The notes under the pieces: model-generated
Database searches by the model: none
What the model was told of the DNA's origin: nothing
What the model saw: only the letters and a program-made list of their open reading frames with translations
Source: Bacteroidia bacterium
Lineage (GTDB): Bacteria; Bacteroidota; Bacteroidia; JADZBD01
NCBI GenBank assembly: GCA_020054095.1
Contig: JAGVMA010000052.1
Location: forward strand, 124,001-188,000
Length of the DNA: 64,000 bases
Direction: 5' to 3'
Part shown: positions 1 to 64,000 of the stretch, one piece after another
How the letters are laid out: each line of letters opens with the position of its first letter
How positions within the stretch are numbered: position 1 is the stretch's first letter
Made by a program: the position numbers and the translations under genes

Positions 1-2622
1 TTCTATAAATCAACAAATGGCGGACAAACATGGACTAATATTACAAGCGGACTACCCACCCCTACTCAAGTAAGCCGCATGGCAATAGCAGTTACTCCAG
101 CCGATCCTACTTATGTTTATTTATTGGCTGCTAACCCAGCTACTGATTATGGCTTTCAGGGCATGTATCGTTCTACTAACAGCGGTACTTCTTTCTCTAA
201 CCGTAACACATCAAGCCCATCAAACATTTTAGGATGGAACAGTAACGGTGGCGATGCTGGAGGACAAGGTTGGTTCGACTTAGCATTGGCTGTTTCACCA
301 GCAGATGCGAATGAAATTGTAACCGGTGGTGTTAACATTTGGCGCTCACTAAATGGAGGCTCTACTTTCACCCTAAATGGACACTGGACAGGAAGCGGTG
401 CTCCTTATGTGCATGCCGATATTCACGAACTTGTTTACACAAGTGCTACAACTGTATTTTCTGCAAACGATGGCGGATTATTCAGAACAACTAATAATGG
501 TACAAATTGGACTGATATAAGTAACGATTTACAAATATCACAAATTTATGGTTTCGGACAATCAACCACCACCGCTAATCTATTAATTACTGGCTGGCAA
601 GATAATGGGACAGTTCGTAAGGACAACACTGCCAACTGGGCTGAAGTTATGGGCGGAGATGGTATGTTGGCGTTTATCAGTTCGGCAAATAATAATAATA
701 TGTGGGGATCGCAATACAATGGTTCACTTAACCGTTCAACTAACGGAGGTAACTCTTGGAGCGGTGCCACAAGCGGTATTACAGGAACTGGCGCGTGGGT
801 AACTCCATGGAAAGAAAGTCCAACTACAGCTAATACACTTTATGCAGGTTTCCAAAATATGTTCCGCAGCACAAATGGCGGCACATCGTGGAGTGCTTTA
901 GGTACAATTCCTGGAACAGCTACAATCACTCAGTTTGCAGTATCACCTGCAAATGTTCAAGTTATTTGGGTTGCAAAAGGTTCCGATTTGTATCTTACTA
1001 CAAATAATGGCGGAACCTGGACACTTATTGGAAACGTGCCTCCGGGTAATATTTCATACATTGCTTGTCATAACACCGATGTAAATAAAGCGTGGATAAC
1101 TTACAGTGGTTTTACAAACTCTAATAAAGTTTTCCAGACTACCGACCAAGGTCAAACTTGGACAAATTTGTCGGGCTCTATTCCAAACATACCTGTTAAC
1201 TGTATCACTTTCATGAATGGGTCAAACGATGGATTATATATCGGTACAGATGCGGGCTGTTTTTACAAAGATGGTACTATGAATGTTTGGCAACCATTCT
1301 CGGGTGGCTTGCCAAACGTAGGGGTAACACAAATCGAAGTATTTTATTCTGGAAATAAAATCCGTTGCTCTACTTATGGGCGCGGTATGTGGGAATCGGG
1401 CTACTATACACCTGGCAACTACCCGCCAACTGCAAATATTACTGCGAGCGAATTTATCGCATGTCCGGGTGCGGGCATTCAGTTTACTGATTACTCTTCG
1501 GGCCAGCCCACTTCATGGAATTGGACTTTCCCTGGCGGAAGCCCTGCTTCATCTACTCAGCAAAATCCATTTGTTGTTTACAATGCATCGGGCAACTATA
1601 ACGTAACACTTATAGTTACAAATAATAATGGCACGGATACAATTAGTATGAATAATTATATAACTATCGCTACAAGCCCTAATGCTAATCCAACAACTGT
1701 TGGCGATTCAGTTTGTAATAACGGTGTGGTTAACCTATCGGCTACCGGTACCGGAAATGGAACATTACGCTGGTGGGATGCTGCGGGTGGTGGAAATATT
1801 GTAAATACCGGTGCTACTTATTCGCCAAGTTTAACAACCACTACTACTTATTATGTAGATGAAACTTTCCCTTCAGGAAATCCGGGTAACGTAGGCCCAA
1901 CTACAAATGGAATGGGCACAGGTGCAATGTTCTCGGCTAACGATATTAGAGGTTTGTATTTTGATGTAACAAGCCCAATTATTCTAAACTCAATAGACGT
2001 TTATTGCAATTCTGATGGCAACAGGACTATTGAAATTATTGATCCGCAAGGCAATACCTATGTTGACACTACTATTTTTATGTTCAGTAACCCAAGTGTA
2101 CTCACAACTTACACCTTAAACTTTAAGATTTATCCAGGAACGGGCTATTTCATTAAGTGCAGAGGTTTAGTTGACTTATATCGTAACTCAGCTGGTGCTG
2201 TTTATCCATATACATCACCCAGCGTGAACATAACCAATAGTAATGCAGGTTTACCCGGCTATTATTATTTCTTCTATAACTGGCAATATACAGATATTGT
2301 TTGTAACACAGGTCGCACACCTGTAACAGGCACTGTTTATAGTTGCTTAAGCATTGATGAGTTGTTTGCCGATGGTCAATTTGGTGTTTATCCTAATCCT
2401 AACAACGGTAATTTTGAAGTGTTTTTTAACACAGGCGTGAAAGACAATTACAAAATTTCGATAACAAATGTTTTAGGAGAAGCAGTTTACCAAGAAACTG
2501 TAAATAATTTCACAGGTAAATACAGCAGCAAATTAGATTTCAGCCAAAAAGCGAAAGGCGTTTACATGCTTACTATCAGCAACGGTAAAAACCAATCGGT
2601 TAAGCAAGTTATTACGTTTTAG
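1..2622 (+). CDS. Secreted Asp-box/PKD protein with T9SS sorting domain (5' partial)
   Basis: The reading frame is open from base 1 with no start, so the gene begins outside the window; 873 residues are visible. The first ~450 residues hold at least eight Asp-box (BNR) motifs of the S-T-N-x-G-x-x-W type (STNGGQTW, STNSGTSF, TTNNGTNW, STNGGNSW, TTDQGQTW), which normally form sortilin/sialidase-like beta-propellers. A PKD domain follows at about 475-560 (WNWTFPGG...), then an Ig-like Ser/Thr-rich module, and a type A T9SS C-terminal domain from about 794 (VYPNPNNGNF ... KGVYMLTI). It should be exported through the outer membrane and anchored or released. The Asp-box propeller does not prove glycosidase activity; many such proteins are adhesins or of unknown role. 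A strong terminator follows within 25 bp. Confidence 0.9.
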   Translation, partial: FYKSTNGGQTWTNITSGLPTPTQVSRMAIAVTPADPTYVYLLAANPATDYGFQGMYRSTNSGTSFSNRNTSSPSNILGWNSNGGDAGGQGWFDLALAVSPADANEIVTGGVNIWRSLNGGSTFTLNGHWTGSGAPYVHADIHELVYTSATTVFSANDGGLFRTTNNGTNWTDISNDLQISQIYGFGQSTTTANLLITGWQDNGTVRKDNTANWAEVMGGDGMLAFISSANNNNMWGSQYNGSLNRSTNGGNSWSGATSGITGTGAWVTPWKESPTTANTLYAGFQNMFRSTNGGTSWSALGTIPGTATITQFAVSPANVQVIWVAKGSDLYLTTNNGGTWTLIGNVPPGNISYIACHNTDVNKAWITYSGFTNSNKVFQTTDQGQTWTNLSGSIPNIPVNCITFMNGSNDGLYIGTDAGCFYKDGTMNVWQPFSGGLPNVGVTQIEVFYSGNKIRCSTYGRGMWESGYYTPGNYPPTANITASEFIACPGAGIQFTDYSSGQPTSWNWTFPGGSPASSTQQNPFVVYNASGNYNVTLIVTNNNGTDTISMNNYITIATSPNANPTTVGDSVCNNGVVNLSATGTGNGTLRWWDAAGGGNIVNTGATYSPSLTTTTTYYVDETFPSGNPGNVGPTTNGMGTGAMFSANDIRGLYFDVTSPIILNSIDVYCNSDGNRTIEIIDPQGNTYVDTTIFMFSNPSVLTTYTLNFKIYPGTGYFIKCRGLVDLYRNSAGAVYPYTSPSVNITNSNAGLPGYYYFFYNWQYTDIVCNTGRTPVTGTVYSCLSIDELFADGQFGVYPNPNNGNFEVFFNTGVKDNYKISITNVLGEAVYQETVNNFTGKYSSKLDFSQKAKGVYMLTISNGKNQSVKQVITF

Positions 2623-2643
2623 TTTTTAAAAAGTTAATCACTT

Positions 2644-2674
2644 AAAAAAGCCCCGCATACTGCGGGGCTTTTTT
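2644..2674. terminator. Bidirectional rho-independent terminator
   Basis: GCCCCGCA (2650-2657), a 3-nt loop TAC, then TGCGGGGC, flanked by six A on the left and six T on the right, so it can end transcription on both strands. It lies between the convergent Asp-box gene and the rhomboid gene, and the last bases of its T tract overlap the rhomboid stop codon. Confidence 0.9.
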
Positions 2675-3326
2675 ATTCTATACCTTCCCTCCAGTACTCA
2701 TTGCCTGTTTCGGGCTCGTTATCATCCTCATCCCAATGATGCACATCGTGTGGCGGACCTTCTTTTTTATAAAAGTAAGCAGTTATAATTCCTGATAAAG
2801 AACCAAGTAAATGACCTTCCCAAGAAATAGATTCGTTAAACGGGAAAATGCCCCAAATTAAACTTCCGTATAGAAAAACAACCAACAAAGAAATGACCAA
2901 TAAACTTCTGTTTTTCCTGAAAATTCCGCTAAAAAAAATGAAGCTTACAAAGCCGTAAACCAATCCGCTTGCGCCCACATGGCAAGTTCCATCGCGTGCC
3001 GCAGCCCAAAGCCACACACCTGTCATGAAATAAACCCAGAAAAAAACATGAAATGCAATGCTGCGATAAAAATAAAAAACTACCGAACCTAAAAACAAAA
3101 GTGGAATGGTATTAGAAATTAAATGCGACCAACTGCCATGCACTAAATGAAAAGAAAAAGCTGTGAAAGTTCCTTTTGTGGTACGCGGGATTAAACCAAA
3201 TTCGCACACATGAAGATGAAGATTGCTTAGAACAAAATGAATTAGCCAAAGCGATAGAACAAACATCAGCGGAAAAAAGATGCCGTTTAGTATTTTATTA
3301 AGCTCGTTTTTAAAGTTTCTGCTCAA
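2673..3326 (-). CDS. Rhomboid family intramembrane serine protease
   Basis: A 217-residue multi-spanning membrane protein with the rhomboid signatures: HGSWSHLISN matches the HxxxxHxxxN motif of TM2, GASGLVYG carries the catalytic Ser (GxS), and WEGHLLGSLSG supplies the catalytic His of the last core helix. The N-terminus is cytosolic-like (MSRNFKNELNK) and the C-terminal tail is rich in acidic residues and His (HHWDEDDNEPE). Rhomboids cleave transmembrane substrates within the bilayer; the substrate cannot be told from context. The gene is divergent from the next small gene, whose promoter lies just upstream of this start. Length is normal for the compact six-helix bacterial class. Confidence 0.9.
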   Translation of the reverse strand: MSRNFKNELNKILNGIFFPLMFVLSLWLIHFVLSNLHLHVCEFGLIPRTTKGTFTAFSFHLVHGSWSHLISNTIPLLFLGSVVFYFYRSIAFHVFFWVYFMTGVWLWAAARDGTCHVGASGLVYGFVSFIFFSGIFRKNRSLLVISLLVVFLYGSLIWGIFPFNESISWEGHLLGSLSGIITAYFYKKEGPPHDVHHWDEDDNEPETGNEYWREGIE

Positions 3327-3335
3327 AAAATGGGT

Positions 3336-3366
3336 TTTGTTTACAGTAATAGTTTACGTATGTTTG
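3336..3366 (+). promoter_or_regulatory. Bacteroidota-type promoter for the 3387 gene
   Basis: TTTG at 3336-3339, a 19-bp spacer and TATGTTTG at 3359-3366 fit the -33/-7 consensus TTTG/TAnnTTTG. Transcription would start near 3372-3375, about a dozen bases before the CTG at 3387, which supports the upstream start chosen for that gene. Confidence 0.6.
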
Positions 3367-3386
3367 TGTTAAAGATATTTATTTAG

Positions 3387-3893
3387 CTGAAAAAACTGTT
3401 TCCCATATTTTTAACATTCATCGTTCTGTTTAATACAGTTGGGTATTTTCTTATCCACACCTCTGCCCTACTCAGCCGCAAGCGCGAGTTAAAGCAAATG
3501 GCACACGAAAAAATATATGCCGAACACAGACTCACAACTTTGATACTAAGCGCAGAAGCCTACGCTGATTTAGAATGGAAAGAGCGCAATGAGTTTTACT
3601 ATAATGACGAATTATATGATCAAATAAGTTTAACCATTGATGGAAAAACTGTAACCATTGTTTGTATAAACGATAAGCTAGAAAAACAAATAATAGCCGG
3701 CTTCGCAAAAGAAAAAGGCGCGAAAAAATCAACAGGTAAATATAACCCTGTTAAAATAAATTATTTCCATAAAAATACACTCGCTGAACATTCACCACTT
3801 TCATTCTTGAATACAATTTCTTTTAATTATGTGGAGGCAAAGTACAATGCTGCTTCCCCTGCTGAGCCGCTACCACCACCTAAGCGATCTTAG
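3387..3893 (+). CDS. Membrane-anchored protein of unknown function, probable CTG start
   Basis: From the first ATG (3498) the protein would have 131 residues and no export signal. The same frame is open back to a TAG at 3384, and the extra 37 codons read as a typical membrane anchor: Lys-Lys at the start, about 20 hydrophobic residues (LFPIFLTFIVLFNTVGYFLI), then basic residues (SRKRELK). The only start-like codon at the right place is CTG at 3387, giving 168 residues. The promoter at 3336-3366 points to this start. The remaining domain is alpha/beta with a Pro-rich tail (AEPLPPPKRS). I do not recognise the family; the arrangement recalls short N-anchored proteins common in Bacteroidota. An ATG-to-CTG substitution or a base-call error is an alternative to a true CTG start. 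Confidence 0.6.
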   Translation: MKKLFPIFLTFIVLFNTVGYFLIHTSALLSRKRELKQMAHEKIYAEHRLTTLILSAEAYADLEWKERNEFYYNDELYDQISLTIDGKTVTIVCINDKLEKQIIAGFAKEKGAKKSTGKYNPVKINYFHKNTLAEHSPLSFLNTISFNYVEAKYNAASPAEPLPPPKRS

Positions 3894-3917
3894 TTAACCC
3901 CTATTTCCTCTATTCTC

Positions 3918-4033
3918 TTTCCTTTTAAGCAACTAAAAGGAAAAATGTAATGCTTGTTTTACAAGCTATTGACTGAAGAATAAAAATTTAAAAGCATACT
4001 AAAACTTAACTGCTGCAATTGATTTGCAGTTAA
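3918..4033 (+). promoter_or_regulatory. Three consecutive inverted repeats in the TonB-receptor leader
   Basis: Three perfect inverted repeats lie in the 151-bp gap: TTTCCTTTTA/TAAAAGGAAA (3918-3943, 6-nt loop), GCTTGT/ACAAGC (3952-3966, 3-nt loop) and TTAACTGC/GCAGTTAA (4006-4033, 12-nt loop). The last ends 11 bases before the receptor ATG. The first may simply be the end of the upstream transcript; none is followed by a T tract on the plus strand. They could fold in the receptor mRNA leader. Confidence 0.35.
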
Positions 4034-4044
4034 AAAAACAATAC

Positions 4045-6261
4045 ATGAAAAAACTCAAAATACTATTCATTTTTTTTGCATTAACCTCATTCGCATTTTC
4101 GCAGGAGGAAAACAAATCAGACACAAACAAATTAATTAATCTGGATGAAGTAATAATTTCTGCTAACAGAACAGAAGAAAAGAAAAAAGAAAGTCCGTTT
4201 CAAACTATCACTATTCCTACTAATACCATTGAATTATATAACCCACAAACATCGGCAGATATGCTTATGAATACAGGTGGTGTTTTTGTTCAAAAAAGTC
4301 AGGCAGGAGGCGGCAGCCCTGTTTTGCGCGGATTTGAATCAAGTCGTGTATTGCTTGTGATAGATGGAGTGCGAATGAATAACGCAATTTATCGTGCGGG
4401 ACATTTGCAAGATGTGATTACAATTGACCCTAATATGATTGAAAGAACCGAAGTTGTTTTCGGGCCATCGTCAACCATGTATGGCAGTGATGCATTAGGA
4501 GGCGTGATGCATTTTTATACTAAAAAACCGATGTTTGGAAATGAAAAAATGCTTGTAAAGGGAAATACTTATGCAAGGTATTCAACTGCAAATAGCGAAA
4601 TGACTGGCCACCTCGATTTTAACTTAGGCTGGAAAAAATTTGCATCGCTTACAAGCATAACTTACAGCGATTTTGGCGATGTGCAAGCGGGCAATTTTCG
4701 CGATTATGTGTATGACCAATATTGGGACAGAAACAATTATGTTGTAACAACCAATAATGTTGATTCGATGATGAAAAACGATAATCGCAACAAGCAAATT
4801 GGCAGCGCCTATTCCCAGTACGATATTTTGCAAAAATTTGCTTTCAAGCAAAATGAAAATATTTTGCATAAGTTAAATTTCCAGTATTCAACATCTTCAA
4901 ATATAAATCGTTACGACCGCCTAAACGAATACACCGGAAACGGCAATTTAAGATGGGCTGAATGGTATTACGGCCCTCAAACGCGCACGCGCACATCTCT
5001 GAACACAGAGATAAAATCAGAATCGAAACTGTTTAACAAAGCCAATTTTATTTTGGCATATCAAACACAATCGCAAGACCGCATTACAAGACGATTTAAA
5101 AACGTGAATAAAATCTATCAGATGGATGATGTAAGTGTAATTTCATTCAACGCTGATTTATTAAAAATGATTGGAGAAAAACAGCAGTTGAATTATGGTC
5201 TTGAACTAACGATGAACAATGTACAATCATCTGCTAAAACAGTTGATATTCTTACCAGCACTGAAAGCCCTGCCGTTACTCGTTATCCTGATGGAGGCAG
5301 CAAAACAAGTAGCTATGCTGCCTATATAACCGACAAGTTTAAAATTTCTGATAAACTAATTTTAAGCGGAGGTTTACGTTTCGCTGCAAGCATGTTAAAA
5401 TCTAATTTTAATGATACCACCTTTTTCCCATTCCCGTTTAAAGAGGTTGAGCAAAAAAGCAATGTTCTTACAGGTAACATTGGGTTAGTAATAATGCCAA
5501 CAAAAACCACCAAAATATCACTGCTCGGCTCAACAGGATTCCGCACACCTAATGTTGATGATTTAACCAAATTATTCAACTCAACTGCAGGTTTTTTAAT
5601 TGTAGCAAATCCTGATTTAAAGCCAGAAAACGCATACAATTTTGAAATTGGATTTGGACAAACATGGAAAGAAATGGTTCATTTTTCAGTTTCCGGATGG
5701 CACACAATACTTACCAATGCTATGGTTTTAAAAGACTTTAAATATAACGGTCAAGATTCTGTGCTCTTTGACGGACAAATGAGCAAAGTGCAAGCCATGC
5801 AAAATGTAGATGAAGGATTTATTCAAGGATTGACAAGCACTTTAATGATAGATTTCAATAGCCATTTTTCCTTTTCTACCACTGCCACGTACACTTACGG
5901 CAGGTATAAAGACGTGGAAAATGACACCATTATTCCGCTCGATCACATTCCCCCTGCTTTTGGTAAAACATCTTTGATTTTCCGAAGCAAGTGCTTTGAT
6001 GCAGAGTTTTATGCAATCTATAATGGTTGGAAAGAGCTGAAAAACTACAGCCCAAGTGGAGAGGATAACCTGCAATATGCTACTCCTTACGGGATGCCAT
6101 CGTGGATTACACTAAATGCAAAAATAAATTGGAGGATTACAAAAGTAATAAGCATGCAAACAGGCCTCGAGAACATTATGGATACCCACTATCGCCATTT
6201 TGCAAGCGGTATAAGTGCCCCCGGTCGCAATTTGTTGGTTACTTTAAGAGCTAAATTCTAA
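4045..6261 (+). CDS. TonB-dependent outer-membrane receptor
   Basis: A 738-residue TonB-dependent receptor. ATG 4045 is preferred over an upstream TTG at 4024 because it gives a clean signal peptide (MKKLKILFIFFALTSFAFSQ). A TonB-box-like segment (LDEVIISANR) precedes the plug domain (about 35-150), which has the typical SPVLRGFESSRVLLVIDGVRMNN and GPSSTMYGSDALGGV segments (each only partly conserved outside the family). The rest is a 22-strand-type barrel ending in Phe (VTLRAKF). There is no N-terminal carboxypeptidase-like domain and no SusD partner, so it is not a SusC-type glycan porter; the sequence resembles the heme/vitamin/siderophore class. The substrate cannot be assigned. It stands alone, with possible leader hairpins upstream. 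Confidence 0.88.
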   Translation: MKKLKILFIFFALTSFAFSQEENKSDTNKLINLDEVIISANRTEEKKKESPFQTITIPTNTIELYNPQTSADMLMNTGGVFVQKSQAGGGSPVLRGFESSRVLLVIDGVRMNNAIYRAGHLQDVITIDPNMIERTEVVFGPSSTMYGSDALGGVMHFYTKKPMFGNEKMLVKGNTYARYSTANSEMTGHLDFNLGWKKFASLTSITYSDFGDVQAGNFRDYVYDQYWDRNNYVVTTNNVDSMMKNDNRNKQIGSAYSQYDILQKFAFKQNENILHKLNFQYSTSSNINRYDRLNEYTGNGNLRWAEWYYGPQTRTRTSLNTEIKSESKLFNKANFILAYQTQSQDRITRRFKNVNKIYQMDDVSVISFNADLLKMIGEKQQLNYGLELTMNNVQSSAKTVDILTSTESPAVTRYPDGGSKTSSYAAYITDKFKISDKLILSGGLRFAASMLKSNFNDTTFFPFPFKEVEQKSNVLTGNIGLVIMPTKTTKISLLGSTGFRTPNVDDLTKLFNSTAGFLIVANPDLKPENAYNFEIGFGQTWKEMVHFSVSGWHTILTNAMVLKDFKYNGQDSVLFDGQMSKVQAMQNVDEGFIQGLTSTLMIDFNSHFSFSTTATYTYGRYKDVENDTIIPLDHIPPAFGKTSLIFRSKCFDAEFYAIYNGWKELKNYSPSGEDNLQYATPYGMPSWITLNAKINWRITKVISMQTGLENIMDTHYRHFASGISAPGRNLLVTLRAKF

Positions 6262-6306
6262 TAAAATTAGGAACAAATTAGTTGTTAATAAAAGTCGTGT
6301 AAAGAT

Positions 6307-6336
6307 TTTGTTTTGCCGGACTTTTTTCTATCTTTG
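6307..6336 (+). promoter_or_regulatory. Bacteroidota-type promoter for the M43 protease
   Basis: TTTG at 6307-6310, an 18-bp spacer and TATCTTTG at 6329-6336 match the TTTG/TAnnTTTG consensus. The start codon at 6382 lies about 45 bases downstream, which supports it over the TTG at 6349. Confidence 0.65.
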
Positions 6337-6381
6337 GCATTGCTATAATTGCATCCCCTAAACGAAACAATTATTAAAACT

Positions 6382-8544
6382 ATGAAAACAAACATTTACA
6401 AGTATCTAGCAGCAAGCGTGGTAGCCGTAACCATGGCATTTAATACCGCTAACGCTCAAATGAACTGTGGCACAGACGAAGCCATGAAGCAATTATTTAA
6501 AGATTTCCCACAATTGGAAGAACAACACAACCAGTTATGGGAAAACGCCAAAAAAGAATGGCAACAACAAAAGTTGATGAACCCACAATCAACAGCGCCA
6601 TTGGTTGTTCCCATTGTTTTTCATATCATTCACCAGTATGGAAGTGAGAATATTTCTAAAGCTCAAATAGTTGACCAAGTAAACATTCTTAATATGCAAT
6701 ATCGCAAACAAAATGCCGATACAGCTACTGTAGAACCCAGTATGATTCCGTTTATTGCTGACAGTAAAATTGAGTTTCGTTTACCTACCAAAGATCCAGA
6801 TGGAAACTGCACCGATGGAATTGATAGAATATATTCTCATAAAACAAATCAAGCTGGTGATGATTCAAAACTAAATCAATGGCCGCGCGATAAATACTTA
6901 AATGTGTGGGTTGTGAGAACAATTGCATCCGGAGCTGCCGGTTATGCTTATTACCCATCAGCTACTACTGGCATTGCATTTACACGAGATGGAATTATTA
7001 TTTTACATAATTATGTAGGTAGTATAGGGACGAGCCAACCCTCTAATCAAAGTGCATTAACACATGAAATTGGCCACTATTTAAACTTGGCTCACGTATG
7101 GGGTAGTAACAATCAAGCAGGTGCGGCTTGTGGTGATGATGGGATTGGAGATACTCCTGAAACAAAAGGGTTTATAGGATGTCCTTCTACAATTGCTCAA
7201 AAAAGTGCATGTGCATTACTACTTACTCCACCAGATACAATAATAGAGAACTACGAGAACTATATGGACTACTCTTATTGCTTTAAAATGTTTACAATAG
7301 GTCAAGCATTTGCTATGAATTCAACGCTAAATAGTGCAGTTGCATACCGCAATAATTTGTGGACTACCGCTAACCGCTTAGCTACTGGTACAGATTCTGC
7401 ATCGCAAGCAAATATGCCGCTTTGTATTCCTAAAGCAGAATTTAATATGAACAGAAACATGGTTTGCCAAGGAGGTACGGTTACATTTACTGATAGATCA
7501 TGGCGTGGTGTTCCTACTTCATGGCAATGGATTATTCCTAATGGCACTCCATCTACATCTACTGCGCAAAACCCTACTATTACATTTAACACTTGGGGGC
7601 AACAAGATGTAACATTGATTGCGACCAACGCATCGGGCAGCGATACAATGTACTGGAAAAATGCAGTATTTGTTAGCCAACCATGGGATGATGGTAACGG
7701 AACTTACTCAGAAAGTTTTGAAAACAATATGAACTTTGAGAACCTATGGTTAAAACAAAACATGGAAGATAATGGCGTTTTTTGGAAAAAAAATACTTTA
7801 GCGGCATACACCGGAACCACTTCAGTTTACCTTCCGCTGTTCAACCAAATTGACCAAACAGGTAACGGAGATAGAAACTTAGTTGATGCTATTATATCTC
7901 CTTCACTAAATTTGACCGGATCATCAAATATGTCAATCAACTTTAAATTTTCAGGCGCTACTACTTCAACCAATCCGGCTGATTATACCGAAAATCTAAA
8001 AGTATATGTGTCTAACAACTGTGGACAGACTTGGAGCACAACACCAATAAGAACATTAACCGGTGCTCAGCTTTTAACAGGTGGTTATTCTCAATACCCT
8101 TTCTATCCTAATGACCAAAGTTTGTGGGGTTCTACAATATGTAATATTCCTTCCAGTTACTTGACAACTAACTTCCGCTTCAAAATTGAGTACACATCTG
8201 GCAACAAATCAAACAATCTTTATATTGATGACATCAATTTATCAGGTACAGTAGGTGTAAACGAAATTGTTAACTATAATTTTGGGTTAAATGTATTTCC
8301 AAATCCGGCAAACGGAAATGATAATATTACAATTTCTTACACACTTTCTACTCAAGAAAATATCACTGTTAGCATAGTAGATATGATTGGTAAAGAAATA
8401 GCTGTATTAGTAAACACCACACAAACTTCTGGTGATAAAACAATTAATATCCGTAAGTCGGAACTTAATTTAACTTCAGGAGTTTACTTAGTTAAAATAA
8501 GCAACAGCACGAGCTACACTACTCGTAAGTTGGTTGTCAACTAA
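6382..8544 (+). CDS. Secreted M43 (pappalysin-like) zinc protease with PKD and T9SS domains
   Basis: A 720-residue secreted metalloprotease. ATG 6382 gives a signal peptide ending in NTANAQ. The zinc site is HEIGHYLNLAHVWG near residue 226, the HExxHxxNxxHxW form typical of Bacteroidota M43 enzymes, and NYMDYS supplies the Met-turn. A PKD domain follows at about 353-430 (WQWIIPNG...), then a beta-sandwich with a MAM/jelly-roll look (about 450-625), and a type A sorting domain (VFPNPANGND ... SGVYLVKI) for T9SS export. Expected role: extracellular protein degradation, or processing of surface proteins. It has its own promoter and a terminator. Confidence 0.92.
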   Translation: MKTNIYKYLAASVVAVTMAFNTANAQMNCGTDEAMKQLFKDFPQLEEQHNQLWENAKKEWQQQKLMNPQSTAPLVVPIVFHIIHQYGSENISKAQIVDQVNILNMQYRKQNADTATVEPSMIPFIADSKIEFRLPTKDPDGNCTDGIDRIYSHKTNQAGDDSKLNQWPRDKYLNVWVVRTIASGAAGYAYYPSATTGIAFTRDGIIILHNYVGSIGTSQPSNQSALTHEIGHYLNLAHVWGSNNQAGAACGDDGIGDTPETKGFIGCPSTIAQKSACALLLTPPDTIIENYENYMDYSYCFKMFTIGQAFAMNSTLNSAVAYRNNLWTTANRLATGTDSASQANMPLCIPKAEFNMNRNMVCQGGTVTFTDRSWRGVPTSWQWIIPNGTPSTSTAQNPTITFNTWGQQDVTLIATNASGSDTMYWKNAVFVSQPWDDGNGTYSESFENNMNFENLWLKQNMEDNGVFWKKNTLAAYTGTTSVYLPLFNQIDQTGNGDRNLVDAIISPSLNLTGSSNMSINFKFSGATTSTNPADYTENLKVYVSNNCGQTWSTTPIRTLTGAQLLTGGYSQYPFYPNDQSLWGSTICNIPSSYLTTNFRFKIEYTSGNKSNNLYIDDINLSGTVGVNEIVNYNFGLNVFPNPANGNDNITISYTLSTQENITVSIVDMIGKEIAVLVNTTQTSGDKTINIRKSELNLTSGVYLVKISNSTSYTTRKLVVN

Positions 8545-8567
8545 AATCTTATAGCAAATTCGTTTAG

Positions 8568-8602
8568 AAAAAAGTCTCGCCCCTGTTGGCGAGACTTTTT
8601 TT
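8568..8602. terminator. Bidirectional terminator
   Basis: AAAAAAGTCTCGCC (8568-8581) pairs with the GGCGAGAC arm and seven T at 8588-8602, with a short loop. A and T tracts on both sides let it serve the convergent M43 and SpoIID-like genes. Confidence 0.88.
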
Positions 8603-8606
8603 ATTA

Positions 8607-9767
8607 TCAATTATCGAAAAAGAAATTAAGCTGAGCGTAATTGATAAGCGTAACATTAGAAAAATAAAAATCTATAATCTGTCTATAACCATAGCCCTTT
8701 TTGCTCATTTGCATTGCGCCTTGTTGGCAAAGTCCTACACCGTGCCCAAACCCATATCCGGTTAAAACAACCATTTCGCCTTCTAATTTTACACTAAACC
8801 AAGTGGAGCGCAACTTCCAATCTTCGCGCAATGATTTTAAAGAAATGGCAGGATGAAGCAGAAAATAAACTTTTCGCTGCGGCTGATCAAAATTGAGCAA
8901 TACGTTTTGTAATGAATCGGTAACAGTTAAATTATATTTTTTCTGTAAATAATTAAACCAATCTGTTTTAGGTATTTTTTTTTGCCAGTAATGGTCGGGG
9001 ACTTTAACGCAAAAAGAATCGGTTACTGAGCGCAAGTAAGGCAAAGGTTTCTGCCAAACATCTTCCGAATTACAAGTTTGTCCGCCACAATTAGCATGAA
9101 AAGCAGCATTAACGAGTTGCAACGATGTATCAACTAAAACCATGCTTTCTGTTTCTTTTACGGCAGTTAAAATATTCGGGATAACAGATTTGCCTCTGTA
9201 AACCTGGCAATGCACATCATCGCACAAATGGCAGCCCTCCAACTCGTGCTTTCGCATATTGCTTAGCGCGTAAGTTCTGACAATAATTGCTTTCACTTTA
9301 TTAAATTCTACCGAATTACCTTTGCCCACCTCAGCTTGAATTACACCGGGTATATACTTTTCTATGTTGATTATGTTAATGCACATCAAGTTTTCTCCAA
9401 CAGATTTAATTTCTATCATACCATCGTAAGTGCGTGTTGTTACTTTTTTATTTAAAACAACATCCATTTTAATTTCCGAATTATTTTCGAACCTCATGGT
9501 TATACTTTTAAACTTACCAATAACCAATCCTTGCGATTTAAGCAAAACACTATCGTTTAGCGAAAAAAATGAGAATTTAGTCAATGAATCTGCTACTGAA
9601 ATTGCAGTAGAATCTGATTGAAAAATCAATTTTGAATTAGTTGCTAAAACAGAAATGCTATAAAGATTTTTGCCGCTAAAAAGTTTGATTCTTAATTCGG
9701 TGGAAAAAGAAAACGAATAGAAAAAAACAGAAGCTACAAAGATGTATGACCTTGGCTTATTTACCAT
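8607..9767 (-). CDS. SpoIID/LytB-domain protein
   Basis: A 386-residue protein with a SpoIID/LytB domain, the fold of lytic transglycosylases that cut denuded glycan strands of peptidoglycan. Visible hallmarks are the catalytic-type Glu in VIQAEVGKG, the RTYALSNMRKHE segment, the HANCGGQT motif and the C-terminal YGFGHGVGLCQQGAMQMSKKG. The start at 9767 (MVNKPRSYIFVASVFFYSF...) gives an N-terminal signal/anchor; a longer frame from 9821 adds only a polar stretch inside lpxB. The ATG overlaps the end of lpxB by 11 bases, so the two are probably translationally coupled. SpoIID-like proteins are widespread in non-sporulating Bacteroidota, where the role is not settled; cell-wall remodelling is the likely job. 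Confidence 0.85.
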   Translation of the reverse strand: MVNKPRSYIFVASVFFYSFSFSTELRIKLFSGKNLYSISVLATNSKLIFQSDSTAISVADSLTKFSFFSLNDSVLLKSQGLVIGKFKSITMRFENNSEIKMDVVLNKKVTTRTYDGMIEIKSVGENLMCINIINIEKYIPGVIQAEVGKGNSVEFNKVKAIIVRTYALSNMRKHELEGCHLCDDVHCQVYRGKSVIPNILTAVKETESMVLVDTSLQLVNAAFHANCGGQTCNSEDVWQKPLPYLRSVTDSFCVKVPDHYWQKKIPKTDWFNYLQKKYNLTVTDSLQNVLLNFDQPQRKVYFLLHPAISLKSLREDWKLRSTWFSVKLEGEMVVLTGYGFGHGVGLCQQGAMQMSKKGYGYRQIIDFYFSNVTLINYAQLNFFFDN

Positions 9768-10881
9768 TTGCTGTTTTAACCACAATTGATGCTGCCTTTG
9801 CCGATGCCCCTGTACCGCCAAGTTTTGTTTTTAAAATATGGTATTGATTTCTCAATCGGTTAGCACCATCGCTAATTATTATTTTCTCTAATTCGCTCCC
9901 TACTCTATTTGCGCTCATATCATCTTGAATTAACTCAGTTACCACAGGTGCATTCATTATTAGATTAACCAACGAAATGTATTTTACTTTTATAAGTTGT
10001 CGGGCAATGAAGTAAGAAATTTTGCCGCCTTTATAACAAACCACTTGCGGAACATTAAACAGTGCAGTTTCGAGGGTTGCCGTGCCCGATGTAACAAGAG
10101 CAGAAGAAGCATGACTTAGCAAATGATAGGTTTGCGATTGTACAATTCCAATTTTGCGGCTGCCGGTTATGGATTTGTAAAATGTAACAGGTTGTGATGG
10201 TGCTGCTGCAATAACTATTTGGTAGTCATTGAACTTTTCAGCGGCATCTATCATCACGGGTAGCATTGTTTTAATTTCTTGCGAACGGCTGCCGGGCAAC
10301 AGAGCAATAATTGGCTTTTCGTTTAATTTATGTTCAGATGTAAAATCTGAAAAAGTTTTTTTCTTTTCTATTTCAAATGAAGCAATAGCATCAATGAGTG
10401 GATGACCTACAAAATCAACATTGTAGTTAAACTGCTTATAAAAATCTTTTTCAAAAGGAAGAATAGTGAGCATACGGTCAACCACCTTTTTTATTTTATA
10501 AACTCTCGATTGTTTCCACGCCCACACTTGTGGCGATATGTAGTAAACAACTTTAATTCCATTTTGCTTTGCAAACTCAGCTATTCGCAAATTAAAACCC
10601 GGATAGTCTACAAGTATAAGTACATCCGGTTTGTACTCTAAAATATCTTGTTTGCACCAATCTATGTTTTTGAATATTGTTCGCAGATTCATTAGCACTT
10701 CGGTAAAACCCATAAATGCTAAATCTTTATAATGCTTCACAATTTTTGCGCCTTGCAACTGCATTAAATCGCCACCCCAGCACCTGAAATCAAAATCGCA
10801 ATCTATTTTTTTTATTTCTCGCAGCAAGTTTGATCCATGTAAATCGCCCGATGCTTCACCTGCTATAATGTAGTATTTCAT
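9757..10881 (-). CDS. lpxB: Lipid-A-disaccharide synthase
   Basis: A 374-residue GT19 glycosyltransferase that joins UDP-2,3-diacylglucosamine and lipid X to form the lipid A disaccharide at the inner membrane. Family features: the start YYIIAGEASGDLHGSNLLREI, the FMGFTEVL segment, VDYPGFNLRIA, YYISPQVWAWK, FVGHPLID and LLPGSRSQEI. Length is normal. It follows the small membrane gene without a gap and overlaps the SpoIID-like gene, forming an operon surE - membrane protein - lpxB - SpoIID-like. Confidence 0.97.
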   Translation of the reverse strand: MKYYIIAGEASGDLHGSNLLREIKKIDCDFDFRCWGGDLMQLQGAKIVKHYKDLAFMGFTEVLMNLRTIFKNIDWCKQDILEYKPDVLILVDYPGFNLRIAEFAKQNGIKVVYYISPQVWAWKQSRVYKIKKVVDRMLTILPFEKDFYKQFNYNVDFVGHPLIDAIASFEIEKKKTFSDFTSEHKLNEKPIIALLPGSRSQEIKTMLPVMIDAAEKFNDYQIVIAAAPSQPVTFYKSITGSRKIGIVQSQTYHLLSHASSALVTSGTATLETALFNVPQVVCYKGGKISYFIARQLIKVKYISLVNLIMNAPVVTELIQDDMSANRVGSELEKIIISDGANRLRNQYHILKTKLGGTGASAKAASIVVKTANGK

Positions 10882-11175
10882 TTATGCGAAAAATTTGAGA
10901 TAAACAATAAAAGCAGCGTAAATGAATGTCGCTAAAATTACGCCTCGTGCAGATTTATATCGGTGAGTCCAGATGAAAGAATAAAATACAAACAAATTGG
11001 CGATAACACACAAACTGATGCGAGGAGAAAGTGTGTCTTCAAGACGTATCATGTAAAAAAAACGATCTACTGTCATGTGCGAATATTTAAAAAAGAAAAA
11101 AACCGCAAGCACCAGAAAAGGAACCGCAATGCCTAATAGCAAGCCAATTATAGTATGGTCGAATTTTTTATTCAT
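10882..11175 (-). CDS. Small membrane protein between surE and lpxB
   Basis: A 97-residue protein with three hydrophobic segments (about 8-30, 52-68 and 77-95) joined by short basic loops. Its start overlaps the end of surE by 8 bases and its stop abuts the lpxB start, so it is translated with them. I recognise no domain. Its position suggests an envelope or lipid A related role, but that is inference from neighbours only. Confidence 0.8.
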   Translation of the reverse strand: MNKKFDHTIIGLLLGIAVPFLVLAVFFFFKYSHMTVDRFFYMIRLEDTLSPRISLCVIANLFVFYSFIWTHRYKSARGVILATFIYAAFIVYLKFFA

Positions 11176-11944
11176 AATTTTTCGATTTTAAAAAATCAAT
11201 AGCATGATGTGCTGTTAAATCAAATTGCACAGGAACCACAGAAACATAATTATTATCAAGTGCCCATGCATCGGTTTCGGTATTGCCTTCTTCAAAATTT
11301 ACAAACTTGCCTGTTAGCCAATAATATTTATTTCCGGATGGATCGTTCCGCTCGTCTAATTCTTCAATCCAGTTAGCACGAGCTTGGCGGCAAATTCTTA
11401 TTCCTTTTATTTCGCTTTCGCCTAAAGGAGGAATGTTTACATTCAAACAAACGCCATGTGGCAATCCATTGTTTAAAACATTAGCAGTTATTTTTCTAAC
11501 AATATTTTTTGAAGCTGTAAAGTCGGCATCAATGCTGTGATTGCAAAGCGAAAAACCAATGGAAGGAATACCTTCAATGGCGCCCTCAACTGCTGCCGAC
11601 ATAGTGCCTGAATAAATAATATTTATTGACATATTGGAACCATGATTTATTCCTGAAACACATAAATCCGGCTTACGTTTTAAAATTTTATTTACTGCAA
11701 TTTTCACACAATCAACTGGTGTGCCTGAGCAGCTATACTCATCCAATACATTATGAAAATTCGATTTATAAATTCGCAAAGTAGAATTAATAGTAATGGC
11801 GTGCCCCATTCCTGATTGCGGTTTATCGGGAGCCACCACCACCACATCGCCAAATTCTTTCATCACACTTACAAGTGCAATAATTCCGGGCGCAGTAATT
11901 CCATCATCATTAGCAACTAAAATGAGAGGCCGATGTTTTGTCAT
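11168..11944 (-). CDS. surE: 5'/3'-nucleotidase SurE
   Basis: A 258-residue SurE family phosphatase that removes phosphate from nucleoside monophosphates. The metal site is seen at ILVANDDGITAPGI (Asp-Asp pair) and the SGINHGSNMSINIIYSGTMSAAVEGA region; PDKPQSGMGHAIT and SGTPVDCVK are also characteristic. Start ATG at 11944. It heads a tightly packed four-gene minus-strand operon with lpxB, an arrangement I recall from other Bacteroidota. Confidence 0.96.
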   Translation of the reverse strand: MTKHRPLILVANDDGITAPGIIALVSVMKEFGDVVVVAPDKPQSGMGHAITINSTLRIYKSNFHNVLDEYSCSGTPVDCVKIAVNKILKRKPDLCVSGINHGSNMSINIIYSGTMSAAVEGAIEGIPSIGFSLCNHSIDADFTASKNIVRKITANVLNNGLPHGVCLNVNIPPLGESEIKGIRICRQARANWIEELDERNDPSGNKYYWLTGKFVNFEEGNTETDAWALDNNYVSVVPVQFDLTAHHAIDFLKSKNYE

Positions 11945-12022
11945 ATTTCAAATCTAAAAATATAATAAACGCTGTGCTCGTTTTAAAAGCAGTAATTATT
12001 AAAACCTAAATGTTGATGGTTA

Positions 12023-14185
12023 TTATTTAAGGATAGTCATTTCATTAAGCAAATAACCGGCACCACCCAATTTGTCAATAACAAAAAGCACATAACGAAT
12101 ATCTGCTGTAATATTTCGGCAACGATTAGGGTCGTACATGATATCGCTCATCGTTCCTTCCCAAATTCTATCGAAATTAATTCCGACTAAATTGCCGTTG
12201 GCATCTAAAACGGGGCTGCCCGAGTTACCACCGGTAGTGTGATTAGACGCAATAAAGCAAGTTCGCAATTCACCATTTTTATCAGCGTAAGTCCCGTAAT
12301 CTTTTTTCTGCCAAAGTTCTTTTAACTTTTTGGGAACTACATAGTCGGGTGCAGTTCCATCTTTTTGCATCACGCCATCAAGCGTAGTGTAATAATTGTA
12401 CCTCAGGCCATCGCGTGGTGCTATTTCGTCCACTTTTCCATAAGTAACTCTAAGGGTAGAATTAGCATCGGGGTAATATTTTTTATCAGGAAAAATATCC
12501 ATTTGCGCTTTTATGTAATCGCGATTTAGTAATGTTATTTTCGAATTTATTTTTTGAAACTCAAGCACATCTTCGTTAAATGTGCGAAACAATCTATTGC
12601 TTAAATGATAAGCATCGTCTTTCAGAATTTTAGTGCATTGTTTTCGTGTAAATGAATTTAAGAAATGGAGCAATTTTGTTTCGCTTGTAAATAACGATTT
12701 GCTATAAAGTAAATTGGCTAATGGCTTGTAGTTACTTTTATATTTTACGATAATGGACTTGAATTCTTCTTGTCTCGAGCTGCCCTTCGCAACACTATCA
12801 ATATAAAAAGGGAAAAGTGTTTCAAATATTTTTTTGTCAGTAGCTACATTGTAATCCTTATAAAACCCTTTCACGTTTTCAATTAGTTTTAGCCTTTCAG
12901 TGTTTATTTGCTCATCGGTTACGGCTGTGTTTTTGCACATATCAACTAATTTGTCGAATGCACGAGTGAGCGAAAAAAGCTCAATGCCCATAATGGCTTC
13001 GTTAAAATAATCTATCGCAATTTGATAAGGTTTTAGCTCGTTGTAAGCTGTTTGCAACTGAGGTAAAATTCCGGAATAAGCATTTCTGATATTTGGACCG
13101 GTGGTTAAATTTTGCGTAAACAGCTTTTCAAATTCCTCTTTATTATAAACAGCTTTATTTATTTTAAGGCCCAAACTTTCTCCCATCCATTTTTTATAAT
13201 AGTTAGCCGTTCCGTTAAATTTTGCCGAATACTTAATTCTAATTTCATCGCTCGATTTCATATCTTTTTCAATGATACTTAGTTTCAATTCGCGCATGTT
13301 AATTTTTATCGGATTAGATGTGTTCATGATTAAACTAACCGCATACGATGACAAGTACTCAGTAGTTCTGCCCGGAAAACCATACACCATAGTAAAATCG
13401 CCCTTTTCTACACCTTTTGCATTTATGGTAAACGATTTGCGAGGTTTAAACGGAACATTGTCTTTTGAGAAGGCAGCCGGCTTATTATCTTTTCCGGCAT
13501 AAATTCTAAACAAAGAAAAATCGCAGGTGTGGCGCGGCCACATCCAGTTATCTGTATCGCCACCAAAATTACCAACCGACTCGGGTGGCGCACCCACAAG
13601 CCGAACATCTTTAAATGTTTCGGTAACAATTAAAATGTATTGGTTGCCATTGTAAAACGGACGAACATAAGCATCGTAATGAGTGCCTTTTACAGCTCCT
13701 TTAATTAATGACTGACTGTTAGCAACTATTAATGAGTCGCGCGATTTTTCGGACATCACCCCTTTGTAATTTTTTAATGCATCTGTAGTAACATCTGTCA
13801 TACTTATAATAAAAGTTGCAGTAAGTCCATTATTGGGTAATTCGTCTTCGCGCCTCATTGCCCAAAAACCATTTGTTAAATAATCGTTTTGCACAGATGA
13901 GTGAGATTGTATTTGCCCGTAACCACAATGGTGATTGGTCAATATTAATCCATCATAAGATAAAACTTCGGCAGTGCAGCCGCCCCCAAAATGTACCACC
14001 GCATCTTTAAGCGATGATTTATTGATACTATAAATATCTTCGGCAGATAGTTTTAAACCGCCTGCTTGCATATCGGCAATGTTTTTTTCCAATAAAAAAG
14101 GAAGCCACATACCTTCGCCTGCTCTTAAAATATTAATACTCAGAAAAAATAATGTGATGATATTTATTCTGTTTTTTTTCATCAT
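12023..14185 (-). CDS. S46 family dipeptidyl-peptidase, DPP11-type
   Basis: A 720-residue periplasmic exopeptidase that removes dipeptides from peptide N-termini. Signal peptide: MMKKNRINIITLFFLSINILRA; the start may be either of the two Met codons. The chymotrypsin-like triad is visible: His in LTNHHCGYG, Asp in GNFGGDTDNWMWPRH, and Ser in TTGGNSGSPV. Eighteen residues after that Ser is an Arg (NFDRIW), the place where DPP11 enzymes have Arg (preference for Asp/Glu at P1) and DPP7 enzymes have Gly. So an acidic P1 preference is predicted. These enzymes serve peptide nutrition in asaccharolytic or proteolytic Bacteroidota, which fits the many peptidases nearby. The gap to rimO is 9 bases. Confidence 0.93.
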   Translation of the reverse strand: MMKKNRINIITLFFLSINILRAGEGMWLPFLLEKNIADMQAGGLKLSAEDIYSINKSSLKDAVVHFGGGCTAEVLSYDGLILTNHHCGYGQIQSHSSVQNDYLTNGFWAMRREDELPNNGLTATFIISMTDVTTDALKNYKGVMSEKSRDSLIVANSQSLIKGAVKGTHYDAYVRPFYNGNQYILIVTETFKDVRLVGAPPESVGNFGGDTDNWMWPRHTCDFSLFRIYAGKDNKPAAFSKDNVPFKPRKSFTINAKGVEKGDFTMVYGFPGRTTEYLSSYAVSLIMNTSNPIKINMRELKLSIIEKDMKSSDEIRIKYSAKFNGTANYYKKWMGESLGLKINKAVYNKEEFEKLFTQNLTTGPNIRNAYSGILPQLQTAYNELKPYQIAIDYFNEAIMGIELFSLTRAFDKLVDMCKNTAVTDEQINTERLKLIENVKGFYKDYNVATDKKIFETLFPFYIDSVAKGSSRQEEFKSIIVKYKSNYKPLANLLYSKSLFTSETKLLHFLNSFTRKQCTKILKDDAYHLSNRLFRTFNEDVLEFQKINSKITLLNRDYIKAQMDIFPDKKYYPDANSTLRVTYGKVDEIAPRDGLRYNYYTTLDGVMQKDGTAPDYVVPKKLKELWQKKDYGTYADKNGELRTCFIASNHTTGGNSGSPVLDANGNLVGINFDRIWEGTMSDIMYDPNRCRNITADIRYVLFVIDKLGGAGYLLNEMTILK

Positions 14186-14194
14186 GGTAAAAAT

Positions 14195-15508
14195 TTATTT
14201 TTTTATTTCTCCAATTAAATCAAACTCCTCGGCTTTAGTGATGGTGATATCAGCAAAATCGCCAATGCGCAAATAGTTAGATGTTGCTTTCACCAAAACT
14301 TCGTTATCCACTTCGGGTGAATCAAATTCGGTGCGGCCGATAAAGTACTCACCCTCTTTTCTATCAATTAATACTTTAAAAGTTTTACCGATTTTTTGCT
14401 CATTGAGGGCATGAGATATTGGCTGCTGTATTTGCATAACGGCCTCTGCTCTGCTCTGCTTAATTTCTTGCGGCACATCATCATCAAAATTAAAGGCGTG
14501 AGTGTTTTCTTCATGCGAATAAGTAAAACAGCCAAGTCGGTCGAATTTGGTATCGGCCACCCATTGCAGCATTTCATCATGGTCGCGCTCGGCCTCACCC
14601 GGAAATCCGGTAATGAGGGTTGTGCGCATTGCAATTCCCTGTACTTTATCACGAATGGTGTTTACTATATCTATCGTTTTTTGTTTTGTAATTCCTCTGC
14701 GCATCTTCGTAAGCATATTATCTGTAATGTGTTGCAATGGCATATCCAAATAATTACAAATGTTTTTGTACCTATTCATCACATCTAAAACTTCCAGTGG
14801 AAACCCGCTCGGGTAAGCATAATGCAGGCGAATCCATTCAGCGCCTTCTACATTTGCTAGTTGCTCAAGCAGTTCAGCCAAATTTCTTTTTTTATAAATA
14901 TCTAAGCCGTAATATGTTAAATCCTGTGCAATTAAAATAAGTTCTTTGGTACCGCTTTTCACTAAAGTTTTTGCTTGCTTCACAAGCTGCTCAATAGGAA
15001 CTGATACATGCTTGCCCCTCATTAATGGAATAGCACAAAAAGAGCAAGGCCTATCACAACCTTCGGCAATTTTAAAATATGCAAAGTGCTGGGGCGTGGT
15101 TAAAATTCGTTCGCCAATTAACTCGTGTTTGTAATCTGCTTTAAGTGTTTTAAGTAGCTTAGGTAAATCGCGCGTACCAAAATAAGAGTCTACTTCCGGA
15201 ATTTCTTTTTCCAATTCGGGTTTATATCGCTCACTAAGGCATCCGGTAACGTACAACTTATCTACTTCTCCATTTTTTTTAGCATTTGCATAAGCCAAAA
15301 TTGTGTCTATGCTTTCTTGCTTTGCATTTTCAATAAAGCCACAGGTGTTAATTATCACAATTTCAGAATCAATTTTTGTGCTTTCGTGTTCTACCTCAAA
15401 TTTATTTGCACGCAACTGCCCCATCAATACTTCGCTGTCGTAAATATTTTTTGAACACCCGAGTGTAATCACGTTCACTTTATTCTTCTTTAGTGTTTTG
15501 GTTTTCAT
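14195..15508 (-). CDS. rimO: Ribosomal protein S12 methylthiotransferase
   Basis: A 437-residue radical-SAM methylthiotransferase that adds a methylthio group to Asp89 of ribosomal protein S12. Domains: N-terminal UPF0004 domain with three Cys (LGCSKNIYDSE, NTCGFIENA, TGCLSERY), radical SAM core with CDRPCSFC (CxxxCxxC), and a C-terminal TRAM domain. The RGKHVS and HITDNMLTKMRRG segments are typical of RimO rather than MiaB. Its substrate gene rpsL lies in the same window at 58476 and keeps the target Asp. It shares the strand with the S46 gene but is functionally unrelated. Confidence 0.95.
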   Translation of the reverse strand: MKTKTLKKNKVNVITLGCSKNIYDSEVLMGQLRANKFEVEHESTKIDSEIVIINTCGFIENAKQESIDTILAYANAKKNGEVDKLYVTGCLSERYKPELEKEIPEVDSYFGTRDLPKLLKTLKADYKHELIGERILTTPQHFAYFKIAEGCDRPCSFCAIPLMRGKHVSVPIEQLVKQAKTLVKSGTKELILIAQDLTYYGLDIYKKRNLAELLEQLANVEGAEWIRLHYAYPSGFPLEVLDVMNRYKNICNYLDMPLQHITDNMLTKMRRGITKQKTIDIVNTIRDKVQGIAMRTTLITGFPGEAERDHDEMLQWVADTKFDRLGCFTYSHEENTHAFNFDDDVPQEIKQSRAEAVMQIQQPISHALNEQKIGKTFKVLIDRKEGEYFIGRTEFDSPEVDNEVLVKATSNYLRIGDFADITITKAEEFDLIGEIKK

Positions 15509-15653
15509 CTGAGCAGCAAATTTAACATTATGAGCGTAATCAACACCTAAATGGAATTAATTATCTGAATAAAAACAGAAAATATTTTGGATTTGAGCGT
15601 TTAAAAATTGTAACTTAGTACTGTCGTCCCCGATTAATTAAACCACCATTATC

Positions 15654-17123
15654 ATGCGTAAAATAATTTTGATTATCGCAGTAATTGCACTCGCAATTAG
15701 CAATACAAAAGCCACTGATGCTTTAGCTTTTTTCAACTATGCAACATTTCAAAGTCCGGGTAAAGGCCCTTACATTGAAACATACCTTTCGTTTTTGGGC
15801 GGCAATTTAGCTTATGCTAAAAACAGCAAAGCAAGGTTTAATGCTAATGTGGAAGTATCGGTTTTGTTTTTGCAAGCCGATGTAATTAAAGCTTCAAAAA
15901 AATACACGCTCACCGGCCCCGAAGTGAACGATACTGCTAAAACAACTTTAAATTTTATTGACCAGCAGCGCTTCCCGCTCGATAACGGAACTTATCAAAT
16001 GGAATTATCAATCACTGATAAAAATAAGCCGGGCTCGAAACCATTTTTATCAAAACAAGAAATAACAATTAACTATGCTAATGATAAAGTAACTGTTTCG
16101 GATATTGAATTACTTGAGTCGTTTAAAAAATCGGTATCACCATCGGTACTTACCAAAAATGGCTACGACTTAGTGCCTTATGTGGCCAACTTTATTCCCG
16201 AGAACATGACAAAGCTTGGTGTGTATGCCGAAGTGTACAATACTAAAAAACTGATTGGCGATAGCACAAAATTTTTGATTAACTACTATATAGAGTCGTA
16301 TGAAAAGAAAGTAGCATTGCAGAAATATCAAAAATTTGCTACTCAAAAAACGAACAATGTAAATGTACTACTCACAGAGTTCGACATAAAAAACTTACCA
16401 ACCGGCAATTATAATTTTGTGATTGATATCAGAAACGATAAAAACGAAAAGATTAATGATAAGAAAGTGTTTTTTCAGCGCTATAACCCTAATGCTGAAA
16501 TTGACATGAATGAATTAGTGGCGCTAAACATCACCGGCACATTTGTGCAAAAATATACCAGTACCGATACGCTTAAAGATTATATTCGCTCATTACGACC
16601 CATCTCAACTGAAAATGAAAAAGTATTTGCCGACAATCAGTTAAAAACAGCAAGCGTAGAATTAATGCAGCAATATCTTTATAATTTTTGGGTACAGCGC
16701 AACACATTAAACCCCGAGGCCGACTGGGTGAAGTACAATAACGAAGTAAAAAAAGTGAATAAAGATTTTGGCACACAAACGATGCGTGGTTATGAAACTG
16801 ACAGAGGCCGAGTTTATTTACAATACGGAGCGCCCGACCAACGCACAATCAGTAATACTGAACCAAATGTTTATCCTTACGAAATTTGGCAGTATTACAA
16901 ATTAGCAAAGCAGAGCAATAAGAAATTTGTTTTCTATAATCAAGATTTATCAACTAACAATTACACTTTATTACACTCTGATGTGCGAGGCGAAATATTG
17001 AACCAAAACTGGCAAATGGTTTTACAAAAACGAACCATTCAAAGTAATAACATGGATATGCAAAAGCCCGGCTACGATAACTTTGGTAATCAGGTAAATG
17101 ATAATTTTAGCAACCCGAGATAG
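15654..17123 (+). CDS. GWxTD domain-containing exported protein
   Basis: A 489-residue protein with an N-terminal signal peptide (MRKIILIIAVIALAISNTKA). Residues ~340-430 hold the GWxTD module, with the signature here as GYETDRGRVYLQYGAPDQ, after the usual long helical part with NFWVQRN and NPEADW. The N-terminal half looks like a series of beta-sandwich domains. GWxTD proteins are common in Bacteroidota and have no settled function. The glycosyltransferase gene follows 18 bases later and is likely co-transcribed. Confidence 0.85.
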   Translation: MRKIILIIAVIALAISNTKATDALAFFNYATFQSPGKGPYIETYLSFLGGNLAYAKNSKARFNANVEVSVLFLQADVIKASKKYTLTGPEVNDTAKTTLNFIDQQRFPLDNGTYQMELSITDKNKPGSKPFLSKQEITINYANDKVTVSDIELLESFKKSVSPSVLTKNGYDLVPYVANFIPENMTKLGVYAEVYNTKKLIGDSTKFLINYYIESYEKKVALQKYQKFATQKTNNVNVLLTEFDIKNLPTGNYNFVIDIRNDKNEKINDKKVFFQRYNPNAEIDMNELVALNITGTFVQKYTSTDTLKDYIRSLRPISTENEKVFADNQLKTASVELMQQYLYNFWVQRNTLNPEADWVKYNNEVKKVNKDFGTQTMRGYETDRGRVYLQYGAPDQRTISNTEPNVYPYEIWQYYKLAKQSNKKFVFYNQDLSTNNYTLLHSDVRGEILNQNWQMVLQKRTIQSNNMDMQKPGYDNFGNQVNDNFSNPR

Positions 17124-17141
17124 TTTGCCGCTTAATTATTT

Positions 17142-18170
17142 ATGCAAAAAGTAGCGGTAGTAATTCTTAATTGGAACGGCAAAAAATATCTCGAACAGTT
17201 TTTACCTTCCATAATAAAACACAACGCAACTTATGCTGATGTTGTGGTTGCAGACAATGCATCTACCGATGATTCAGTAAAATTTTTAAAGGAAAACTAT
17301 CCACAAATAAAAATTGTAATAAACAATCAGAATGGCGGTTATGCCAAAGGCTATAACGATGCGTTAAAGCGATTAGATTACGAGTATTTTGTTTTACTAA
17401 ATTCGGATGTGGAAGTAACTGCAAATTGGATTGAGCCAATTATAGAAATGATGGGTGCAGATAAACAAATTGCCGCATGCCAACCAAAATTACTTACCTA
17501 TAGTAACAAAAACGAATTTGAATATGCCGGTGCAGCAGGTGGTTTCATTGATAAATACGGATACCCGTTTTGCAGAGGGCGAATTTTTGACAGCTACGAA
17601 ACTGATAACGGGCAATACAATGACTCAACAGAAATTTTTTGGGCAACAGGTGCTTGCCTTTTTGTTCGCTCATCGGCCTACAAAGAGCTAAATGGATTAG
17701 ACGAAGATTTTTTCGCACACATGGAAGAAATAGATTTGTGTTGGCGATTAAAAAACAAAGGGTATAAAATAATGTATTGTGGCAACTCTGCTGTTTACCA
17801 TGTGGGCGGTGGCACGCTAAATAAAATTAATGCACAAAAAACATATTTAAACTTTAGAAACAATTTAATATTGATATGTAAAAACCACGCAACAGAATAT
17901 TTTTATTTAAAAATATTATTGCGTATGATTTTAGATGGAATTGCAGGTGTTAAGTTTTTGTTTAACGGTGATATAAAACATACTGTGGCAGTAATAAAAG
18001 CGCACTTCAGTTTCTACAAAACAATAAAAAAAACACTGCTAAAGCGAAAAGAAATGCGCAAAAACATTAAAACATTTAGCAGAACAGGAATATTCAGAAA
18101 AAGTATTGTAATGCAGTATTATTTGTATGGCAAAAAAAAATACAGCGAACTTGACAAAAATTTATTTTAG
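17142..18170 (+). CDS. Family 2 glycosyltransferase (rhamnosyltransferase-like)
   Basis: A 342-residue GT-A glycosyltransferase. VAVVILNWNGKKYLEQFLPS at the N-terminus, VVADNASTDDSV, NGGYAKGYNDAL, and the metal-binding region LLNSDVEV are typical of the WcaE/RfbN-like subgroup. EIFWATGACLFVRSSAY and EEIDLCWRLKNKGY mark the acceptor side. The C-terminal ~80 residues are basic and amphipathic, as in membrane-associated enzymes. Substrate unknown; polysaccharide or lipopolysaccharide assembly is likely. Its stop TAG shares a base with the GTG start of rarA. Confidence 0.88.
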   Translation: MQKVAVVILNWNGKKYLEQFLPSIIKHNATYADVVVADNASTDDSVKFLKENYPQIKIVINNQNGGYAKGYNDALKRLDYEYFVLLNSDVEVTANWIEPIIEMMGADKQIAACQPKLLTYSNKNEFEYAGAAGGFIDKYGYPFCRGRIFDSYETDNGQYNDSTEIFWATGACLFVRSSAYKELNGLDEDFFAHMEEIDLCWRLKNKGYKIMYCGNSAVYHVGGGTLNKINAQKTYLNFRNNLILICKNHATEYFYLKILLRMILDGIAGVKFLFNGDIKHTVAVIKAHFSFYKTIKKTLLKRKEMRKNIKTFSRTGIFRKSIVMQYYLYGKKKYSELDKNLF

Positions 18171-19450
18171 TGGCAGCTCCATTAGCCGAGCGATTAAGGC
18201 CAAACTCGCTTAGTAATTACATAGGTCAAAAACACTTGGTAGGCGAAAATGCTGTGCTGCGGAAAGCAATTGAAAAAGGAATTTTGCCATCTATTATTTT
18301 ATGGGGACCACCCGGTGTAGGCAAAACCACATTAGCAAATATTATTGCAAAACAATTAAAGCGGCCATTTTATCAATTAAGCGCAATAAACTCAGGAGTG
18401 AAAGATATTAGAGAGGTAATTGAAAAAGCCAGAACCGGAACCCACGGTTTGTTTGCTGAAACTAATCCAGTACTTTTTATTGATGAGATACATCGGTTTA
18501 GCAAATCGCAACAAGACTCTTTGCTCGGTGCTGTGGAGCGTGGCGACATTACGCTTATAGGTGCAACTACTGAAAATCCTTCCTTTGAAGTTATATCAGC
18601 ACTATTATCGAGGAGCCAAGTGTATGTTTTAAAATCACTTGAAAAAGCCGAGCTTTTAGAATTGTTGAGCTTAGCGATAACTACCGATGTGGAGCTAAAA
18701 CGAAAAAAAATTGAAGTAAAAGAATATGAATCCTTGCTACGTTTATCCGGAGGCGATGCACGAAAATTATTAAATGTGCTTGAAATTGTTGTCAATGCAA
18801 TTGGCGAAAACGAAATAGTAATTGACAATGAAAATGTAAATGAAATAATACAGCAAAAAATTGCACTCTATGATAAATCAGGTGAGCAACATTATGATAT
18901 TATTTCGGCATTCATAAAATCAATAAGAGGCAGCGACCCTAACGCTGCTGTGTATTGGATGGCAAGAATGATAGAGGGTGGCGAAGACCCACTTTTTATT
19001 GCCCGCAGAATGATAATATTAGCATCGGAAGATATCGGGAACGCAAACCCAACTGCACTAGTGATAGCTACCAATTGTTTTAGTGCAGTAAACGTAATTG
19101 GTATGCCGGAGGCGAGAATTATATTATCGCAATGTGCTACGTATTTAGCTACATCTGCAAAAAGCAATGCTGCATATATAGCAATAGATGATGCAATAGA
19201 ATTAGTAAAAAAAACTGGCGACTTGCCGGTGCCATTGCACTTGCGAAATGCGCCAACTAAACTCATGAAAGAAATTGGTTACGGAAAAGATTATGAATAC
19301 GCACACAGCTACGATAACAATTTTGTGAATCAGGAATTTTTGCCCCAACAAATTAAAGGAACAAAATTATTTGAGCCCGGAAATAATTTGCGCGAAAAAG
19401 AATTACGTGATTTTTTGAAGCAGCGCTGGAAAGAAAAATACGGTTACTGA
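18170..19450 (+). CDS. rarA: Replication-associated recombination protein A (AAA ATPase)
   Basis: A 426-residue RarA/MgsA clamp-loader-like ATPase acting at stalled replication forks. Walker A is GPPGVGKTT, Walker B LFIDEIHRF, sensor GATTENPSF, arginine finger region SALLSRSQVY; the C-terminal tetramerisation domain contains GGEDPLFIARRMIILASEDIG (given here only as a landmark). It starts with GTG in the overlap TAGTG with the glycosyltransferase stop, a common coupled start. The only problem is the unrelated neighbour; the assignment itself is firm. Confidence 0.96.
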   Translation: MAAPLAERLRPNSLSNYIGQKHLVGENAVLRKAIEKGILPSIILWGPPGVGKTTLANIIAKQLKRPFYQLSAINSGVKDIREVIEKARTGTHGLFAETNPVLFIDEIHRFSKSQQDSLLGAVERGDITLIGATTENPSFEVISALLSRSQVYVLKSLEKAELLELLSLAITTDVELKRKKIEVKEYESLLRLSGGDARKLLNVLEIVVNAIGENEIVIDNENVNEIIQQKIALYDKSGEQHYDIISAFIKSIRGSDPNAAVYWMARMIEGGEDPLFIARRMIILASEDIGNANPTALVIATNCFSAVNVIGMPEARIILSQCATYLATSAKSNAAYIAIDDAIELVKKTGDLPVPLHLRNAPTKLMKEIGYGKDYEYAHSYDNNFVNQEFLPQQIKGTKLFEPGNNLREKELRDFLKQRWKEKYGY

Positions 19451-19457
19451 TAAACTA

Positions 19458-20180
19458 TTACAAACTCATTATATCTTTAAATTTAGCGGCTTGCCTGCGC
19501 GATATTTCTATCTGTTCGCCACCTTTCATTTTCACCATTAGCCCGCCATTAAACCACCCTTCCATGCTTTCTATCCATTTTAGATTAATGATGTGCTTAC
19601 GGCTTGCGCGAAAAAATGATTTTTGCGACAGGCGCTCATCCAAATAATTTAACGACCGCAAAATTAATGGACGATATTGACCGAAATATACACGCACATA
19701 ATTTCCCTCCGATTCGAATAATCGTATTTCAGATAACTTAACAAACCAGCATCTCTCACCATCTTTAACAAATACCTGATCTTCATCTGTTAATTGTAAA
19801 TTATCATTTTTAGAAATTAATTCTTTTTCGCTTTTTTCTATTGCGCGTTTAATTGCTGCGCCTAGTCTTTCTGTTTGCACGGGTTTTAATAAATAATCTA
19901 TTGCATTTACCTCAAATGCTCTTATTGCATACTCATCATAAGCGCTTATAAAAATAATTTTGGGAGCAAATTCTAAATCCCTGAGCATGTCAAAGCCATT
20001 TTTACCGGGCATTTGTATGTCCAAAAAAATTAAATCGGGTTGAAGCTCGGCTATTGATTTTAATGCCTGCTGCGCATTTGCGCACTCATCCACCAAATTA
20101 ATTTCGGGAAAATTTTTGAGCAACGATTTTAATTCCTGGCGAGCCAAGCGCTCATCATCTACAATAATGGCTTTAATCAT
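19458..20180 (-). CDS. LytTR family response regulator
   Basis: A 240-residue response regulator: receiver domain (1-120) with acidic pair Asp8-Asp9, phospho-acceptor Asp54 (FLDIQMPG), Ser in FISAYDEYA and Lys in LLKPV; then a C-terminal LytTR DNA-binding domain (about 140-240) with ESEGNYVRVYFG and FFRASRKHIINL. Its start overlaps the kinase stop (ATGA), so the pair is one operon. LytTR regulators bind imperfect direct repeats. Targets are unknown. Confidence 0.95.
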   Translation of the reverse strand: MIKAIIVDDERLARQELKSLLKNFPEINLVDECANAQQALKSIAELQPDLIFLDIQMPGKNGFDMLRDLEFAPKIIFISAYDEYAIRAFEVNAIDYLLKPVQTERLGAAIKRAIEKSEKELISKNDNLQLTDEDQVFVKDGERCWFVKLSEIRLFESEGNYVRVYFGQYRPLILRSLNYLDERLSQKSFFRASRKHIINLKWIESMEGWFNGGLMVKMKGGEQIEISRRQAAKFKDIMSL

Positions 20181-21217
20181 AATTTGGGTAATATTATTTT
20201 AGTTAAAACTTTTTTTGAATCATAATTAGTTAAAAGGAGCGAAGCTTTATCACCAAAAATTAAATGCAAGCGCTGTTTTGTATTTATAATTCCAAATCCT
20301 GTTTCGGATTTCTGCGATGATAATTGCCCACAGTTGATTACTTCAATCTGCATTTTATCGTCAGTTACTTTGGCATTTATAGAAATTTCACCGCCTTCTG
20401 GTAATTTAGAAATGCCGTGCTTAATTCCGTTTTCCACAATTGTTTGAAGCAGCATAGGCGGTATTTCGTAATCGAGTGCGGTGGCATCTATATCATATTT
20501 TGTAGTTAGTCGCTCTTCAAAGCGAGTAGTTTCTAAATTCAAATAATCTTTAACCAAAAGCATTTCTTCTGAAAAGGGAATTAGTCTTTTTTTGCCCATC
20601 AGTAATGTGTTTCGCAAAATATTGGAAAGCTGCGTAATTGCTTCTTTTGATTTAGATGGGTCTTCATCTACCAATGCTCTTATACTATTCATGGAATTAA
20701 AAATGAAATGCGGATTAAGTTGCGATTTAAGTTTGTTCAACTCTATCTCAACCACTGATGCTTGCCAGCGTAAATTTTCAATTTCAGAAAGGCGATAATT
20801 TTTTATATAGTGTATTAAAAAATAAATGAGCGACCATACTATAAAAACAAAATTTATGCTCACAATATTGGTTAGCATAGTTGCCGACATTAAATAATCC
20901 ATCAAAAAACTTACATTAAAAACAATGTACTCTACAAATGCTTGTGTAATAGCAAACACAGAGGCAAACACTAAACATAAAAGTAACAGAATGGGCGTGA
21001 GTTGCAAAGGTTTTAAATCCTTCAATTTCAGTTTTAAAATGAGTAATCTGTAAAGGTGTGAGAAAAAAATACCCAGCACGAAAATCAAGAAAAGACTAAA
21101 CGCACTTTCAGGCGTAATTTTAAAACCAAGAATTATTTGAGTGTAAAAACCTATGAGAAGTGTGTAGAAAAACCACCCACATGTTTGGCTAAACCAATAT
21201 AACGATTGCCTGTTCAT
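20177..21217 (-). CDS. LytS/YehU-type sensor histidine kinase
   Basis: A 346-residue membrane kinase with four hydrophobic segments in the first ~150 residues and no periplasmic sensor domain, then a short linker and a His_kinase domain: LNPHFIFNSMNSIRAL carries the phospho-acceptor His, and PPMLLQTIVENGIKHG and GFGIINTKQRL are the N and G boxes of the ATPase part. It pairs with the overlapping LytTR regulator. M61 protease gene lies 10 bases upstream on the same strand, so all three may be co-transcribed. Confidence 0.95.
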   Translation of the reverse strand: MNRQSLYWFSQTCGWFFYTLLIGFYTQIILGFKITPESAFSLFLIFVLGIFFSHLYRLLILKLKLKDLKPLQLTPILLLLCLVFASVFAITQAFVEYIVFNVSFLMDYLMSATMLTNIVSINFVFIVWSLIYFLIHYIKNYRLSEIENLRWQASVVEIELNKLKSQLNPHFIFNSMNSIRALVDEDPSKSKEAITQLSNILRNTLLMGKKRLIPFSEEMLLVKDYLNLETTRFEERLTTKYDIDATALDYEIPPMLLQTIVENGIKHGISKLPEGGEISINAKVTDDKMQIEVINCGQLSSQKSETGFGIINTKQRLHLIFGDKASLLLTNYDSKKVLTKIILPKL

Positions 21218-21226
21218 TCATTATTA

Positions 21227-23074
21227 TTACTGTGGCTGAAGCCATGCGTTCCTTAACTTTAGTTGAGCATCGGTAGCTTTTTCGTTTAATGAAATAACAT
21301 GTTTTTCAGATACGTTTACTTTAAACACTTTCGATTTTAAAGTCATTTTTTTGTACTTGCCATTTTTTGTAGGGCGCATTATAACCACCTTGAGTTTTTT
21401 AACATTTTCGGCATTGCCCAAAAAGCCACCAATTACTTTTTTAATATTATTTATCGTTAACTTTTCTCCGTTCCACGATACAATTTCATCTCCTTCCATA
21501 AACCCAAGTTTTTTACCAAAATCGTCCATCGTTTGCGTGCCGGCAACCACAAACTGCCCATTATCTGTATTGTAACCAATATCAAATCCGCCAAACGAAT
21601 AAGCTTGCACTGTAACTTTATCAATATAAGTAACGCCTACCATTTCAAACATTTCTTTTATCGGCAAAGGATTAGGGCCACTCACATATTTTTTAAAAAA
21701 TTCAGCAATTTCGGGGTATGTCAATTCCGTAATTTTGGCAAACAGTTCGTCATCTTTAAACGATTTGTTTTTTCCGTAGGTTTTAGCTAAATCACGCATT
21801 AAATTTTGTATTCCATACTTTCCACCGGATAGCGAACGAAGTTTAATATCTAAACACATACCTATCAAAGCGCCTTTTAAATAAACATTAGAGTATTGTT
21901 TACTATGTTCGCCCAAGCAGCCTTTGCTCATTTCTGTAAATGGTAAATCATCCTTAAACTGCTCGGCACCATATAGCTTTTCGCGAAGCATATCTAAATA
22001 TTCTTCTTTTGAAATTAAGCCATACATCACTTGCATGTGTCCGGCTGCGTATTCGGTACAGCCTTCATACATCCATAAGTGTTGCGACATTTGCGGATTG
22101 TTAAAATCAAAATTCCCAATTTCTTCCGAATGAATATTTAGAGGCGTAACGATGTGAAAAAATTCGTGCGAAGCAACATCGCGTATCATCTGAACAATTT
22201 TTTCTTCTTCTTGTTCCATTAAAAAATAAAGTGAAGAATAAGAATGCTCCAAAGCACCTGAAGCGCCTGAGCCACCAGTTTTATCAGTAAGGTAAATGAG
22301 AAAAGCATATTTTTCAACCGGCAGTTTTCCTCCCAAATATTTCATTTGCGCATTTAGCATTTCATCAAGTTTTGATGCCAAAAATTTGCCGCTCACTTTC
22401 TTATTGGGTGAGAAAACCGAAATTAAAACTTTAGCACCGCCTACATTAATTGTAGCTGTATCGGGCATGGTGTACATAATTGGCGAATCAACTAAGTGAT
22501 TATAGTTTTCGGCAGTAAAAATGTCGGTGGTACTTGCGAAACTAACATCAGTCATTCCGGTAGCGCCAAAAAAACCTTGCGGTTTTGTAACCGTAATTTT
22601 AAACGACATGGTTTTCATTCCATCAAAATATCCGAAAAAGCCATGTGTATTTATCATGAAATTTTTGCCGTCTTGTATATTCGTCCCTCCCGGCTCGAAT
22701 ACAAAATTTTCTTTAATCTCTGTATCCCAGGTATCCTCAACCCAATACTCAATTGCGGCAAGTGATCTCGCATTTTTTATTTTCCATGCGTTTACATCCG
22801 AATGGTCAACGGTTAGCAAATTCCCTTGCGCATCACGCGCTTTAAAATCAGAAACAAATCTGCCAAAATCATATATATCATAAGTTCCCGGTACTATTTT
22901 GGGCATGTAAAATACAACTTCATCTGTAGTAATAGCAGGCGGAGTAAGTAATACCTGCAGTTTATCATCCACCACACTCCTGATATTTAACTTATAGTTA
23001 TATACATTGCCTTGAGCTAAAGAGATAACAGAAATTAATATGAAACAAAATAAATTTAAAATCCTTTTACGCAT
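21227..23074 (-). CDS. M61 family aminopeptidase with PDZ domain
   Basis: A 615-residue exported zinc peptidase of the M61 (glycyl aminopeptidase) family. Signal peptide MRKRILNLFCFILISVISLAQG. The zinc motif is SHEFFHIVTPLNIHS with the third ligand Glu in WMYEGCTEYAAGH, as the family requires. A C-terminal PDZ domain (about 480-580; GFDIGYNTDNGQFVVAGT, MEGDEIVSWNGEKL) follows. The N-terminal third is a beta-sandwich domain typical of M61. Likely acts in the periplasm on peptides with N-terminal Gly/Ala. Confidence 0.92.
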   Translation of the reverse strand: MRKRILNLFCFILISVISLAQGNVYNYKLNIRSVVDDKLQVLLTPPAITTDEVVFYMPKIVPGTYDIYDFGRFVSDFKARDAQGNLLTVDHSDVNAWKIKNARSLAAIEYWVEDTWDTEIKENFVFEPGGTNIQDGKNFMINTHGFFGYFDGMKTMSFKITVTKPQGFFGATGMTDVSFASTTDIFTAENYNHLVDSPIMYTMPDTATINVGGAKVLISVFSPNKKVSGKFLASKLDEMLNAQMKYLGGKLPVEKYAFLIYLTDKTGGSGASGALEHSYSSLYFLMEQEEEKIVQMIRDVASHEFFHIVTPLNIHSEEIGNFDFNNPQMSQHLWMYEGCTEYAAGHMQVMYGLISKEEYLDMLREKLYGAEQFKDDLPFTEMSKGCLGEHSKQYSNVYLKGALIGMCLDIKLRSLSGGKYGIQNLMRDLAKTYGKNKSFKDDELFAKITELTYPEIAEFFKKYVSGPNPLPIKEMFEMVGVTYIDKVTVQAYSFGGFDIGYNTDNGQFVVAGTQTMDDFGKKLGFMEGDEIVSWNGEKLTINNIKKVIGGFLGNAENVKKLKVVIMRPTKNGKYKKMTLKSKVFKVNVSEKHVISLNEKATDAQLKLRNAWLQPQ

Positions 23075-23284
23075 ATATTTTTTTTATGATTTCAGTAAAA
23101 ATAAGACTATTTGGCAATTTGGATGCAATATTTACATGAGTGGTTTTTACAATCTACAATAGGTCGTAGCGGTTTTATCAGATAACATTTATGCAGTATC
23201 AGCTCAATTATTAAACGACAAATGTTAGCTTCTTAGCTAAAAATATAACGTACACAAAAAATATTTTCTCATTTTTACCGCGCA

Positions 23285-24160
23285 TTGAAAAATACACTTG
23301 TCATAATTGTATTTAGTTGGTTTACTCAGCAGCAATTTTTACTTGCCCAAGTTGATACAAATCACATAAATATTATTGATTCGCTTGAAGGCGAAATTGA
23401 TGAAGACGAAATTTTGAAAACTGTCAAATACAACGATTCCTTAATTCAGAACAAACCTGCATATTATTTATACCGCCAGTGGGACACCACCAATATACAC
23501 CCGCTAAAAGTTGATTTAACACAAATGAAAGATACGATTAGATTACTTTTAGTGTATGACAAAAACTGCGATTTCCGTATTCCGTTTGCCGGAAACGTTA
23601 CTTCTTCCTTCGGCTACAGGCGCGGAAGGGCGCATAACGGAACAGATATTGACTTAGAAACAGGCGATACTGTAAGGTGCATGTTTGATGGTGTGGTGCG
23701 CATTGCTAAAAAAAACAAAGGTTATGGTAATGTAGTTATCGTGAGGCATAACAATGGTTTAGAAACTGTTTACGCCCATTTATCAAAAATAAATGTGTTG
23801 CCCGATGAGTATGTTCAAGCAGGCACCGTAATTGGCTTAGGTGGTAACACCGGGCGTTCTACAGGTAGTCATTTGCATTTTGAATTACGCTATTTAGGCA
23901 ATGCTATTAATCCGGCCGATGCCATTGACTTTAAACAGCAAAAATTAAAAAATGATACGCTCGCAATCACCCAAAAAACTTTTAAAGTTGTAAAACCTGT
24001 TTACAAAGGCGGTGGCGGCAAATATTACACTGTTAAAAAAGGCGATACACTTTCTAAAATTGCAAAAATGCACGGAACCACCGTAGCAAAGCTTTGCAAA
24101 CTAAATGGTATTAAAGCCACTACTCCTTTAAAAATAGGCCGAAAACTAAAAGTGAGATAA
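23285..24160 (+). CDS. M23 peptidase with LysM domain (TTG start)
   Basis: A 291-residue cell-wall endopeptidase. The start is TTG at 23285, chosen because it begins a good signal peptide (MKNTLVIIVFSWFTQQQFLLAQ) and no ATG lies nearby. M23 domain at about 105-215 with zinc ligands in AHNGTDID and GSHLHFEL and the conserved YGNVVIVRHNNGLETVYAH core. A C-terminal LysM repeat (about 245-291; YYTVKKGDTLSKIAKMHG) binds peptidoglycan. Both catalytic motifs are intact, so it should be an active DD-endopeptidase rather than an EnvC-like activator. Confidence 0.92.
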   Translation: MKNTLVIIVFSWFTQQQFLLAQVDTNHINIIDSLEGEIDEDEILKTVKYNDSLIQNKPAYYLYRQWDTTNIHPLKVDLTQMKDTIRLLLVYDKNCDFRIPFAGNVTSSFGYRRGRAHNGTDIDLETGDTVRCMFDGVVRIAKKNKGYGNVVIVRHNNGLETVYAHLSKINVLPDEYVQAGTVIGLGGNTGRSTGSHLHFELRYLGNAINPADAIDFKQQKLKNDTLAITQKTFKVVKPVYKGGGGKYYTVKKGDTLSKIAKMHGTTVAKLCKLNGIKATTPLKIGRKLKVR

Positions 24161-24234
24161 TTTCCGCTCATCACTTTTCTTCCTGCTGCGCTTCATTCTT
24201 TTAGTATTTTTATGTTTCAAAAAAATAATTGAAC

Positions 24235-26280
24235 ATGAAACAATTTTTATTTCTTTCTATTTCAGCAACGGCAGTTTTTTGTTTTAGCTGTGGTACCAAC
24301 ACCGAAACAAAAATAGAAAAGATAAAACCCGATTTTTTATCAAGCAATCTTGATTCTACAGTTAATCCATCAGAAAATTTTTTCATGTTCGCTAATGGCG
24401 GATGGATTAAAAAAAACCCGATACCGGGCACCGAAAGCCGATGGGGAATTGGCAACATGGTAGATGACGAGATTTACAACAAGCTGCGTACCGTTTGCGA
24501 AAAATCGGTTACGGCAAGCACCAAAAATGTAAGTAATGAGCAACGTATGATTGGCGACTTTTATTTCACGGCTATGGATACGCAAAACATTGAATCAAAA
24601 GGGGTAGAGCCATTAATGCCAATTATTGAAAAAACCAATGCCATAAAATCGGCAAACGAGCTAACCGAGCAAATTGCTTATTTACAAAGCATAAATGTGG
24701 GCGCAGTTTTTAGTTTTTATGTGAGCCAAGATAGCAAAAACAGCAGCAAATATGCTTTGTATGCAATGCAAGGTGGCTTAGGCCTGCCTAACCGCGATTA
24801 CTATTTAAAAACCGATGAGCGTGTTACCGAAATACGTAAAAAATACATCGAGTACATTCAGCAAACATTAAACAAAATAGGCGTTACCGATGCCGAGAAA
24901 GCAGCGCAGCAAGTATTTAACTTAGAAAAAGAATTGGCAACCGCATCACGATCTCTCGAAAATTTACGCGACCCGTACAAAAACTACAACCCAAAGACTA
25001 CTGACGAATTTCAGAAAATAACTCCCTCGTTTGGTTGGACTAAGTTTTTTACAAACGTGGGTATAACAAAGGTTGACACAATTGTTGTAGGTCAGCCCGA
25101 ATTTTTCACTGCAACCGAAAAGCTACTAAAATTTACTCCACTCTCGGTCTGGAAAAATTATTTGAATTGGCAGTTGGTTATCACTTATGCAGAAAAATTA
25201 AATAAAAATTTTGCCGATGCCGATTTTAATTTTTACAGCACTACACTATATGGCGTAAAAAAACAACGACCGCGCTGGAAACGAATGATAGATGATGCCA
25301 ACGAAAGCATAGGCGATTTATTGGGGCAAATATTTGTGAAAGAATATTTTTCGCCAAAAGCAAAAGAGCGTTACTCAAAAATGGTGGATGATGTGATGCT
25401 ATCATACAAAGAACATATTGAAAAGTTAGATTGGATGAGCGATGAAACAAAACAAAAAGCACTTAAAAAACTTGGCACCGTAACTAAAAAAGTGGGCTAT
25501 CCAGATAAGTGGAAAGATTTTTCGAGCATGACCATTGGAAGAAAATCGTATGTAGAAAATGCAATAAATATTAATAAGTTTTGGGTTAACTATTACCTCA
25601 ATAAATTAGGCAAACCGGTTGACAGAAGTGAGTGGGGAATGAATCCGCAAACGTATAATGCTTACTACAACCCATCGAACAACGAAATTGTTTTGCCTGC
25701 TGCAATTTTTGCTGTTGCGGGTTATACCGATGAAGAGCTGGATGATGCGCTTGTATATGGCTATGCGGGTGCTTCTACCATTGGCCACGAAATAACACAT
25801 GGGTTTGATGACGAAGGTCGGCAATTTGACGAAGTGGGAAATTTAAAAGCATGGTGGACAAAAGAGGATGAAGAAAAATTTATTAAAAAAGCTAACATGT
25901 ATATAATGCAGTTTAATAATTATGTTGTGCTTGATAGTTTGCACGTAAACGGACAAGCCACCCTTGGCGAAAACATTGCCGACCTTGGCGGAATTGTTAT
26001 CGCATTGGATGCGTTTAAGAAAACCGAACAATATAAAAAGGGCGAAAAAATTGGTGGCCTCACTCCTATTCAGCGTTTCTTTTTAGGTTATTCGCTTGGT
26101 TGGCTTGGCCACCAAACTAACGAACGCTTAGCCAATCAGATATTAACCGATGTGCACTCACCTGCATACTTGCGAGTTAATGGTCCGTTTAGCAACATAC
26201 CCGATTTTTACACTGCATTTAACATAAAAGAAAATAGCCCAATGTGGCGCGCTGATAGTTTGCGTGTTACAATATGGTAA
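24235..26280 (+). CDS. M13 family (neprilysin-like) metallopeptidase, lipoprotein
   Basis: A 681-residue M13 endopeptidase. ATG 24235 starts a lipoprotein signal with the lipobox-like FSC at Cys19, so it is probably anchored to a membrane facing the periplasm or outside. Zinc motif HEITHGFDDEGRQFD, third ligand in GENIADLGG, and the substrate-binding NAYYNPSNNEIVLPAA. The N-terminal part begins with the family's VNPSENFFMFANGGWIKKNP. C-terminal residue is Trp (RVTIW), as in most M13 proteins. Degrades small peptides up to about 40 residues. The decayed thioredoxin-like pseudogene begins 7 bases after its stop. Confidence 0.95.
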   Translation: MKQFLFLSISATAVFCFSCGTNTETKIEKIKPDFLSSNLDSTVNPSENFFMFANGGWIKKNPIPGTESRWGIGNMVDDEIYNKLRTVCEKSVTASTKNVSNEQRMIGDFYFTAMDTQNIESKGVEPLMPIIEKTNAIKSANELTEQIAYLQSINVGAVFSFYVSQDSKNSSKYALYAMQGGLGLPNRDYYLKTDERVTEIRKKYIEYIQQTLNKIGVTDAEKAAQQVFNLEKELATASRSLENLRDPYKNYNPKTTDEFQKITPSFGWTKFFTNVGITKVDTIVVGQPEFFTATEKLLKFTPLSVWKNYLNWQLVITYAEKLNKNFADADFNFYSTTLYGVKKQRPRWKRMIDDANESIGDLLGQIFVKEYFSPKAKERYSKMVDDVMLSYKEHIEKLDWMSDETKQKALKKLGTVTKKVGYPDKWKDFSSMTIGRKSYVENAININKFWVNYYLNKLGKPVDRSEWGMNPQTYNAYYNPSNNEIVLPAAIFAVAGYTDEELDDALVYGYAGASTIGHEITHGFDDEGRQFDEVGNLKAWWTKEDEEKFIKKANMYIMQFNNYVVLDSLHVNGQATLGENIADLGGIVIALDAFKKTEQYKKGEKIGGLTPIQRFFLGYSLGWLGHQTNERLANQILTDVHSPAYLRVNGPFSNIPDFYTAFNIKENSPMWRADSLRVTIW

Positions 26281-26287
26281 TGTAATT

Positions 26288-26804
26288 TTGGTAAAATCAA
26301 AATTATTAATTCATTCTTTTTTTTACAACACTTGCACTTGGTTGTCAGGCACAATCTACTTCCCAAAACTTTTCCAAAACGGATTGTAACAATGTAACAC
26401 ATACGCTTTTCAATTATTTAGATGCCGGCAAAATAGTTGTAATTGAATTTGGGATGGGATGCAGTACTTGTATAACTGCCGGGCAAAATCTATCGAATGT
26501 AAATTCGTACTACACCGCTAACAATCCGGGAAAAGTAATTTTTCTTTACATGGATTATTTTCTGACACCGATTATGTTGCAAACGATAGCGTTGCGATAA
26601 TGAATGCAATTAATACCGCCATAGCAGATCCGGCAGGCATAGTAAAAAGCTAAAACTATCAAACCAAATATCTGGAGACTACTCGCACCGTAGTAGCGGA
26701 TACGAAGAAAAAAAAACAAAGCAGTCTATTGTTATGGGAGTGTAATTGATATGGGAAATGTGGGAAAAGATGGAATAGAATTAAAATCAATTTCTACATT
26801 TTGA
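26288..26804 (+). pseudogene. Decayed thioredoxin-like exported protein
   Basis: No intact frame, but pieces in three frames read as one protein. A TTG at 26288 begins MVKSKLLIHSFF, then a shift in the T run near 26315-26324 continues as TTLALGCQAQ (signal peptide or lipobox) and DCNNVTHTLFNYLDAGKIVVIEFGMGCSTC (CxxC), VNSYYTANNPGKVIFLYMD. A second shift near 26547-26555 leads to SDTDYVANDSVAIMNAIN...GIVKS and a stop at 26651. Further pieces (GDYSHRSSGYEE, then KAVYCYGSVIDMGN...STF) run to 26804 after another shift. The CxxC and the LDAGKIVVI segment resemble secreted thioredoxin-like proteins of Bacteroidota. It is dead unless repaired by assembly correction; three shifts make simple sequencing error unlikely. 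Confidence 0.6.
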
Positions 26805-27004
26805 TATCCAGGTAAAAAACAGTGGTTTTAAAACTTAAAAAGCAATAACAAAAAACAGGACTTCTCAGTTGCAATTACATGGAGGTTTGTGCAATTGAAA
26901 AAAATTTGTTCTTTATAATACTGCTTAGTGAAGATGAATTGGTGAACGATCTTGTTTCGTCTTTCCATCCGGCTTACGCCAGTATGTATTTCATCTATAG
27001 TTAG
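26805..27004. other. Non-coding stretch after the pseudogene
   Basis: Short fragments such as FDIQVKNSGFKT directly follow in another frame and may be the eroded tail of the same pseudogene. Beyond about 26840 I see no coding signal, promoter or repeat that I can support. Confidence 0.4.
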
Positions 27005-27054
27005 AAAAAAGCCCCGCTACCTTCGACTACACTCAGGATGACCGCGGGGCTTTT
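27005..27054 (-). terminator. Terminator carrying a dispersed repeat in its loop
   Basis: GCCCCGC (27011-27017) pairs with GCGGGGC (27044-27050), flanked by A and T tracts. On the minus strand it ends the Cys-rich lipoprotein gene with a run of six T. The loop is 26 nt, unusually long, and is almost entirely the repeat listed separately. The arms equal those of the 2644 terminator, whose loop has only 3 nt. Confidence 0.8.
27019..27042 (-). repeat. Dispersed GTCATCCTGAG...GTCGAAGG repeat
   Basis: On the minus strand the 24 bases read GTCATCCTGAG, TGTA, GTCGAAGGT. This matches, as I recall it, an intergenic sequence present in many copies in Bacteroidota genomes (GTCATCCTGAGCG-A-GTCGAAGG). 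Only one copy is in the window. Confidence 0.55.
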
Positions 27055-27067
27055 ATTTTATTATCAA

Positions 27068-27646
27068 TTATTTTTTTACTTCTTTTTTATCGCCCATCAT
27101 TTCTTTGCAAGTAGTCATGCACGATTCCATGTTTTTAGTGCAATTAGCTTTGCATTCCATGTATTTGGTTTGCATATCAGCTGCCATCATTTGTGCTGCC
27201 GAAAGTTGAGTTTGAAACTCACCTAATTGTTTCATCGCATCGGCATCGTTCATTTCGCCTTTGTTCACTTTTTCTTTAAACGAAGCGAATTTTGCAGCCG
27301 TGCTATCCATCATTGGTTTAGCATCTTCCATTTGCTTAAGCATGCCGTTCAATACTTCCATATCTTTTCCGCATGCCGATTTCATGATTGAATCACAAGC
27401 TTTCTTACCTTTTTCATCGCATGTTTTAGAACACTCATCCATCATACTTTTACACGATGTTTCGCACGATGCAATGCAATTTTTAATGGAGTCGTTCCAA
27501 GCCATAGCAGTGGTACCAAAAGTTGACCAAGCGCTATCGAAAGAAGCTACTGCATTTTTAGTAGCATCAGATGTGCCACCACCGCAAGCTGTAAGCAAAA
27601 ATAATCCTGCTGTTACTGCTGCTAAAAATAATTTTGTTGTTTTCAT
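27068..27646 (-). CDS. Cysteine-rich lipoprotein of unknown function
   Basis: A 192-residue lipoprotein: signal MKTTKLFLAAVTAGLFLLTAC with lipobox LTAC (Cys21). The mature part is helical with two Cys clusters at regular spacing: CIASCETSCKSMMDEC, SKTCDEKGKKACD, SACG in the first half, and CKANCTKNMESCMTTC near the C-terminus. It is also Met- and Lys-rich, with no CxxC thioredoxin motif and no heme-binding CxxCH. The pattern CxxxCxxxC with helices suggests a metal-binding or disulfide-braced helical hairpin, which is inference. No family recognised. It ends in the repeat-bearing terminator. Confidence 0.82.
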   Translation of the reverse strand: MKTTKLFLAAVTAGLFLLTACGGGTSDATKNAVASFDSAWSTFGTTAMAWNDSIKNCIASCETSCKSMMDECSKTCDEKGKKACDSIMKSACGKDMEVLNGMLKQMEDAKPMMDSTAAKFASFKEKVNKGEMNDADAMKQLGEFQTQLSAAQMMAADMQTKYMECKANCTKNMESCMTTCKEMMGDKKEVKK

Positions 27647-27697
27647 TTTCTGTTTTTAGGGTTAAAATTTATAGATGCAAATATATAAAACTTATTA

Positions 27698-28765
27698 TCA
27701 GGCAATTGCGTGTTTGTTATCGGCAATTAAAAAGTCGGCAATTTTATCTAATTGTGCATCGGAAGCAATGGCCGATTCTATTCCATCTTGCCTTAAGTTA
27801 TCTAAATTTTTTGCCGATGCATCGTCCATTGCGCTTACTGCACGTTTAATTTCAGGTTTAATCCGATGATAATGTGTACTTTTTTTCCCCACTGCATCAA
27901 ACATTTGCTCAACTTGGTAGTCAACAGTTTCTGCCACCCCACCCATCATAATATCTAAAATAGGTTTTACCCATTTTAATGCGCCCCAGTTTTTTGCATC
28001 ATCGTATTTATACGGTTCTTCTTTTGAGCCGGTTCCTATTGATACCATAAACATATCGGCAAGCGTAGCTTTTTTATTACCTGAAATATTGTTGCTGCTG
28101 TAAGATTCAAAAAACTGACGCGCTTCGGCATAAGCACAAAGCGAAGGATTATTTGCAAACACACCGCCATCAATTAAAGGATAGGTAATACCTGCCATTG
28201 ATTTTACTAATGCCGGTTCAAAATAAGTGGGCGCTGCCGCGGTAGCTCGTGCTACTTCGCGCAGATAAAAATCGTATGACAAATCGTTAGCCGCCTTACG
28301 TTTTTTTGCAATGTGGCTTCGCAAGAAAAAAGATTGCCTGCCGGTTATATCATAAGAAGTAATTAGGCAGGGTTTTAGCAATTCGCTTAGGCGTATGTCG
28401 CCCAAATAATCTTTCAAGTTTTTTTCTAATGCTTCGGCTGAATATTTTTCATCATTTAACCCACCGGCCGATTTAATTTTCTGCATTATAGATGCGCTGA
28501 AAATATCGGTGCCTTTTTTCAAATACAAATCAACTGCCTGCTGTGCGCTGAATTTTGGCCGGCCATCTTTATCCGGACAAAGCATCATGCAAGTTAATAT
28601 GCCACCCGTGCTGGTGCCGGCAAGCATATCAAAATAATCGGCAATACGTGCATTGGCATTACCTGATTTTTGTTGTAATTTAGTTTCGAGCGATACGAGT
28701 ATTTGCCCTGGCAAAATTCCTCTTATTCCGCCCCCATCAATACTTAATATTTTTATGTGTGACAT
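27698..28765 (-). CDS. Patatin-like phospholipase
   Basis: A 355-residue patatin-domain lipid acyl hydrolase. The oxyanion motif is DGGGIRGILPG, the catalytic Ser lies in GTSTGG and the catalytic Asp in DGGVFANNPS, giving the Ser-Asp dyad. There is no signal peptide or barrel domain, so it is cytoplasmic, unlike the type V secreted patatins. Neighbours do not include a nucleotidyltransferase or other CBASS genes, so a defence role is not supported. Likely membrane lipid turnover. Confidence 0.9.
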   Translation of the reverse strand: MSHIKILSIDGGGIRGILPGQILVSLETKLQQKSGNANARIADYFDMLAGTSTGGILTCMMLCPDKDGRPKFSAQQAVDLYLKKGTDIFSASIMQKIKSAGGLNDEKYSAEALEKNLKDYLGDIRLSELLKPCLITSYDITGRQSFFLRSHIAKKRKAANDLSYDFYLREVARATAAAPTYFEPALVKSMAGITYPLIDGGVFANNPSLCAYAEARQFFESYSSNNISGNKKATLADMFMVSIGTGSKEEPYKYDDAKNWGALKWVKPILDIMMGGVAETVDYQVEQMFDAVGKKSTHYHRIKPEIKRAVSAMDDASAKNLDNLRQDGIESAIASDAQLDKIADFLIADNKHAIA

Positions 28766-28855
28766 ATTTTTTTTGAATTATTAATTATGTATTTTGAATT
28801 ATGGAAAAATACTTTTTTGAGTATCTTAATTAAGAAGCCACTAAAATAAAATATT

Positions 28856-29635
28856 ATGCGCGTTAAACAAACAATTTTGTTGCTAAGCGTTTTAGCAATT
28901 ATTTCGCTAAGTTTTATCCAAAATCAGGAAAAGCGAATTGTGCACATATTTGTAGCCCTTTGCGATAACGATAGCCAAGGAATAGTGCCCGTGCCAAAAA
29001 AAATAGGGAATGGTAATGATCCTGACCAAAATTTGTATTGGGGTTGCGGTTATGGTGTACGTTCGTTTTTTAAAGCTGCCCCCGAATGGAAATTTCTAAA
29101 ATCCATAAAGAATCCGAAAGCAAATGTGCTTGAACGTGTTATTTTTTCGCATAAAACAAAAAACTGCATTTTAGTAGCAGATGCTTACAAAGGTGCACGC
29201 ATAAAAGAGTGTACAAAAGATTTTTTCAAAAGCGCATCGGGTAATTTTAGCGACACGCTAACGGTATTGACAAAAAACATAAACTTAAACGATGCCGAAT
29301 TAGTTGGTTATGTGGGACACGATGGATTGATGGATTTTAATTTAGATAGTTATCCAGCTAAAAATCCTGATTTGAAAATAAAAAAGCAAGTGATGATTTA
29401 TGCCTGTATCAGTAAATCGTATTACAAAAATGGTATAAAACAAGCCGGTGCATTTCCATTAATATGGACCACCGGACTTATGTGCCCCGAAGCATACACA
29501 ACAAAAGCTGCAATTGATGGCTGGCTTAATAATGAAACAGATAGTCAAATACATTTACGTGTTGCCCAAGCTTATAACCAATACCAAAAATGCGGTTTAG
29601 GTGGTGCTAAAAAACTATTTTATACCGGCTGGTAG
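28856..29635 (+). CDS. Exported protein of unknown family, possible caspase-like fold
   Basis: A 259-residue protein with an N-terminal signal/anchor (MRVKQTILLLSVLAIISLSF). I recall close relatives as uncharacterised proteins in several phyla but no function. Conserved-looking blocks: HIFVALCDN, GIVPVPKKIGNG, YWGCGYGVRSFF, then strand-loop VGYVGHDGLMDF and, ~45 residues later, VMIYACISKSYY, followed by WTTGLMCPEAYTTKAAIDGW. A His after a strand (GHDG) and a Cys at the end of the next strand (ACxS) is the layout of clan CD (caspase/gingipain/CHAT) peptidases, so it may be one; this is inference. It stands alone between the patatin and icd. Confidence 0.75.
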   Translation: MRVKQTILLLSVLAIISLSFIQNQEKRIVHIFVALCDNDSQGIVPVPKKIGNGNDPDQNLYWGCGYGVRSFFKAAPEWKFLKSIKNPKANVLERVIFSHKTKNCILVADAYKGARIKECTKDFFKSASGNFSDTLTVLTKNINLNDAELVGYVGHDGLMDFNLDSYPAKNPDLKIKKQVMIYACISKSYYKNGIKQAGAFPLIWTTGLMCPEAYTTKAAIDGWLNNETDSQIHLRVAQAYNQYQKCGLGGAKKLFYTGW

Positions 29636-29660
29636 TTTTTCATCTAAAAAAGTTGGCAAA

Positions 29661-29693
29661 TTGTTCGTTAATTCAATCACTCTGTTAAATTTG
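29661..29693 (+). promoter_or_regulatory. Probable promoter of icd
   Basis: TAAATTTG at 29686-29693 matches the -7 element TAnnTTTG; TTG at 29661-29663 may be the -33 element, though the 22-bp spacer is long. The start codon is about 40 bases downstream. Confidence 0.45.
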
Positions 29694-29734
29694 TGGCGCA
29701 AATAACACGAAATAAACACTAACAAAAATACATT

Positions 29735-30967
29735 ATGAATAAAATTAAAGTAGCCAATCCTGTGGTAGAATTAGATGGCGATGAAATGACACGCATCATC
29801 TGGAAATTTATTAAAGACAAATTAATACTTCCGTATTTGGATTTGGATATTAAGTACTATGATTTAGGCGTGGAATACCGCGACAAAACGGATGATAAAG
29901 TAACCGTAGAAGCTGCTGAGGCAATTAAAAAATATAACGTGGGTATTAAATGTGCCACCATCACTCCCGATGAGCAACGCGTGGTAGAATTTAACCTAAA
30001 GCAAATGTGGAAATCTCCAAATGGAACTATTCGTAATATATTGGACGGGACTGTTTTTCGTGAACCTATTGTTTGCAAAAACGTACCACGTTTAGTGCCT
30101 AACTGGACAGCACCAATTTGCATTGGCCGCCATGCTTTTGGCGATCAATACCGTGCTACTGATTTTGTAACCAAAGGAAAAGGAAAATTAACCGTAAGTT
30201 TTATACCCGAAGATGGCAGTGCACCGCAATCGTTTGAAGTATTTAACTTCAAAGCCGATGGTGTTGCTTTAACAATGTATAATACCGATGAATCAATTAA
30301 AGGATTTGCTTACTCTTGTTTTAATACTGCATTACAAAAAGGCTGGCCTCTTTACCTTTCTACAAAAAACACTATTCTAAAAAAATACGATGGCCGCTTC
30401 AAAGATATTTTTGAGGAGATTTATCAAAGAGAATTTAAAGCAAAATTTGATGCGAAAGGAATTGTGTATGAGCATCGCCTTATTGATGACATGGTAGCAT
30501 CAGCATTAAAATGGAACGGGAATTTTGTGTGGGCTTGTAAAAACTACGATGGCGATGTTCAATCAGACACCGTTGCACAAGGTTTTGGCTCATTAGGTTT
30601 AATGACATCTGTATTAGTTACTCCCGATGGAAAAACAATGGAAGCAGAAGCCGCACACGGAACTGTTACGCGCCACTATCGCGATCATCAAGCGGGCAAA
30701 CCAACATCTACCAATCCTATTGCATCTATTTTTGCTTGGACACGCGGATTAGAATTTCGCGGAAAATTAGATGGCAACCAAGAGTTAGTTAACTTCTGCC
30801 AAGCACTTGAGCAAGTGTGTGTTGAAACAGTGGAGTCAGGAAAAATGACAAAAGATTTGGCAGTGTGCATACATGGCAATAAAGTGAAGCACGGTGAGCA
30901 TTATTTATACACCGAAGAGTTTTTAACAGCACTCGACAACAACTTGAAAGCAAAACTTAAAAAATAA
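29735..30967 (+). CDS. icd: NADP-dependent isocitrate dehydrogenase
   Basis: A 410-residue homodimeric isocitrate dehydrogenase of the eukaryote-like class (subfamily II), converting isocitrate to 2-oxoglutarate with NADP in the TCA cycle. Visible: [18 protein letters not shown] at the N-terminus, the substrate loop [53 protein letters not shown] and the cofactor region [17 protein letters not shown], where Arg/His favour NADP. Length matches the family. It has its own promoter and terminator. Confidence 0.97.
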
Positions 30968-30989
30968 AATTCAGAAAATACCCAACACT

Positions 30990-31024
30990 AATCTCCCTCC
31001 CCAACAAAAGAGGGAGATTTTTTT
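30990..31024 (+). terminator. Terminator of icd, touching the next gene
   Basis: AATCTCCCTC (30990-30999) pairs with GAGGGAGATT (31010-31019) around a 10-nt loop and is followed by seven T to 31024. The GNAT start codon begins only two bases after the T tract. Confidence 0.85.
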
Positions 31025-31026
31025 AT

Positions 31027-31578
31027 ATGCTACAACTAAAATTTCATCCCTTCCCTGTTTTGGAAACCAATCGGTTACGATTGCGGCAATTAACATTAGA
31101 TGATGCACCTGTTTACCACCAAATGCGATCTGACAAAGAAATGATGCGATATATTCCGCGCCCGCTTTCAAAATCAGTAGCAGATACAATTGAATTAATA
31201 AACAATACCAACAATTTACTTAAGGAAGCAACCAGCATAACATGGGCAATGGAATTGAAAGTAACCCAAACGATGATTGGCACCATAGGCTTCTACCGAA
31301 TACAAAAGGAAAATTACAGAGGCGAAATTGGCTATATGCTTGATAAAAAACACCAAGGCGCTGGGCTTATGCACGAAGCCATAAAGCATACAATAGATTA
31401 TGGATTTAATGAACTAAAATTTCACTCCATCGAAGCAGTTATAGATCCGGAAAATAGTGCATCGGAAAAATTATTGCTAAAAAATAATTTCGTGAAAGAA
31501 GCTCACCTAAAATAAAACTGCTTTTTTGAGGGCAAGTTTTTAGATTCTGTTATTTATTCCCTCATCAACAAAAAATAA
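31027..31578 (+). pseudogene. GNAT acetyltransferase interrupted by an in-frame stop
   Basis: A RimJ/RimL-type N-acetyltransferase. The first 162 codons read as a normal GNAT domain (LETNRLRLRQLTLDDAP at the start, acetyl-CoA site YRGEIGYMLDKKHQGAGLMHEA) down to NNFVKEAHLK, then TAA at 31513. The same frame goes on for 20 more sense codons (NCFFEGKFLDSVIYSLINKK) to a second TAA at 31576, and these are exactly the usual C-terminal strand of the family, where the stop position is normally Glu (GAA). One G-to-T change explains it. The last beta strand is therefore lost; activity is doubtful. Its start abuts the icd terminator, so transcription also seems to depend on read-through. Confidence 0.75.
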
Positions 31579-31589
31579 GCCCATCCATA

Positions 31590-32069
31590 ATGAATTTCAG
31601 AATAGAAAAACTAAACAGTAAAAAACTAATTGGGATGAAAGCAAGCATGAGTTTTGCCAAATTTAATGTGGCATCGCTTTGGCAAAAATTTATGCAGAGG
31701 CGAAATGAAATAACTAATACTGTTTCAACCGAATTAATTTCTATGACAATATACTCGCCCACTCATTTTACAAATTTTAGCACTGCGAACAATTTTGAAA
31801 AATGGGCGGCTGTTGAGGTAATTGATTACAAAAACATTCCACAAGGGATGGAATCTTTTACATTAGCCAATGGAGAATATGCAGTATTTTTAATTAGAGG
31901 CGATGCTACTGAATTCAGAAAGCAGATGCAATATATTTATAGTACGTGGTTGCCAGCTACCAATTATGTTTTAGCCAATAAACCGCATTTTGAACTATTA
32001 GGATCTAAATACAAAAACAACCACCCTGATTCGGAAGAAGAGGTGTGGATACCGATATTACCGAAGTAA
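31590..32069 (+). CDS. GyrI-like effector-binding domain protein
   Basis: A 159-residue stand-alone GyrI-like/AraC effector-binding domain (SHV fold): an N-terminal strand with KLNSKKLIGMKASMSF, the middle ISMTIYSP and FEKWAAVEV strands, the FTLANGEYAVFLIRGD core and the C-terminal HFELLGSKY...EEEVWIPIL, where the Glu pair normally lines the ligand pocket. No DNA-binding domain is attached. Such proteins bind or hydrolyse small cationic compounds or inhibit gyrase in enterobacteria. Its ATG is 11 bases after the end of the GNAT frame, so they probably formed one operon. Confidence 0.8.
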   Translation: MNFRIEKLNSKKLIGMKASMSFAKFNVASLWQKFMQRRNEITNTVSTELISMTIYSPTHFTNFSTANNFEKWAAVEVIDYKNIPQGMESFTLANGEYAVFLIRGDATEFRKQMQYIYSTWLPATNYVLANKPHFELLGSKYKNNHPDSEEEVWIPILPK

Positions 32070-32087
32070 AATATATTAGACACTTTT

Positions 32088-33644
32088 TTACTTAGCAATA
32101 TTAATTGCACGTGTTTCACGTATAACAGTAACTTTTACTTGCCCTGGATATGTCATTTCGGTTTGTATTTTTTGTGCTATGTTAAACGATAGTGTTTCGG
32201 CATCTTTATCGTTCACTTTTTCGCTCGATACAATTACACGCAATTCCCTGCCCGCTTGTATGGCATAGGATTTATCTACACCGGGATAGCCAAGCGCCAA
32301 GCTTTCTAAATCTTTCAGTCGTTTAATATATTGCTCGGTCATTTCTCTTCGCGCGCCCGGCCTTGCACCCGAAATAGCATCGCACACTTGTATGATGGGC
32401 GAAATAAGCGTGTTCATTTCTATTTCATCGTGGTGAGCGCCTATGGCATTACACACTTCGGGTTTCTCTTTGTATTTTTCGGCAAGGCGCATACCTAATA
32501 TCGCGTGCGGAATTTCCGGTTCGTCATCGGGCACTTTGCCTATGTCGTGTAACAAGCCGGCACGCTTTGCAAGTTTCACATTTAAGCCAAGCTCGGTAGC
32601 CATTATAGCGCAAAGGTTAGCTACTTCGCGCGAGTGTTGCAATAAATTTTGTCCGTAAGACGAACGGTATTTCATTCTACCCACCATTCGTATTAATTCC
32701 GGATGCAAACCATGTATACCCAAATCAATAGTAGTGCGCTTACCCACTTCCACAATCTCTTCTTCTAACTGTTTTTTTACTTTCTCCACTATTTCTTCAA
32801 TGCGTGCAGGGTGTATTCTTCCATCGGTTACTAATTGGTGTAACGATAAACGTGCAATTTCTCTTCGCACCGGATCGAAACACGAAAGCGTAATGGCATC
32901 GGGCGTATCATCAACAATAATTTCTACACCGGTGGCTGCCTCTAATGCGCGAATGTTTCTGCCCTCACGACCAATAATTCGGCCTTTCATTTCATCGCCT
33001 TGTATGTGAAAAACCGATACCGAATTTTCCACTGCATGTTCGGTTGCTACACGCTGTATGGTTTGTATTACAATTTTTTTGGCTTCTTTGTTGGCAGCTA
33101 TTTTTGCTTCTTCCACCACATCTTTAATATGTGATAATGCTTCGGTTTTTGCTTCCGCTTTTAGCGACTCCACTAATTGTGCTTTTGCATCATCTGCCGA
33201 AAGCCCCGAAATTTTCTCTAACTGCTCCACTTGTTTGCGATGCGATTTTTCAACTTCCGTTTGCTTCTTTTCAATTACCTCAAGTTGGGCAGTTAAATTT
33301 TGGCGAAGTTTATCAAGTTCTTGATCCTTGCGCTGTGTTTGTTCTGTTTTCTGCGAAAGCGCTTGTTCCTTTTGTTTAATACGATTTTCCGCAACATTCA
33401 TTTGCTGATTTTTTTCGTTTATCTGCTTTTCGTGGTCGGATTTAAGCTGCAAAAATTTTTCTTTTGCTTGTAGTATTTTTTCGTTTTTAATTTTTTCGGC
33501 TTCCACTTCGGCTTCTTTTATTTTAAGTTGCGCTTTGCGTGTTACTGCTTTGCGCAATACCGATGAGGCAATAATAATACCCAGCACAAGGCAAGCTATG
33601 CCTGTGCCGGAAATAATTAATATGGTTACTAAATCGAGATTCAT
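32088..33644 (-). CDS. rny: Ribonuclease Y
   Basis: A 518-residue endoribonuclease that starts mRNA decay at the membrane. Order: N-terminal transmembrane helix (about 6-27), a long Lys/Glu/Gln-rich coiled coil (about 30-200), KH RNA-binding domain ([19 protein letters not shown]), and HD domain with the metal motif [18 protein letters not shown] and [13 protein letters not shown]. Length and order match the family. It is followed on the same strand by nothing close; zapA lies 90 bases upstream, so the three genes 34340-32088 may be one transcript. Confidence 0.97.
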
Positions 33645-33733
33645 TGTTTGGTTTTTTGGTAAACAAAAAATACTGAGGGCAGCAATTCATCGCTGCGGAT
33701 TCATGCGGGTGGTAAGAAAAAAGACTTAGTCTG

Positions 33734-34027
33734 TTATTTCACTTTTTTGAGGTACGATGAAACAAAACTCTCTAAATCAGTAACGGTTTGCGCCACCGAG
33801 TTTTGGTCAGTACTTAATTCAGTATGTATTGAAAGCTGGCCGGCAATAATTTGCAAGGCGCTCATGGCTAATAAATCTTGTTTATCTTTTACCGCAAAAC
33901 TGTTTTCGAATTGCTCCACTTGTTTATTAATCATCGCGGCAGCACGCATTAGGTTATCTTCCTCGCTTGCCTTTACGGTAACCGGATACTTTCTGCCTGC
34001 TATTTTTACTTCTACTGAACTTTTCAT
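33734..34027 (-). CDS. zapA: Cell division protein ZapA
   Basis: A 97-residue ZapA homologue, a small coiled-coil protein that cross-links FtsZ filaments at the division ring. It has the N-terminal strand pair (VEVKIAGRKYPVTVKASEED) followed by the long helix (LMRAAAMINKQVEQFENSFAVKDKQDLLAMSALQIA-like). It sits between a second coiled-coil gene and rny, a conserved Bacteroidota order as I recall it. Confidence 0.88.
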   Translation of the reverse strand: MKSSVEVKIAGRKYPVTVKASEEDNLMRAAAMINKQVEQFENSFAVKDKQDLLAMSALQIIAGQLSIHTELSTDQNSVAQTVTDLESFVSSYLKKVK

Positions 34028-34052
34028 CTTTGTTTCAGGATTTTTAACCTGA

Positions 34053-34340
34053 TTAGTTATTTAACAGAGCCATGCATTTGTCTATTTCTCGCACCAACTC
34101 GTTTATTTTATACTTTAACTCGGTATTGTCTTGTTTGTTGTTTATTGTTTTTGAGAGTTTAATTATTTTGTTGGTTTCTTCGAGTTTAACGAATATCTGT
34201 TTTTGCTTTTCCAATTCGGCATTAATTGCTTCTTTTTCGTGCTTTAGTTTTTCTATATCCTCGGTTGCTTTTACGTGTAAATGTACTAGTTTTTCAACTT
34301 TGCTTTGTAAGCTGTTAATGGTATGTAAAAAGTCGGCCAT
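34053..34340 (-). CDS. Small coiled-coil protein upstream of zapA
   Basis: A 95-residue protein that is almost all coiled coil with heptads of Leu/Ile (LQSKVEKLVHLHVKATEDIEKL, then EAINAELEKQKQIFVKLEETNKII) and a C-terminal helix. It has no recognisable catalytic motif. It lies 25 bases upstream of zapA on the same strand, which suggests a divisome-related partner, much as ZapB is a coiled-coil partner of ZapA in enterobacteria; no sequence homology to ZapB is claimed. Confidence 0.75.
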   Translation of the reverse strand: MADFLHTINSLQSKVEKLVHLHVKATEDIEKLKHEKEAINAELEKQKQIFVKLEETNKIIKLSKTINNKQDNTELKYKINELVREIDKCMALLNN

Positions 34341-34394
34341 TTAAATAGTTAAGCGTTTGTTTAGCAAATGTAATATTTTGATTAAATAAACGAG

Positions 34395-34432
34395 CTTAAA
34401 GCAGCAGCCCTTTGTGGGTAAGCTGCTTTAAG
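34395..34432 (-). terminator. Terminator of the peroxiredoxin gene
   Basis: CTTAAAGCAGC (34395-34405) and GCTGCTTTAAG (34422-34432) form an 11-bp perfect stem with a 16-nt loop, just after the peroxiredoxin stop on the minus strand. The T tract beyond it (CTCGTTTATTT) is weak. Confidence 0.6.
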
Positions 34433-34450
34433 TCAAAAATTGTGGTTTTG

Positions 34451-35083
34451 CTATTTTTTGCCCAAATATTCGGCCACGCCTGAGTGGGTGGCCTTCATGC
34501 CATCGGCTCCTTTTACCCAGTTGGCAGGGCAAACTTCACCATTTTCTTCGTTAAACTGAAGCGCATCAACCATGCGCAATGCTTCATCCACATTACGGCC
34601 GAGTGGTAAATCATTTATCAATAAATGGCGCACGTTGCCTTTTTTATCAATTAAAAACAATCCGCGATAAGCTATCATTTGTCCGGTGGTGGTCATGTTG
34701 CCATCATCGTTATAGCTGTATTCGCCATCTAAAACACCATAATTCATGGCTATGGTTTTAGTGGTATCGGCAACTATCGGATAGGTAATGCCTTTAATAC
34801 CACCTTGGGCTTTACTGAGTTGCAACCAGCCCCAGTGCGATTGTTCTGTATCGGTGCTGCAAGCTACCAATTGAACTCCGCGTTTTTCAAATTCGGTTAA
34901 TTTTTCCTGAAAAGCATGTAATTCGGTAGGGCACACAAATGTGAAATCTTTAGGGTAAAAGAAAAACACAACGTATTTTTTGCCTACATATTGATCGAGC
35001 GAAAAGTTTTCTACTATTTCGCCACCATGCACCACAGCTTTTGCTGAAAACGATGGTGCCTTTTTTCCTATTAGTGATATCAT
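34451..35083 (-). CDS. 2-Cys peroxiredoxin (AhpC/Prx1 type)
   Basis: A 210-residue thiol peroxidase. The peroxidatic Cys51 is in FTFVCPTELHAF and the resolving Cys in GEVCPANWVKG near residue 180, with the C-terminal YLGKK (YF-like) helix typical of the sensitive Prx1/AhpC group. The GGxxG-like loop (SKAQGGIKGI) is also present. It reduces hydrogen peroxide and alkyl hydroperoxides. Single gene with its own terminator; no ahpF nearby, so thioredoxin is the likely reductant. A tiny membrane-peptide frame lies 124 bases upstream on the same strand. Confidence 0.95.
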   Translation of the reverse strand: MISLIGKKAPSFSAKAVVHGGEIVENFSLDQYVGKKYVVFFFYPKDFTFVCPTELHAFQEKLTEFEKRGVQLVACSTDTEQSHWGWLQLSKAQGGIKGITYPIVADTTKTIAMNYGVLDGEYSYNDDGNMTTTGQMIAYRGLFLIDKKGNVRHLLINDLPLGRNVDEALRMVDALQFNEENGEVCPANWVKGADGMKATHSGVAEYLGKK

Positions 35084-35206
35084 GTAGTTTAATTTTTTTG
35101 GATTAAGTTATTTATTTATTTGCTCTGCAAATTTAATAATAAGTAGCATCTACTGCCTTAAAAAGCGAGGATTATATTTTGGTTTGTAAAAGCATATTGG
35201 GCAGGG

Positions 35207-35299
35207 CTAATCGTCATCGCCAGGCTTAAACTCAAAGGGCGAAACCAATGCTACCAATAATATTAAAACTACAAAGCTGAATACGAGTGTGGTTGCCAT
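35207..35299 (-). CDS. Putative 30-residue membrane peptide
   Basis: A short frame from ATG (35299) to TAG (35207). Residues 5-20 are a clean hydrophobic helix (LVFSFVVLILLVALVS), followed by PFEFKPGDDD, an acidic tail. An A-rich stretch lies just before the ATG, as is usual for Bacteroidota start regions. It sits between the divergent VOC gene and the peroxiredoxin gene. The polarity is that of small single-pass membrane proteins. I know of no family, and chance cannot be excluded at this length. Confidence 0.4.
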   Translation of the reverse strand: MATTLVFSFVVLILLVALVSPFEFKPGDDD

Positions 35300-35373
35300 G
35301 TTTTTTTTGATTACAAAATTTGCGCCATAGTGTTATGCCATTATTTTTATAGTATTATGGTTTTGTTATAGCA

Positions 35374-35402
35374 TTGGTTTTAAAATCTATTCAATACATT
35401 TG
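35374..35402 (+). promoter_or_regulatory. Promoter of the VOC-family gene
   Basis: TACATTTG at 35395-35402 matches the -7 element and ATTG at 35374-35377 lies 17 bp upstream. Because it covers the TTG at 35400 that would extend the frame, the ATG at 35424 is the better start. Confidence 0.5.
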
Positions 35403-35423
35403 CCGGTACTAAAAACACGAGCA

Positions 35424-35831
35424 ATGAAATCGCAAGTATTTATTAATTTACCGGTTACCAATTTGGAAAAATCAGCAGCACTTTACACCAAAATGGGTTT
35501 TACTATAAACCCGGCTTTTTCTGATAATTCGGCAAAATGCTTAGTTTGGAGCGAAGAAATATTTTTAATGATAATGACTACTGATAGGTTTAAAACATTT
35601 GCCACCAGGCCGCTGGCTGATACTAAAAATGGGCTGGCAGGCATATATGCTTTATCGGTTAGCAGCTTAGCTAAAGTTAATGAAGTGGCGGGTAATGCTC
35701 TTGCGGCAGGTGCCACCGAACCCAAGCCATTGCAAGACCATGGTTTTATGCAACTGCGCACCATCGAAGATGCCGATGGCCATACATGGGAAATTTTCTT
35801 TATGGATATGACTAAACTGCCGCAGCAGTAA
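35424..35831 (+). CDS. VOC family (glyoxalase/bleomycin-resistance fold) protein
   Basis: A 135-residue single-module vicinal-oxygen-chelate protein: FINLPVTNLEKSAALYTKMGFTINPAFSD is the first beta-alpha-beta-beta unit, and HGFMQLRTIEDADGHTWEIFFMD the second, with the usual DADGHTWEI ending. Similar small proteins (PhnB/glyoxalase-like) dimerise to build the metal site; substrate unknown. Convergent with glmM, whose end is only 24 bases away. Confidence 0.85.
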   Translation: MKSQVFINLPVTNLEKSAALYTKMGFTINPAFSDNSAKCLVWSEEIFLMIMTTDRFKTFATRPLADTKNGLAGIYALSVSSLAKVNEVAGNALAAGATEPKPLQDHGFMQLRTIEDADGHTWEIFFMDMTKLPQQ

Positions 35832-35855
35832 TTTAAGAAGGAAGAAAAAACTTGT

Positions 35856-37253
35856 CTACTTCTTCATCAATTCTTTAATGTCTGCAATAATTTTTTTTGC
35901 TAAGTTTTCGGCAGTGGTTTCGCTTTGGCTTTCGCTGTAAATGCGAATGATGGGCTCGGTATTGCTTCTGCGCAAGTGTACCCATTCTTTATCAAATTCT
36001 ATTTTAATGCCATCAATTGTATTAATGGGTTGCTTCTTGTATTTTTCTTTTATGCCGTCTAAAATTTTATCTACGTTAACATCGGGCGTAAGTTCTATTT
36101 TATTTTTGCTGATGTGGTAATCAGGGTAAGTGCTGCGCAACATCGAACACGATTTGGCATAATTTGCCAGGTGCGATAAAAACAAGGCAATTCCTGCCAA
36201 AGCATCGCGGCCGTAATGCAAATCGGGGTAAATAACGCCACCATTGCCTTCGCCACCTATTATGGCGTTTGTTTTTTTCATCATTTCCACCACGTTCACT
36301 TCACCTACTGCTGTAGCACTGTAGCTGCCTCCTGCTTTTTCGGTAATATCGCGCAAAGCACGGGTTGATGATAGATTAGAAACTGTATTTCCTTTTTTAC
36401 CCGATTTTTTAATCACATAATCGGCAATGGCAACAAGCGTGTATTCTTCGCCAAACATTTCGCCATCTTCGCATACCAATGCAAGCCGGTCCACATCCGG
36501 ATCAACCACGATACCAAGATTTGCTTTGTTTTTTGTTACCGCTTTTGCAATATCGCGCAAGTTTTCGGGCAACGGTTCGGGGTTGTGTGCAAAATCTCCG
36601 GTAGGTTCGCAATTAAGCTCCACCACATTTTCCACGCCAAGTGCTTTAAGCAACTTAGGTACTGCTATGCCACCCGATGAGTTAACAGCATCTACCACCA
36701 CTTTAAAATTCTTAGCTTTAATAGCTGCTTTGTCAACATATTTTAGCGCAAGTATTTTTTCGATATGCTTATCAATGTATGTTTTGTTTTCAGAATATTT
36801 ACCAAGGTGTGTTACTTCGGCAAATTGCACAGCATCATCGGCAGCAATTTTCAGCAATTCAGTGCCATCTTTTTCCGATATAAATTCGCCATCTTTATTC
36901 AAAAGTTTTAAAGCGTTCCATTGTTTAGGATTATGGCTTGCTGTAATTATTATTCCGCCATCGGCTTTTTCATCGGGCACAGCCACTTCCACAGTAGGCG
37001 TGGTAGATAAGCCCAAGTCAATAACATCAATACCCATTCCCATTAAAGTAGAAGCAACCAAGGCGCTCACCATTTGTCCACTCATGCGCGCATCGCGCCC
37101 CACCACTACTTTTAGTTTTTTGCTTTTACTATTTTTGCGTAACCATGTTGCATAAGCTGCGGTGTATTTCACCACATCGGCAGGTGTGAGGCCTTCGCCT
37201 TGCTTGCCACCTATGGTTCCGCGTATGCCCGATATAGATTTTATTAATGTCAT
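35856..37253 (-). CDS. glmM: Phosphoglucosamine mutase
   Basis: A 465-residue alpha-D-phosphohexomutase, most likely GlmM, converting glucosamine-6-P to glucosamine-1-P for UDP-GlcNAc and peptidoglycan. The phosphoserine loop is IIITASHNPKQWN (Ser about 106), the metal loop is DPDVDRLAL, the sugar loop GEGNGGVIYPDLHYGRDA, and the phosphate-binding loop RRSNTEPIIRIY. ATG 37253 (MTLIKSISGIRGT) is the usual family start; an in-frame Met seven codons upstream is not needed. Phosphomannomutase activity cannot be ruled out by sequence reading. Confidence 0.9.
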   Translation of the reverse strand: MTLIKSISGIRGTIGGKQGEGLTPADVVKYTAAYATWLRKNSKSKKLKVVVGRDARMSGQMVSALVASTLMGMGIDVIDLGLSTTPTVEVAVPDEKADGGIIITASHNPKQWNALKLLNKDGEFISEKDGTELLKIAADDAVQFAEVTHLGKYSENKTYIDKHIEKILALKYVDKAAIKAKNFKVVVDAVNSSGGIAVPKLLKALGVENVVELNCEPTGDFAHNPEPLPENLRDIAKAVTKNKANLGIVVDPDVDRLALVCEDGEMFGEEYTLVAIADYVIKKSGKKGNTVSNLSSTRALRDITEKAGGSYSATAVGEVNVVEMMKKTNAIIGGEGNGGVIYPDLHYGRDALAGIALFLSHLANYAKSCSMLRSTYPDYHISKNKIELTPDVNVDKILDGIKEKYKKQPINTIDGIKIEFDKEWVHLRRSNTEPIIRIYSESQSETTAENLAKKIIADIKELMKK

Positions 37254-37330
37254 TTTTGGGTAATAGGGCAACAAAAGTATAATTTTAGGATGATAGCAGG
37301 TTGCTATTTGTCAACAAAATTTTGTTGCTA

Positions 37331-37376
37331 AAAACGCTTGCCAAAAAGCGCAAAAAGCGTTTTATTTTTAACTTTG
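37331..37376 (+). promoter_or_regulatory. Inverted repeat and -7 element before the TPR gene
   Basis: AAAACGCTT (37331-37339) and AAGCGTTTT (37355-37363) form a perfect inverted repeat, followed at 37369-37376 by TAACTTTG, a good -7 element, with no clear TTTG at -33. The repeat covers the place where -33 would be, so it could be an operator. Confidence 0.3.
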
Positions 37377-37395
37377 TTAGATAATCAAGAATTAA

Positions 37396-38796
37396 ATGAA
37401 CGAGGAAGGCGAAAATAAAAATGAAAATAAGGCAAGGCTTGTGCAGCGATTTGAGGAAATGGTAAAAAGCGGCTTGCGTTATTATTTTGAAGAAGAAGAA
37501 TACGAAATTATTGTGGATGGGCTAGTGGATGAAAATAAAATTGCACTTGCATCGCAAGCAATTGATATAGCACAGGAACATTATCCGTTTGCATCTTTTT
37601 TTCCGCTAAGGAGAGCACAAATGCTGAGCGCATCCGGCAAAAGCCACGATGCGCTTAATTTACTCCAACACATTGAGCGTATAGACCCATCCAATTTTGA
37701 AATATACATGAGCAAAGGTGCCGTGTATAGCCAAATGGGATTATCAGACCAAGCTATAGAATGTTATAAAACAGCACTGCAATATGCCGAATATCCGGAT
37801 GAAGTGTATTTGGCAATTGCTTATGAATTTGAGCATGCCGGAAAATACGATGATGCTATTTTTTATTTAAAAAAATCGTTAAAAACAAATCACGAAAACG
37901 AATCGGCATTGTACGAACTTTCGTTTTGTTTTGATGTGAGCGAAAAACATACCGAAGCGGTTGAGTTTTTTCAGCAATTCACAGATGAGTATCCTTATAA
38001 TTTTGGCGCATGGTTTAATTTGGGCGTAGCGTTTAATCGCATTGCGATGTACGAAAAAGGGATTGAAGCTTATGATTATTGCTTGCTGATAAAAGAAAAC
38101 TTTTCATCTGCTTATTTTAATAAAGCAAATGCACTTGCCGAGCTTGGTAAATTAGATGAAGCAATAGAATGTTACCGCGAAACATTTAAACACGAAGATC
38201 CCGATGCAATTGCCTATTATTATATTGGCGAGTGTTTCGAGAAAAAAGAAGATTGGGAAAATGCACTTATTAATTATAACCGCGCTTGTAAAATAGACCC
38301 CGAACTGCCCGATGCCTGGATGGGAATAGGAATTGTATTGGACTATCAAAACCGATTAACCGAAGGCATACATTACATAAAAAAAGGATTAGAACTTGCT
38401 CCGGAAAATGCTGATTATTGGCATATATATGGTGATGTGCAATACAAATTAGGTTTTTTAGAAGAAGCTGAAATGGCTTACAAAAAAGTAGTGGAAGGCG
38501 ACCCAACAAACGAAGATATTTGGATTGATTATGCCGATTTGCTTTTTGAACAAGAAAACAAAACCGAAGCATTAGAAATACTTGCCGAAGGAATAAAAAA
38601 TCATCCGAACAATGCCGACCTGAATTACCGAATGGGTGCATTTTTGATGGCAAGCGGAAAAAAACAAGAATCGTTGCAATTTTTACAAAGCGCATTGGCA
38701 CTTAATTACGAAAAACACAACGAACTTTTTGAATACTTGCCTCAGTTAAAAGAACACGCTGACATTATAGAACTGATAGAACAATACAAAAAATAA
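37396..38796 (+). CDS. Tetratricopeptide repeat protein
   Basis: A 466-residue soluble protein made almost wholly of TPRs. About ten 34-residue repeats can be followed from residue ~75, for example ALNLLQHIERIDPSNFEIYM, AIECYKTALQYAEYPDEVYL, AIFYLKKSLKTNHENESALY, and GIHYIKKGLELAPENADYWH. The N-terminus is acidic (MNEEGENKNENK, then YYFEEEEYEI). No signal peptide, no enzymatic domain. TPR arrays scaffold protein complexes; the partner is unknown. The ComA-like gene follows four bases later, so they are one transcription unit. Confidence 0.9.
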   Translation: MNEEGENKNENKARLVQRFEEMVKSGLRYYFEEEEYEIIVDGLVDENKIALASQAIDIAQEHYPFASFFPLRRAQMLSASGKSHDALNLLQHIERIDPSNFEIYMSKGAVYSQMGLSDQAIECYKTALQYAEYPDEVYLAIAYEFEHAGKYDDAIFYLKKSLKTNHENESALYELSFCFDVSEKHTEAVEFFQQFTDEYPYNFGAWFNLGVAFNRIAMYEKGIEAYDYCLLIKENFSSAYFNKANALAELGKLDEAIECYRETFKHEDPDAIAYYYIGECFEKKEDWENALINYNRACKIDPELPDAWMGIGIVLDYQNRLTEGIHYIKKGLELAPENADYWHIYGDVQYKLGFLEEAEMAYKKVVEGDPTNEDIWIDYADLLFEQENKTEALEILAEGIKNHPNNADLNYRMGAFLMASGKKQESLQFLQSALALNYEKHNELFEYLPQLKEHADIIELIEQYKK

Positions 38797-38799
38797 ACA

Positions 38800-39576
38800 A
38801 TGAATTATACCCTGCCCCACATACCCGAAAGAGAAAAAAAGCCGCGCAAAGCAGGTGTAACTATGGTGATGGATAAAGGCGCGGGCATAAAGCAAGCCGA
38901 AAATTTTATTGAAGCTTGTGCTGATTATGTTGATTTTGTGAAGTTAGGTTTCGGCACATCGTACATTACACCAAACTTGGAAACCAAAATAAAGTTGTAT
39001 AAACAAGCCGGTATAAAAGTTTATTTGGGTGGTACTTTGTTTGAGGCATTTTTAGTGCGAGGCATGTTTAACGATTACGTGAAATTGCTTGATAAATTAA
39101 AATTAGATTGTGCCGAAGTTTCTGATGGTTCAATTATTATTCCGCACGATGAAAAGTGCAAATACATAAGCAAACTTGCTAAAGACAGGTTAGTATTATC
39201 TGAAGTGGGTTCAAAAGAAGAAGGTATTATTATACATCCGGCAAAGTGGATACAAATGATGAACAAAGAGATAGAGGCCGGAAGCTGGAAAGTAATTGCC
39301 GAGGCACGCGAAGGTGGCAATGTGGGAATTTTTCATCGCAATGGCAGCACACACACTATTTTGATTAATAAAATTGTGAGCAAAGTAGATAAAGAAAAAA
39401 TTATTTGGGAAACACCTCAAAAATCACAGCAAGTGTGGTTTACAAAACTATTTGGTGCCAATGTAAATTTAGGAAACATAGGCCTTGATGAAGTTATTCC
39501 ATTAGAAACATTACGAATAGGGCTTCGTGGCGATACGTTTTTCGATTTCTTGCCGAAAAATTTAGCGAAGAAATAA
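38800..39576 (+). CDS. Phosphosulfolactate synthase-like protein (ComA family)
   Basis: A 258-residue (beta/alpha)8-type protein of the ComA family, which adds sulfite to phosphoenolpyruvate to give phosphosulfolactate, first step of coenzyme M synthesis in methanogens. Family blocks: GVTMVMDKGAG, VDFVKLGFGTSYI, VSDGSIIIPHDEK, LSEVGSKE, VIAEAREGGNVGI and the C-terminal RIGLRGDTFF. No comB, comC or other CoM genes lie nearby, so in this organism the product could serve another purpose, such as sulfolactate or sulfonolipid precursors, or the enzyme may act on a different substrate. The gene abuts paaG tail to tail with no spacer. Confidence 0.85.
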   Translation: MNYTLPHIPEREKKPRKAGVTMVMDKGAGIKQAENFIEACADYVDFVKLGFGTSYITPNLETKIKLYKQAGIKVYLGGTLFEAFLVRGMFNDYVKLLDKLKLDCAEVSDGSIIIPHDEKCKYISKLAKDRLVLSEVGSKEEGIIIHPAKWIQMMNKEIEAGSWKVIAEAREGGNVGIFHRNGSTHTILINKIVSKVDKEKIIWETPQKSQQVWFTKLFGANVNLGNIGLDEVIPLETLRIGLRGDTFFDFLPKNLAKK

Positions 39577-40353
39577 TCACTCTCCTTTAAAAAGCGGTTG
39601 GCGTTTTTCAAGAAATGCTTTTACACCTTCGTTGTAATCGTGTGTGGCTGCTGCTTCTACTTGTAACTCGCCTTCTCTGCTTAGCTGTTGTTCTAAATTA
39701 TTTGTTGCCGATTCGTTTAGCAATCGTTTGGTGAGCCCGATACCTTTTGTGGGCATAGTGGCAAGTGTTTTTGCTGCAAACATTGCTTCGGTATGTAATT
39801 TATCGTCATCCACGGCTTTGTAAATCATACCCATAAGCAATGCAAGATTTGCAGGTATTTTATCGCCAAGCATCATTAATGCCGATGCACGACCAAAACC
39901 AACTAAGCGTGGCAAGAAAAAAGTTCCACCACTATCAGGTATTAAACCAATTTTACTGAATGCTTGGATAAACGATGCCGAGTTTGCCGCAAAAACCACA
40001 TCGCATGCCAATGCAATATTAGCACCTGCACCGGCAGCCACACCATTTACGGCACACACTATTGGTTTCTCAATAGTGCGTAAAAGTTTAATGATGGGAT
40101 TATAATGCTCTTCCACAATTTTTTTTATTCCGGGGCCGCTGTCATCTATTGCTTCGCCCAAGTCTTGTCCGGCACAAAATGCTTTTCCTTCGGCAGTTAA
40201 ATAAATAGCTCGTATGTTTTTATCGGCATCGGCATTTTTAAGCGCGTCTTGCAATTCCAAAGCCATTTGGCGGTTAAAGCTGTTAAACTTATCGGGCCGA
40301 TTAAGAATGATAATCGCTAAACTGCCATCGGTTTGTGTTTTTATAAATGTCAT
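39577..40353 (-). CDS. paaG: Enoyl-CoA hydratase/isomerase, probably PaaG
   Basis: A 258-residue crotonase-fold protein. It matches PaaG-type isomerases (ring 1,2-epoxyphenylacetyl-CoA to oxepin-CoA): FCAGQDLGEAID, the oxyanion-hole stretch CAVNGVAAGAGANIALACDVVFAA, and the catalytic-Asp region KIGLIPDSGGTFFLPRLVG. Its place next to paaABCD is strong support, since this enzyme follows the epoxidase in the pathway. A plain enoyl-CoA hydratase is the alternative. A 64-bp stretch of 7-bp repeats separates it from paaD. Confidence 0.88.
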   Translation of the reverse strand: MTFIKTQTDGSLAIIILNRPDKFNSFNRQMALELQDALKNADADKNIRAIYLTAEGKAFCAGQDLGEAIDDSGPGIKKIVEEHYNPIIKLLRTIEKPIVCAVNGVAAGAGANIALACDVVFAANSASFIQAFSKIGLIPDSGGTFFLPRLVGFGRASALMMLGDKIPANLALLMGMIYKAVDDDKLHTEAMFAAKTLATMPTKGIGLTKRLLNESATNNLEQQLSREGELQVEAAATHDYNEGVKAFLEKRQPLFKGE

Positions 40354-40365
40354 TTGGAGATTTTA

Positions 40366-40429
40366 GATATGAGATGTTTGATGTTAGATGTTAGATGTTA
40401 GATGTTAGACTTTTAACTTCTGACTTTTG
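40366..40429. repeat. 7-bp-period tandem repeats between paaD and paaG
   Basis: On the plus strand: GATATGA, GATGTTT, then four GATGTTA in a row (40366-40407), then, after two bases, ACTTTTA, ACTTCTG, ACTTTTG (40409-40429). Two different heptamer arrays follow each other. They leave almost no other sequence in this gap. Confidence 0.85.
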
Positions 40430-40434
40430 AATTA

Positions 40435-40920
40435 TTATATGCACTTAAAATAATCAAAGGGTTCTAAACACGAATTACATTTATAAAGCGCTTTACAAGC
40501 CGTGGAACCAAACTGGCTAATCATTTGCACATTTGCCGAATTACAATGCGGACAAATTAAATTTTTCTGCTTACCAATTATTGCGCCTTTGTCAACTGTA
40601 GTTTTTTCGGGTGGTGCTATTCCATATTTTTTTAGTTTCTCTTTTGCTTCTTCGGTTATCCAATCTGTTGTCCATGCGGGAGCGTAAACCATATTTACTT
40701 TTGCGTTACTTATTCCATTCTCTTTTAAGATTGACAGAATATCATCTTCTATTTGTTTCATTGCGGGGCAGCCGCTGTAAGTGGGAGTTATATCTACGGT
40801 TACTTGCTGCTCGTTAACAGTAATGTTTCGTAATATGCCAAGTTCGCTGATATTTATAACCGGAATTTCCGGATCGGGTATTTCGGAAACTAAATGGTGT
40901 ATTTCTTTTTCGGTGAGCAT
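40435..40920 (-). CDS. paaD: Phenylacetyl-CoA epoxidase accessory protein PaaD
   Basis: A 161-residue PaaD: an N-terminal MIP18/DUF59-like domain (VSEIPDPEIPVINISELGIL, YSGCPAMKQIEDDI) that helps mature the oxygenase or its iron-sulfur reductase, and a C-terminal zinc ribbon with four Cys (CPHCNSANV, then CKALYKCNSC). ATG 40920 overlaps the paaC stop as TAATG, the best coupled start; an ATG two codons upstream is possible. Length and both domains are typical. Confidence 0.94.
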   Translation of the reverse strand: MLTEKEIHHLVSEIPDPEIPVINISELGILRNITVNEQQVTVDITPTYSGCPAMKQIEDDILSILKENGISNAKVNMVYAPAWTTDWITEEAKEKLKKYGIAPPEKTTVDKGAIIGKQKNLICPHCNSANVQMISQFGSTACKALYKCNSCLEPFDYFKCI

Positions 40921-41663
40921 TACCATTTTGCTCCGGGATATGCCCTGTGCAAGTGTTGCATTTCGGCAAGTAAATAGCCAAGATATTCGGTGTGCTTGCC
41001 TGTGCGGCTGCCAAGTTGCATAAATGCAGCGGCAGGAATTTGCAAAGTAGCTTTTGATAATACTTCGGTAACTGTTTTTTGCCAGTTTGCTTTTACTATT
41101 TGTAAATCGGCAGCTATTCCATCGGCAATTAATTTTTTATCGTCATCGGTAGTATCAAACATATCATCCGTAAATCGCCATAATTCATTAAGTGCTTTTT
41201 GTGTGCGCTGGTGGCTTTCTTCTGTTCCATCGCCAAGGCGTTGTACCCATGTGGATGTATGTCTTAAATGGTAAGTGGCTTCTTTTAACGATTTTGATGC
41301 CAATGCAGCAAGTGTTTCGTCTTTGCTGGTTTGCAACTGGGTATAGAAATGAAAATCAAAAGCATCGTGCAAAAAGCTGCGCATAATGGTAAATGCATAA
41401 TCGCCATTGGGTTGCTCGGATAAATAGGTATTAAAAAATTCGCGCTCGCGTCTTAAAAAAGCTAAATCGTCTTCTGTGCGACCTTTGCCTTCAACCTTTG
41501 CAGCATATTGCAATAAACTATTTGCCATGCCCATTAAGTCAAGTGCAGTATTGGTTAGTGCCAAATCTTCTTCTAATACAGGCCCGTGCCCACACCATTC
41601 GGATAAGCGGTGGCTCATTATTAAATTAGTATCTGCTATGCGAAGTAAATAGTTAAATAACAT
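40920..41663 (-). CDS. paaC: Phenylacetyl-CoA epoxidase subunit PaaC
   Basis: A 247-residue ferritin-like structural subunit that pairs with PaaA in the multicomponent epoxidase. Family blocks: IADTNLIMSHRLSEWCGHGP, LALTNTALDLMGMANSLL, and EATYHLRHTSTWVQRLGDGTEESH. It lacks an intact di-iron set, as expected of PaaC. The plus-strand repeat GGTTACG lies directly before its start. Confidence 0.95.
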   Translation of the reverse strand: MLFNYLLRIADTNLIMSHRLSEWCGHGPVLEEDLALTNTALDLMGMANSLLQYAAKVEGKGRTEDDLAFLRREREFFNTYLSEQPNGDYAFTIMRSFLHDAFDFHFYTQLQTSKDETLAALASKSLKEATYHLRHTSTWVQRLGDGTEESHQRTQKALNELWRFTDDMFDTTDDDKKLIADGIAADLQIVKANWQKTVTEVLSKATLQIPAAAFMQLGSRTGKHTEYLGYLLAEMQHLHRAYPGAKW

Positions 41664-41664
41664 T

Positions 41665-41753
41665 GGTTACGGGTTACGGGTTACGGGTTACGGGTTTTAA
41701 ATTGTAAATTATTTTTTCTTCATTAATAATTTACAATTCACAATTCACATTAC
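41665..41753. repeat. Heptamer repeats and inverted repeat between paaB and paaC
   Basis: Four perfect GGTTACG units (41665-41692) are followed by a 13-bp perfect inverted repeat, AATTGTAAATTAT (41700-41712) and ATAATTTACAATT (41726-41738), and then three more heptamers ACAATTC, ACAATTC, ACATTAC (41733-41753). The last overlaps the paaB stop. The stretch fills the entire gap. Confidence 0.85.
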
Positions 41754-42055
41754 ATGTGTGTTATTTCTTTTGGTAAAACATAAAACGTAGGGTGGCGAAA
41801 TATTTTGTCGTTAGCGGGTTCAAAAAATGCGCCTAAATCTTCGGGCGATGATGAAATAATTTGACTCGATGGTATTACCCACAAACTTGTTCCTTCGTTT
41901 CTGCGGGTGTATAAATCGCGTGCGTTTTGCAATGCCATTTCTTTATCGTGTGCATGCACGCTGCCGCAATGTTTGTGTGGCTGGCCGGGCTTTGTTTGCA
42001 CAAATACTTCCCATAATGCTCCTTGTGTATCGTTACTCATTTTATAATTTAACAA
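41750..42055 (-). CDS. paaB: Phenylacetyl-CoA epoxidase subunit PaaB
   Basis: A 101-residue PaaB, the small bridging subunit of the PaaABCE complex. The sequence shows the family's WEVFVQTKPGQPHKHCGSVHAHDKEMALQNARDLYTRR and the C-terminal FRHPTFYVLPKEI (quoted in parts). No catalytic residues are expected. It lies 51 bases after paaA and 86 before paaC; both gaps contain short-period repeats. Confidence 0.95.
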   Translation of the reverse strand: MLNYKMSNDTQGALWEVFVQTKPGQPHKHCGSVHAHDKEMALQNARDLYTRRNEGTSLWVIPSSQIISSSPEDLGAFFEPANDKIFRHPTFYVLPKEITHM

Positions 42056-42106
42056 TTAGTTTATTTGAAAATTTGATAATTATGTTTTCTGTCTTTTGAC
42101 TTTTAA

Positions 42107-43045
42107 CTACGCTGCTACTTGCTTGTTTTGTTTTTCGGCATAAGCTGCTGCTGCTTGGCGCACCCATTGTCCATTATTGTGAGCACGGTTGCGAGTATCC
42201 AATCGTTCTTTATTGCAAGGGCCATTGCCGGCAATTACATTGTTAAACTCTGCCCAATCGGGTGTTCCAAAATCGTAACCCTTTTTTTCTTCGTTCCATT
42301 TTAAATCTTTATCCGGAATGGTTAAGCCAATTAATTCGGCTTGTGGCACTGTTTGGTTTACAAATCGCTGACGAAGCTGATCGTTACTTTCGCGTTTTAT
42401 TTTCCACTTAATGGCATTTGCCGTGTTAGGCGATTTTTCATCGGGAGGACCGAACATCATTAGCGATGGCCACCACCAGCGGTTAAGTGCATCTTGCGCC
42501 ATTTCTTTTTGTTCGGCAGTGCCGCGGGCAAGCACCATCATTATTTCATAACCTTGGCGCTGATGAAAACTTTCTTCTTTGCAAATACGCACCATAGCAC
42601 GTGCATAAGGACCATACGATGTGCGCTGCAACATTACCTGATTCATAATAGCTGCTCCATCTACCAGCCAGCCCACTGCGCCTATATCGGCCCAAGTGAG
42701 CGTGGGATAATTAAAGATGGATGAGTATTTGGCTTTGCCGGTGTGTAATTGGTCAAGTAATTCATCGCGGCTGATGCCGAGTGTTTCGGCTGCGCTGTAT
42801 AAATAGAGGCCGTGTCCGCCTTCGTCTTGCACTTTGGCTAATAGTACCATTTTTCTGCGTAAGCTGGGGGCGCGTGTTATCCAGTTGCCTTCGGGTAGCA
42901 TGCCTATTATTTCGCTGTGGGCGTGTTGCGATATTTGCCTTATCAGGTGCTTGCGGTAATTTTCGGGCATCCAGTCTTTAGGTTCTATGCTTGTGTTTGA
43001 AGCTAATTTGGCTTCAAAACCGTTTTCGTGCTGCGTGTTATCCAT
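42107..43045 (-). CDS. paaA: Phenylacetyl-CoA epoxidase catalytic subunit PaaA
   Basis: A 312-residue di-iron oxygenase subunit that epoxidises the ring of phenylacetyl-CoA. Family blocks: [21 protein letters not shown], the metal-ligand helices [17 protein letters not shown] and [13 protein letters not shown], and [16 protein letters not shown]. First gene of the cluster; no paaE reductase, paaK ligase or paaZ ring-opening gene is present in the window, so these must be elsewhere. A -7-like element (TATCTTTA, minus strand, 43067-43074) lies upstream. Confidence 0.96.
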
Positions 43046-43137
43046 AGCTTATTTTTTTGCTGATGCTAAAGATAAGTGTAAGATGTTGATTTTAAAAATC
43101 ATTTTTTGGGGTACAAAATTCCATTTCACTAAAACCA

Positions 43138-43374
43138 TTCAGACGTGTATGTTTTTAAGCAGTTTTTACAGAACATAAAACCAATGAGAATGGGGATTTT
43201 GTACAATAAGTAGCTTCAAAAGTCGCTTTCAGACCTGTATGTTTTTGCTAAAATTTAAAAAGTATTCTGACCTGTATGTTTTTGACTTCTATTTACACAC
43301 AAAAAAATGAATAAAAACAAGGGGTTCAAACAAACAAGACGACAAAAACCACCTCTCTGACCTGTATGTTTTTG
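43138..43374 (+). repeat. Four ~20-bp direct repeats in the paaA upstream gap
   Basis: Copies at 43138-43156 (TTCAGACGTGTATGTTTTT), 43228-43247, 43265-43284 and 43355-43374, all in the same direction. The last three share the core TGTATGTTTTTG and GACCTGTATG. Start-to-start distances are 90, 37 and 90 bp, so copies 1 and 3 and copies 2 and 4 are both 127 bp apart. The 70-71 bp stretches between 1-2 and 3-4 show weak similarity (TTTACA, AATGA, GGGG in similar places). They occupy the 397-bp gap between paaA and the giant secreted protein; the rest of that gap holds only a possible paaA promoter and nothing else I can identify. Confidence 0.9.
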
Positions 43375-43442
43375 GTAGAAATACTTGAAACATTAGCCTT
43401 TTAGCGGAGTATCATTGTTATATAAAATTAAAAAACAATCAC

Positions 43443-46400
43443 ATGAAACAAATCAAAACCATTAAAATCAACATTCATCAACTATTGATTAAATGTTTCA
43501 TCCCCGCTTTGTTATTTTTAACATTAACTGCAAAAGCCGACAATTATTTTTGGGTTGGCGGCACCGGTAATTGGTCAAACTATTCGCAACACTGGGCTAC
43601 CAGTTCGGGCGGTAATGTTTTTCACACACGTGTCCCATCGCCAAACGATACGGTAGTGTTTGATACACTATCGTTCGTTAATTATAACGATACTGTACAT
43701 TGCGATTCTATAATTTTAACTTGCTACACCATGCGCTGGGAACAGCAGCATTTGCATCCTGTTTTCAGGAACGCTGCAATATCTAATAGTAATATTTTGA
43801 AAATATATGGTTCTCTTTTGCTCGACACCGGTTTAACATGGGCTTATACTGGAAAAATATATTTTGAATCAATTGTAATCGGAAATAAAATACTTTCGGC
43901 CGGAAGGTATATTCCACTTTTATATTTCAGAAGCAATAGTGGCGGCTGGGCATTGCAAGATAGCTTGAGTGCAGGTAAAATGATTTTCAGTAACGGATTT
44001 TTTTATACCAATAATCAAAAAGTAAACTGTAATGAATTTAGGACAGTAATAGGAAACGGTGCTCAGATTTTTTTAGGAGAATCAGACATTTACACTTCTT
44101 TGTTTTCTATGCAACACCCCCCTTTATCACTCGATGCTGATAGTGCAACCATTTACCAGTCAAGCGGATATTTTTGGGGCGGAAATCAAACATATAATAG
44201 GGTTGTATTGCAGGGTTACTCTGTAATTTATCAAAATAATTATTTCTACAAATTTGAAACCGCTAACGGATGTATTATTAAAGGTTCTAATATCTTTGAC
44301 ACACTTTATTCGCATACGCCAGGCAGTGTAATCACCCTATTGGCGGGCACAACTCAAACCGTAAACGACTCGTTAATACTAAACGGCAACTGCGACACAC
44401 TTACAACTTTGGAGGGTGCCCCGGAAGGCTATAACGCTAATTTTTTCAAAAACAATTTGCCGGCAAATGTAAATGGGCTTGTTTTCGATGGTATAAGTAG
44501 CAACAATAACATTAACTGCAACTATTCAATCCCACTTGGCAATGCTACGGGCTGGAATATTTTAAGTTCGCCATCGCCACGCATACTTTATTGGGTGGGC
44601 GGCTCGGGCAACTGGAGCGATGCCCAACATTGGAGTACCACAAGTGGCGGTTCTGGTGGCAACTGCGCACCTAATCCGCTTGACGATGTGTTTTTTGATG
44701 CACAAAGTTTTGCTAATGGAAACGATACCGTGAAACAAGATTTAAGCATTTCGTATTGCCAAAACATGGACTGGACTGGAGCAACCTTATCGCCACAATT
44801 ACGTAACATTGGAACAATTAAAATTTGGGGTTCGCTAACATTTATTAATCAAATGACGGTGGCTAATGCCAACATACGCATGCGATCTAACCTACCGTTT
44901 AACACAATTACCAATGCCGGGCATAGTTACGCAAGCCTAACATTTAACGGATACGGCAATTTTCATACTAATGATGTAATTAATGTTTTGGGAGGTGTAT
45001 ATTTAGCTAACGGAAATGTGTTTACAAACGGAAACAATATTAATTGTGGAATTTTCAGTGCACTATCGGGCTGGCAAAAAAGTATTGACCTTACTAATGT
45101 TACAGTAAACTGTGCTAAATGGGATGTGGACGGCACTAATACATTTACCATTAACACTACTGGCTCAATAATAAACATGAGTACCGATAAATTTGGCAGT
45201 AACAATCAAATGTATAACATAGTAAACTATGCCGGCAAAGCGGGTGTTGGCATAGTTGAACCCAGCTATCAAAACTTTGGTAACAATAGTTTCAGGAAAG
45301 TAATAACTAATGGCAAAGTAATTATTTGGGGCGGCAACACATTTGATACCCTGCAATGCAACGGCAATGGATTTACAATTACACTCGATGCCGCATACAC
45401 GCAAACCATCAATAACCAATTTACTGCAAATGGAATTTGCGCAGCACCTATCGAAATAAAATCAACTGCTTACGGCAGTGCAGGCATTATTTTTAAAAAC
45501 AGCGGAAACGTTACACTTAACTATGTTATTTTAGAAGATGTGAATGCAACAGGCGGTGCAAATTTCACTGCTAACTTATGTTGCGCATTAACAAATGTTA
45601 CGGGCTGGAATGTGATTCCGATACCGAACAATACATTGTATTGGATTGGCGGCAGCGGCAATTGGGGCAATCCTGCACATTGGTCGCTCACGAGCGGTGG
45701 CACACCCAATATACCACAGTGCGTGCCCTGGCCTGTTAACGATGCTATTTTTGATGCCGCATCGTACATCAATTTAGGCGATGCTACACTTATTAATGTA
45801 ACCAATGCCTATTGCAAAAACATTGATTGGAGTGCGGCAACATTAAATCCAAATTTTACGAGCAATGCAAACTGTGCGCTAAATGTTTTTGCATCATTTA
45901 CACTAAACCAAAATATGACTAACGGAAATTACCCAACTGTTTTTCGTTCTGCTCAAGCCGGCAATACAATTAACACCGCCACACAGCCAATGGGCGGAAT
46001 TGAATTGCGAGGCATAGGTGGTGATTGGACTGCCGCATCGGCAATTGTATCAGATAGCATAAGCTTAAATAACGGAACATTTAATTTGGCAGGACAACAA
46101 TTAAACACAGGTAACTTTATTTCTAATGGCGGTGATACAAGAACTTTACTTTTAGATACGGCACAAATACGTGCAAACAACTGGCTGCTATCAAGCACCA
46201 ATCTTACACTCGATGCCGATAGCGCAAGCATAACTTTAACAGGAACAAAATTTAATGGTGCTAACAATAATTACCTGAGCTTGCTTACAACAGGCGATGC
46301 AAACATTTACTCATCAGATAGTTTTAAAATCGTAGTGCTTTCGCGGATTGATACAGTAATGAACGATATGAGTGTGGACTCATTAGTGCTAAACAACGCT

Positions 46401-47651
46401 GGCATGCAATTAACCGTTACAGCCGGAAAAATTATCACTATCAATAACAGCATAAGCACTAATGCCAACTCGGGCGCGCCATTAGCTATTGAGTGCATGA
46501 CGCAAGGTAGTGTGAGCTATTTTAAAAAATTGCAGGATACCGTTTGCCTCGATTTTATAGAAATACGCGATGTGGACACGCTTGGCGGTGCTGTATTTTT
46601 TGCCGGACTTAACGGCAGCAAAAGTGGCAATGCTAACGGATGGCTTTTGCAAGATTGCAACCCAGTTTATAGTAATGTGTGGCCAGGCGATGCCGGTTAC
46701 GATACCATTGCCAATAATTTTGATTTATTAAAAATTGGTATTGCATATAACGAAACAGGTACCATCCGCCCTAATGCATCACTTAACTGGGTGGGACAAC
46801 CTTGCCCCGACTGGAACCGAATTTTTACAGACACCACCGATATTAAGCATGCCGATTGCGATGGCAGCGGAATTGTTGACATGAATGATACACTTGCTGT
46901 ATCGCTGAATTACAACAGTTGGCATGCCGCTAATCAAAAAATAAATACATTGCAAAGCGTGGGCTTACCACTTTATATTGATATGCCATATACGCAAGTA
47001 GTGCCTGGCCAAACGGTAACCATTCCTATAAAACTCGGTACTGCATTTACTACTGCTACCAATGTTTATGGCATTGCATTTACAGTTACTTATCAGCAAA
47101 GCAAAATAGCACCCGGTAGCATGAGCTTTAGTTACAACAACTCGTGGCTAATTGCGAACAATACAGGATTTGGTTTTGCAAAAAACTTTTTTACGCAAGG
47201 CGAAACCGATTTTGCTATTACACGTATCAATCACACCAATGCTACCGATACGGGCGAAATTGCATCTATCACACTCACAATTGACCCTAACGCAAGCGGT
47301 GCGCTTAAAATGTTTATCACCGATATTAAATTAATAGATGCCAACGAAAACGAAATAGATGTGCAAACCATGAGCGGCTCTATGACCATACTTGGCATCA
47401 GCGAATATGGCAGCGCCACGGCTGTAAATGTTTTCCCTAACCCAAGCAGCGGACAATTTATATTAGACGATGCGGCTATTGGAAACGGTGCCCAACTTTA
47501 TGTTTACGATGCGCTGGGCAACACCGTGCAAGCGCTAACCATTACACAGCAAAACCAATTAATAGATATAAGCCAACAACCTAAAGGGATTTACATTATT
47601 AAAGTTATTACCCAAGAAAAAGTTTATACCGCAAGGGTGGTGATAGAATGA
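43443..47651 (+). CDS. Giant T9SS-secreted repeat protein with dockerin- and cohesin-like parts
   Basis: A 1402-residue secreted protein. Signal peptide to ~32 (...FLTLTAKA). Three repeats of about 350 residues begin with FWVGGTGNWSNYSQHW (~36), YWVGGSGNWSDAQHWS (~382) and YWIGGSGNWGNPAHWS (~733); each continues as beta-helix-like, Asn/Thr-rich sequence with few charges. At ~1077-1165 are two dockerin-like calcium loops (PGDAGYDTIANNFDLL, degenerate, and ADCDGSGIVDMNDTLA). A cohesin-like beta-sandwich follows (~1180-1320; PGQTVTIPIKLGTA ... GEIASITLTI) and then the type A sorting domain (VFPNPSSGQF ... KGIYIIKV). Likely a surface adhesin or matrix protein; no enzyme domain seen. Confidence 0.85.
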   Translation: MKQIKTIKINIHQLLIKCFIPALLFLTLTAKADNYFWVGGTGNWSNYSQHWATSSGGNVFHTRVPSPNDTVVFDTLSFVNYNDTVHCDSIILTCYTMRWEQQHLHPVFRNAAISNSNILKIYGSLLLDTGLTWAYTGKIYFESIVIGNKILSAGRYIPLLYFRSNSGGWALQDSLSAGKMIFSNGFFYTNNQKVNCNEFRTVIGNGAQIFLGESDIYTSLFSMQHPPLSLDADSATIYQSSGYFWGGNQTYNRVVLQGYSVIYQNNYFYKFETANGCIIKGSNIFDTLYSHTPGSVITLLAGTTQTVNDSLILNGNCDTLTTLEGAPEGYNANFFKNNLPANVNGLVFDGISSNNNINCNYSIPLGNATGWNILSSPSPRILYWVGGSGNWSDAQHWSTTSGGSGGNCAPNPLDDVFFDAQSFANGNDTVKQDLSISYCQNMDWTGATLSPQLRNIGTIKIWGSLTFINQMTVANANIRMRSNLPFNTITNAGHSYASLTFNGYGNFHTNDVINVLGGVYLANGNVFTNGNNINCGIFSALSGWQKSIDLTNVTVNCAKWDVDGTNTFTINTTGSIINMSTDKFGSNNQMYNIVNYAGKAGVGIVEPSYQNFGNNSFRKVITNGKVIIWGGNTFDTLQCNGNGFTITLDAAYTQTINNQFTANGICAAPIEIKSTAYGSAGIIFKNSGNVTLNYVILEDVNATGGANFTANLCCALTNVTGWNVIPIPNNTLYWIGGSGNWGNPAHWSLTSGGTPNIPQCVPWPVNDAIFDAASYINLGDATLINVTNAYCKNIDWSAATLNPNFTSNANCALNVFASFTLNQNMTNGNYPTVFRSAQAGNTINTATQPMGGIELRGIGGDWTAASAIVSDSISLNNGTFNLAGQQLNTGNFISNGGDTRTLLLDTAQIRANNWLLSSTNLTLDADSASITLTGTKFNGANNNYLSLLTTGDANIYSSDSFKIVVLSRIDTVMNDMSVDSLVLNNAGMQLTVTAGKIITINNSISTNANSGAPLAIECMTQGSVSYFKKLQDTVCLDFIEIRDVDTLGGAVFFAGLNGSKSGNANGWLLQDCNPVYSNVWPGDAGYDTIANNFDLLKIGIAYNETGTIRPNASLNWVGQPCPDWNRIFTDTTDIKHADCDGSGIVDMNDTLAVSLNYNSWHAANQKINTLQSVGLPLYIDMPYTQVVPGQTVTIPIKLGTAFTTATNVYGIAFTVTYQQSKIAPGSMSFSYNNSWLIANNTGFGFAKNFFTQGETDFAITRINHTNATDTGEIASITLTIDPNASGALKMFITDIKLIDANENEIDVQTMSGSMTILGISEYGSATAVNVFPNPSSGQFILDDAAIGNGAQLYVYDALGNTVQALTITQQNQLIDISQQPKGIYIIKVITQEKVYTARVVIE

Positions 47652-47760
47652 TTTTTTTTGGGGAACAAAAAATGAACTTTGAACAAGTAAGAAAACTTTT
47701 AAATTAATTTTTTAGCCACAAAATTGTAACCCACATTTGAAAATACAAAACACCCAACAC

Positions 47761-49290
47761 ATGAAAACACTATTTATCTACATTTTCACTTTGCTATTAG
47801 TAAATGTAAATGCACAGCAGCACATTACTTTTCAGAAGGAAATAAAATCAAATGGGCAAGCAATGGATATTATTGATATTAACCAATGCGCTGATGGATC
47901 ATATTTGGTTTTAGCAATGAACGACATCGGCTCCCCCAATGTTGTTAAACTCAACAATATTGGGGGCGTCATCTGGTCAAAATCCTTATTCGGGAACATA
48001 GATTATCATAGAATTGGAGAAAAAACTGGTGGAGGATATTATCTCTGTGGAAGCATTTTAGATACCGGAGGATATTACCCCGCTCTTGTGTTTCTAACTA
48101 ACCAAGGAGACTTTGTTAGTGGTAAATTCTATAAACGACTAAACTCATATTCAATTGACATGTATAGCCCTTATAAAATAAAACAAATGAGCAACGGAAA
48201 CTTTCTTATATCTGCTAACTCAGATGAAAGCATGGGCATTATTAGAACAGATGACATGGGCAATGTCATTTTCAGCAAGTACTTTAGTAGTGATTCAACA
48301 AAAAATCCATCGTTTGATTTGTCTGAAACAAGTGATGGGGGAATAATCAGCTGCGGAAAATCTGATTCCTATAAAATGTTTGTAAAAATTGATGCTTCAG
48401 GAAATTTGCAGTGGTCTAAAACATTTATTGAGCCTAACTATTACACACATATTAAAAGTATTACTCGTACATACGATGGAAACATTGTCGCAGTTGGGTT
48501 TGAATCAGACATAAATGGAAATACGTATTGTGGATTTGTAATGAAAATAGATAATGCGGGCAATATACTTTGGCATAAAAGATATTCAGATCAAAACAAC
48601 CAAATATATTTTTTAGATATTAATGAAATATGGGGCGGTAATTTGGTTATTTCTACTCGTTATCCTTATACTTACGCCCCGGCTGTTTTAGTAACAGACA
48701 ACTCGGGTAATATTTTGAGTTCAAATACAGTAGCTAATATTGGCGCATTTAATTATCATTTAAAGAAAATCAACAATGATGATATTTTACTCTCTATGAC
48801 TGGAACTGATTTTCAGACACAACTCTTTCGATCTTTATTATTTAAGTCCGATTGGATCAGTATGCTATGGTGTGATAAAACGAATTTTCCTTTAACTGTT
48901 ACAAATGTTGACCATAGCAACACTACTTTTTCCTCCAATGTAACTACCTACAGCGGATGTATTGCTAATAGTATATCGTTAACAACAACGGCCAACAACA
49001 ATATTACCTCCACCGACTATTGTGCATCTACTTCAATTACAGAAAACAAAAAGGAAGGCAGCATAGAAATATTTCCAAATCCAAGCAATGGTTATTTTAA
49101 CATTAAAACTAGTTTGCAAAATTTTTCAGTGTCAGTTTATGATGTATTGGGTAACGTAGTTTACAATGTTGCAAATACCACACAGCTAAATTTAGCTAAC
49201 CAAGCAAAGGGCGTTTATTATATTCAGCTTACCGATTTATCGGGCAGTGGTGCACAATCTGTGCTTTCAGAAAAAGTTATAATTCAATAA
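47761..49290 (+). CDS. T9SS-secreted beta-propeller-like protein
   Basis: A 509-residue secreted protein. ATG 47761 gives a good signal peptide (MKTLFIYIFTLLLVNVNAQQ); an upstream start at 47737 adds only polar residues. Residues ~30-390 consist of ~50-residue repeats of the pattern GGYYLCG...VKLNNIGGVIWSK, seen as SNGNFLISANSDE, SDGGIISCGKSD and YDGNIVAVGFESD, with 'D-x-x-G-N-I-L-W' turns, as in many Bacteroidota propellers. A type A sorting domain closes it (IFPNPSNGYF ... AKGVYYIQL). Function unknown. It is 110 bp from the giant protein and ends in a very long hairpin. Confidence 0.82.
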   Translation: MKTLFIYIFTLLLVNVNAQQHITFQKEIKSNGQAMDIIDINQCADGSYLVLAMNDIGSPNVVKLNNIGGVIWSKSLFGNIDYHRIGEKTGGGYYLCGSILDTGGYYPALVFLTNQGDFVSGKFYKRLNSYSIDMYSPYKIKQMSNGNFLISANSDESMGIIRTDDMGNVIFSKYFSSDSTKNPSFDLSETSDGGIISCGKSDSYKMFVKIDASGNLQWSKTFIEPNYYTHIKSITRTYDGNIVAVGFESDINGNTYCGFVMKIDNAGNILWHKRYSDQNNQIYFLDINEIWGGNLVISTRYPYTYAPAVLVTDNSGNILSSNTVANIGAFNYHLKKINNDDILLSMTGTDFQTQLFRSLLFKSDWISMLWCDKTNFPLTVTNVDHSNTTFSSNVTTYSGCIANSISLTTTANNNITSTDYCASTSITENKKEGSIEIFPNPSNGYFNIKTSLQNFSVSVYDVLGNVVYNVANTTQLNLANQAKGVYYIQLTDLSGSGAQSVLSEKVIIQ

Positions 49291-49293
49291 AAA

Positions 49294-49352
49294 TATCATT
49301 TCATAAAAAAAACGTGGCGCAAATTGCGCCACGTTTTTTTTATGAAATGATA
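49294..49352. terminator. 59-bp near-perfect hairpin, bidirectional terminator
   Basis: A 29-bp arm (49294-49322) and its exact reverse complement (49324-49352) around a single central A. The core is ACGTGGCGCAA with eight A before it and eight T after it. It serves the plus-strand T9SS gene and, on the minus strand, would end the sorting-domain remnant. Confidence 0.9.
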
Positions 49353-49360
49353 AATACTAC

Positions 49361-49469
49361 TTAGTTACGCACAATTTTTTGGGTAAATACTTGGCCATTG
49401 TAAGTAGCTTTTACAAAATAGGTACCTGCTTGGTATTGGCTCATGTCAAAATAGTTGAGAAATTAATAC
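49361..49469 (-). pseudogene. Remnant of a T9SS C-terminal sorting domain
   Basis: On the minus strand the last ~30 codons of a type A sorting domain survive: NYFDMSQYQAGTYFVKATYN then GQVFTQKIVRN and a TAA at 49361-49363. The pattern 'D-M-S-x-Y-x-A-G-T-Y-F-V' is the usual final block. Upstream of about 49469 the frame has no sorting-domain or other recognisable sequence, so the body of the gene has been lost. A short inverted repeat (CTCCC...GGGAG, 49475-49493 approximately) lies at the break. Confidence 0.7.
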
Positions 49470-49502
49470 CGAAACTCCCGAAATTTTAGGGAGGATAAAT
49501 AG

Positions 49503-50600
49503 CTAAAACGCTTCGCCAATGGTTAAATAAAAACCAGTTGATTGGTAACCCAATCCATAATCAATACGAATATTTATTTTTCGCTTTTTATCTAATTGTA
49601 ATCGCAAGCCGGCACCGCAGTTATAACGCAAGTTAGCAGTGCTTAGCTGCGATACTTTTTCTGCCACCATTCCGGCACCTGCAAAAGCAACTAATCCAAT
49701 TCGCCAAAACAATGGCGCACGGTATTCGGCTTGTGCAAGCACTAAATTAGTGCCACGGTACTTTCCTTCAAAATAACCACGCAAGCGCTTTGTGCCACCA
49801 AGCATTGCCATTTGATGAAATGGAACAGCGCCATTTAAAAAAATAGCAGCGCCATTTATCGCCAACACATGTTTTTTAAAGACTGAAAAATAGTTGCTCG
49901 CATCTATTGAAAATCGGTTGTAATTAAAATCACTGCCTGTAAAACCCCTTTCGGCATAAAACATAGTTTCCATCAAAAAACCGTTTGAAGGGAAAAATAT
50001 ACTGTTTCGCGAATCGTAGTTAACTAAAACTCCCAAACCAGAAACCCTGCCACCATTATAGCCAATTGGTTTCTCGGTAAGTAAAAGTCCGCTCGAATCG
50101 CGGTGGTCAATTTTAAAATCATCATACACATATCTCACACCGCAATAAATATTTTGTTTCAGTTTGTGCAGCGCATTTAATCTTATTCGCGGATAAACAG
50201 CATCGTATTTTTCAATGTATTCGTGCGGCACGCTGTTTCCTGTTCCAAAATAATTGAAAACATATTTGTAATAACCTATTTCGCCATAAATCCAATATTT
50301 TTTGTTTTTCAAAAACAATTGAAAAGGTAAATAAATTAGCACCTGCTTCAGCTGAGTGTAAACTATACCAAAGTTTATGCTTGAACGCTGCGCATTTAAG
50401 CTATCAGATTTAAAATTGAAAGTGAACAATCCGGCTGCACCACCGCCAAGTTTTGTGTCGGGCGAAAAAAACAGAACCGGAAATGCAGCTAATTTTGGTT
50501 TATTGGTTTTTAATGAATCGGGATTAGCGAATAATGTATTGCAGAAAAAAAGGGCAAAAGAGATTGCTGCGGTGATAAAAAATGTTCGTGCAAAAATCAA
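49503..50600 (-). CDS. Omp85/BamA-TamA-like outer-membrane barrel without POTRA domains
   Basis: A 365-residue protein: N-terminal signal peptide (FFITAAISFALFFCNTLFA) followed directly by a surface-antigen (D15) barrel. It has the barrel's conserved strands (YGEIGYYKYVFNYFGTGN, VLVNYDSRNSIFFPSNGFLMET) and the lid-loop-like GGTKRLRGYFEGKYRG, where R-G-Y matches the Omp85 VRGF/Y motif, and ends in Phe. No POTRA domain is seen, so it is not BamA itself; such short members occur in Bacteroidota with unknown roles. It follows the broken DUF547 gene by 11 bases. Confidence 0.82.
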   Translation of the reverse strand: MIFARTFFITAAISFALFFCNTLFANPDSLKTNKPKLAAFPVLFFSPDTKLGGGAAGLFTFNFKSDSLNAQRSSINFGIVYTQLKQVLIYLPFQLFLKNKKYWIYGEIGYYKYVFNYFGTGNSVPHEYIEKYDAVYPRIRLNALHKLKQNIYCGVRYVYDDFKIDHRDSSGLLLTEKPIGYNGGRVSGLGVLVNYDSRNSIFFPSNGFLMETMFYAERGFTGSDFNYNRFSIDASNYFSVFKKHVLAINGAAIFLNGAVPFHQMAMLGGTKRLRGYFEGKYRGTNLVLAQAEYRAPLFWRIGLVAFAGAGMVAEKVSQLSTANLRYNCGAGLRLQLDKKRKINIRIDYGLGYQSTGFYLTIGEAF

Positions 50601-50611
50601 AAACGGATTGT

Positions 50612-51363
50612 TTAAATTTCTTTGTACTTACTTAACTCCATTGTCCAATTATAATTACTGTGAGTTATTTTGGGTTTCTTTCCATCAGGAATAACTTTGT
50701 GCTTATCAAGCAAAGCGTAAATACCTTTTTTGCCACCAAAATCGGCCTTAAACCATTTTAATAGCATGGGAACTTCCACCGTATTTTTTTCTTTATCGTA
50801 AACCGATTCGGCTGTGATATAACCTGTTGTTGCCATTTGCAATTGCTCATCAATTTTATCGGCATCGTAAAATGCAACTGCAGGGCAACTTTTTGCTCCA
50901 CAGTTTAAAGCAAAGTGAATGCGGTAATCTACTTTTTCTACTCGGCATTTTTTTTCAAAACTACTTTTGAAAATTGTATTAAAGTAGCCCAGCGAATATT
51001 TGTTTTTGCTTCGTCTTAAAATTCCGTGCTCAATATCATCGAGCGATAATTTTTTGCCGGCAACAACTATAAACTTATCGCTGTAAAAAGCCGAACGCTT
51101 TTTAAACTTATCGGGCTTGGCTTTTAATGTTGCCTGCACATAAGCGTTGTACACATTTATCCAAAATGCTTTTTAGTATTGTCGGAATTTAATTCTGATG
51201 TTAAATCGGCTAAACTTGCTTTGGCAAGCGAATCAATGTATGGCTGATAATTTTCATCTGACCTCACTGCTAATAAAAAATCTTGCGAAATTGCAACCAA
51301 TCTTCCGGCAAAACTGCTTTTAAAAATCATTATCGAAAATAAAATAAATGTCGTTTTTCTCAT
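50612..51363 (-). pseudogene. DUF547 protein split by a one-base deletion
   Basis: Two frames on the minus strand form one DUF547 protein. The first (51363-51157) encodes a signal peptide and the N-terminal part to DNTKKHFG. The second (51154-50612) begins inside the family's most conserved motif (N-x-Y-N-A). Adding one A to the five-A run at 51170-51174 restores KKAFWINVYNAYVQATL across the junction and makes the whole frame 753 bases, exactly 250 residues plus stop. Also present: NCGAKSCPAV, another DUF547 block. Likely a periplasmic protein of unknown function. It could be dead, slip at the A run, or be a sequencing error. Confidence 0.85.
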
Positions 51364-51436
51364 TTAAAACTGTATTGTAAAATAATACGTAATATTAGAC
51401 AATTAAGATTTTAACACATTAAAACAATCAAAAAAA

Positions 51437-51769
51437 ATGAACACATATTACAACCCTGATGATTTAAAAAAATTTGGCAACATTGGCGAATTTCAAAAAG
51501 AACTTGCCGATAAGTTTTTTGCATACTATGGTGAAACATTTAAAGATGGGGCACTTACAGCCCGCGAAAAATCGCTTATAGCATTGGCCGTGGCACATGC
51601 ACTAAAATGCCCCTATTGTATAGAAGCATACACAGTTGATACGCTTGAAAAAGGATGTGATGAAGCACAAATGATGGAGGCCGTGCATGTTTCAGCAGCA
51701 TTAGCGGCAGGTATAAATTTGGTTCATTCCGTGCAAATGATGAATAAATACAAAGAACTTTCGATGTAA
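51437..51769 (+). CDS. Arsenosugar-cluster CMD (alkylhydroperoxidase-like) protein
   Basis: A 110-residue carboxymuconolactone decarboxylase (AhpD-fold) protein: the CxxC motif CPYCIEAYT with the following Glu/His pattern (MMEAVHVSAALAAG). It is the type found with ArsS and ArsM ('arsenosugar biosynthesis-associated peroxidase-like'). Its exact role is unknown; a thiol redox or lyase step is possible. Its stop is 3 bases before the arsS start, so it heads the operon. Confidence 0.9.
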   Translation: MNTYYNPDDLKKFGNIGEFQKELADKFFAYYGETFKDGALTAREKSLIALAVAHALKCPYCIEAYTVDTLEKGCDEAQMMEAVHVSAALAAGINLVHSVQMMNKYKELSM

Positions 51770-51772
51770 TAT

Positions 51773-52834
51773 ATGGAGTTCGCAACAAAATCATTAAAAA
51801 GCAGAGCCAATGAATTAGCGCGCGTAGAAAAACAATTGCAGATTTTAAGCAACACTGCAACTAACGGAAACGCGCATAAATCATTTACTAATAAATTAAA
51901 AGAATCTAACCTCTTTCCGCTTACGCCTACTGCCCTCGAAATTTTTCAGATTAACGTAGGCAAAATGTGTAACCAAGTTTGCAAACATTGCCATGTAGAT
52001 GCCGGGCCCGATAGAAAAGAAATTATGACGCGTGAAACGATGCAGCGATGCATTGAGGCAATAAAAATATCGGGTGCTCACACAGTTGATTTAACTGGCG
52101 GTGCACCGGAAATGAATCCTGATTTCAGATGGTTTGTTGAAGAAATTTCAAAAACGGGTGTGAGTAAAATCATTGTTCGTTGTAATTTAACAATTATTGT
52201 AGCCAATGCTAAATACAATGATTTGCCGGAGTTTTTTAGAAAGCACAACATAGAAGTAGTTTCTTCATTGCCTTATTTTACTGCCGCCAAAACCGATTCG
52301 CAGCGTGGCGATGGTGTTTTTGAAAAATCAATAAAAGCATTAAAAATGCTGAACGAAGTTGGTTACGGAAAAACAGGAACAGACTTAAATCTAAATTTAG
52401 TTTACAATCCATCGGGGGCATTTATGCCATCTTCACAAGCTATATTGGAACAAGAGTTTAAGAAAAAACTAAAAACACTTTACGATATAGATTTTAATTC
52501 TCTCTTTGCCATTACAAATTTACCGGTAAGTCGCTTTTTAGAATATTTAATTGCAAGTGGCAATTACGAATCATATATGGATAAGCTGATTGCCGCTTAC
52601 AATCCGGTGGCCGCAGCAGGCGTTATGTGTCGCAATACCATTTCTGTTTCGTGGGATGGTTTTTTATATGATTGCGATTTTAATCAGATGCTTGAACTAA
52701 AAGTAGCAACAAAGGAGCAGCACGTTTCAAATTTTAATTTAAAAACTTTAGCCGAACGAAACATTATTGTTAACCAACATTGCTATGGCTGCACAGCCGG
52801 TGCAGGTTCGAGCTGCGGAGGCACCACTGCATAA
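51773..52834 (+). CDS. arsS: Radical SAM protein ArsS
   Basis: A 353-residue radical SAM enzyme that joins a 5'-deoxyadenosyl group from SAM to dimethylarsinite in arsenosugar synthesis. The iron-sulfur site is MCNQVCKHCHVDAGP (CxxxCxxC) near residue 65. The C-terminal auxiliary region has HCYGCTAGAGSSCGG, a Cys-rich end typical of this family, which was earlier described as selenocysteine-associated; only Cys codons occur here. DFNQMLEL and CRNTISVSWDGFLYDCDF are also family blocks. It overlaps nothing and runs 2 bases short of the next gene. Confidence 0.95.
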   Translation: MEFATKSLKSRANELARVEKQLQILSNTATNGNAHKSFTNKLKESNLFPLTPTALEIFQINVGKMCNQVCKHCHVDAGPDRKEIMTRETMQRCIEAIKISGAHTVDLTGGAPEMNPDFRWFVEEISKTGVSKIIVRCNLTIIVANAKYNDLPEFFRKHNIEVVSSLPYFTAAKTDSQRGDGVFEKSIKALKMLNEVGYGKTGTDLNLNLVYNPSGAFMPSSQAILEQEFKKKLKTLYDIDFNSLFAITNLPVSRFLEYLIASGNYESYMDKLIAAYNPVAAAGVMCRNTISVSWDGFLYDCDFNQMLELKVATKEQHVSNFNLKTLAERNIIVNQHCYGCTAGAGSSCGGTTA

Positions 52835-52835
52835 A

Positions 52836-53423
52836 ATGAACAAACGTGCATTAATTGTATTTCAAAAAAACGCCATTGCCGGAAAAGTAAAAACACGATT
52901 AGCAGCAACAATTGGCAACGATGCTGCTCTTGTCATTTATAAAAAACTGGTTAATCACACGCATGCTGTAATTGCAAATGTAAATGCCGATGTGTATTTG
53001 TTTTTTGCTGATACAATAGAAAAAACATATACTGAAAACTACACTACTGAAATACAATGCGGAAAAAATTTAGGGGAACGAATGCAGAACGCATTTTCAA
53101 AACTGTTCAACTTAAATTATAATTCTGTTTGCATAATTGGAACCGATTGCATAGAACTGAACGATGGAATAATCACAAATGCATTTGAAGCTTTAGAAAA
53201 GCACGATTATGTTTTGGGAAAAGCTAAGGATGGTGGTTACTATTTATTGGGGATGAAAAAAAACAATCCGGATATTTTTAAAAATGTGGAATGGAGTACA
53301 GAAAAAACCGCTGAGCAAACTGTGCAACAAATGTTAAAAACAGGAAACATTTTTTACTTACCCACACTTAACGATATTGATAACGAAACGGACTGGAACA
53401 ATTATCTTGCAACTGTTAAATGA
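52836..53423 (+). CDS. Arsenosugar-cluster glycosyltransferase (TIGR04282-type)
   Basis: A 195-residue GT-A fold nucleotidyl/glycosyltransferase of the 'rSAM/selenodomain-associated transferase 1' type: ALIVFQKNAIAGKVKTRLA at the N-terminus, LGERMQNAFSKLF, the metal-binding CIIGTDCIELND and KAKDGGYYLLGM. ATG 52836 follows the arsS stop by one base; an open frame extends upstream inside arsS but is not used. It probably helps attach the aglycone or an additional group to the arsenosugar. Its stop overlaps the next start (ATGA). Confidence 0.9.
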   Translation: MNKRALIVFQKNAIAGKVKTRLAATIGNDAALVIYKKLVNHTHAVIANVNADVYLFFADTIEKTYTENYTTEIQCGKNLGERMQNAFSKLFNLNYNSVCIIGTDCIELNDGIITNAFEALEKHDYVLGKAKDGGYYLLGMKKNNPDIFKNVEWSTEKTAEQTVQQMLKTGNIFYLPTLNDIDNETDWNNYLATVK

Positions 53424-54109
53424 AATTATCTGTTATCATACCTGCACTAAACAAAGAAAAAAATATTGCAAAGCTCATCACCTACTTGCAACAAAACAGT
53501 AATTCATCCGTTACCGAAATTATTTTAGTAGATGGAGGCAGTACTGATACTACTGCAAAAATTGCAACACAATATGGAGCAACAGTTATAACAGCCGAAA
53601 TAAAATCAAGAGCAGTGCAAATGAATATGGGCGCAGAAAAAGCTACCGGTGATGTGCTCTACTTTGTGCATGCCGATGTAATTCCGCCAAGTAGTTTTTA
53701 TACTGATATTTCAGAATCAGTAAATCAGCAATACTCAATCGGTGCTTACCGCCAAAAATTTGATTCGAACAACCCTTTGTTTTTTATTAACTCGTTTTTT
53801 ACGCGCTACAATAAAATGTGGTGCCGTGGTGGCGACCAAACTATTTATATTACTGCCGAGTTATTCAAAAAACTGAATGGCTATAATGAGGCGTATGTAA
53901 TAATGGAAGAATATGATTTAATGAAACGAGCGAATGTAATAGCAAAATTTAAAGTAATGCCAAAATACACCATCGTATCGGCACGCAAATACGAAAAAAA
54001 CAGCTGGTTAAAAGTGATGATTGCTAATTACAAAGCGATTAAAATGTTTCGTAACAACGCATCGCCACTGGAAATAAAACAATTTTACAATCAGGCACTT
54101 TCAAAATAA
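53420..54109 (+). CDS. Arsenosugar-cluster family 2 glycosyltransferase (TIGR04283-type)
   Basis: A 229-residue GT2 enzyme, the 'transferase 2' partner of the previous gene. LSVIIPALNKEKNIAKLITYL starts the fold, LVDGGSTDTTAKIA binds the nucleotide, and YFVHADVIPP is the DxD-like metal site; the WCRGGDQTIYI block is typical. Membrane association is likely weak or absent, as no clear TM segment is seen. Substrate unknown. ATGA overlap with the preceding gene shows tight coupling. Confidence 0.92.
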   Translation: MKLSVIIPALNKEKNIAKLITYLQQNSNSSVTEIILVDGGSTDTTAKIATQYGATVITAEIKSRAVQMNMGAEKATGDVLYFVHADVIPPSSFYTDISESVNQQYSIGAYRQKFDSNNPLFFINSFFTRYNKMWCRGGDQTIYITAELFKKLNGYNEAYVIMEEYDLMKRANVIAKFKVMPKYTIVSARKYEKNSWLKVMIANYKAIKMFRNNASPLEIKQFYNQALSK

Positions 54110-54132
54110 AAACATCACAAAATTTATAACCC

Positions 54133-55104
54133 ATGCAAACCTATTTAGAAACAACAAAAGATTTTTACAAAGAAGCAGCACTAAAACCCGATGTGGGATT
54201 ATGCTGCACTACCACACCAATTTGGCAATTGCCGGGATTAAAAATTCCGGTGATAATGCAGCAAATGAATTACGGATGCGGTTCAACTGTACACCCTCGC
54301 GATTTAGTGAATGAACCTACGGTAATGTATGTAGGCGTAGGTGGGGGAATGGAACTATTACAGTTTTCGTATTTCAGCAGAAAAAAAGCGGGAGTTATTG
54401 GTATAGATGTGGTGGATGAAATGCTGGAAGCATCGCGCAAAAATTTTATAGAAGCCGAAGAGCAAAACTCTTGGTTTAAATCAGAATTTGTAGAACTAAA
54501 AAAAGGCGATGCACTCAATTTGCCCGTTGCCGATAATAGTGTGGATGTGGCAGCACAAAATTGCTTGTTCAATATTTTTAAAACAGAAGATTTAAAACAA
54601 GCACTTGCCGAAATGTATCGTGTGTTAAAACCACGCGGACGATTAGTGATGAGCGACCCTGTGTGCGATAATTTTATTTCGGATGAATTGCGTAACGATG
54701 AACGACTTCGTGCTGCCTGCTTAAGCGGTTCTATTCCGCTTAAAGATTACATTAGAATGATAACCGATGTAGGTTTTGGAACGGTAGAAATTCGTGCTAA
54801 AAGGCCTTACAGACTTCTATCGCCACAGCATTATAATACACAAAAAATGATTTACATAGAAAGCGTGGAAGTGTGTGCCATAAAAGATCCAATGCCTGAT
54901 GATGGCCCTTGTGTGTTTACGGGTAAAACTGCAATATATTATGGCAACGAAGAATTTTTTGATGACAATAAGGGGCACACGCTTTTACAAAATCAGCCAT
55001 TAGCAGTGTGCGATAAAACAGCAGGCGCACTTGCACAATTGGGCAAGAAAGATATTTTTATTTCCGATTCAACTTATTTTTATGATGGAGGTGGATGCTG
55101 CTAA
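54133..55104 (+). CDS. arsM: Arsenite methyltransferase ArsM
   Basis: A 323-residue SAM-dependent methyltransferase that methylates trivalent arsenic. SAM motif I is VMYVGVGGGMELLQ, and DLKQALAEMYRVLKPRGRLVMSDP is the usual post-III region. Arsenic-binding Cys candidates: NYGCGST, AQNCLFN and RAACLSGS, matching the three-Cys arrangement of ArsM. The N-terminus has VGLCCTTTP and the C-terminus ends YDGGGCC, both extra Cys pairs typical of the arsenosugar-cluster form. Its stop overlaps the phosphorylase start as TAATG. Confidence 0.95.
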   Translation: MQTYLETTKDFYKEAALKPDVGLCCTTTPIWQLPGLKIPVIMQQMNYGCGSTVHPRDLVNEPTVMYVGVGGGMELLQFSYFSRKKAGVIGIDVVDEMLEASRKNFIEAEEQNSWFKSEFVELKKGDALNLPVADNSVDVAAQNCLFNIFKTEDLKQALAEMYRVLKPRGRLVMSDPVCDNFISDELRNDERLRAACLSGSIPLKDYIRMITDVGFGTVEIRAKRPYRLLSPQHYNTQKMIYIESVEVCAIKDPMPDDGPCVFTGKTAIYYGNEEFFDDNKGHTLLQNQPLAVCDKTAGALAQLGKKDIFISDSTYFYDGGGCC

Positions 55105-55922
55105 TGGAACAACTAAATAAAATAAAAGAAGCCGCTGCATATATAAAATCAAAAGGAATAGATAATCCCGAAATAGGAATTGTTTTAGGAACCGGATTAG
55201 GAAACTTAGCCACTAAAATAAATGTTGAGATAGAAATTGAGTATTCGCAGATACCACATTTTCCGGAAGCTACAGTTGAATTTCATGCAGGCAAATTAAT
55301 TTACGGAACTATAAGCGGAAAAAAAGTATTGGCCATGAGAGGCCGTTTTCATTATTACGAAGGTTACACGATGCAACAAATAGTTCTGCCGGTTCAGGTC
55401 ATGAAACTGCTTGGAATAAATTATTTGCTTTTATCAAATGCCGCAGGCTGCATAAATCTTAACTGGAAAAAAGGCGACTTAATGCTCGTAACCGATCATA
55501 TTAATTTACAACCTACCAATCCACTTATAGGAAAGAATTACGATGAACTTGGGCCGCGCTTCCCGGATATGAGCCAACCATACAGCAAACAGTTAAATGA
55601 AAAACTAAATGCTATTGCTGATCAAAAACAAATTACGCTTCGTAACGGAATATATGTTTCGGTGCCCGGACCAATGCTCGAAACAGCTGCAGAGTATCGC
55701 TATTTAAAAATAACAGGTGCCGATGCGGTGGGCATGAGCACTGTGCCCGAAGTAATTGCAGCTAACCACATTGGGTTGCCATGTGCAGCAATTTCTGTTT
55801 TAACGGATGAGTGCAATCCTGATGACTTAAAACCAATAAATATTGAAGAAATAATTGCAGTAGCCGGCAAAGCCGAACTTAAGTTGACAGATTTATTTGT
55901 GAATTTGATACGCACTTTATAG
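55104..55922 (+). CDS. Purine nucleoside phosphorylase, probably part of the arsenosugar pathway
   Basis: A 272-residue trimeric-type PNP. Phosphate sites are GIVLGTGLGNL and MRGRFHYYEG; the sugar/base site includes VPGPMLETAAEYRYL (Glu) and DAVGMSTVPEV (Met). The base-contacting residue that is Asn in human PNP (ITN) is Asp here (LTDECNPDD), as in MTA phosphorylases that bind adenine. The start ATG shares a base with the arsM stop (TAATG), so it belongs to the operon. A job removing adenine from the ArsS product is therefore plausible; a housekeeping PNP placed here by chance is the alternative. Confidence 0.9.
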   Translation: MEQLNKIKEAAAYIKSKGIDNPEIGIVLGTGLGNLATKINVEIEIEYSQIPHFPEATVEFHAGKLIYGTISGKKVLAMRGRFHYYEGYTMQQIVLPVQVMKLLGINYLLLSNAAGCINLNWKKGDLMLVTDHINLQPTNPLIGKNYDELGPRFPDMSQPYSKQLNEKLNAIADQKQITLRNGIYVSVPGPMLETAAEYRYLKITGADAVGMSTVPEVIAANHIGLPCAAISVLTDECNPDDLKPINIEEIIAVAGKAELKLTDLFVNLIRTL

Positions 55923-56142
55923 AAAAAACACAACTGATACGCATTATATGTTTTGCTGCTCGAAATCAAATTTTGATCCATTTTTTTCCGCCACTGAAGC
56001 ATCAATAGATAAAGAAATTTAAGGGCGGGCAAGATTTACGCCAATCATGAAAACTAATTTTAACACACGCATTAACTTGAAATGACCACATAGCGGTATA
56101 GATTTGCTTCACAATCTCAATTACCGCATTCATTAAAAAATT
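55923..56142. other. Gap between the ars operon and the TPR gene
   Basis: 220 bases between convergent genes. One 24-codon frame (55948-56022, MFCCSKSN...) is open but has no feature that supports it. I see no clear terminator hairpin. Confidence 0.4.
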
Positions 56143-57672
56143 TTAGTTACTCAGTTTTTTAAGACTACGTTCAATGTACTTATCAGTTGGCAACAAACTG
56201 GTTTGTATTCGCTTGGCATAACGTATTGAATCTAAAATTTCCTTTTGTTTTTCTTCTACTAAATCTTTTTGATTTTCTACTGTTTGTTTTTGTAATTCAA
56301 TAATTAATTTTTGTTTTTGTGTTACACGCAAGTTACGGAAAACAAAAAATGCAAAGCCAACAACAAGCAACAAAACTCCTGAAACTGAAAACAAAATAAT
56401 TTGCTGTTGCTTTTTATTTGCTGCAGCTTGCGCATCTTTTATTTCCTGCTCGGCTTTGGTGGCAGTTTCTTTTTTATCAAACTCATATTGCATCTCTTGC
56501 TGAACAATTTTTTTGGTATTGTCTTCGTTTACCAAACTATCGCGCAAAGCGATATATAACTTATAATTATCTAAAGCCCCTTTGTAATTACCTATAATAC
56601 TATCGGCATGCGACAATGCGGCATAAGCCATTTTCGCACTTTCTTTACTTCCTATTTCATTTGAAAGAGTTAAACTTTTTTCGAGCCAAGTGTTTCCTTC
56701 TTTTATTTTTCCATTAAAAACATAAACCTGCCCTATACTGCAATATGTAAATGCTACTGCTTGTTTATCATTAACTCCCACTTGTATTTTTAATGAAACA
56801 AAATAATTCTCCAATGCTTTATCGTATCTTTTTTGTTGAAAATAAAGCAGTCCAATGTGAAAATACGAATCGCCAATGCCTCTTTTATAACCTATTTCTT
56901 CTGCAATTTTTAATGATGACATATAGCTTTTTAATGCCTCCGAATAATTTTTTTGGTTAGCATAAACCGAACCAATATTTGCATGAACAGCCGCAATGCC
57001 TCGCCTATCGCCTTTATCACCAATCATCTTTAGCGAAGCAAGATAACTTTTAAGCGCTTCATCTAAATTCCCCTGATAAAAATAAATATTGCCAATGTTA
57101 CTGTATGTAATTGCAATTCCGGTTTTATAGCTGGTTTGCTCAGCTATTTTTAATGCATCGAAATAATATTTTAATGCTGCCGGATAGTTTCCTTGTGATT
57201 TATATACTAACCCTATATTGCCCAGCGCATCCACAATTCCGCGAGTGTAACCAATCTCTTTAGTAATTTCATAAGCCGTAAAATGATTTTTGAGCGCTTG
57301 CGAGTAATTACTCTGCGACTGATGATTATTGCCCATATTTGTGTACGAATCAACAAGCCCTTTTTTGTAGTTAATTTTTTCGGCTAACAACTTTGCTTCG
57401 CCTGCATAGTAAAACGAGCTATCGTAATCACCAATACGCCTAGTATATTCACTAAGCTTATTTAATGTATTTACTTTATTTGAGTCTTCTTTAGCAGTTT
57501 TTAAAACAATGAGTAGTGAATCTATTTTTTTGTTTTGTGCGTACGATTGCTTCGCTCCGCTCGCAATAACGATGGAGAGAAACAAGATGCAAGACAAGAT
57601 TACTTTTCTTCGCTCTTTACTCTTGGCTCTCCAATCTTGATTCTTGTTTCTTGATTCTTGATTCTCTAACAT
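56143..57672 (-). CDS. TPR protein with membrane helix and SpoIIE-linker-like tail
   Basis: A 509-residue protein. After an N-terminal signal-like helix (KVILSCILFLSIVIASGA) come about eight 40-residue TPRs (for example GNYPAALKYYFDALKIAEQT, KNYSEALKSYMSSLKIAEEI), a Gln/Lys/Ala-rich coiled coil, one TM helix (~423-445) and a second coiled coil ending in EKQKEILDSIRYAKRIQTSLLP and 14 more residues. In other Bacteroidota that last motif is the linker leading to a SpoIIE/PP2C phosphatase, which is absent here; a short form may also be natural. The first ~22 codons lie in a heptamer repeat and part of the signal peptide in a dispersed repeat, so the start is doubtful: a TTG within KVILSC may be the real one. 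Confidence 0.75.
   Translation of the reverse strand: MLENQESRNKNQDWRAKSKERRKVILSCILFLSIVIASGAKQSYAQNKKIDSLLIVLKTAKEDSNKVNTLNKLSEYTRRIGDYDSSFYYAGEAKLLAEKINYKKGLVDSYTNMGNNHQSQSNYSQALKNHFTAYEITKEIGYTRGIVDALGNIGLVYKSQGNYPAALKYYFDALKIAEQTSYKTGIAITYSNIGNIYFYQGNLDEALKSYLASLKMIGDKGDRRGIAAVHANIGSVYANQKNYSEALKSYMSSLKIAEEIGYKRGIGDSYFHIGLLYFQQKRYDKALENYFVSLKIQVGVNDKQAVAFTYCSIGQVYVFNGKIKEGNTWLEKSLTLSNEIGSKESAKMAYAALSHADSIIGNYKGALDNYKLYIALRDSLVNEDNTKKIVQQEMQYEFDKKETATKAEQEIKDAQAAANKKQQQIILFSVSGVLLLVVGFAFFVFRNLRVTQKQKLIIELQKQTVENQKDLVEEKQKEILDSIRYAKRIQTSLLPTDKYIERSLKKLSN
57544..57571 (-). repeat. Dispersed palindromic repeat inside a coding region
   Basis: On the minus strand GTTATTGCGAGCGGAGCG then AAGCAATCG, close to a sequence I recall as abundant in Bacteroidota and some other phyla (ATTGCGAGCG-A-GCGAAGCAAT). 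ATTGC and GCAAT ends form a hairpin. It is read in frame as IASGAKQS within the signal peptide of the TPR protein. Confidence 0.6.
57636..57664. repeat. 7-bp tandem repeat at the TPR gene start
   Basis: Units CTTGATT, CTTGTTT, CTTGATT, CTTGATT and a partial CTC on the plus strand. On the minus strand they encode the ENQESRNKNQD stretch near the annotated start. Confidence 0.75.
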
Positions 57673-57792
57673 TGTTTACTAATTACTTATTTGCTCCAAA
57701 CTTATACAATTAAGCATTACAGCACAAGCATTGTAAAAACTAACTTGCACAGTTTCAGAAACCCTTATTTTGCAGCTATTTGCAAGGATTTC

Positions 57793-58059
57793 ATGATTTT
57801 CTCCCACAAGATAAGAGCAAAATACAAAGAGACAGGTCTGCCGCACAAGGAGAAAACTTCTGCGGACAAGGAGAAAACTTCAACAGACAAGAAGAAAACT
57901 TCAACAGACATGGAGAAAACCTCAACAGACAAGGAGAAAACATCAACAGACTATGAGAAAACATCAACAGACTATGAGAAAACTTCAACAGACATGGAGA
58001 AAACGCTGAAATACAAGGAGAAAATGCCCAAAAACTTGGGGATAGAACTTTTTACCTAG
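57793..58059 (+). CDS. Possible repeat protein encoded by a minisatellite
   Basis: An 88-residue frame from ATG 57793 (MIFSHKIRAKYKETGLPH) in which nine 7-residue units KEKTSTD and variants (KKKTSTD, MEKTSTD, YEKTSTD) follow each other, ending in MPKNLGIELFT. A longer frame from a TTG at 57691 exists. Variation falls mostly on the first residue of each unit (K/M/Y), and the opposite strand is open too (FSPCLLK repeats). I cannot tell a gene from a translated minisatellite; no promoter, signal or family is evident. Confidence 0.3.
   Translation: MIFSHKIRAKYKETGLPHKEKTSADKEKTSTDKKKTSTDMEKTSTDKEKTSTDYEKTSTDYEKTSTDMEKTLKYKEKMPKNLGIELFT
57847..58035. repeat. 21-bp tandem repeat (minisatellite), nine units
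   Basis: Nine units of exactly 21 bp; the first seven differ by 1-4 bases and the last two are more diverged. Each has GAGAAAAC followed by a TCAACAGAC-like half. A degenerate unit may precede at 57826. Confidence 0.92.
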
Positions 58060-58129
58060 CGTATAATGTCTCCAACCAAGCGGATAAGAGTTTTTACCAA
58101 GCGGATAATGATTATCCGCTTGGTAAAAA
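58054..58129. repeat. 21-bp-spaced ACCAAGCGGATAA units ending in a 39-bp palindrome
   Basis: ACCTAGCGTATAATG (58054), ACCAAGCGGATAAG (58075) and ACCAAGCGGATAATG (58096) lie exactly 21 bp apart. The last forms the left arm of a perfect inverted repeat: 19 bp (58091-58109), one central G, 19 bp (58111-58129), with T5 at one end and A5 at the other. The rest of the 58060-58475 gap holds two weak hairpins and the rpsL promoter, and nothing else I can support. Confidence 0.85.
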
Positions 58130-58369
58130 TAGCTAAGTGGCGGGTTTTAGTGCCCGTTAGTAAAAAAAGCAAGCTATTGAGCTTTCTTTCCACACCTAAC
58201 TATTAAGCAAATGAAAATCAATCAATTACCCTATTTTACTTATCATAATGTGCCAAAATTTCATCGGCATAAAAAAATGGTTCATCTAAAGCCCCAAAAA
58301 GGGGGTATTTGAGGTAAAAAACGCTGTTTAGCAAATTCATTATCAGGCAAAAAAAAGTTATTAACAGAA

Positions 58370-58399
58370 TTTGCAGATTAGAATATTTTAATACCTTTG
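58370..58399 (+). promoter_or_regulatory. Promoter of the str/S10 ribosomal operon
   Basis: TTTG (58370-58373), an 18-bp spacer and TACCTTTG (58392-58399): a full match to the Bacteroidota -33/-7 consensus. The leader of ~70 bases contains CCCC...GGGG (58403-58421), a short hairpin. Confidence 0.75.
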
Positions 58400-58475
58400 C
58401 CGTCCCCAAAAATGGGAGGGGATATATTTTGCATAAACAAAACATAGTAAAACACAATAAAATCAAGTAGTTTAA

Positions 58476-58886
58476 ATGCCTACGATACAACAATTAGTAA
58501 GAAAAGGTCGCTTTTCAGCACCCAACAGAAGCAAATCGGCAGCTTTAGTTAGCTGTCCGCAGCGCAGAGGCGTGTGCACACGCGTGTACACCACCACACC
58601 TAAAAAACCTAACTCGGCTTTACGCAAAGTTGCAAAAGTGCGCTTAACCAATAGCACCGAGGTTATTGCCTACATTCCTGGCGAAGGCCACAACTTGCAA
58701 GAACACAGTATAGTGCTGGTGCGCGGTGGCAGGGTTAAAGATTTACCGGGTGTGCGTTACCACATTGTGCGTGGCGCATTAGATACTGCCGGTGTAGAAA
58801 ACCGCAGACAACGCAGAAGCAAATACGGAGCTAAAAAACCAAAAGCAGGCGCAGCAGGCAAAGCAGCACCGGCAGCTAAAAAATAA
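58476..58886 (+). CDS. rpsL: 30S ribosomal protein S12
   Basis: A 136-residue S12 of the decoding centre. It carries [13 protein letters not shown] with Lys43 and [14 protein letters not shown] with Lys88, the wild-type residues at the positions where streptomycin resistance arises, and Asp89, the RimO target. A short Ala/Lys-rich C-terminal tail ([16 protein letters not shown]) is longer than in E. coli. First gene of the operon; rimO is at 14195. Confidence 0.98.
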
Positions 58887-58913
58887 TATAACAGCAATAC
58901 ATAGTATAATACC

Positions 58914-59384
58914 ATGAGAAAAACCAGAGCCAAAAAAAGATACTTACTACCCGATCCGAAATTTAACGATACGCTTGTAACACGCTTCGTCAATAACATG
59001 ATGTACGATGGTAAGAAAACCCAAACGCTTGAAATTTTTTATGACGCTATAGAAATAGTAGAAAAGAAAAATGCCGAGCAACCCGGACTTGCTACCTGGA
59101 AAAAAGCATTAGATAACGTAATGCCGAATGTAGAAGTAAAATCACGCAGAGTGGGCGGTGCTACTTTCCAAATACCTCAAGAAGTACGCCCCGAGCGCAA
59201 AGTTGCATTAGGCATAAAATGGTTAATCAGCTACGCACGCTTACGCTCAGAAAAATCAATGGCGAATAAATTAGCAGGCGAAATTTTAGCAGCAGCAAAA
59301 GAAGAAGGCGCAGCATTTAAAAAGAAAGAAGATACACACCGCATGGCCGAAGCCAACAAAGCATACTCACACTTTAAAGTATAA
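58914..59384 (+). CDS. rpsG: 30S ribosomal protein S7
   Basis: A 156-residue S7, primary binder of the 16S rRNA 3' major domain. It starts [19 protein letters not shown] and has [19 protein letters not shown] and the C-terminal [14 protein letters not shown]. 27 bases after rpsL, in the conserved str order. Confidence 0.98.
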
Positions 59385-59408
59385 TATATAAAGATAACGA
59401 ACTAACAA

Positions 59409-61532
59409 ATGGCAGATTTAAAGTACACACGAAACATTGGTATTGCAGCCCACATTGATGCAGGTAAAACTACTTGCACCGAGCGTATATTATATTACAC
59501 AGGCGTAAACCACAAAATAGGCGAAGTACACGATGGCGCTGCTACTATGGATTGGATGGTACAAGAACAAGAACGCGGTATCACTATCACATCGGCTGCC
59601 ACCACCTGCTTTTGGAATTACCGTAACAATAAATACAAAATAAACATTATAGATACCCCGGGCCACGTTGATTTTACGGTTGAAGTTAACCGTTCATTAC
59701 GCGTACTCGATGGCTTAGTGTTCCTCTTCTCTGCCGTAGATGGCGTAGAACCACAATCAGAAACCAACTGGCGCTTAGCTAATAACTATAATGTAACACG
59801 TATCTGTTTCGTAAATAAAATGGATCGTGCCGGTGCCGATTTCCTTAACGTGGTAAAACAAGTTAAAGAAATGCTGGGCGGAAACCCCGTGCCATTACAA
59901 TTACCACTCGGTGCCGAAGAAAATTTCCGTGGCGTGGTAGATTTAGTGAACAACCGCGGTATTGAGTGGAACGAACACGACCAAGGAATGACTTTTAAAG
60001 AAGTTCCGATACCCGAAGAAATGAAAGCAGAAGTACACGAATACCGTGGAAAATTGCTTGAAGCAATAGCCGAATTTGACGACACATTGATGGAGAAATT
60101 CTTCGATAATCCTAATTCGATATCAGAACAAGAAATACTTACCGCATTGCGCAAAGCATGTATTGCAGGTAAATTAGTACCAATGGTGTGCGGCTCGGCC
60201 TTTAAAAACAAAGGTGTGCAAACCATGCTTGATTATGTAATGGAAATATTACCATCGCCATTAGATAAAGATAATATAGTAGGAACGAACCCTGATACAG
60301 GCGAGCAAGTGCAACGCAAACCCGATGCAAAAGAACCATTTACTGCATTAGCATTTAAAATTGCTACCGACCCATTTGTAGGTCGCCTATGCTTTTTCCG
60401 TGCTTATTCAGGCCGCTTAGATTCAGGCTCGTATGTACTAAACACACGCAGCGGAAACAAAGAACGTATATCGCGCATTTTCCAAATGCACGCCAATAAA
60501 CAAAACGCAATTGATTTTATCGAAGCCGGAGATATAGGCGCAGCAGTAGGATTTAAAGACATTAAAACAGGCGATACACTTTGTGCCGAAAACGCACCAA
60601 TTGTATTAGAAGCAATGGATTTCCCCGAACCGGTTATCGGCTTGGCCATTGAACCAAAAACACAAGGCGATCTTGACAAACTTGGTAACGGACTTGCAAA
60701 ACTAACCGAGGAAGATCCAACATTCCGTGTAAAAACGGATGAAGATAGCGGCCAAACCATTATTAGCGGTATGGGCGAGTTACACTTAGAAATTATCATT
60801 GACCGCCTAAAACGCGAATTTAAAGTAGAAATTAACCAAGGCGCACCACAGGTAAGCTACAAAGAGGCATTAACAGGCACCGTAGAACACCGCGAGGTTT
60901 ACAAAAAACAAACAGGTGGTCGTGGTAAATTTGCCGATATTAAATTTACAGTATCGCCAATAGATGCCGATTTTGTGGTAGATAAAAAGAATGGCGGCTT
61001 ACAATTCGTAAACGAAATATCAGGCGGTAACATTCCGCGCGAGTTTATACCGGCAGTTGAAAAAGGATTCCGAGCAGCAATGATAAACGGTGTATTAGCC
61101 GGCTACCAATTACAAAGCATGAAAATTGTTTTAACAGATGGTTCGTATCACGATGTTGACTCGGATGCACTATCATTTGAAATATGCGCTAAAACAGCTT
61201 ACCGCGAAGCATTGCCAAAAGCAAAACCAATATTGCTTGAGCCAATCATGAAAATAGAAGTTATTACACCTGAACAAAACATGGGCGATGTGGTAGGCGA
61301 TTTGAATAAACGCAGAGGACAAATAGAAGGCATGGACAGCAAAGGAAATGCACAAGTAGTAAAAGCAAAAGTGCCATTAGCCGAAATGTTTGGATACGTA
61401 ACACAATTGCGTACTATCACATCGGGTCGTGCTACATCAACTATGGAGTTTTCGCACTATGCCGAAGCACCACGTAACGTAGCCGATGAAGTAGTAGCAA
61501 AAGAAAAAGGTAAAAAAGCAGAAAAAGTATAA
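59409..61532 (+). CDS. fusA: Translation elongation factor G
   Basis: A 707-residue EF-G, the GTPase that moves tRNAs and mRNA through the ribosome. G1 [10 protein letters not shown]2 [12 protein letters not shown]3 DTPGHVDF, G4 NKMDR, and G5 GSAFKNKG are all present, and domain IV has GGRGKFADI. Length and order are standard. Only one copy in the window; tuf does not follow it, as in many Bacteroidota where tufA is elsewhere. Confidence 0.98.
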
Positions 61533-61562
61533 CACTAACACACGTTCTTTAAAACAAAAAGT

Positions 61563-61865
61563 ATGTCACAAAAAATCAGAATAAAACTAAAATCGTTTGA
61601 TTACAACTTGGTAGATAAATCGGCCGAGAAAATTGTAAAAACTGTGAAAATGACCGGTGCAGTTGTTAGCGGACCTATTCCGTTACCTACACACAAAAAA
61701 ATATTTACCGTGTTGCGTGCGCCACACGTAAATAAAAAACACCGCGAACAGTTTCAGCTTTGTGCATACAAGCGTCTGCTCGATATCTATAGCCCATCAT
61801 CTAAAACAGTAGATGCGCTTATGAAATTAGAATTACCATCAGGCGTAGAAGTAGAAATAAAATAA
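61563..61865 (+). CDS. rpsJ: 30S ribosomal protein S10
   Basis: A 100-residue S10: [18 protein letters not shown] at the start, [22 protein letters not shown] and [19 protein letters not shown]. First gene of the S10 part, joined to the str genes without a gap for tuf. Confidence 0.98.
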
Positions 61866-61894
61866 ATAATACGTAAACAACTAAACAACTAACC

Positions 61895-62515
61895 ATGTCC
61901 GGTTTAATAGGAAAAAAAGTAGGAATGACCAGTATCTTCGGTGCCAATGGTAAACAAATACCATGCACAGTCCTCGAAGCTGGTCCTTGCGTAGTTACGC
62001 AAGTACGATCTAAGGATAAGGACGGTTACGAAGCAGTTCAACTTGCTTTTGGCGAGCGCAAAGAAAAGCACTCGAACAAAGCAATGATGGGCCACTTTAA
62101 AAAAGCCAACACCACACCAAAACGCAAAGTAGCCGAATTTAAGGGCTTTGAAGCAACAAAAAACTTAGGCGATGTGTTAACAGTAGCCGATGTTTTTACT
62201 GAAGGCGAATTTGTTGACATTATAAGCAAATCAAAAGGTAAAGGATTTCAAGGTGTTATAAAACGCCATAACTTTAGTGGTGTAGGCGGCCAAACTCACG
62301 GTCAGCACGATAGGTTACGTGCACCGGGTTCATTAGGTAACTCATCAACAGGTGCTCGCGTTATTCCGGGCAAACGCATGCCTGGCCGCACAGGTGGCAA
62401 CCGCGTTAAATCACTAAACTTAGAAATAGTTAAAATATTAGCCGAAAAAAACCTAATCCTTGTAAAAGGTTCGGTAGCCGGCTCAATAGGAACTTTAGTT
62501 ACAATTGAAAAATAA
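61895..62515 (+). CDS. rplC: 50S ribosomal protein L3
   Basis: A 206-residue L3: [19 protein letters not shown] at the start, [19 protein letters not shown] and the [20 protein letters not shown] loop that reaches the peptidyl transferase centre (methylated Gln in GGQTHGQ). Normal length. Confidence 0.98.
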
Positions 62516-62517
62516 TC

Positions 62518-63144
62518 ATGGAACTGTCAATATTAAATACAGAGGGTAAAAAAACGGCTAAATCGGTAAAACTCAACAAAGAAATTTTTGAGATTGAACC
62601 TAATGACCATGCTATTTACTTAGATGTGAAACAACACCTTGCTAACAAACGCCAAGGAACACACAAAGCAAAACAACGTGCCGAAATTAACCGCACCACC
62701 AAAAAATTAAAACGCCAAAAAGGTACAGGTGGCGCACGCGCAGGTTCAATGAAATCACCTTTGTTTCGTGGTGGTGGCCGTGTATTTGGTCCCGAGCCAC
62801 GCGATTACACTTTTAAACTGAACAAAAAAGTAAAACAATTAGCACGCAAATCGGCTTTAACATATAAAGCAAAAGATAATTGCATCACTGTTTTAGAAGA
62901 TGTGAAGTTTGAAAAGCCACAAACAAAACAATATATTTCTATGTTAACCAACCTTAAATTAGATGATAAGAAAACACTTTTAGTAGTGGGCGATATAAAC
63001 AAAAACGCTTTCTTATCAGCACGTAATTTAAGCGCAGCAAAAGTAGTTGCTGCAAAAGACATCAACACTTACGATATACTAAATGCCGATAACGTGTTAT
63101 TGTGCGAAAGCTCAATAAAACAAATAGAAACCATTTTAAGCTAA
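62518..63144 (+). CDS. rplD: 50S ribosomal protein L4
   Basis: A 208-residue L4, which lines the exit tunnel and in some bacteria represses its own operon. [20 protein letters not shown] and [20 protein letters not shown] form the tunnel loop. The start is 3 bases after the rplC stop. No L4-type autoregulatory leader was identified. Confidence 0.97.
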
Positions 63145-63150
63145 TTTGAA

Positions 63151-63456
63151 ATGAGCACATTAATAAAACCAATAATTACAGAAAAAATGACATCGCTTTC
63201 GGCCGACAAGTTTGCCGAAAAAGGATTTCGATATGCGTTTGTAGTTCACGAAAACGCTAACAAAATTGAAATTAAAAAAGCGGTAGAAAAACTTTACGGT
63301 GTTACCGTAGAAGCAGTTAACACAATTAACAACAATGGTAAACTAAAATCGCGCAACACACGTTCGGGCGTATTAGTGGGCCGTGTAAAACGTCATAAAA
63401 AAGCAATAGTAACCCTAAAGAAAGGCGAAACAATCGACTTTTTTGCAGGAATATAA
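63151..63456 (+). CDS. rplW: 50S ribosomal protein L23
   Basis: A 101-residue L23 at the tunnel exit, the docking site for trigger factor and SRP: LIKPIITEKMTSLS at the start, YAFVVHENANKIEIKKAVEKLYGVTVEAVNT (in parts) and RTRSGVLVGR-like basic loop. Normal length and place. Confidence 0.97.
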   Translation: MSTLIKPIITEKMTSLSADKFAEKGFRYAFVVHENANKIEIKKAVEKLYGVTVEAVNTINNNGKLKSRNTRSGVLVGRVKRHKKAIVTLKKGETIDFFAGI

Positions 63457-63480
63457 TAACGCACTAAGGAAAAGATAAAG

Positions 63481-64000
63481 ATGGCAATTAAAAAATTTAA
63501 ACCGGTAACTCCAGGATCACGTTTCAAAGAAATTGTGGTTAATGCGGATATTACTAAATCGCAACCTGAAAAATCGTTACTTGCCCCTAAGAAAAAATCG
63601 GGCGGAAGAAATAACTCAGGTAAAATGACTATGCGCTACATAGGCGGTGGTCACAAGCAACGCTACCGCATTATAGATTTTAAACGCGATAAGCAAGATA
63701 TTCCTGCAAAAGTTGTTAGCGTTGAATATGACCCTAACAGAACAGGTCGCATTGCGCTATTAAATTATGTGGATGGCGAAAAACGCTACATCATAGCACC
63801 ACACGGATTAAAAGTGGGACAAACTGTTATGGCAGGTCGCAAAGCTGCGCCTGAAGTAGGTAACGCATTGTACTTAAGCGATATTCCATTAGGAACAATT
63901 ATACACAACATTGAATTACGTCCGGGCGAAGGCGGCAGCATTGCACGCGGTGCCGGTTCGTACGCACAATTAACAGCTCGCGAAGGCAAATATGCAGTAT
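63481..64000 (+). CDS. rplB: 50S ribosomal protein L2 (3' partial)
   Basis: ATG 63481 begins [19 protein letters not shown], followed by [42 protein letters not shown] and [14 protein letters not shown], all typical of L2. The gene is open to the window edge with 173 codons seen, about two thirds of the usual ~275; the C-terminal part with the catalytic-centre His is outside. Confidence 0.97.

Follow-up and report, generated by a model that had tools for sequence, protein, structure and literature searches.

The 397-bp gap between paaA (43045) and the gene for a 1402-aa secreted protein (43443) in the window, i.e. the whole 64,000-nucleotide stretch of DNA analysed here, contains four direct repeats of a 16-bp motif. 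These probably function as an operator, namely as a conserved-module operator array for a sequence-specific transcription activator that would control a few secreted-protein genes. Computed directly from the DNA, as described below, are the individual sites and arrays, the pair 37 bp apart, the offset of 51 bp to the predicted -7 box and the conservation across families.

Repeat array and neighbouring genes

All four copies lie on the forward strand (Table 1), with start-to-start spacings of 90/37/90 bp and gaps of 74, 21 and 74 bp between them. Three copies are exact (GACCTGTATGTTTTTG) and the first, GACGTGTATGTTTTTA, carries two mismatches. The earlier note had described four same-direction copies with the last three nearly identical, a mirror-like spacing with pairs 127 bp apart, and the 397-bp gap, and all of this was reproduced. 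At up to three mismatches, six matches were found in the window compared with 0.83 expected, and none of 100 shuffles reached six.

When the two 127-bp halves of the array were aligned, the motif copies matched at 30 of 32 positions, whereas the 70-bp spacers were 51% identical (36/70). Dinucleotide shuffles of the spacers gave 22.4 +/- 3.5 identities (32% expected), and 0 of 3,000 shuffles reached 36; this excess is in favour of an old duplication of 127 bp in which the motifs were under selection, and a 60-nt stretch that recurs 127 bp downstream (Table 1) supports an old duplication as well. The weak spacer similarity and the old duplication that had kept only its motifs, both put forward in the earlier note, are thus borne out. 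Elsewhere in the window (57840-58010, reverse strand), near-identical short units (GTTTTCTCCTTGTCTGTTGAA-like) occur in a run directly 5' of a TPR protein gene (56143-57672).

The window array is located in a 268-kb contig (C40) with metabolic genes. In the collection, the order is represented by two genomes only; G001 is the sole relative from the same family, and G245 belongs to a different family. G001 has kept the paa genes, but its paaA faces a different gene, without repeats at that place, and it lacks the secreted-protein genes found in the window. Because paaA is kept in G001 without repeats while those secreted-protein genes are missing, the array appears to be tied to the secreted-protein gene and not to paaA.

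Table 1. Features of the repeat array and its surroundings (positions in the window, unless another locus is given)
Feature	Position	Strand	Remarks
paaA (PaaA_PaaC)	42107..43045	-	divergent; part of paa operon; probably not the target
60-nt stretch, first copy	43131..43190	+	70% identity to second copy 127 bp downstream
Site W1	43142..43157	+	GACGTGTATGTTTTTA; farthest upstream and most degenerate; model score 18.9 bits
X-Y core, 56 bp	43229..43284	+	includes A/T spacer AAATTTAAAAA; 47/56 identity to C83 core, E=5e-11
Site W2 ('X')	43232..43247	+	GACCTGTATGTTTTTG; 127 bp 5' of promoter-proximal site
60-nt stretch, second copy	43258..43317	+	
Site W3 ('Y')	43269..43284	+	GACCTGTATGTTTTTG; 37 bp past X; equal X-Y pair in C83 and G245 arrays
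Site W4 ('P')	43359..43374	+	GACCTGTATGTTTTTG; promoter-proximal; predicted -65 to -50
Predicted Bacteroidetes -7 box	43410..43417	+	TATCATTG; 51 bp after start of site P; predicted transcription start ~43424
Gene for 1402-aa secreted protein	43443..47651	+	probable target; T9SS sorting domain (PF18962); no ortholog in G001
Gene for 517-aa T9SS-sorted protein	47737..49290	+	next gene; possibly co-transcribed
Stem-loop copy	L086 7662-7590	-	
Stem-loop copy	L284 8905-8985	+	
Stem-loop copy	L099 1446-1362	-	
Stem-loop copy	L280 2020-2098	+	
Stem-loop copy	L283 2372-2440	+	

Copies in the same genome

In whole-genome searches of the 3.17-Mb genome, the motif was found at three loci: the window array, one further cluster (C83) and a single copy (C45). 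At each locus it lies upstream of a secreted-protein gene, on that gene's coding strand (the C40 copies on the forward strand only, the C83 copies on the reverse strand only). The C83 array precedes a gene for a T9SS-secreted protein and comprises copies at L086 7985, 7862 and 7825 and a degenerate one at 7736 (spacings 123/37/89); it repeats the 37-bp pair with the conserved spacer (Table 1). The degenerate copy (C83d, GACCTATAGAGTTGAG), which represents site P at C83, was counted as a member of the array because of its position and its match to TTCTCAGACCT. The C45 copy precedes a gene whose 142-aa product has a start resembling a signal peptide. Random scatter without a link to promoters, which the earlier note had named as evidence against its reading, is the opposite of what was found: every cluster of copies lies upstream of a secreted-protein gene.

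Of the other T9SS genes of the genome, 57 were examined for the motif in their upstream regions, and none has it, which indicates a small set of promoters and no general T9SS feature. The genome has a large secreted repertoire, with at least about 150 matches to the T9SS sorting domain in 3.17 Mb, and the domain is present at two of the three motif loci; with this many T9SS genes, the link of the motif to secreted-protein genes is only mildly surprising. The T9SS gene at C83 shows a frame break about 30 codons past its start (L086 7556-7432, reverse strand), either an assembly error or a pseudogene.

Promoter geometry

Bacteroidetes promoters carry a -7 box of the form TAnnTTTG (PMC7366714). 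After the 51-bp offset had been noticed by inspection, this box was scored at every offset from the start-proximal site in four promoters, and the best of all offsets was 51 bp, a result reached by 0 of 3,000 dinucleotide shuffles; the boxes at this offset are TAGTTTTG (G245, 6/6), TAGTTTAG (C83, 5/6), TATCATTG (window, 5/6) and TTAATTAG (C45, 4/6). With the window and G245 alone, the 51-bp offset was reached by 1 of 3,000 shuffles; the C45 promoter contributes one site and a weak 4/6 box. The position relative to TAnnTTTG is hence the same in four promoters (offset 51), as in an activator operator at a sigma-ABfr promoter, and site P is predicted to lie at about -65 to -50. Such a position is typical for activators that contact RNA polymerase from upstream. 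For the C83 gene, the corresponding transcription start is predicted near L086 7671. A scan for sigma-70-type promoters found none, as expected for the phylum.

The X-Y distance is 37 bp in all three arrays (window, C83 and G245, in this order below), while the Y-P distance is 90, 89 and 78 bp and the X-P distance 127, 126 and 115 bp; the latter corresponds to 12.1, 12.0 and 10.95 turns at 10.5 bp. In G245 the X-P distance is 11-12 bp below that of the other two arrays, i.e. shorter by about one turn, which is what a face-of-helix constraint predicts. Site Y is half a turn out relative to P.

Action at the RNA level, with each copy and an upstream A-run forming a hairpin in the transcript (AAAAAC...GTTTTT), is very improbable. 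An A-run does precede seven of the nine copies, against a background of 22%, and two of the C83 copies give better folds than their shuffles do (P 0.007 and 0.017); however, the remaining seven copies fold no better than shuffles, nor does the entire gap (z 0.32), the gap has no Rfam match, and the predicted transcription start is downstream of all copies.

A stem-loop with the conserved loop GGGATGTTG[CT]T, whose stems differ but stay complementary, was observed at five loci (Table 1) and is a candidate for a new structured RNA. The C83-type T9SS gene carries it in its leader in three genomes, in two of them about 10 nt past the predicted start, and in two cases it lies 3' of a LytTR regulator gene; the L283 copy is followed by a terminator-like hairpin. 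The C83 copy gave no match in Rfam.

Arrays in other genomes

In G245 (L099), an array is present in the intergenic region orthologous to that of C83; both flanking genes are orthologs of those at C83 (55-59% and 43% identity). The gap contains GACATGTATATTTTTG at L099 1841 and 1631, a weak CACATGTATAC at 1594, i.e. 37 bp past X, and GACCTGTATATTTTTG at 1516 (spacings 210/37/78). This locus was first picked up as a single one-mismatch match, and the array was recognised through the neighbouring genes. A 786-kb contig of G245 contains no array beyond this one, as expected for a local regulator.

The exact motif is lost from the same gap in G001, and a changed motif, RAYATGTTAAA, is found at three places. 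The heptamer ATGTTAA, which was spotted by inspection and tested afterwards, occurs three times in 18 kb, all within this gap: at the start codon of the divergent gene, at the matching start-proximal position, where a -7 box without mismatch (TAGATTTG) follows at 52 bp, and 92 bp farther upstream. The motif thus seems to have changed in step in G001 while two positions stayed.

Searches for the exact motif in 84,980 species genomes gave 73 single matches, apparently due to chance, and no clustered copies; viral contigs gave 20 single matches and no 37-bp pair. A scan of the class at one mismatch gave matches in 76 of 395 genomes, mostly single ones, and including the G245 locus.

The small number of copies, the 56-bp core common to two loci and the traces of duplication in the 127-bp halves might also be explained by a decaying dispersed repeat, i.e. 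a small, functionless non-coding element that was copied to three places and tandemly multiplied. We consider this unlikely, given motifs that are near identical next to diverged spacers, the constant 51-bp offset to predicted -7 boxes in two genomes, the orthologous array in another family, and the coherent replacement of the motif in G001.

Comparison with known operators

The operator array might be served by a different regulator, e.g. one of ten LytTR proteins, an AraC-type or a SusR-like protein, a possibility that we rate a little short of even. The genome encodes ten LytTR domains over the cut-off, one of them in a response regulator that forms a pair with a histidine kinase in the window (19458-21217, reverse strand), and the HTCS and SusR regulators of Bacteroidetes use spaced direct repeats (PMC3878776); the evidence on the other side is the spacing and sequence of the sites, as set out for each type below, and the BT2802-like gene, which in three genomes lies divergently next to the array.

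LytTR-family operators resemble the present array as direct repeats just upstream of promoters (PMC6193735, PMC4227749), but 11-13 bp lie between their repeats (PMC6193735) and 21 or 74 bp between those found here. In the gap (43046-43442, both strands), no match to WMMGTTNRK was found, and a LytTR operator does not fit. A role of the response regulator/kinase pair is not supported either. The pattern WMMGTTNRK, i.e. [TA][AC][CA]GTTN[AG][TG], is the consensus of the LytTR half-site. Operators of HTCS (AraC-type hybrid two-component) regulators are likewise direct repeats in Bacteroidetes promoters, with sites of 12-16 bp that are on average 21 bp apart (PMC3878776), in contrast to the spacings of 90/37/90, 123/37/89 and 210/37/78 observed here.

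SusR-like operators of Bacteroides consist of a pair of sites with a spacing of 67 or 77 bp (Ravcheev et al. 2013, PMC3878776). The likeness to the present array is in direct repeats on one face of the DNA, whole turns apart, upstream of genes for Bacteroidetes surface machinery; the differences are in the distances (37, 78-90 and 115-127 bp here), the number of sites (three or four) and the gene neighbours. The sole value near 67 or 77 bp is the Y-P distance in G245 (78 bp), and the SusR-like spacing does not fit. By analogy, the array would work like a SusR operator, in that its direct repeats are far apart and in phase, but it is not one itself.

A set of sites of about 20 bp, all in one direction and irregularly spaced, also looks like transposon ends, and G001 lacks these secreted-protein genes beside paaA. 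That the repeats belong to a mobile element, as its ends or its binding sites (Tn7-like transposase sites, iterons), is nevertheless extremely improbable: iterons and transposon ends fail because partner arrays and genes are absent, with no inverted partner array on either contig (C40, C83) and no transposase or replication initiator gene among the neighbours scanned, and the array is kept at the orthologous promoter of another family.

Of the interpretation offered in the earlier note, the regulator binding sites hold, as does the old duplication; LytTR as the regulator and a mobile or iteron-like element are not supported.

Candidate regulator

The divergent genes at the array of C83 and in G001 and G245 are orthologous (51-60% identity) and match NCBIfam BT2802_fam (NF058569) over near full length (E 1e-36 to 2e-58). 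Their scores are 180, 198 and 127 bits (the last from a partial sequence) against a cut-off of 550, and the encoded protein is, as judged from these scores, a distant relative of the BT2802 family only. BT2802 is presumably identical with RusR. RusR controls the ribose genes BT2803-2809 of B. thetaiotaomicron (PMC12596196). The gene that adjoins the conserved array thus resembles this family over its length, but its score is far under the cut-off, and ribose genes were not seen nearby. A published operator for the BT2802/RusR family was not found in the literature looked at.

In three of three genomes a site overlaps the start codon of the divergent gene, with a match that is partly forced by the Met-Ser codons; at C83 and in G245 the similarity continues 5' of the start codon. 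Autoregulation by the BT2802-like protein would be the simplest reading. The chance that this protein is the regulator of the array is, in our estimate, about even. A Pfam DNA-binding domain was not detected in it, and a PDB search with it gave only a weak TPR match; its conserved N-terminal 100 residues could form a helix-turn-helix.

Proposed mechanism

For the proposed operator, binding, activation (not repression), looping and the identity of the regulator are inferred from the sequence. Once bound at site P, a protein would bring in RNA polymerase at a promoter that lacks a clear -33 element, and proteins at X and Y would assist by looping or wrapping of the DNA, with X separated from P by nearly integral numbers of helical turns (12, 12 and 11). 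The likeliest regulator would be the BT2802 (RusR)-family protein encoded divergently from the array at the C83 locus and by its orthologs; it would regulate its own expression through the site that overlaps its start codon and, acting in trans, would also control the window gene and the C45 gene.

To our knowledge, little is known about how the expression of individual T9SS cargo genes is turned on in Bacteroidetes. As a tentative generalization, TPR-type proteins distantly related to RusR may be DNA-binding activators of T9SS-secreted proteins that act via helically phased, widely spaced direct repeats, with an operator that coevolves with the regulator (GACCTGTATGTTTTTG, GACATGTATATTTTTG, GAYATGTTAAA) in a nearly fixed geometry. 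The conserved cis-module, with its exact promoter geometry and a candidate regulator as neighbour, is experimentally tractable and, if the proposal is true, would provide the first operator described for this regulator family.
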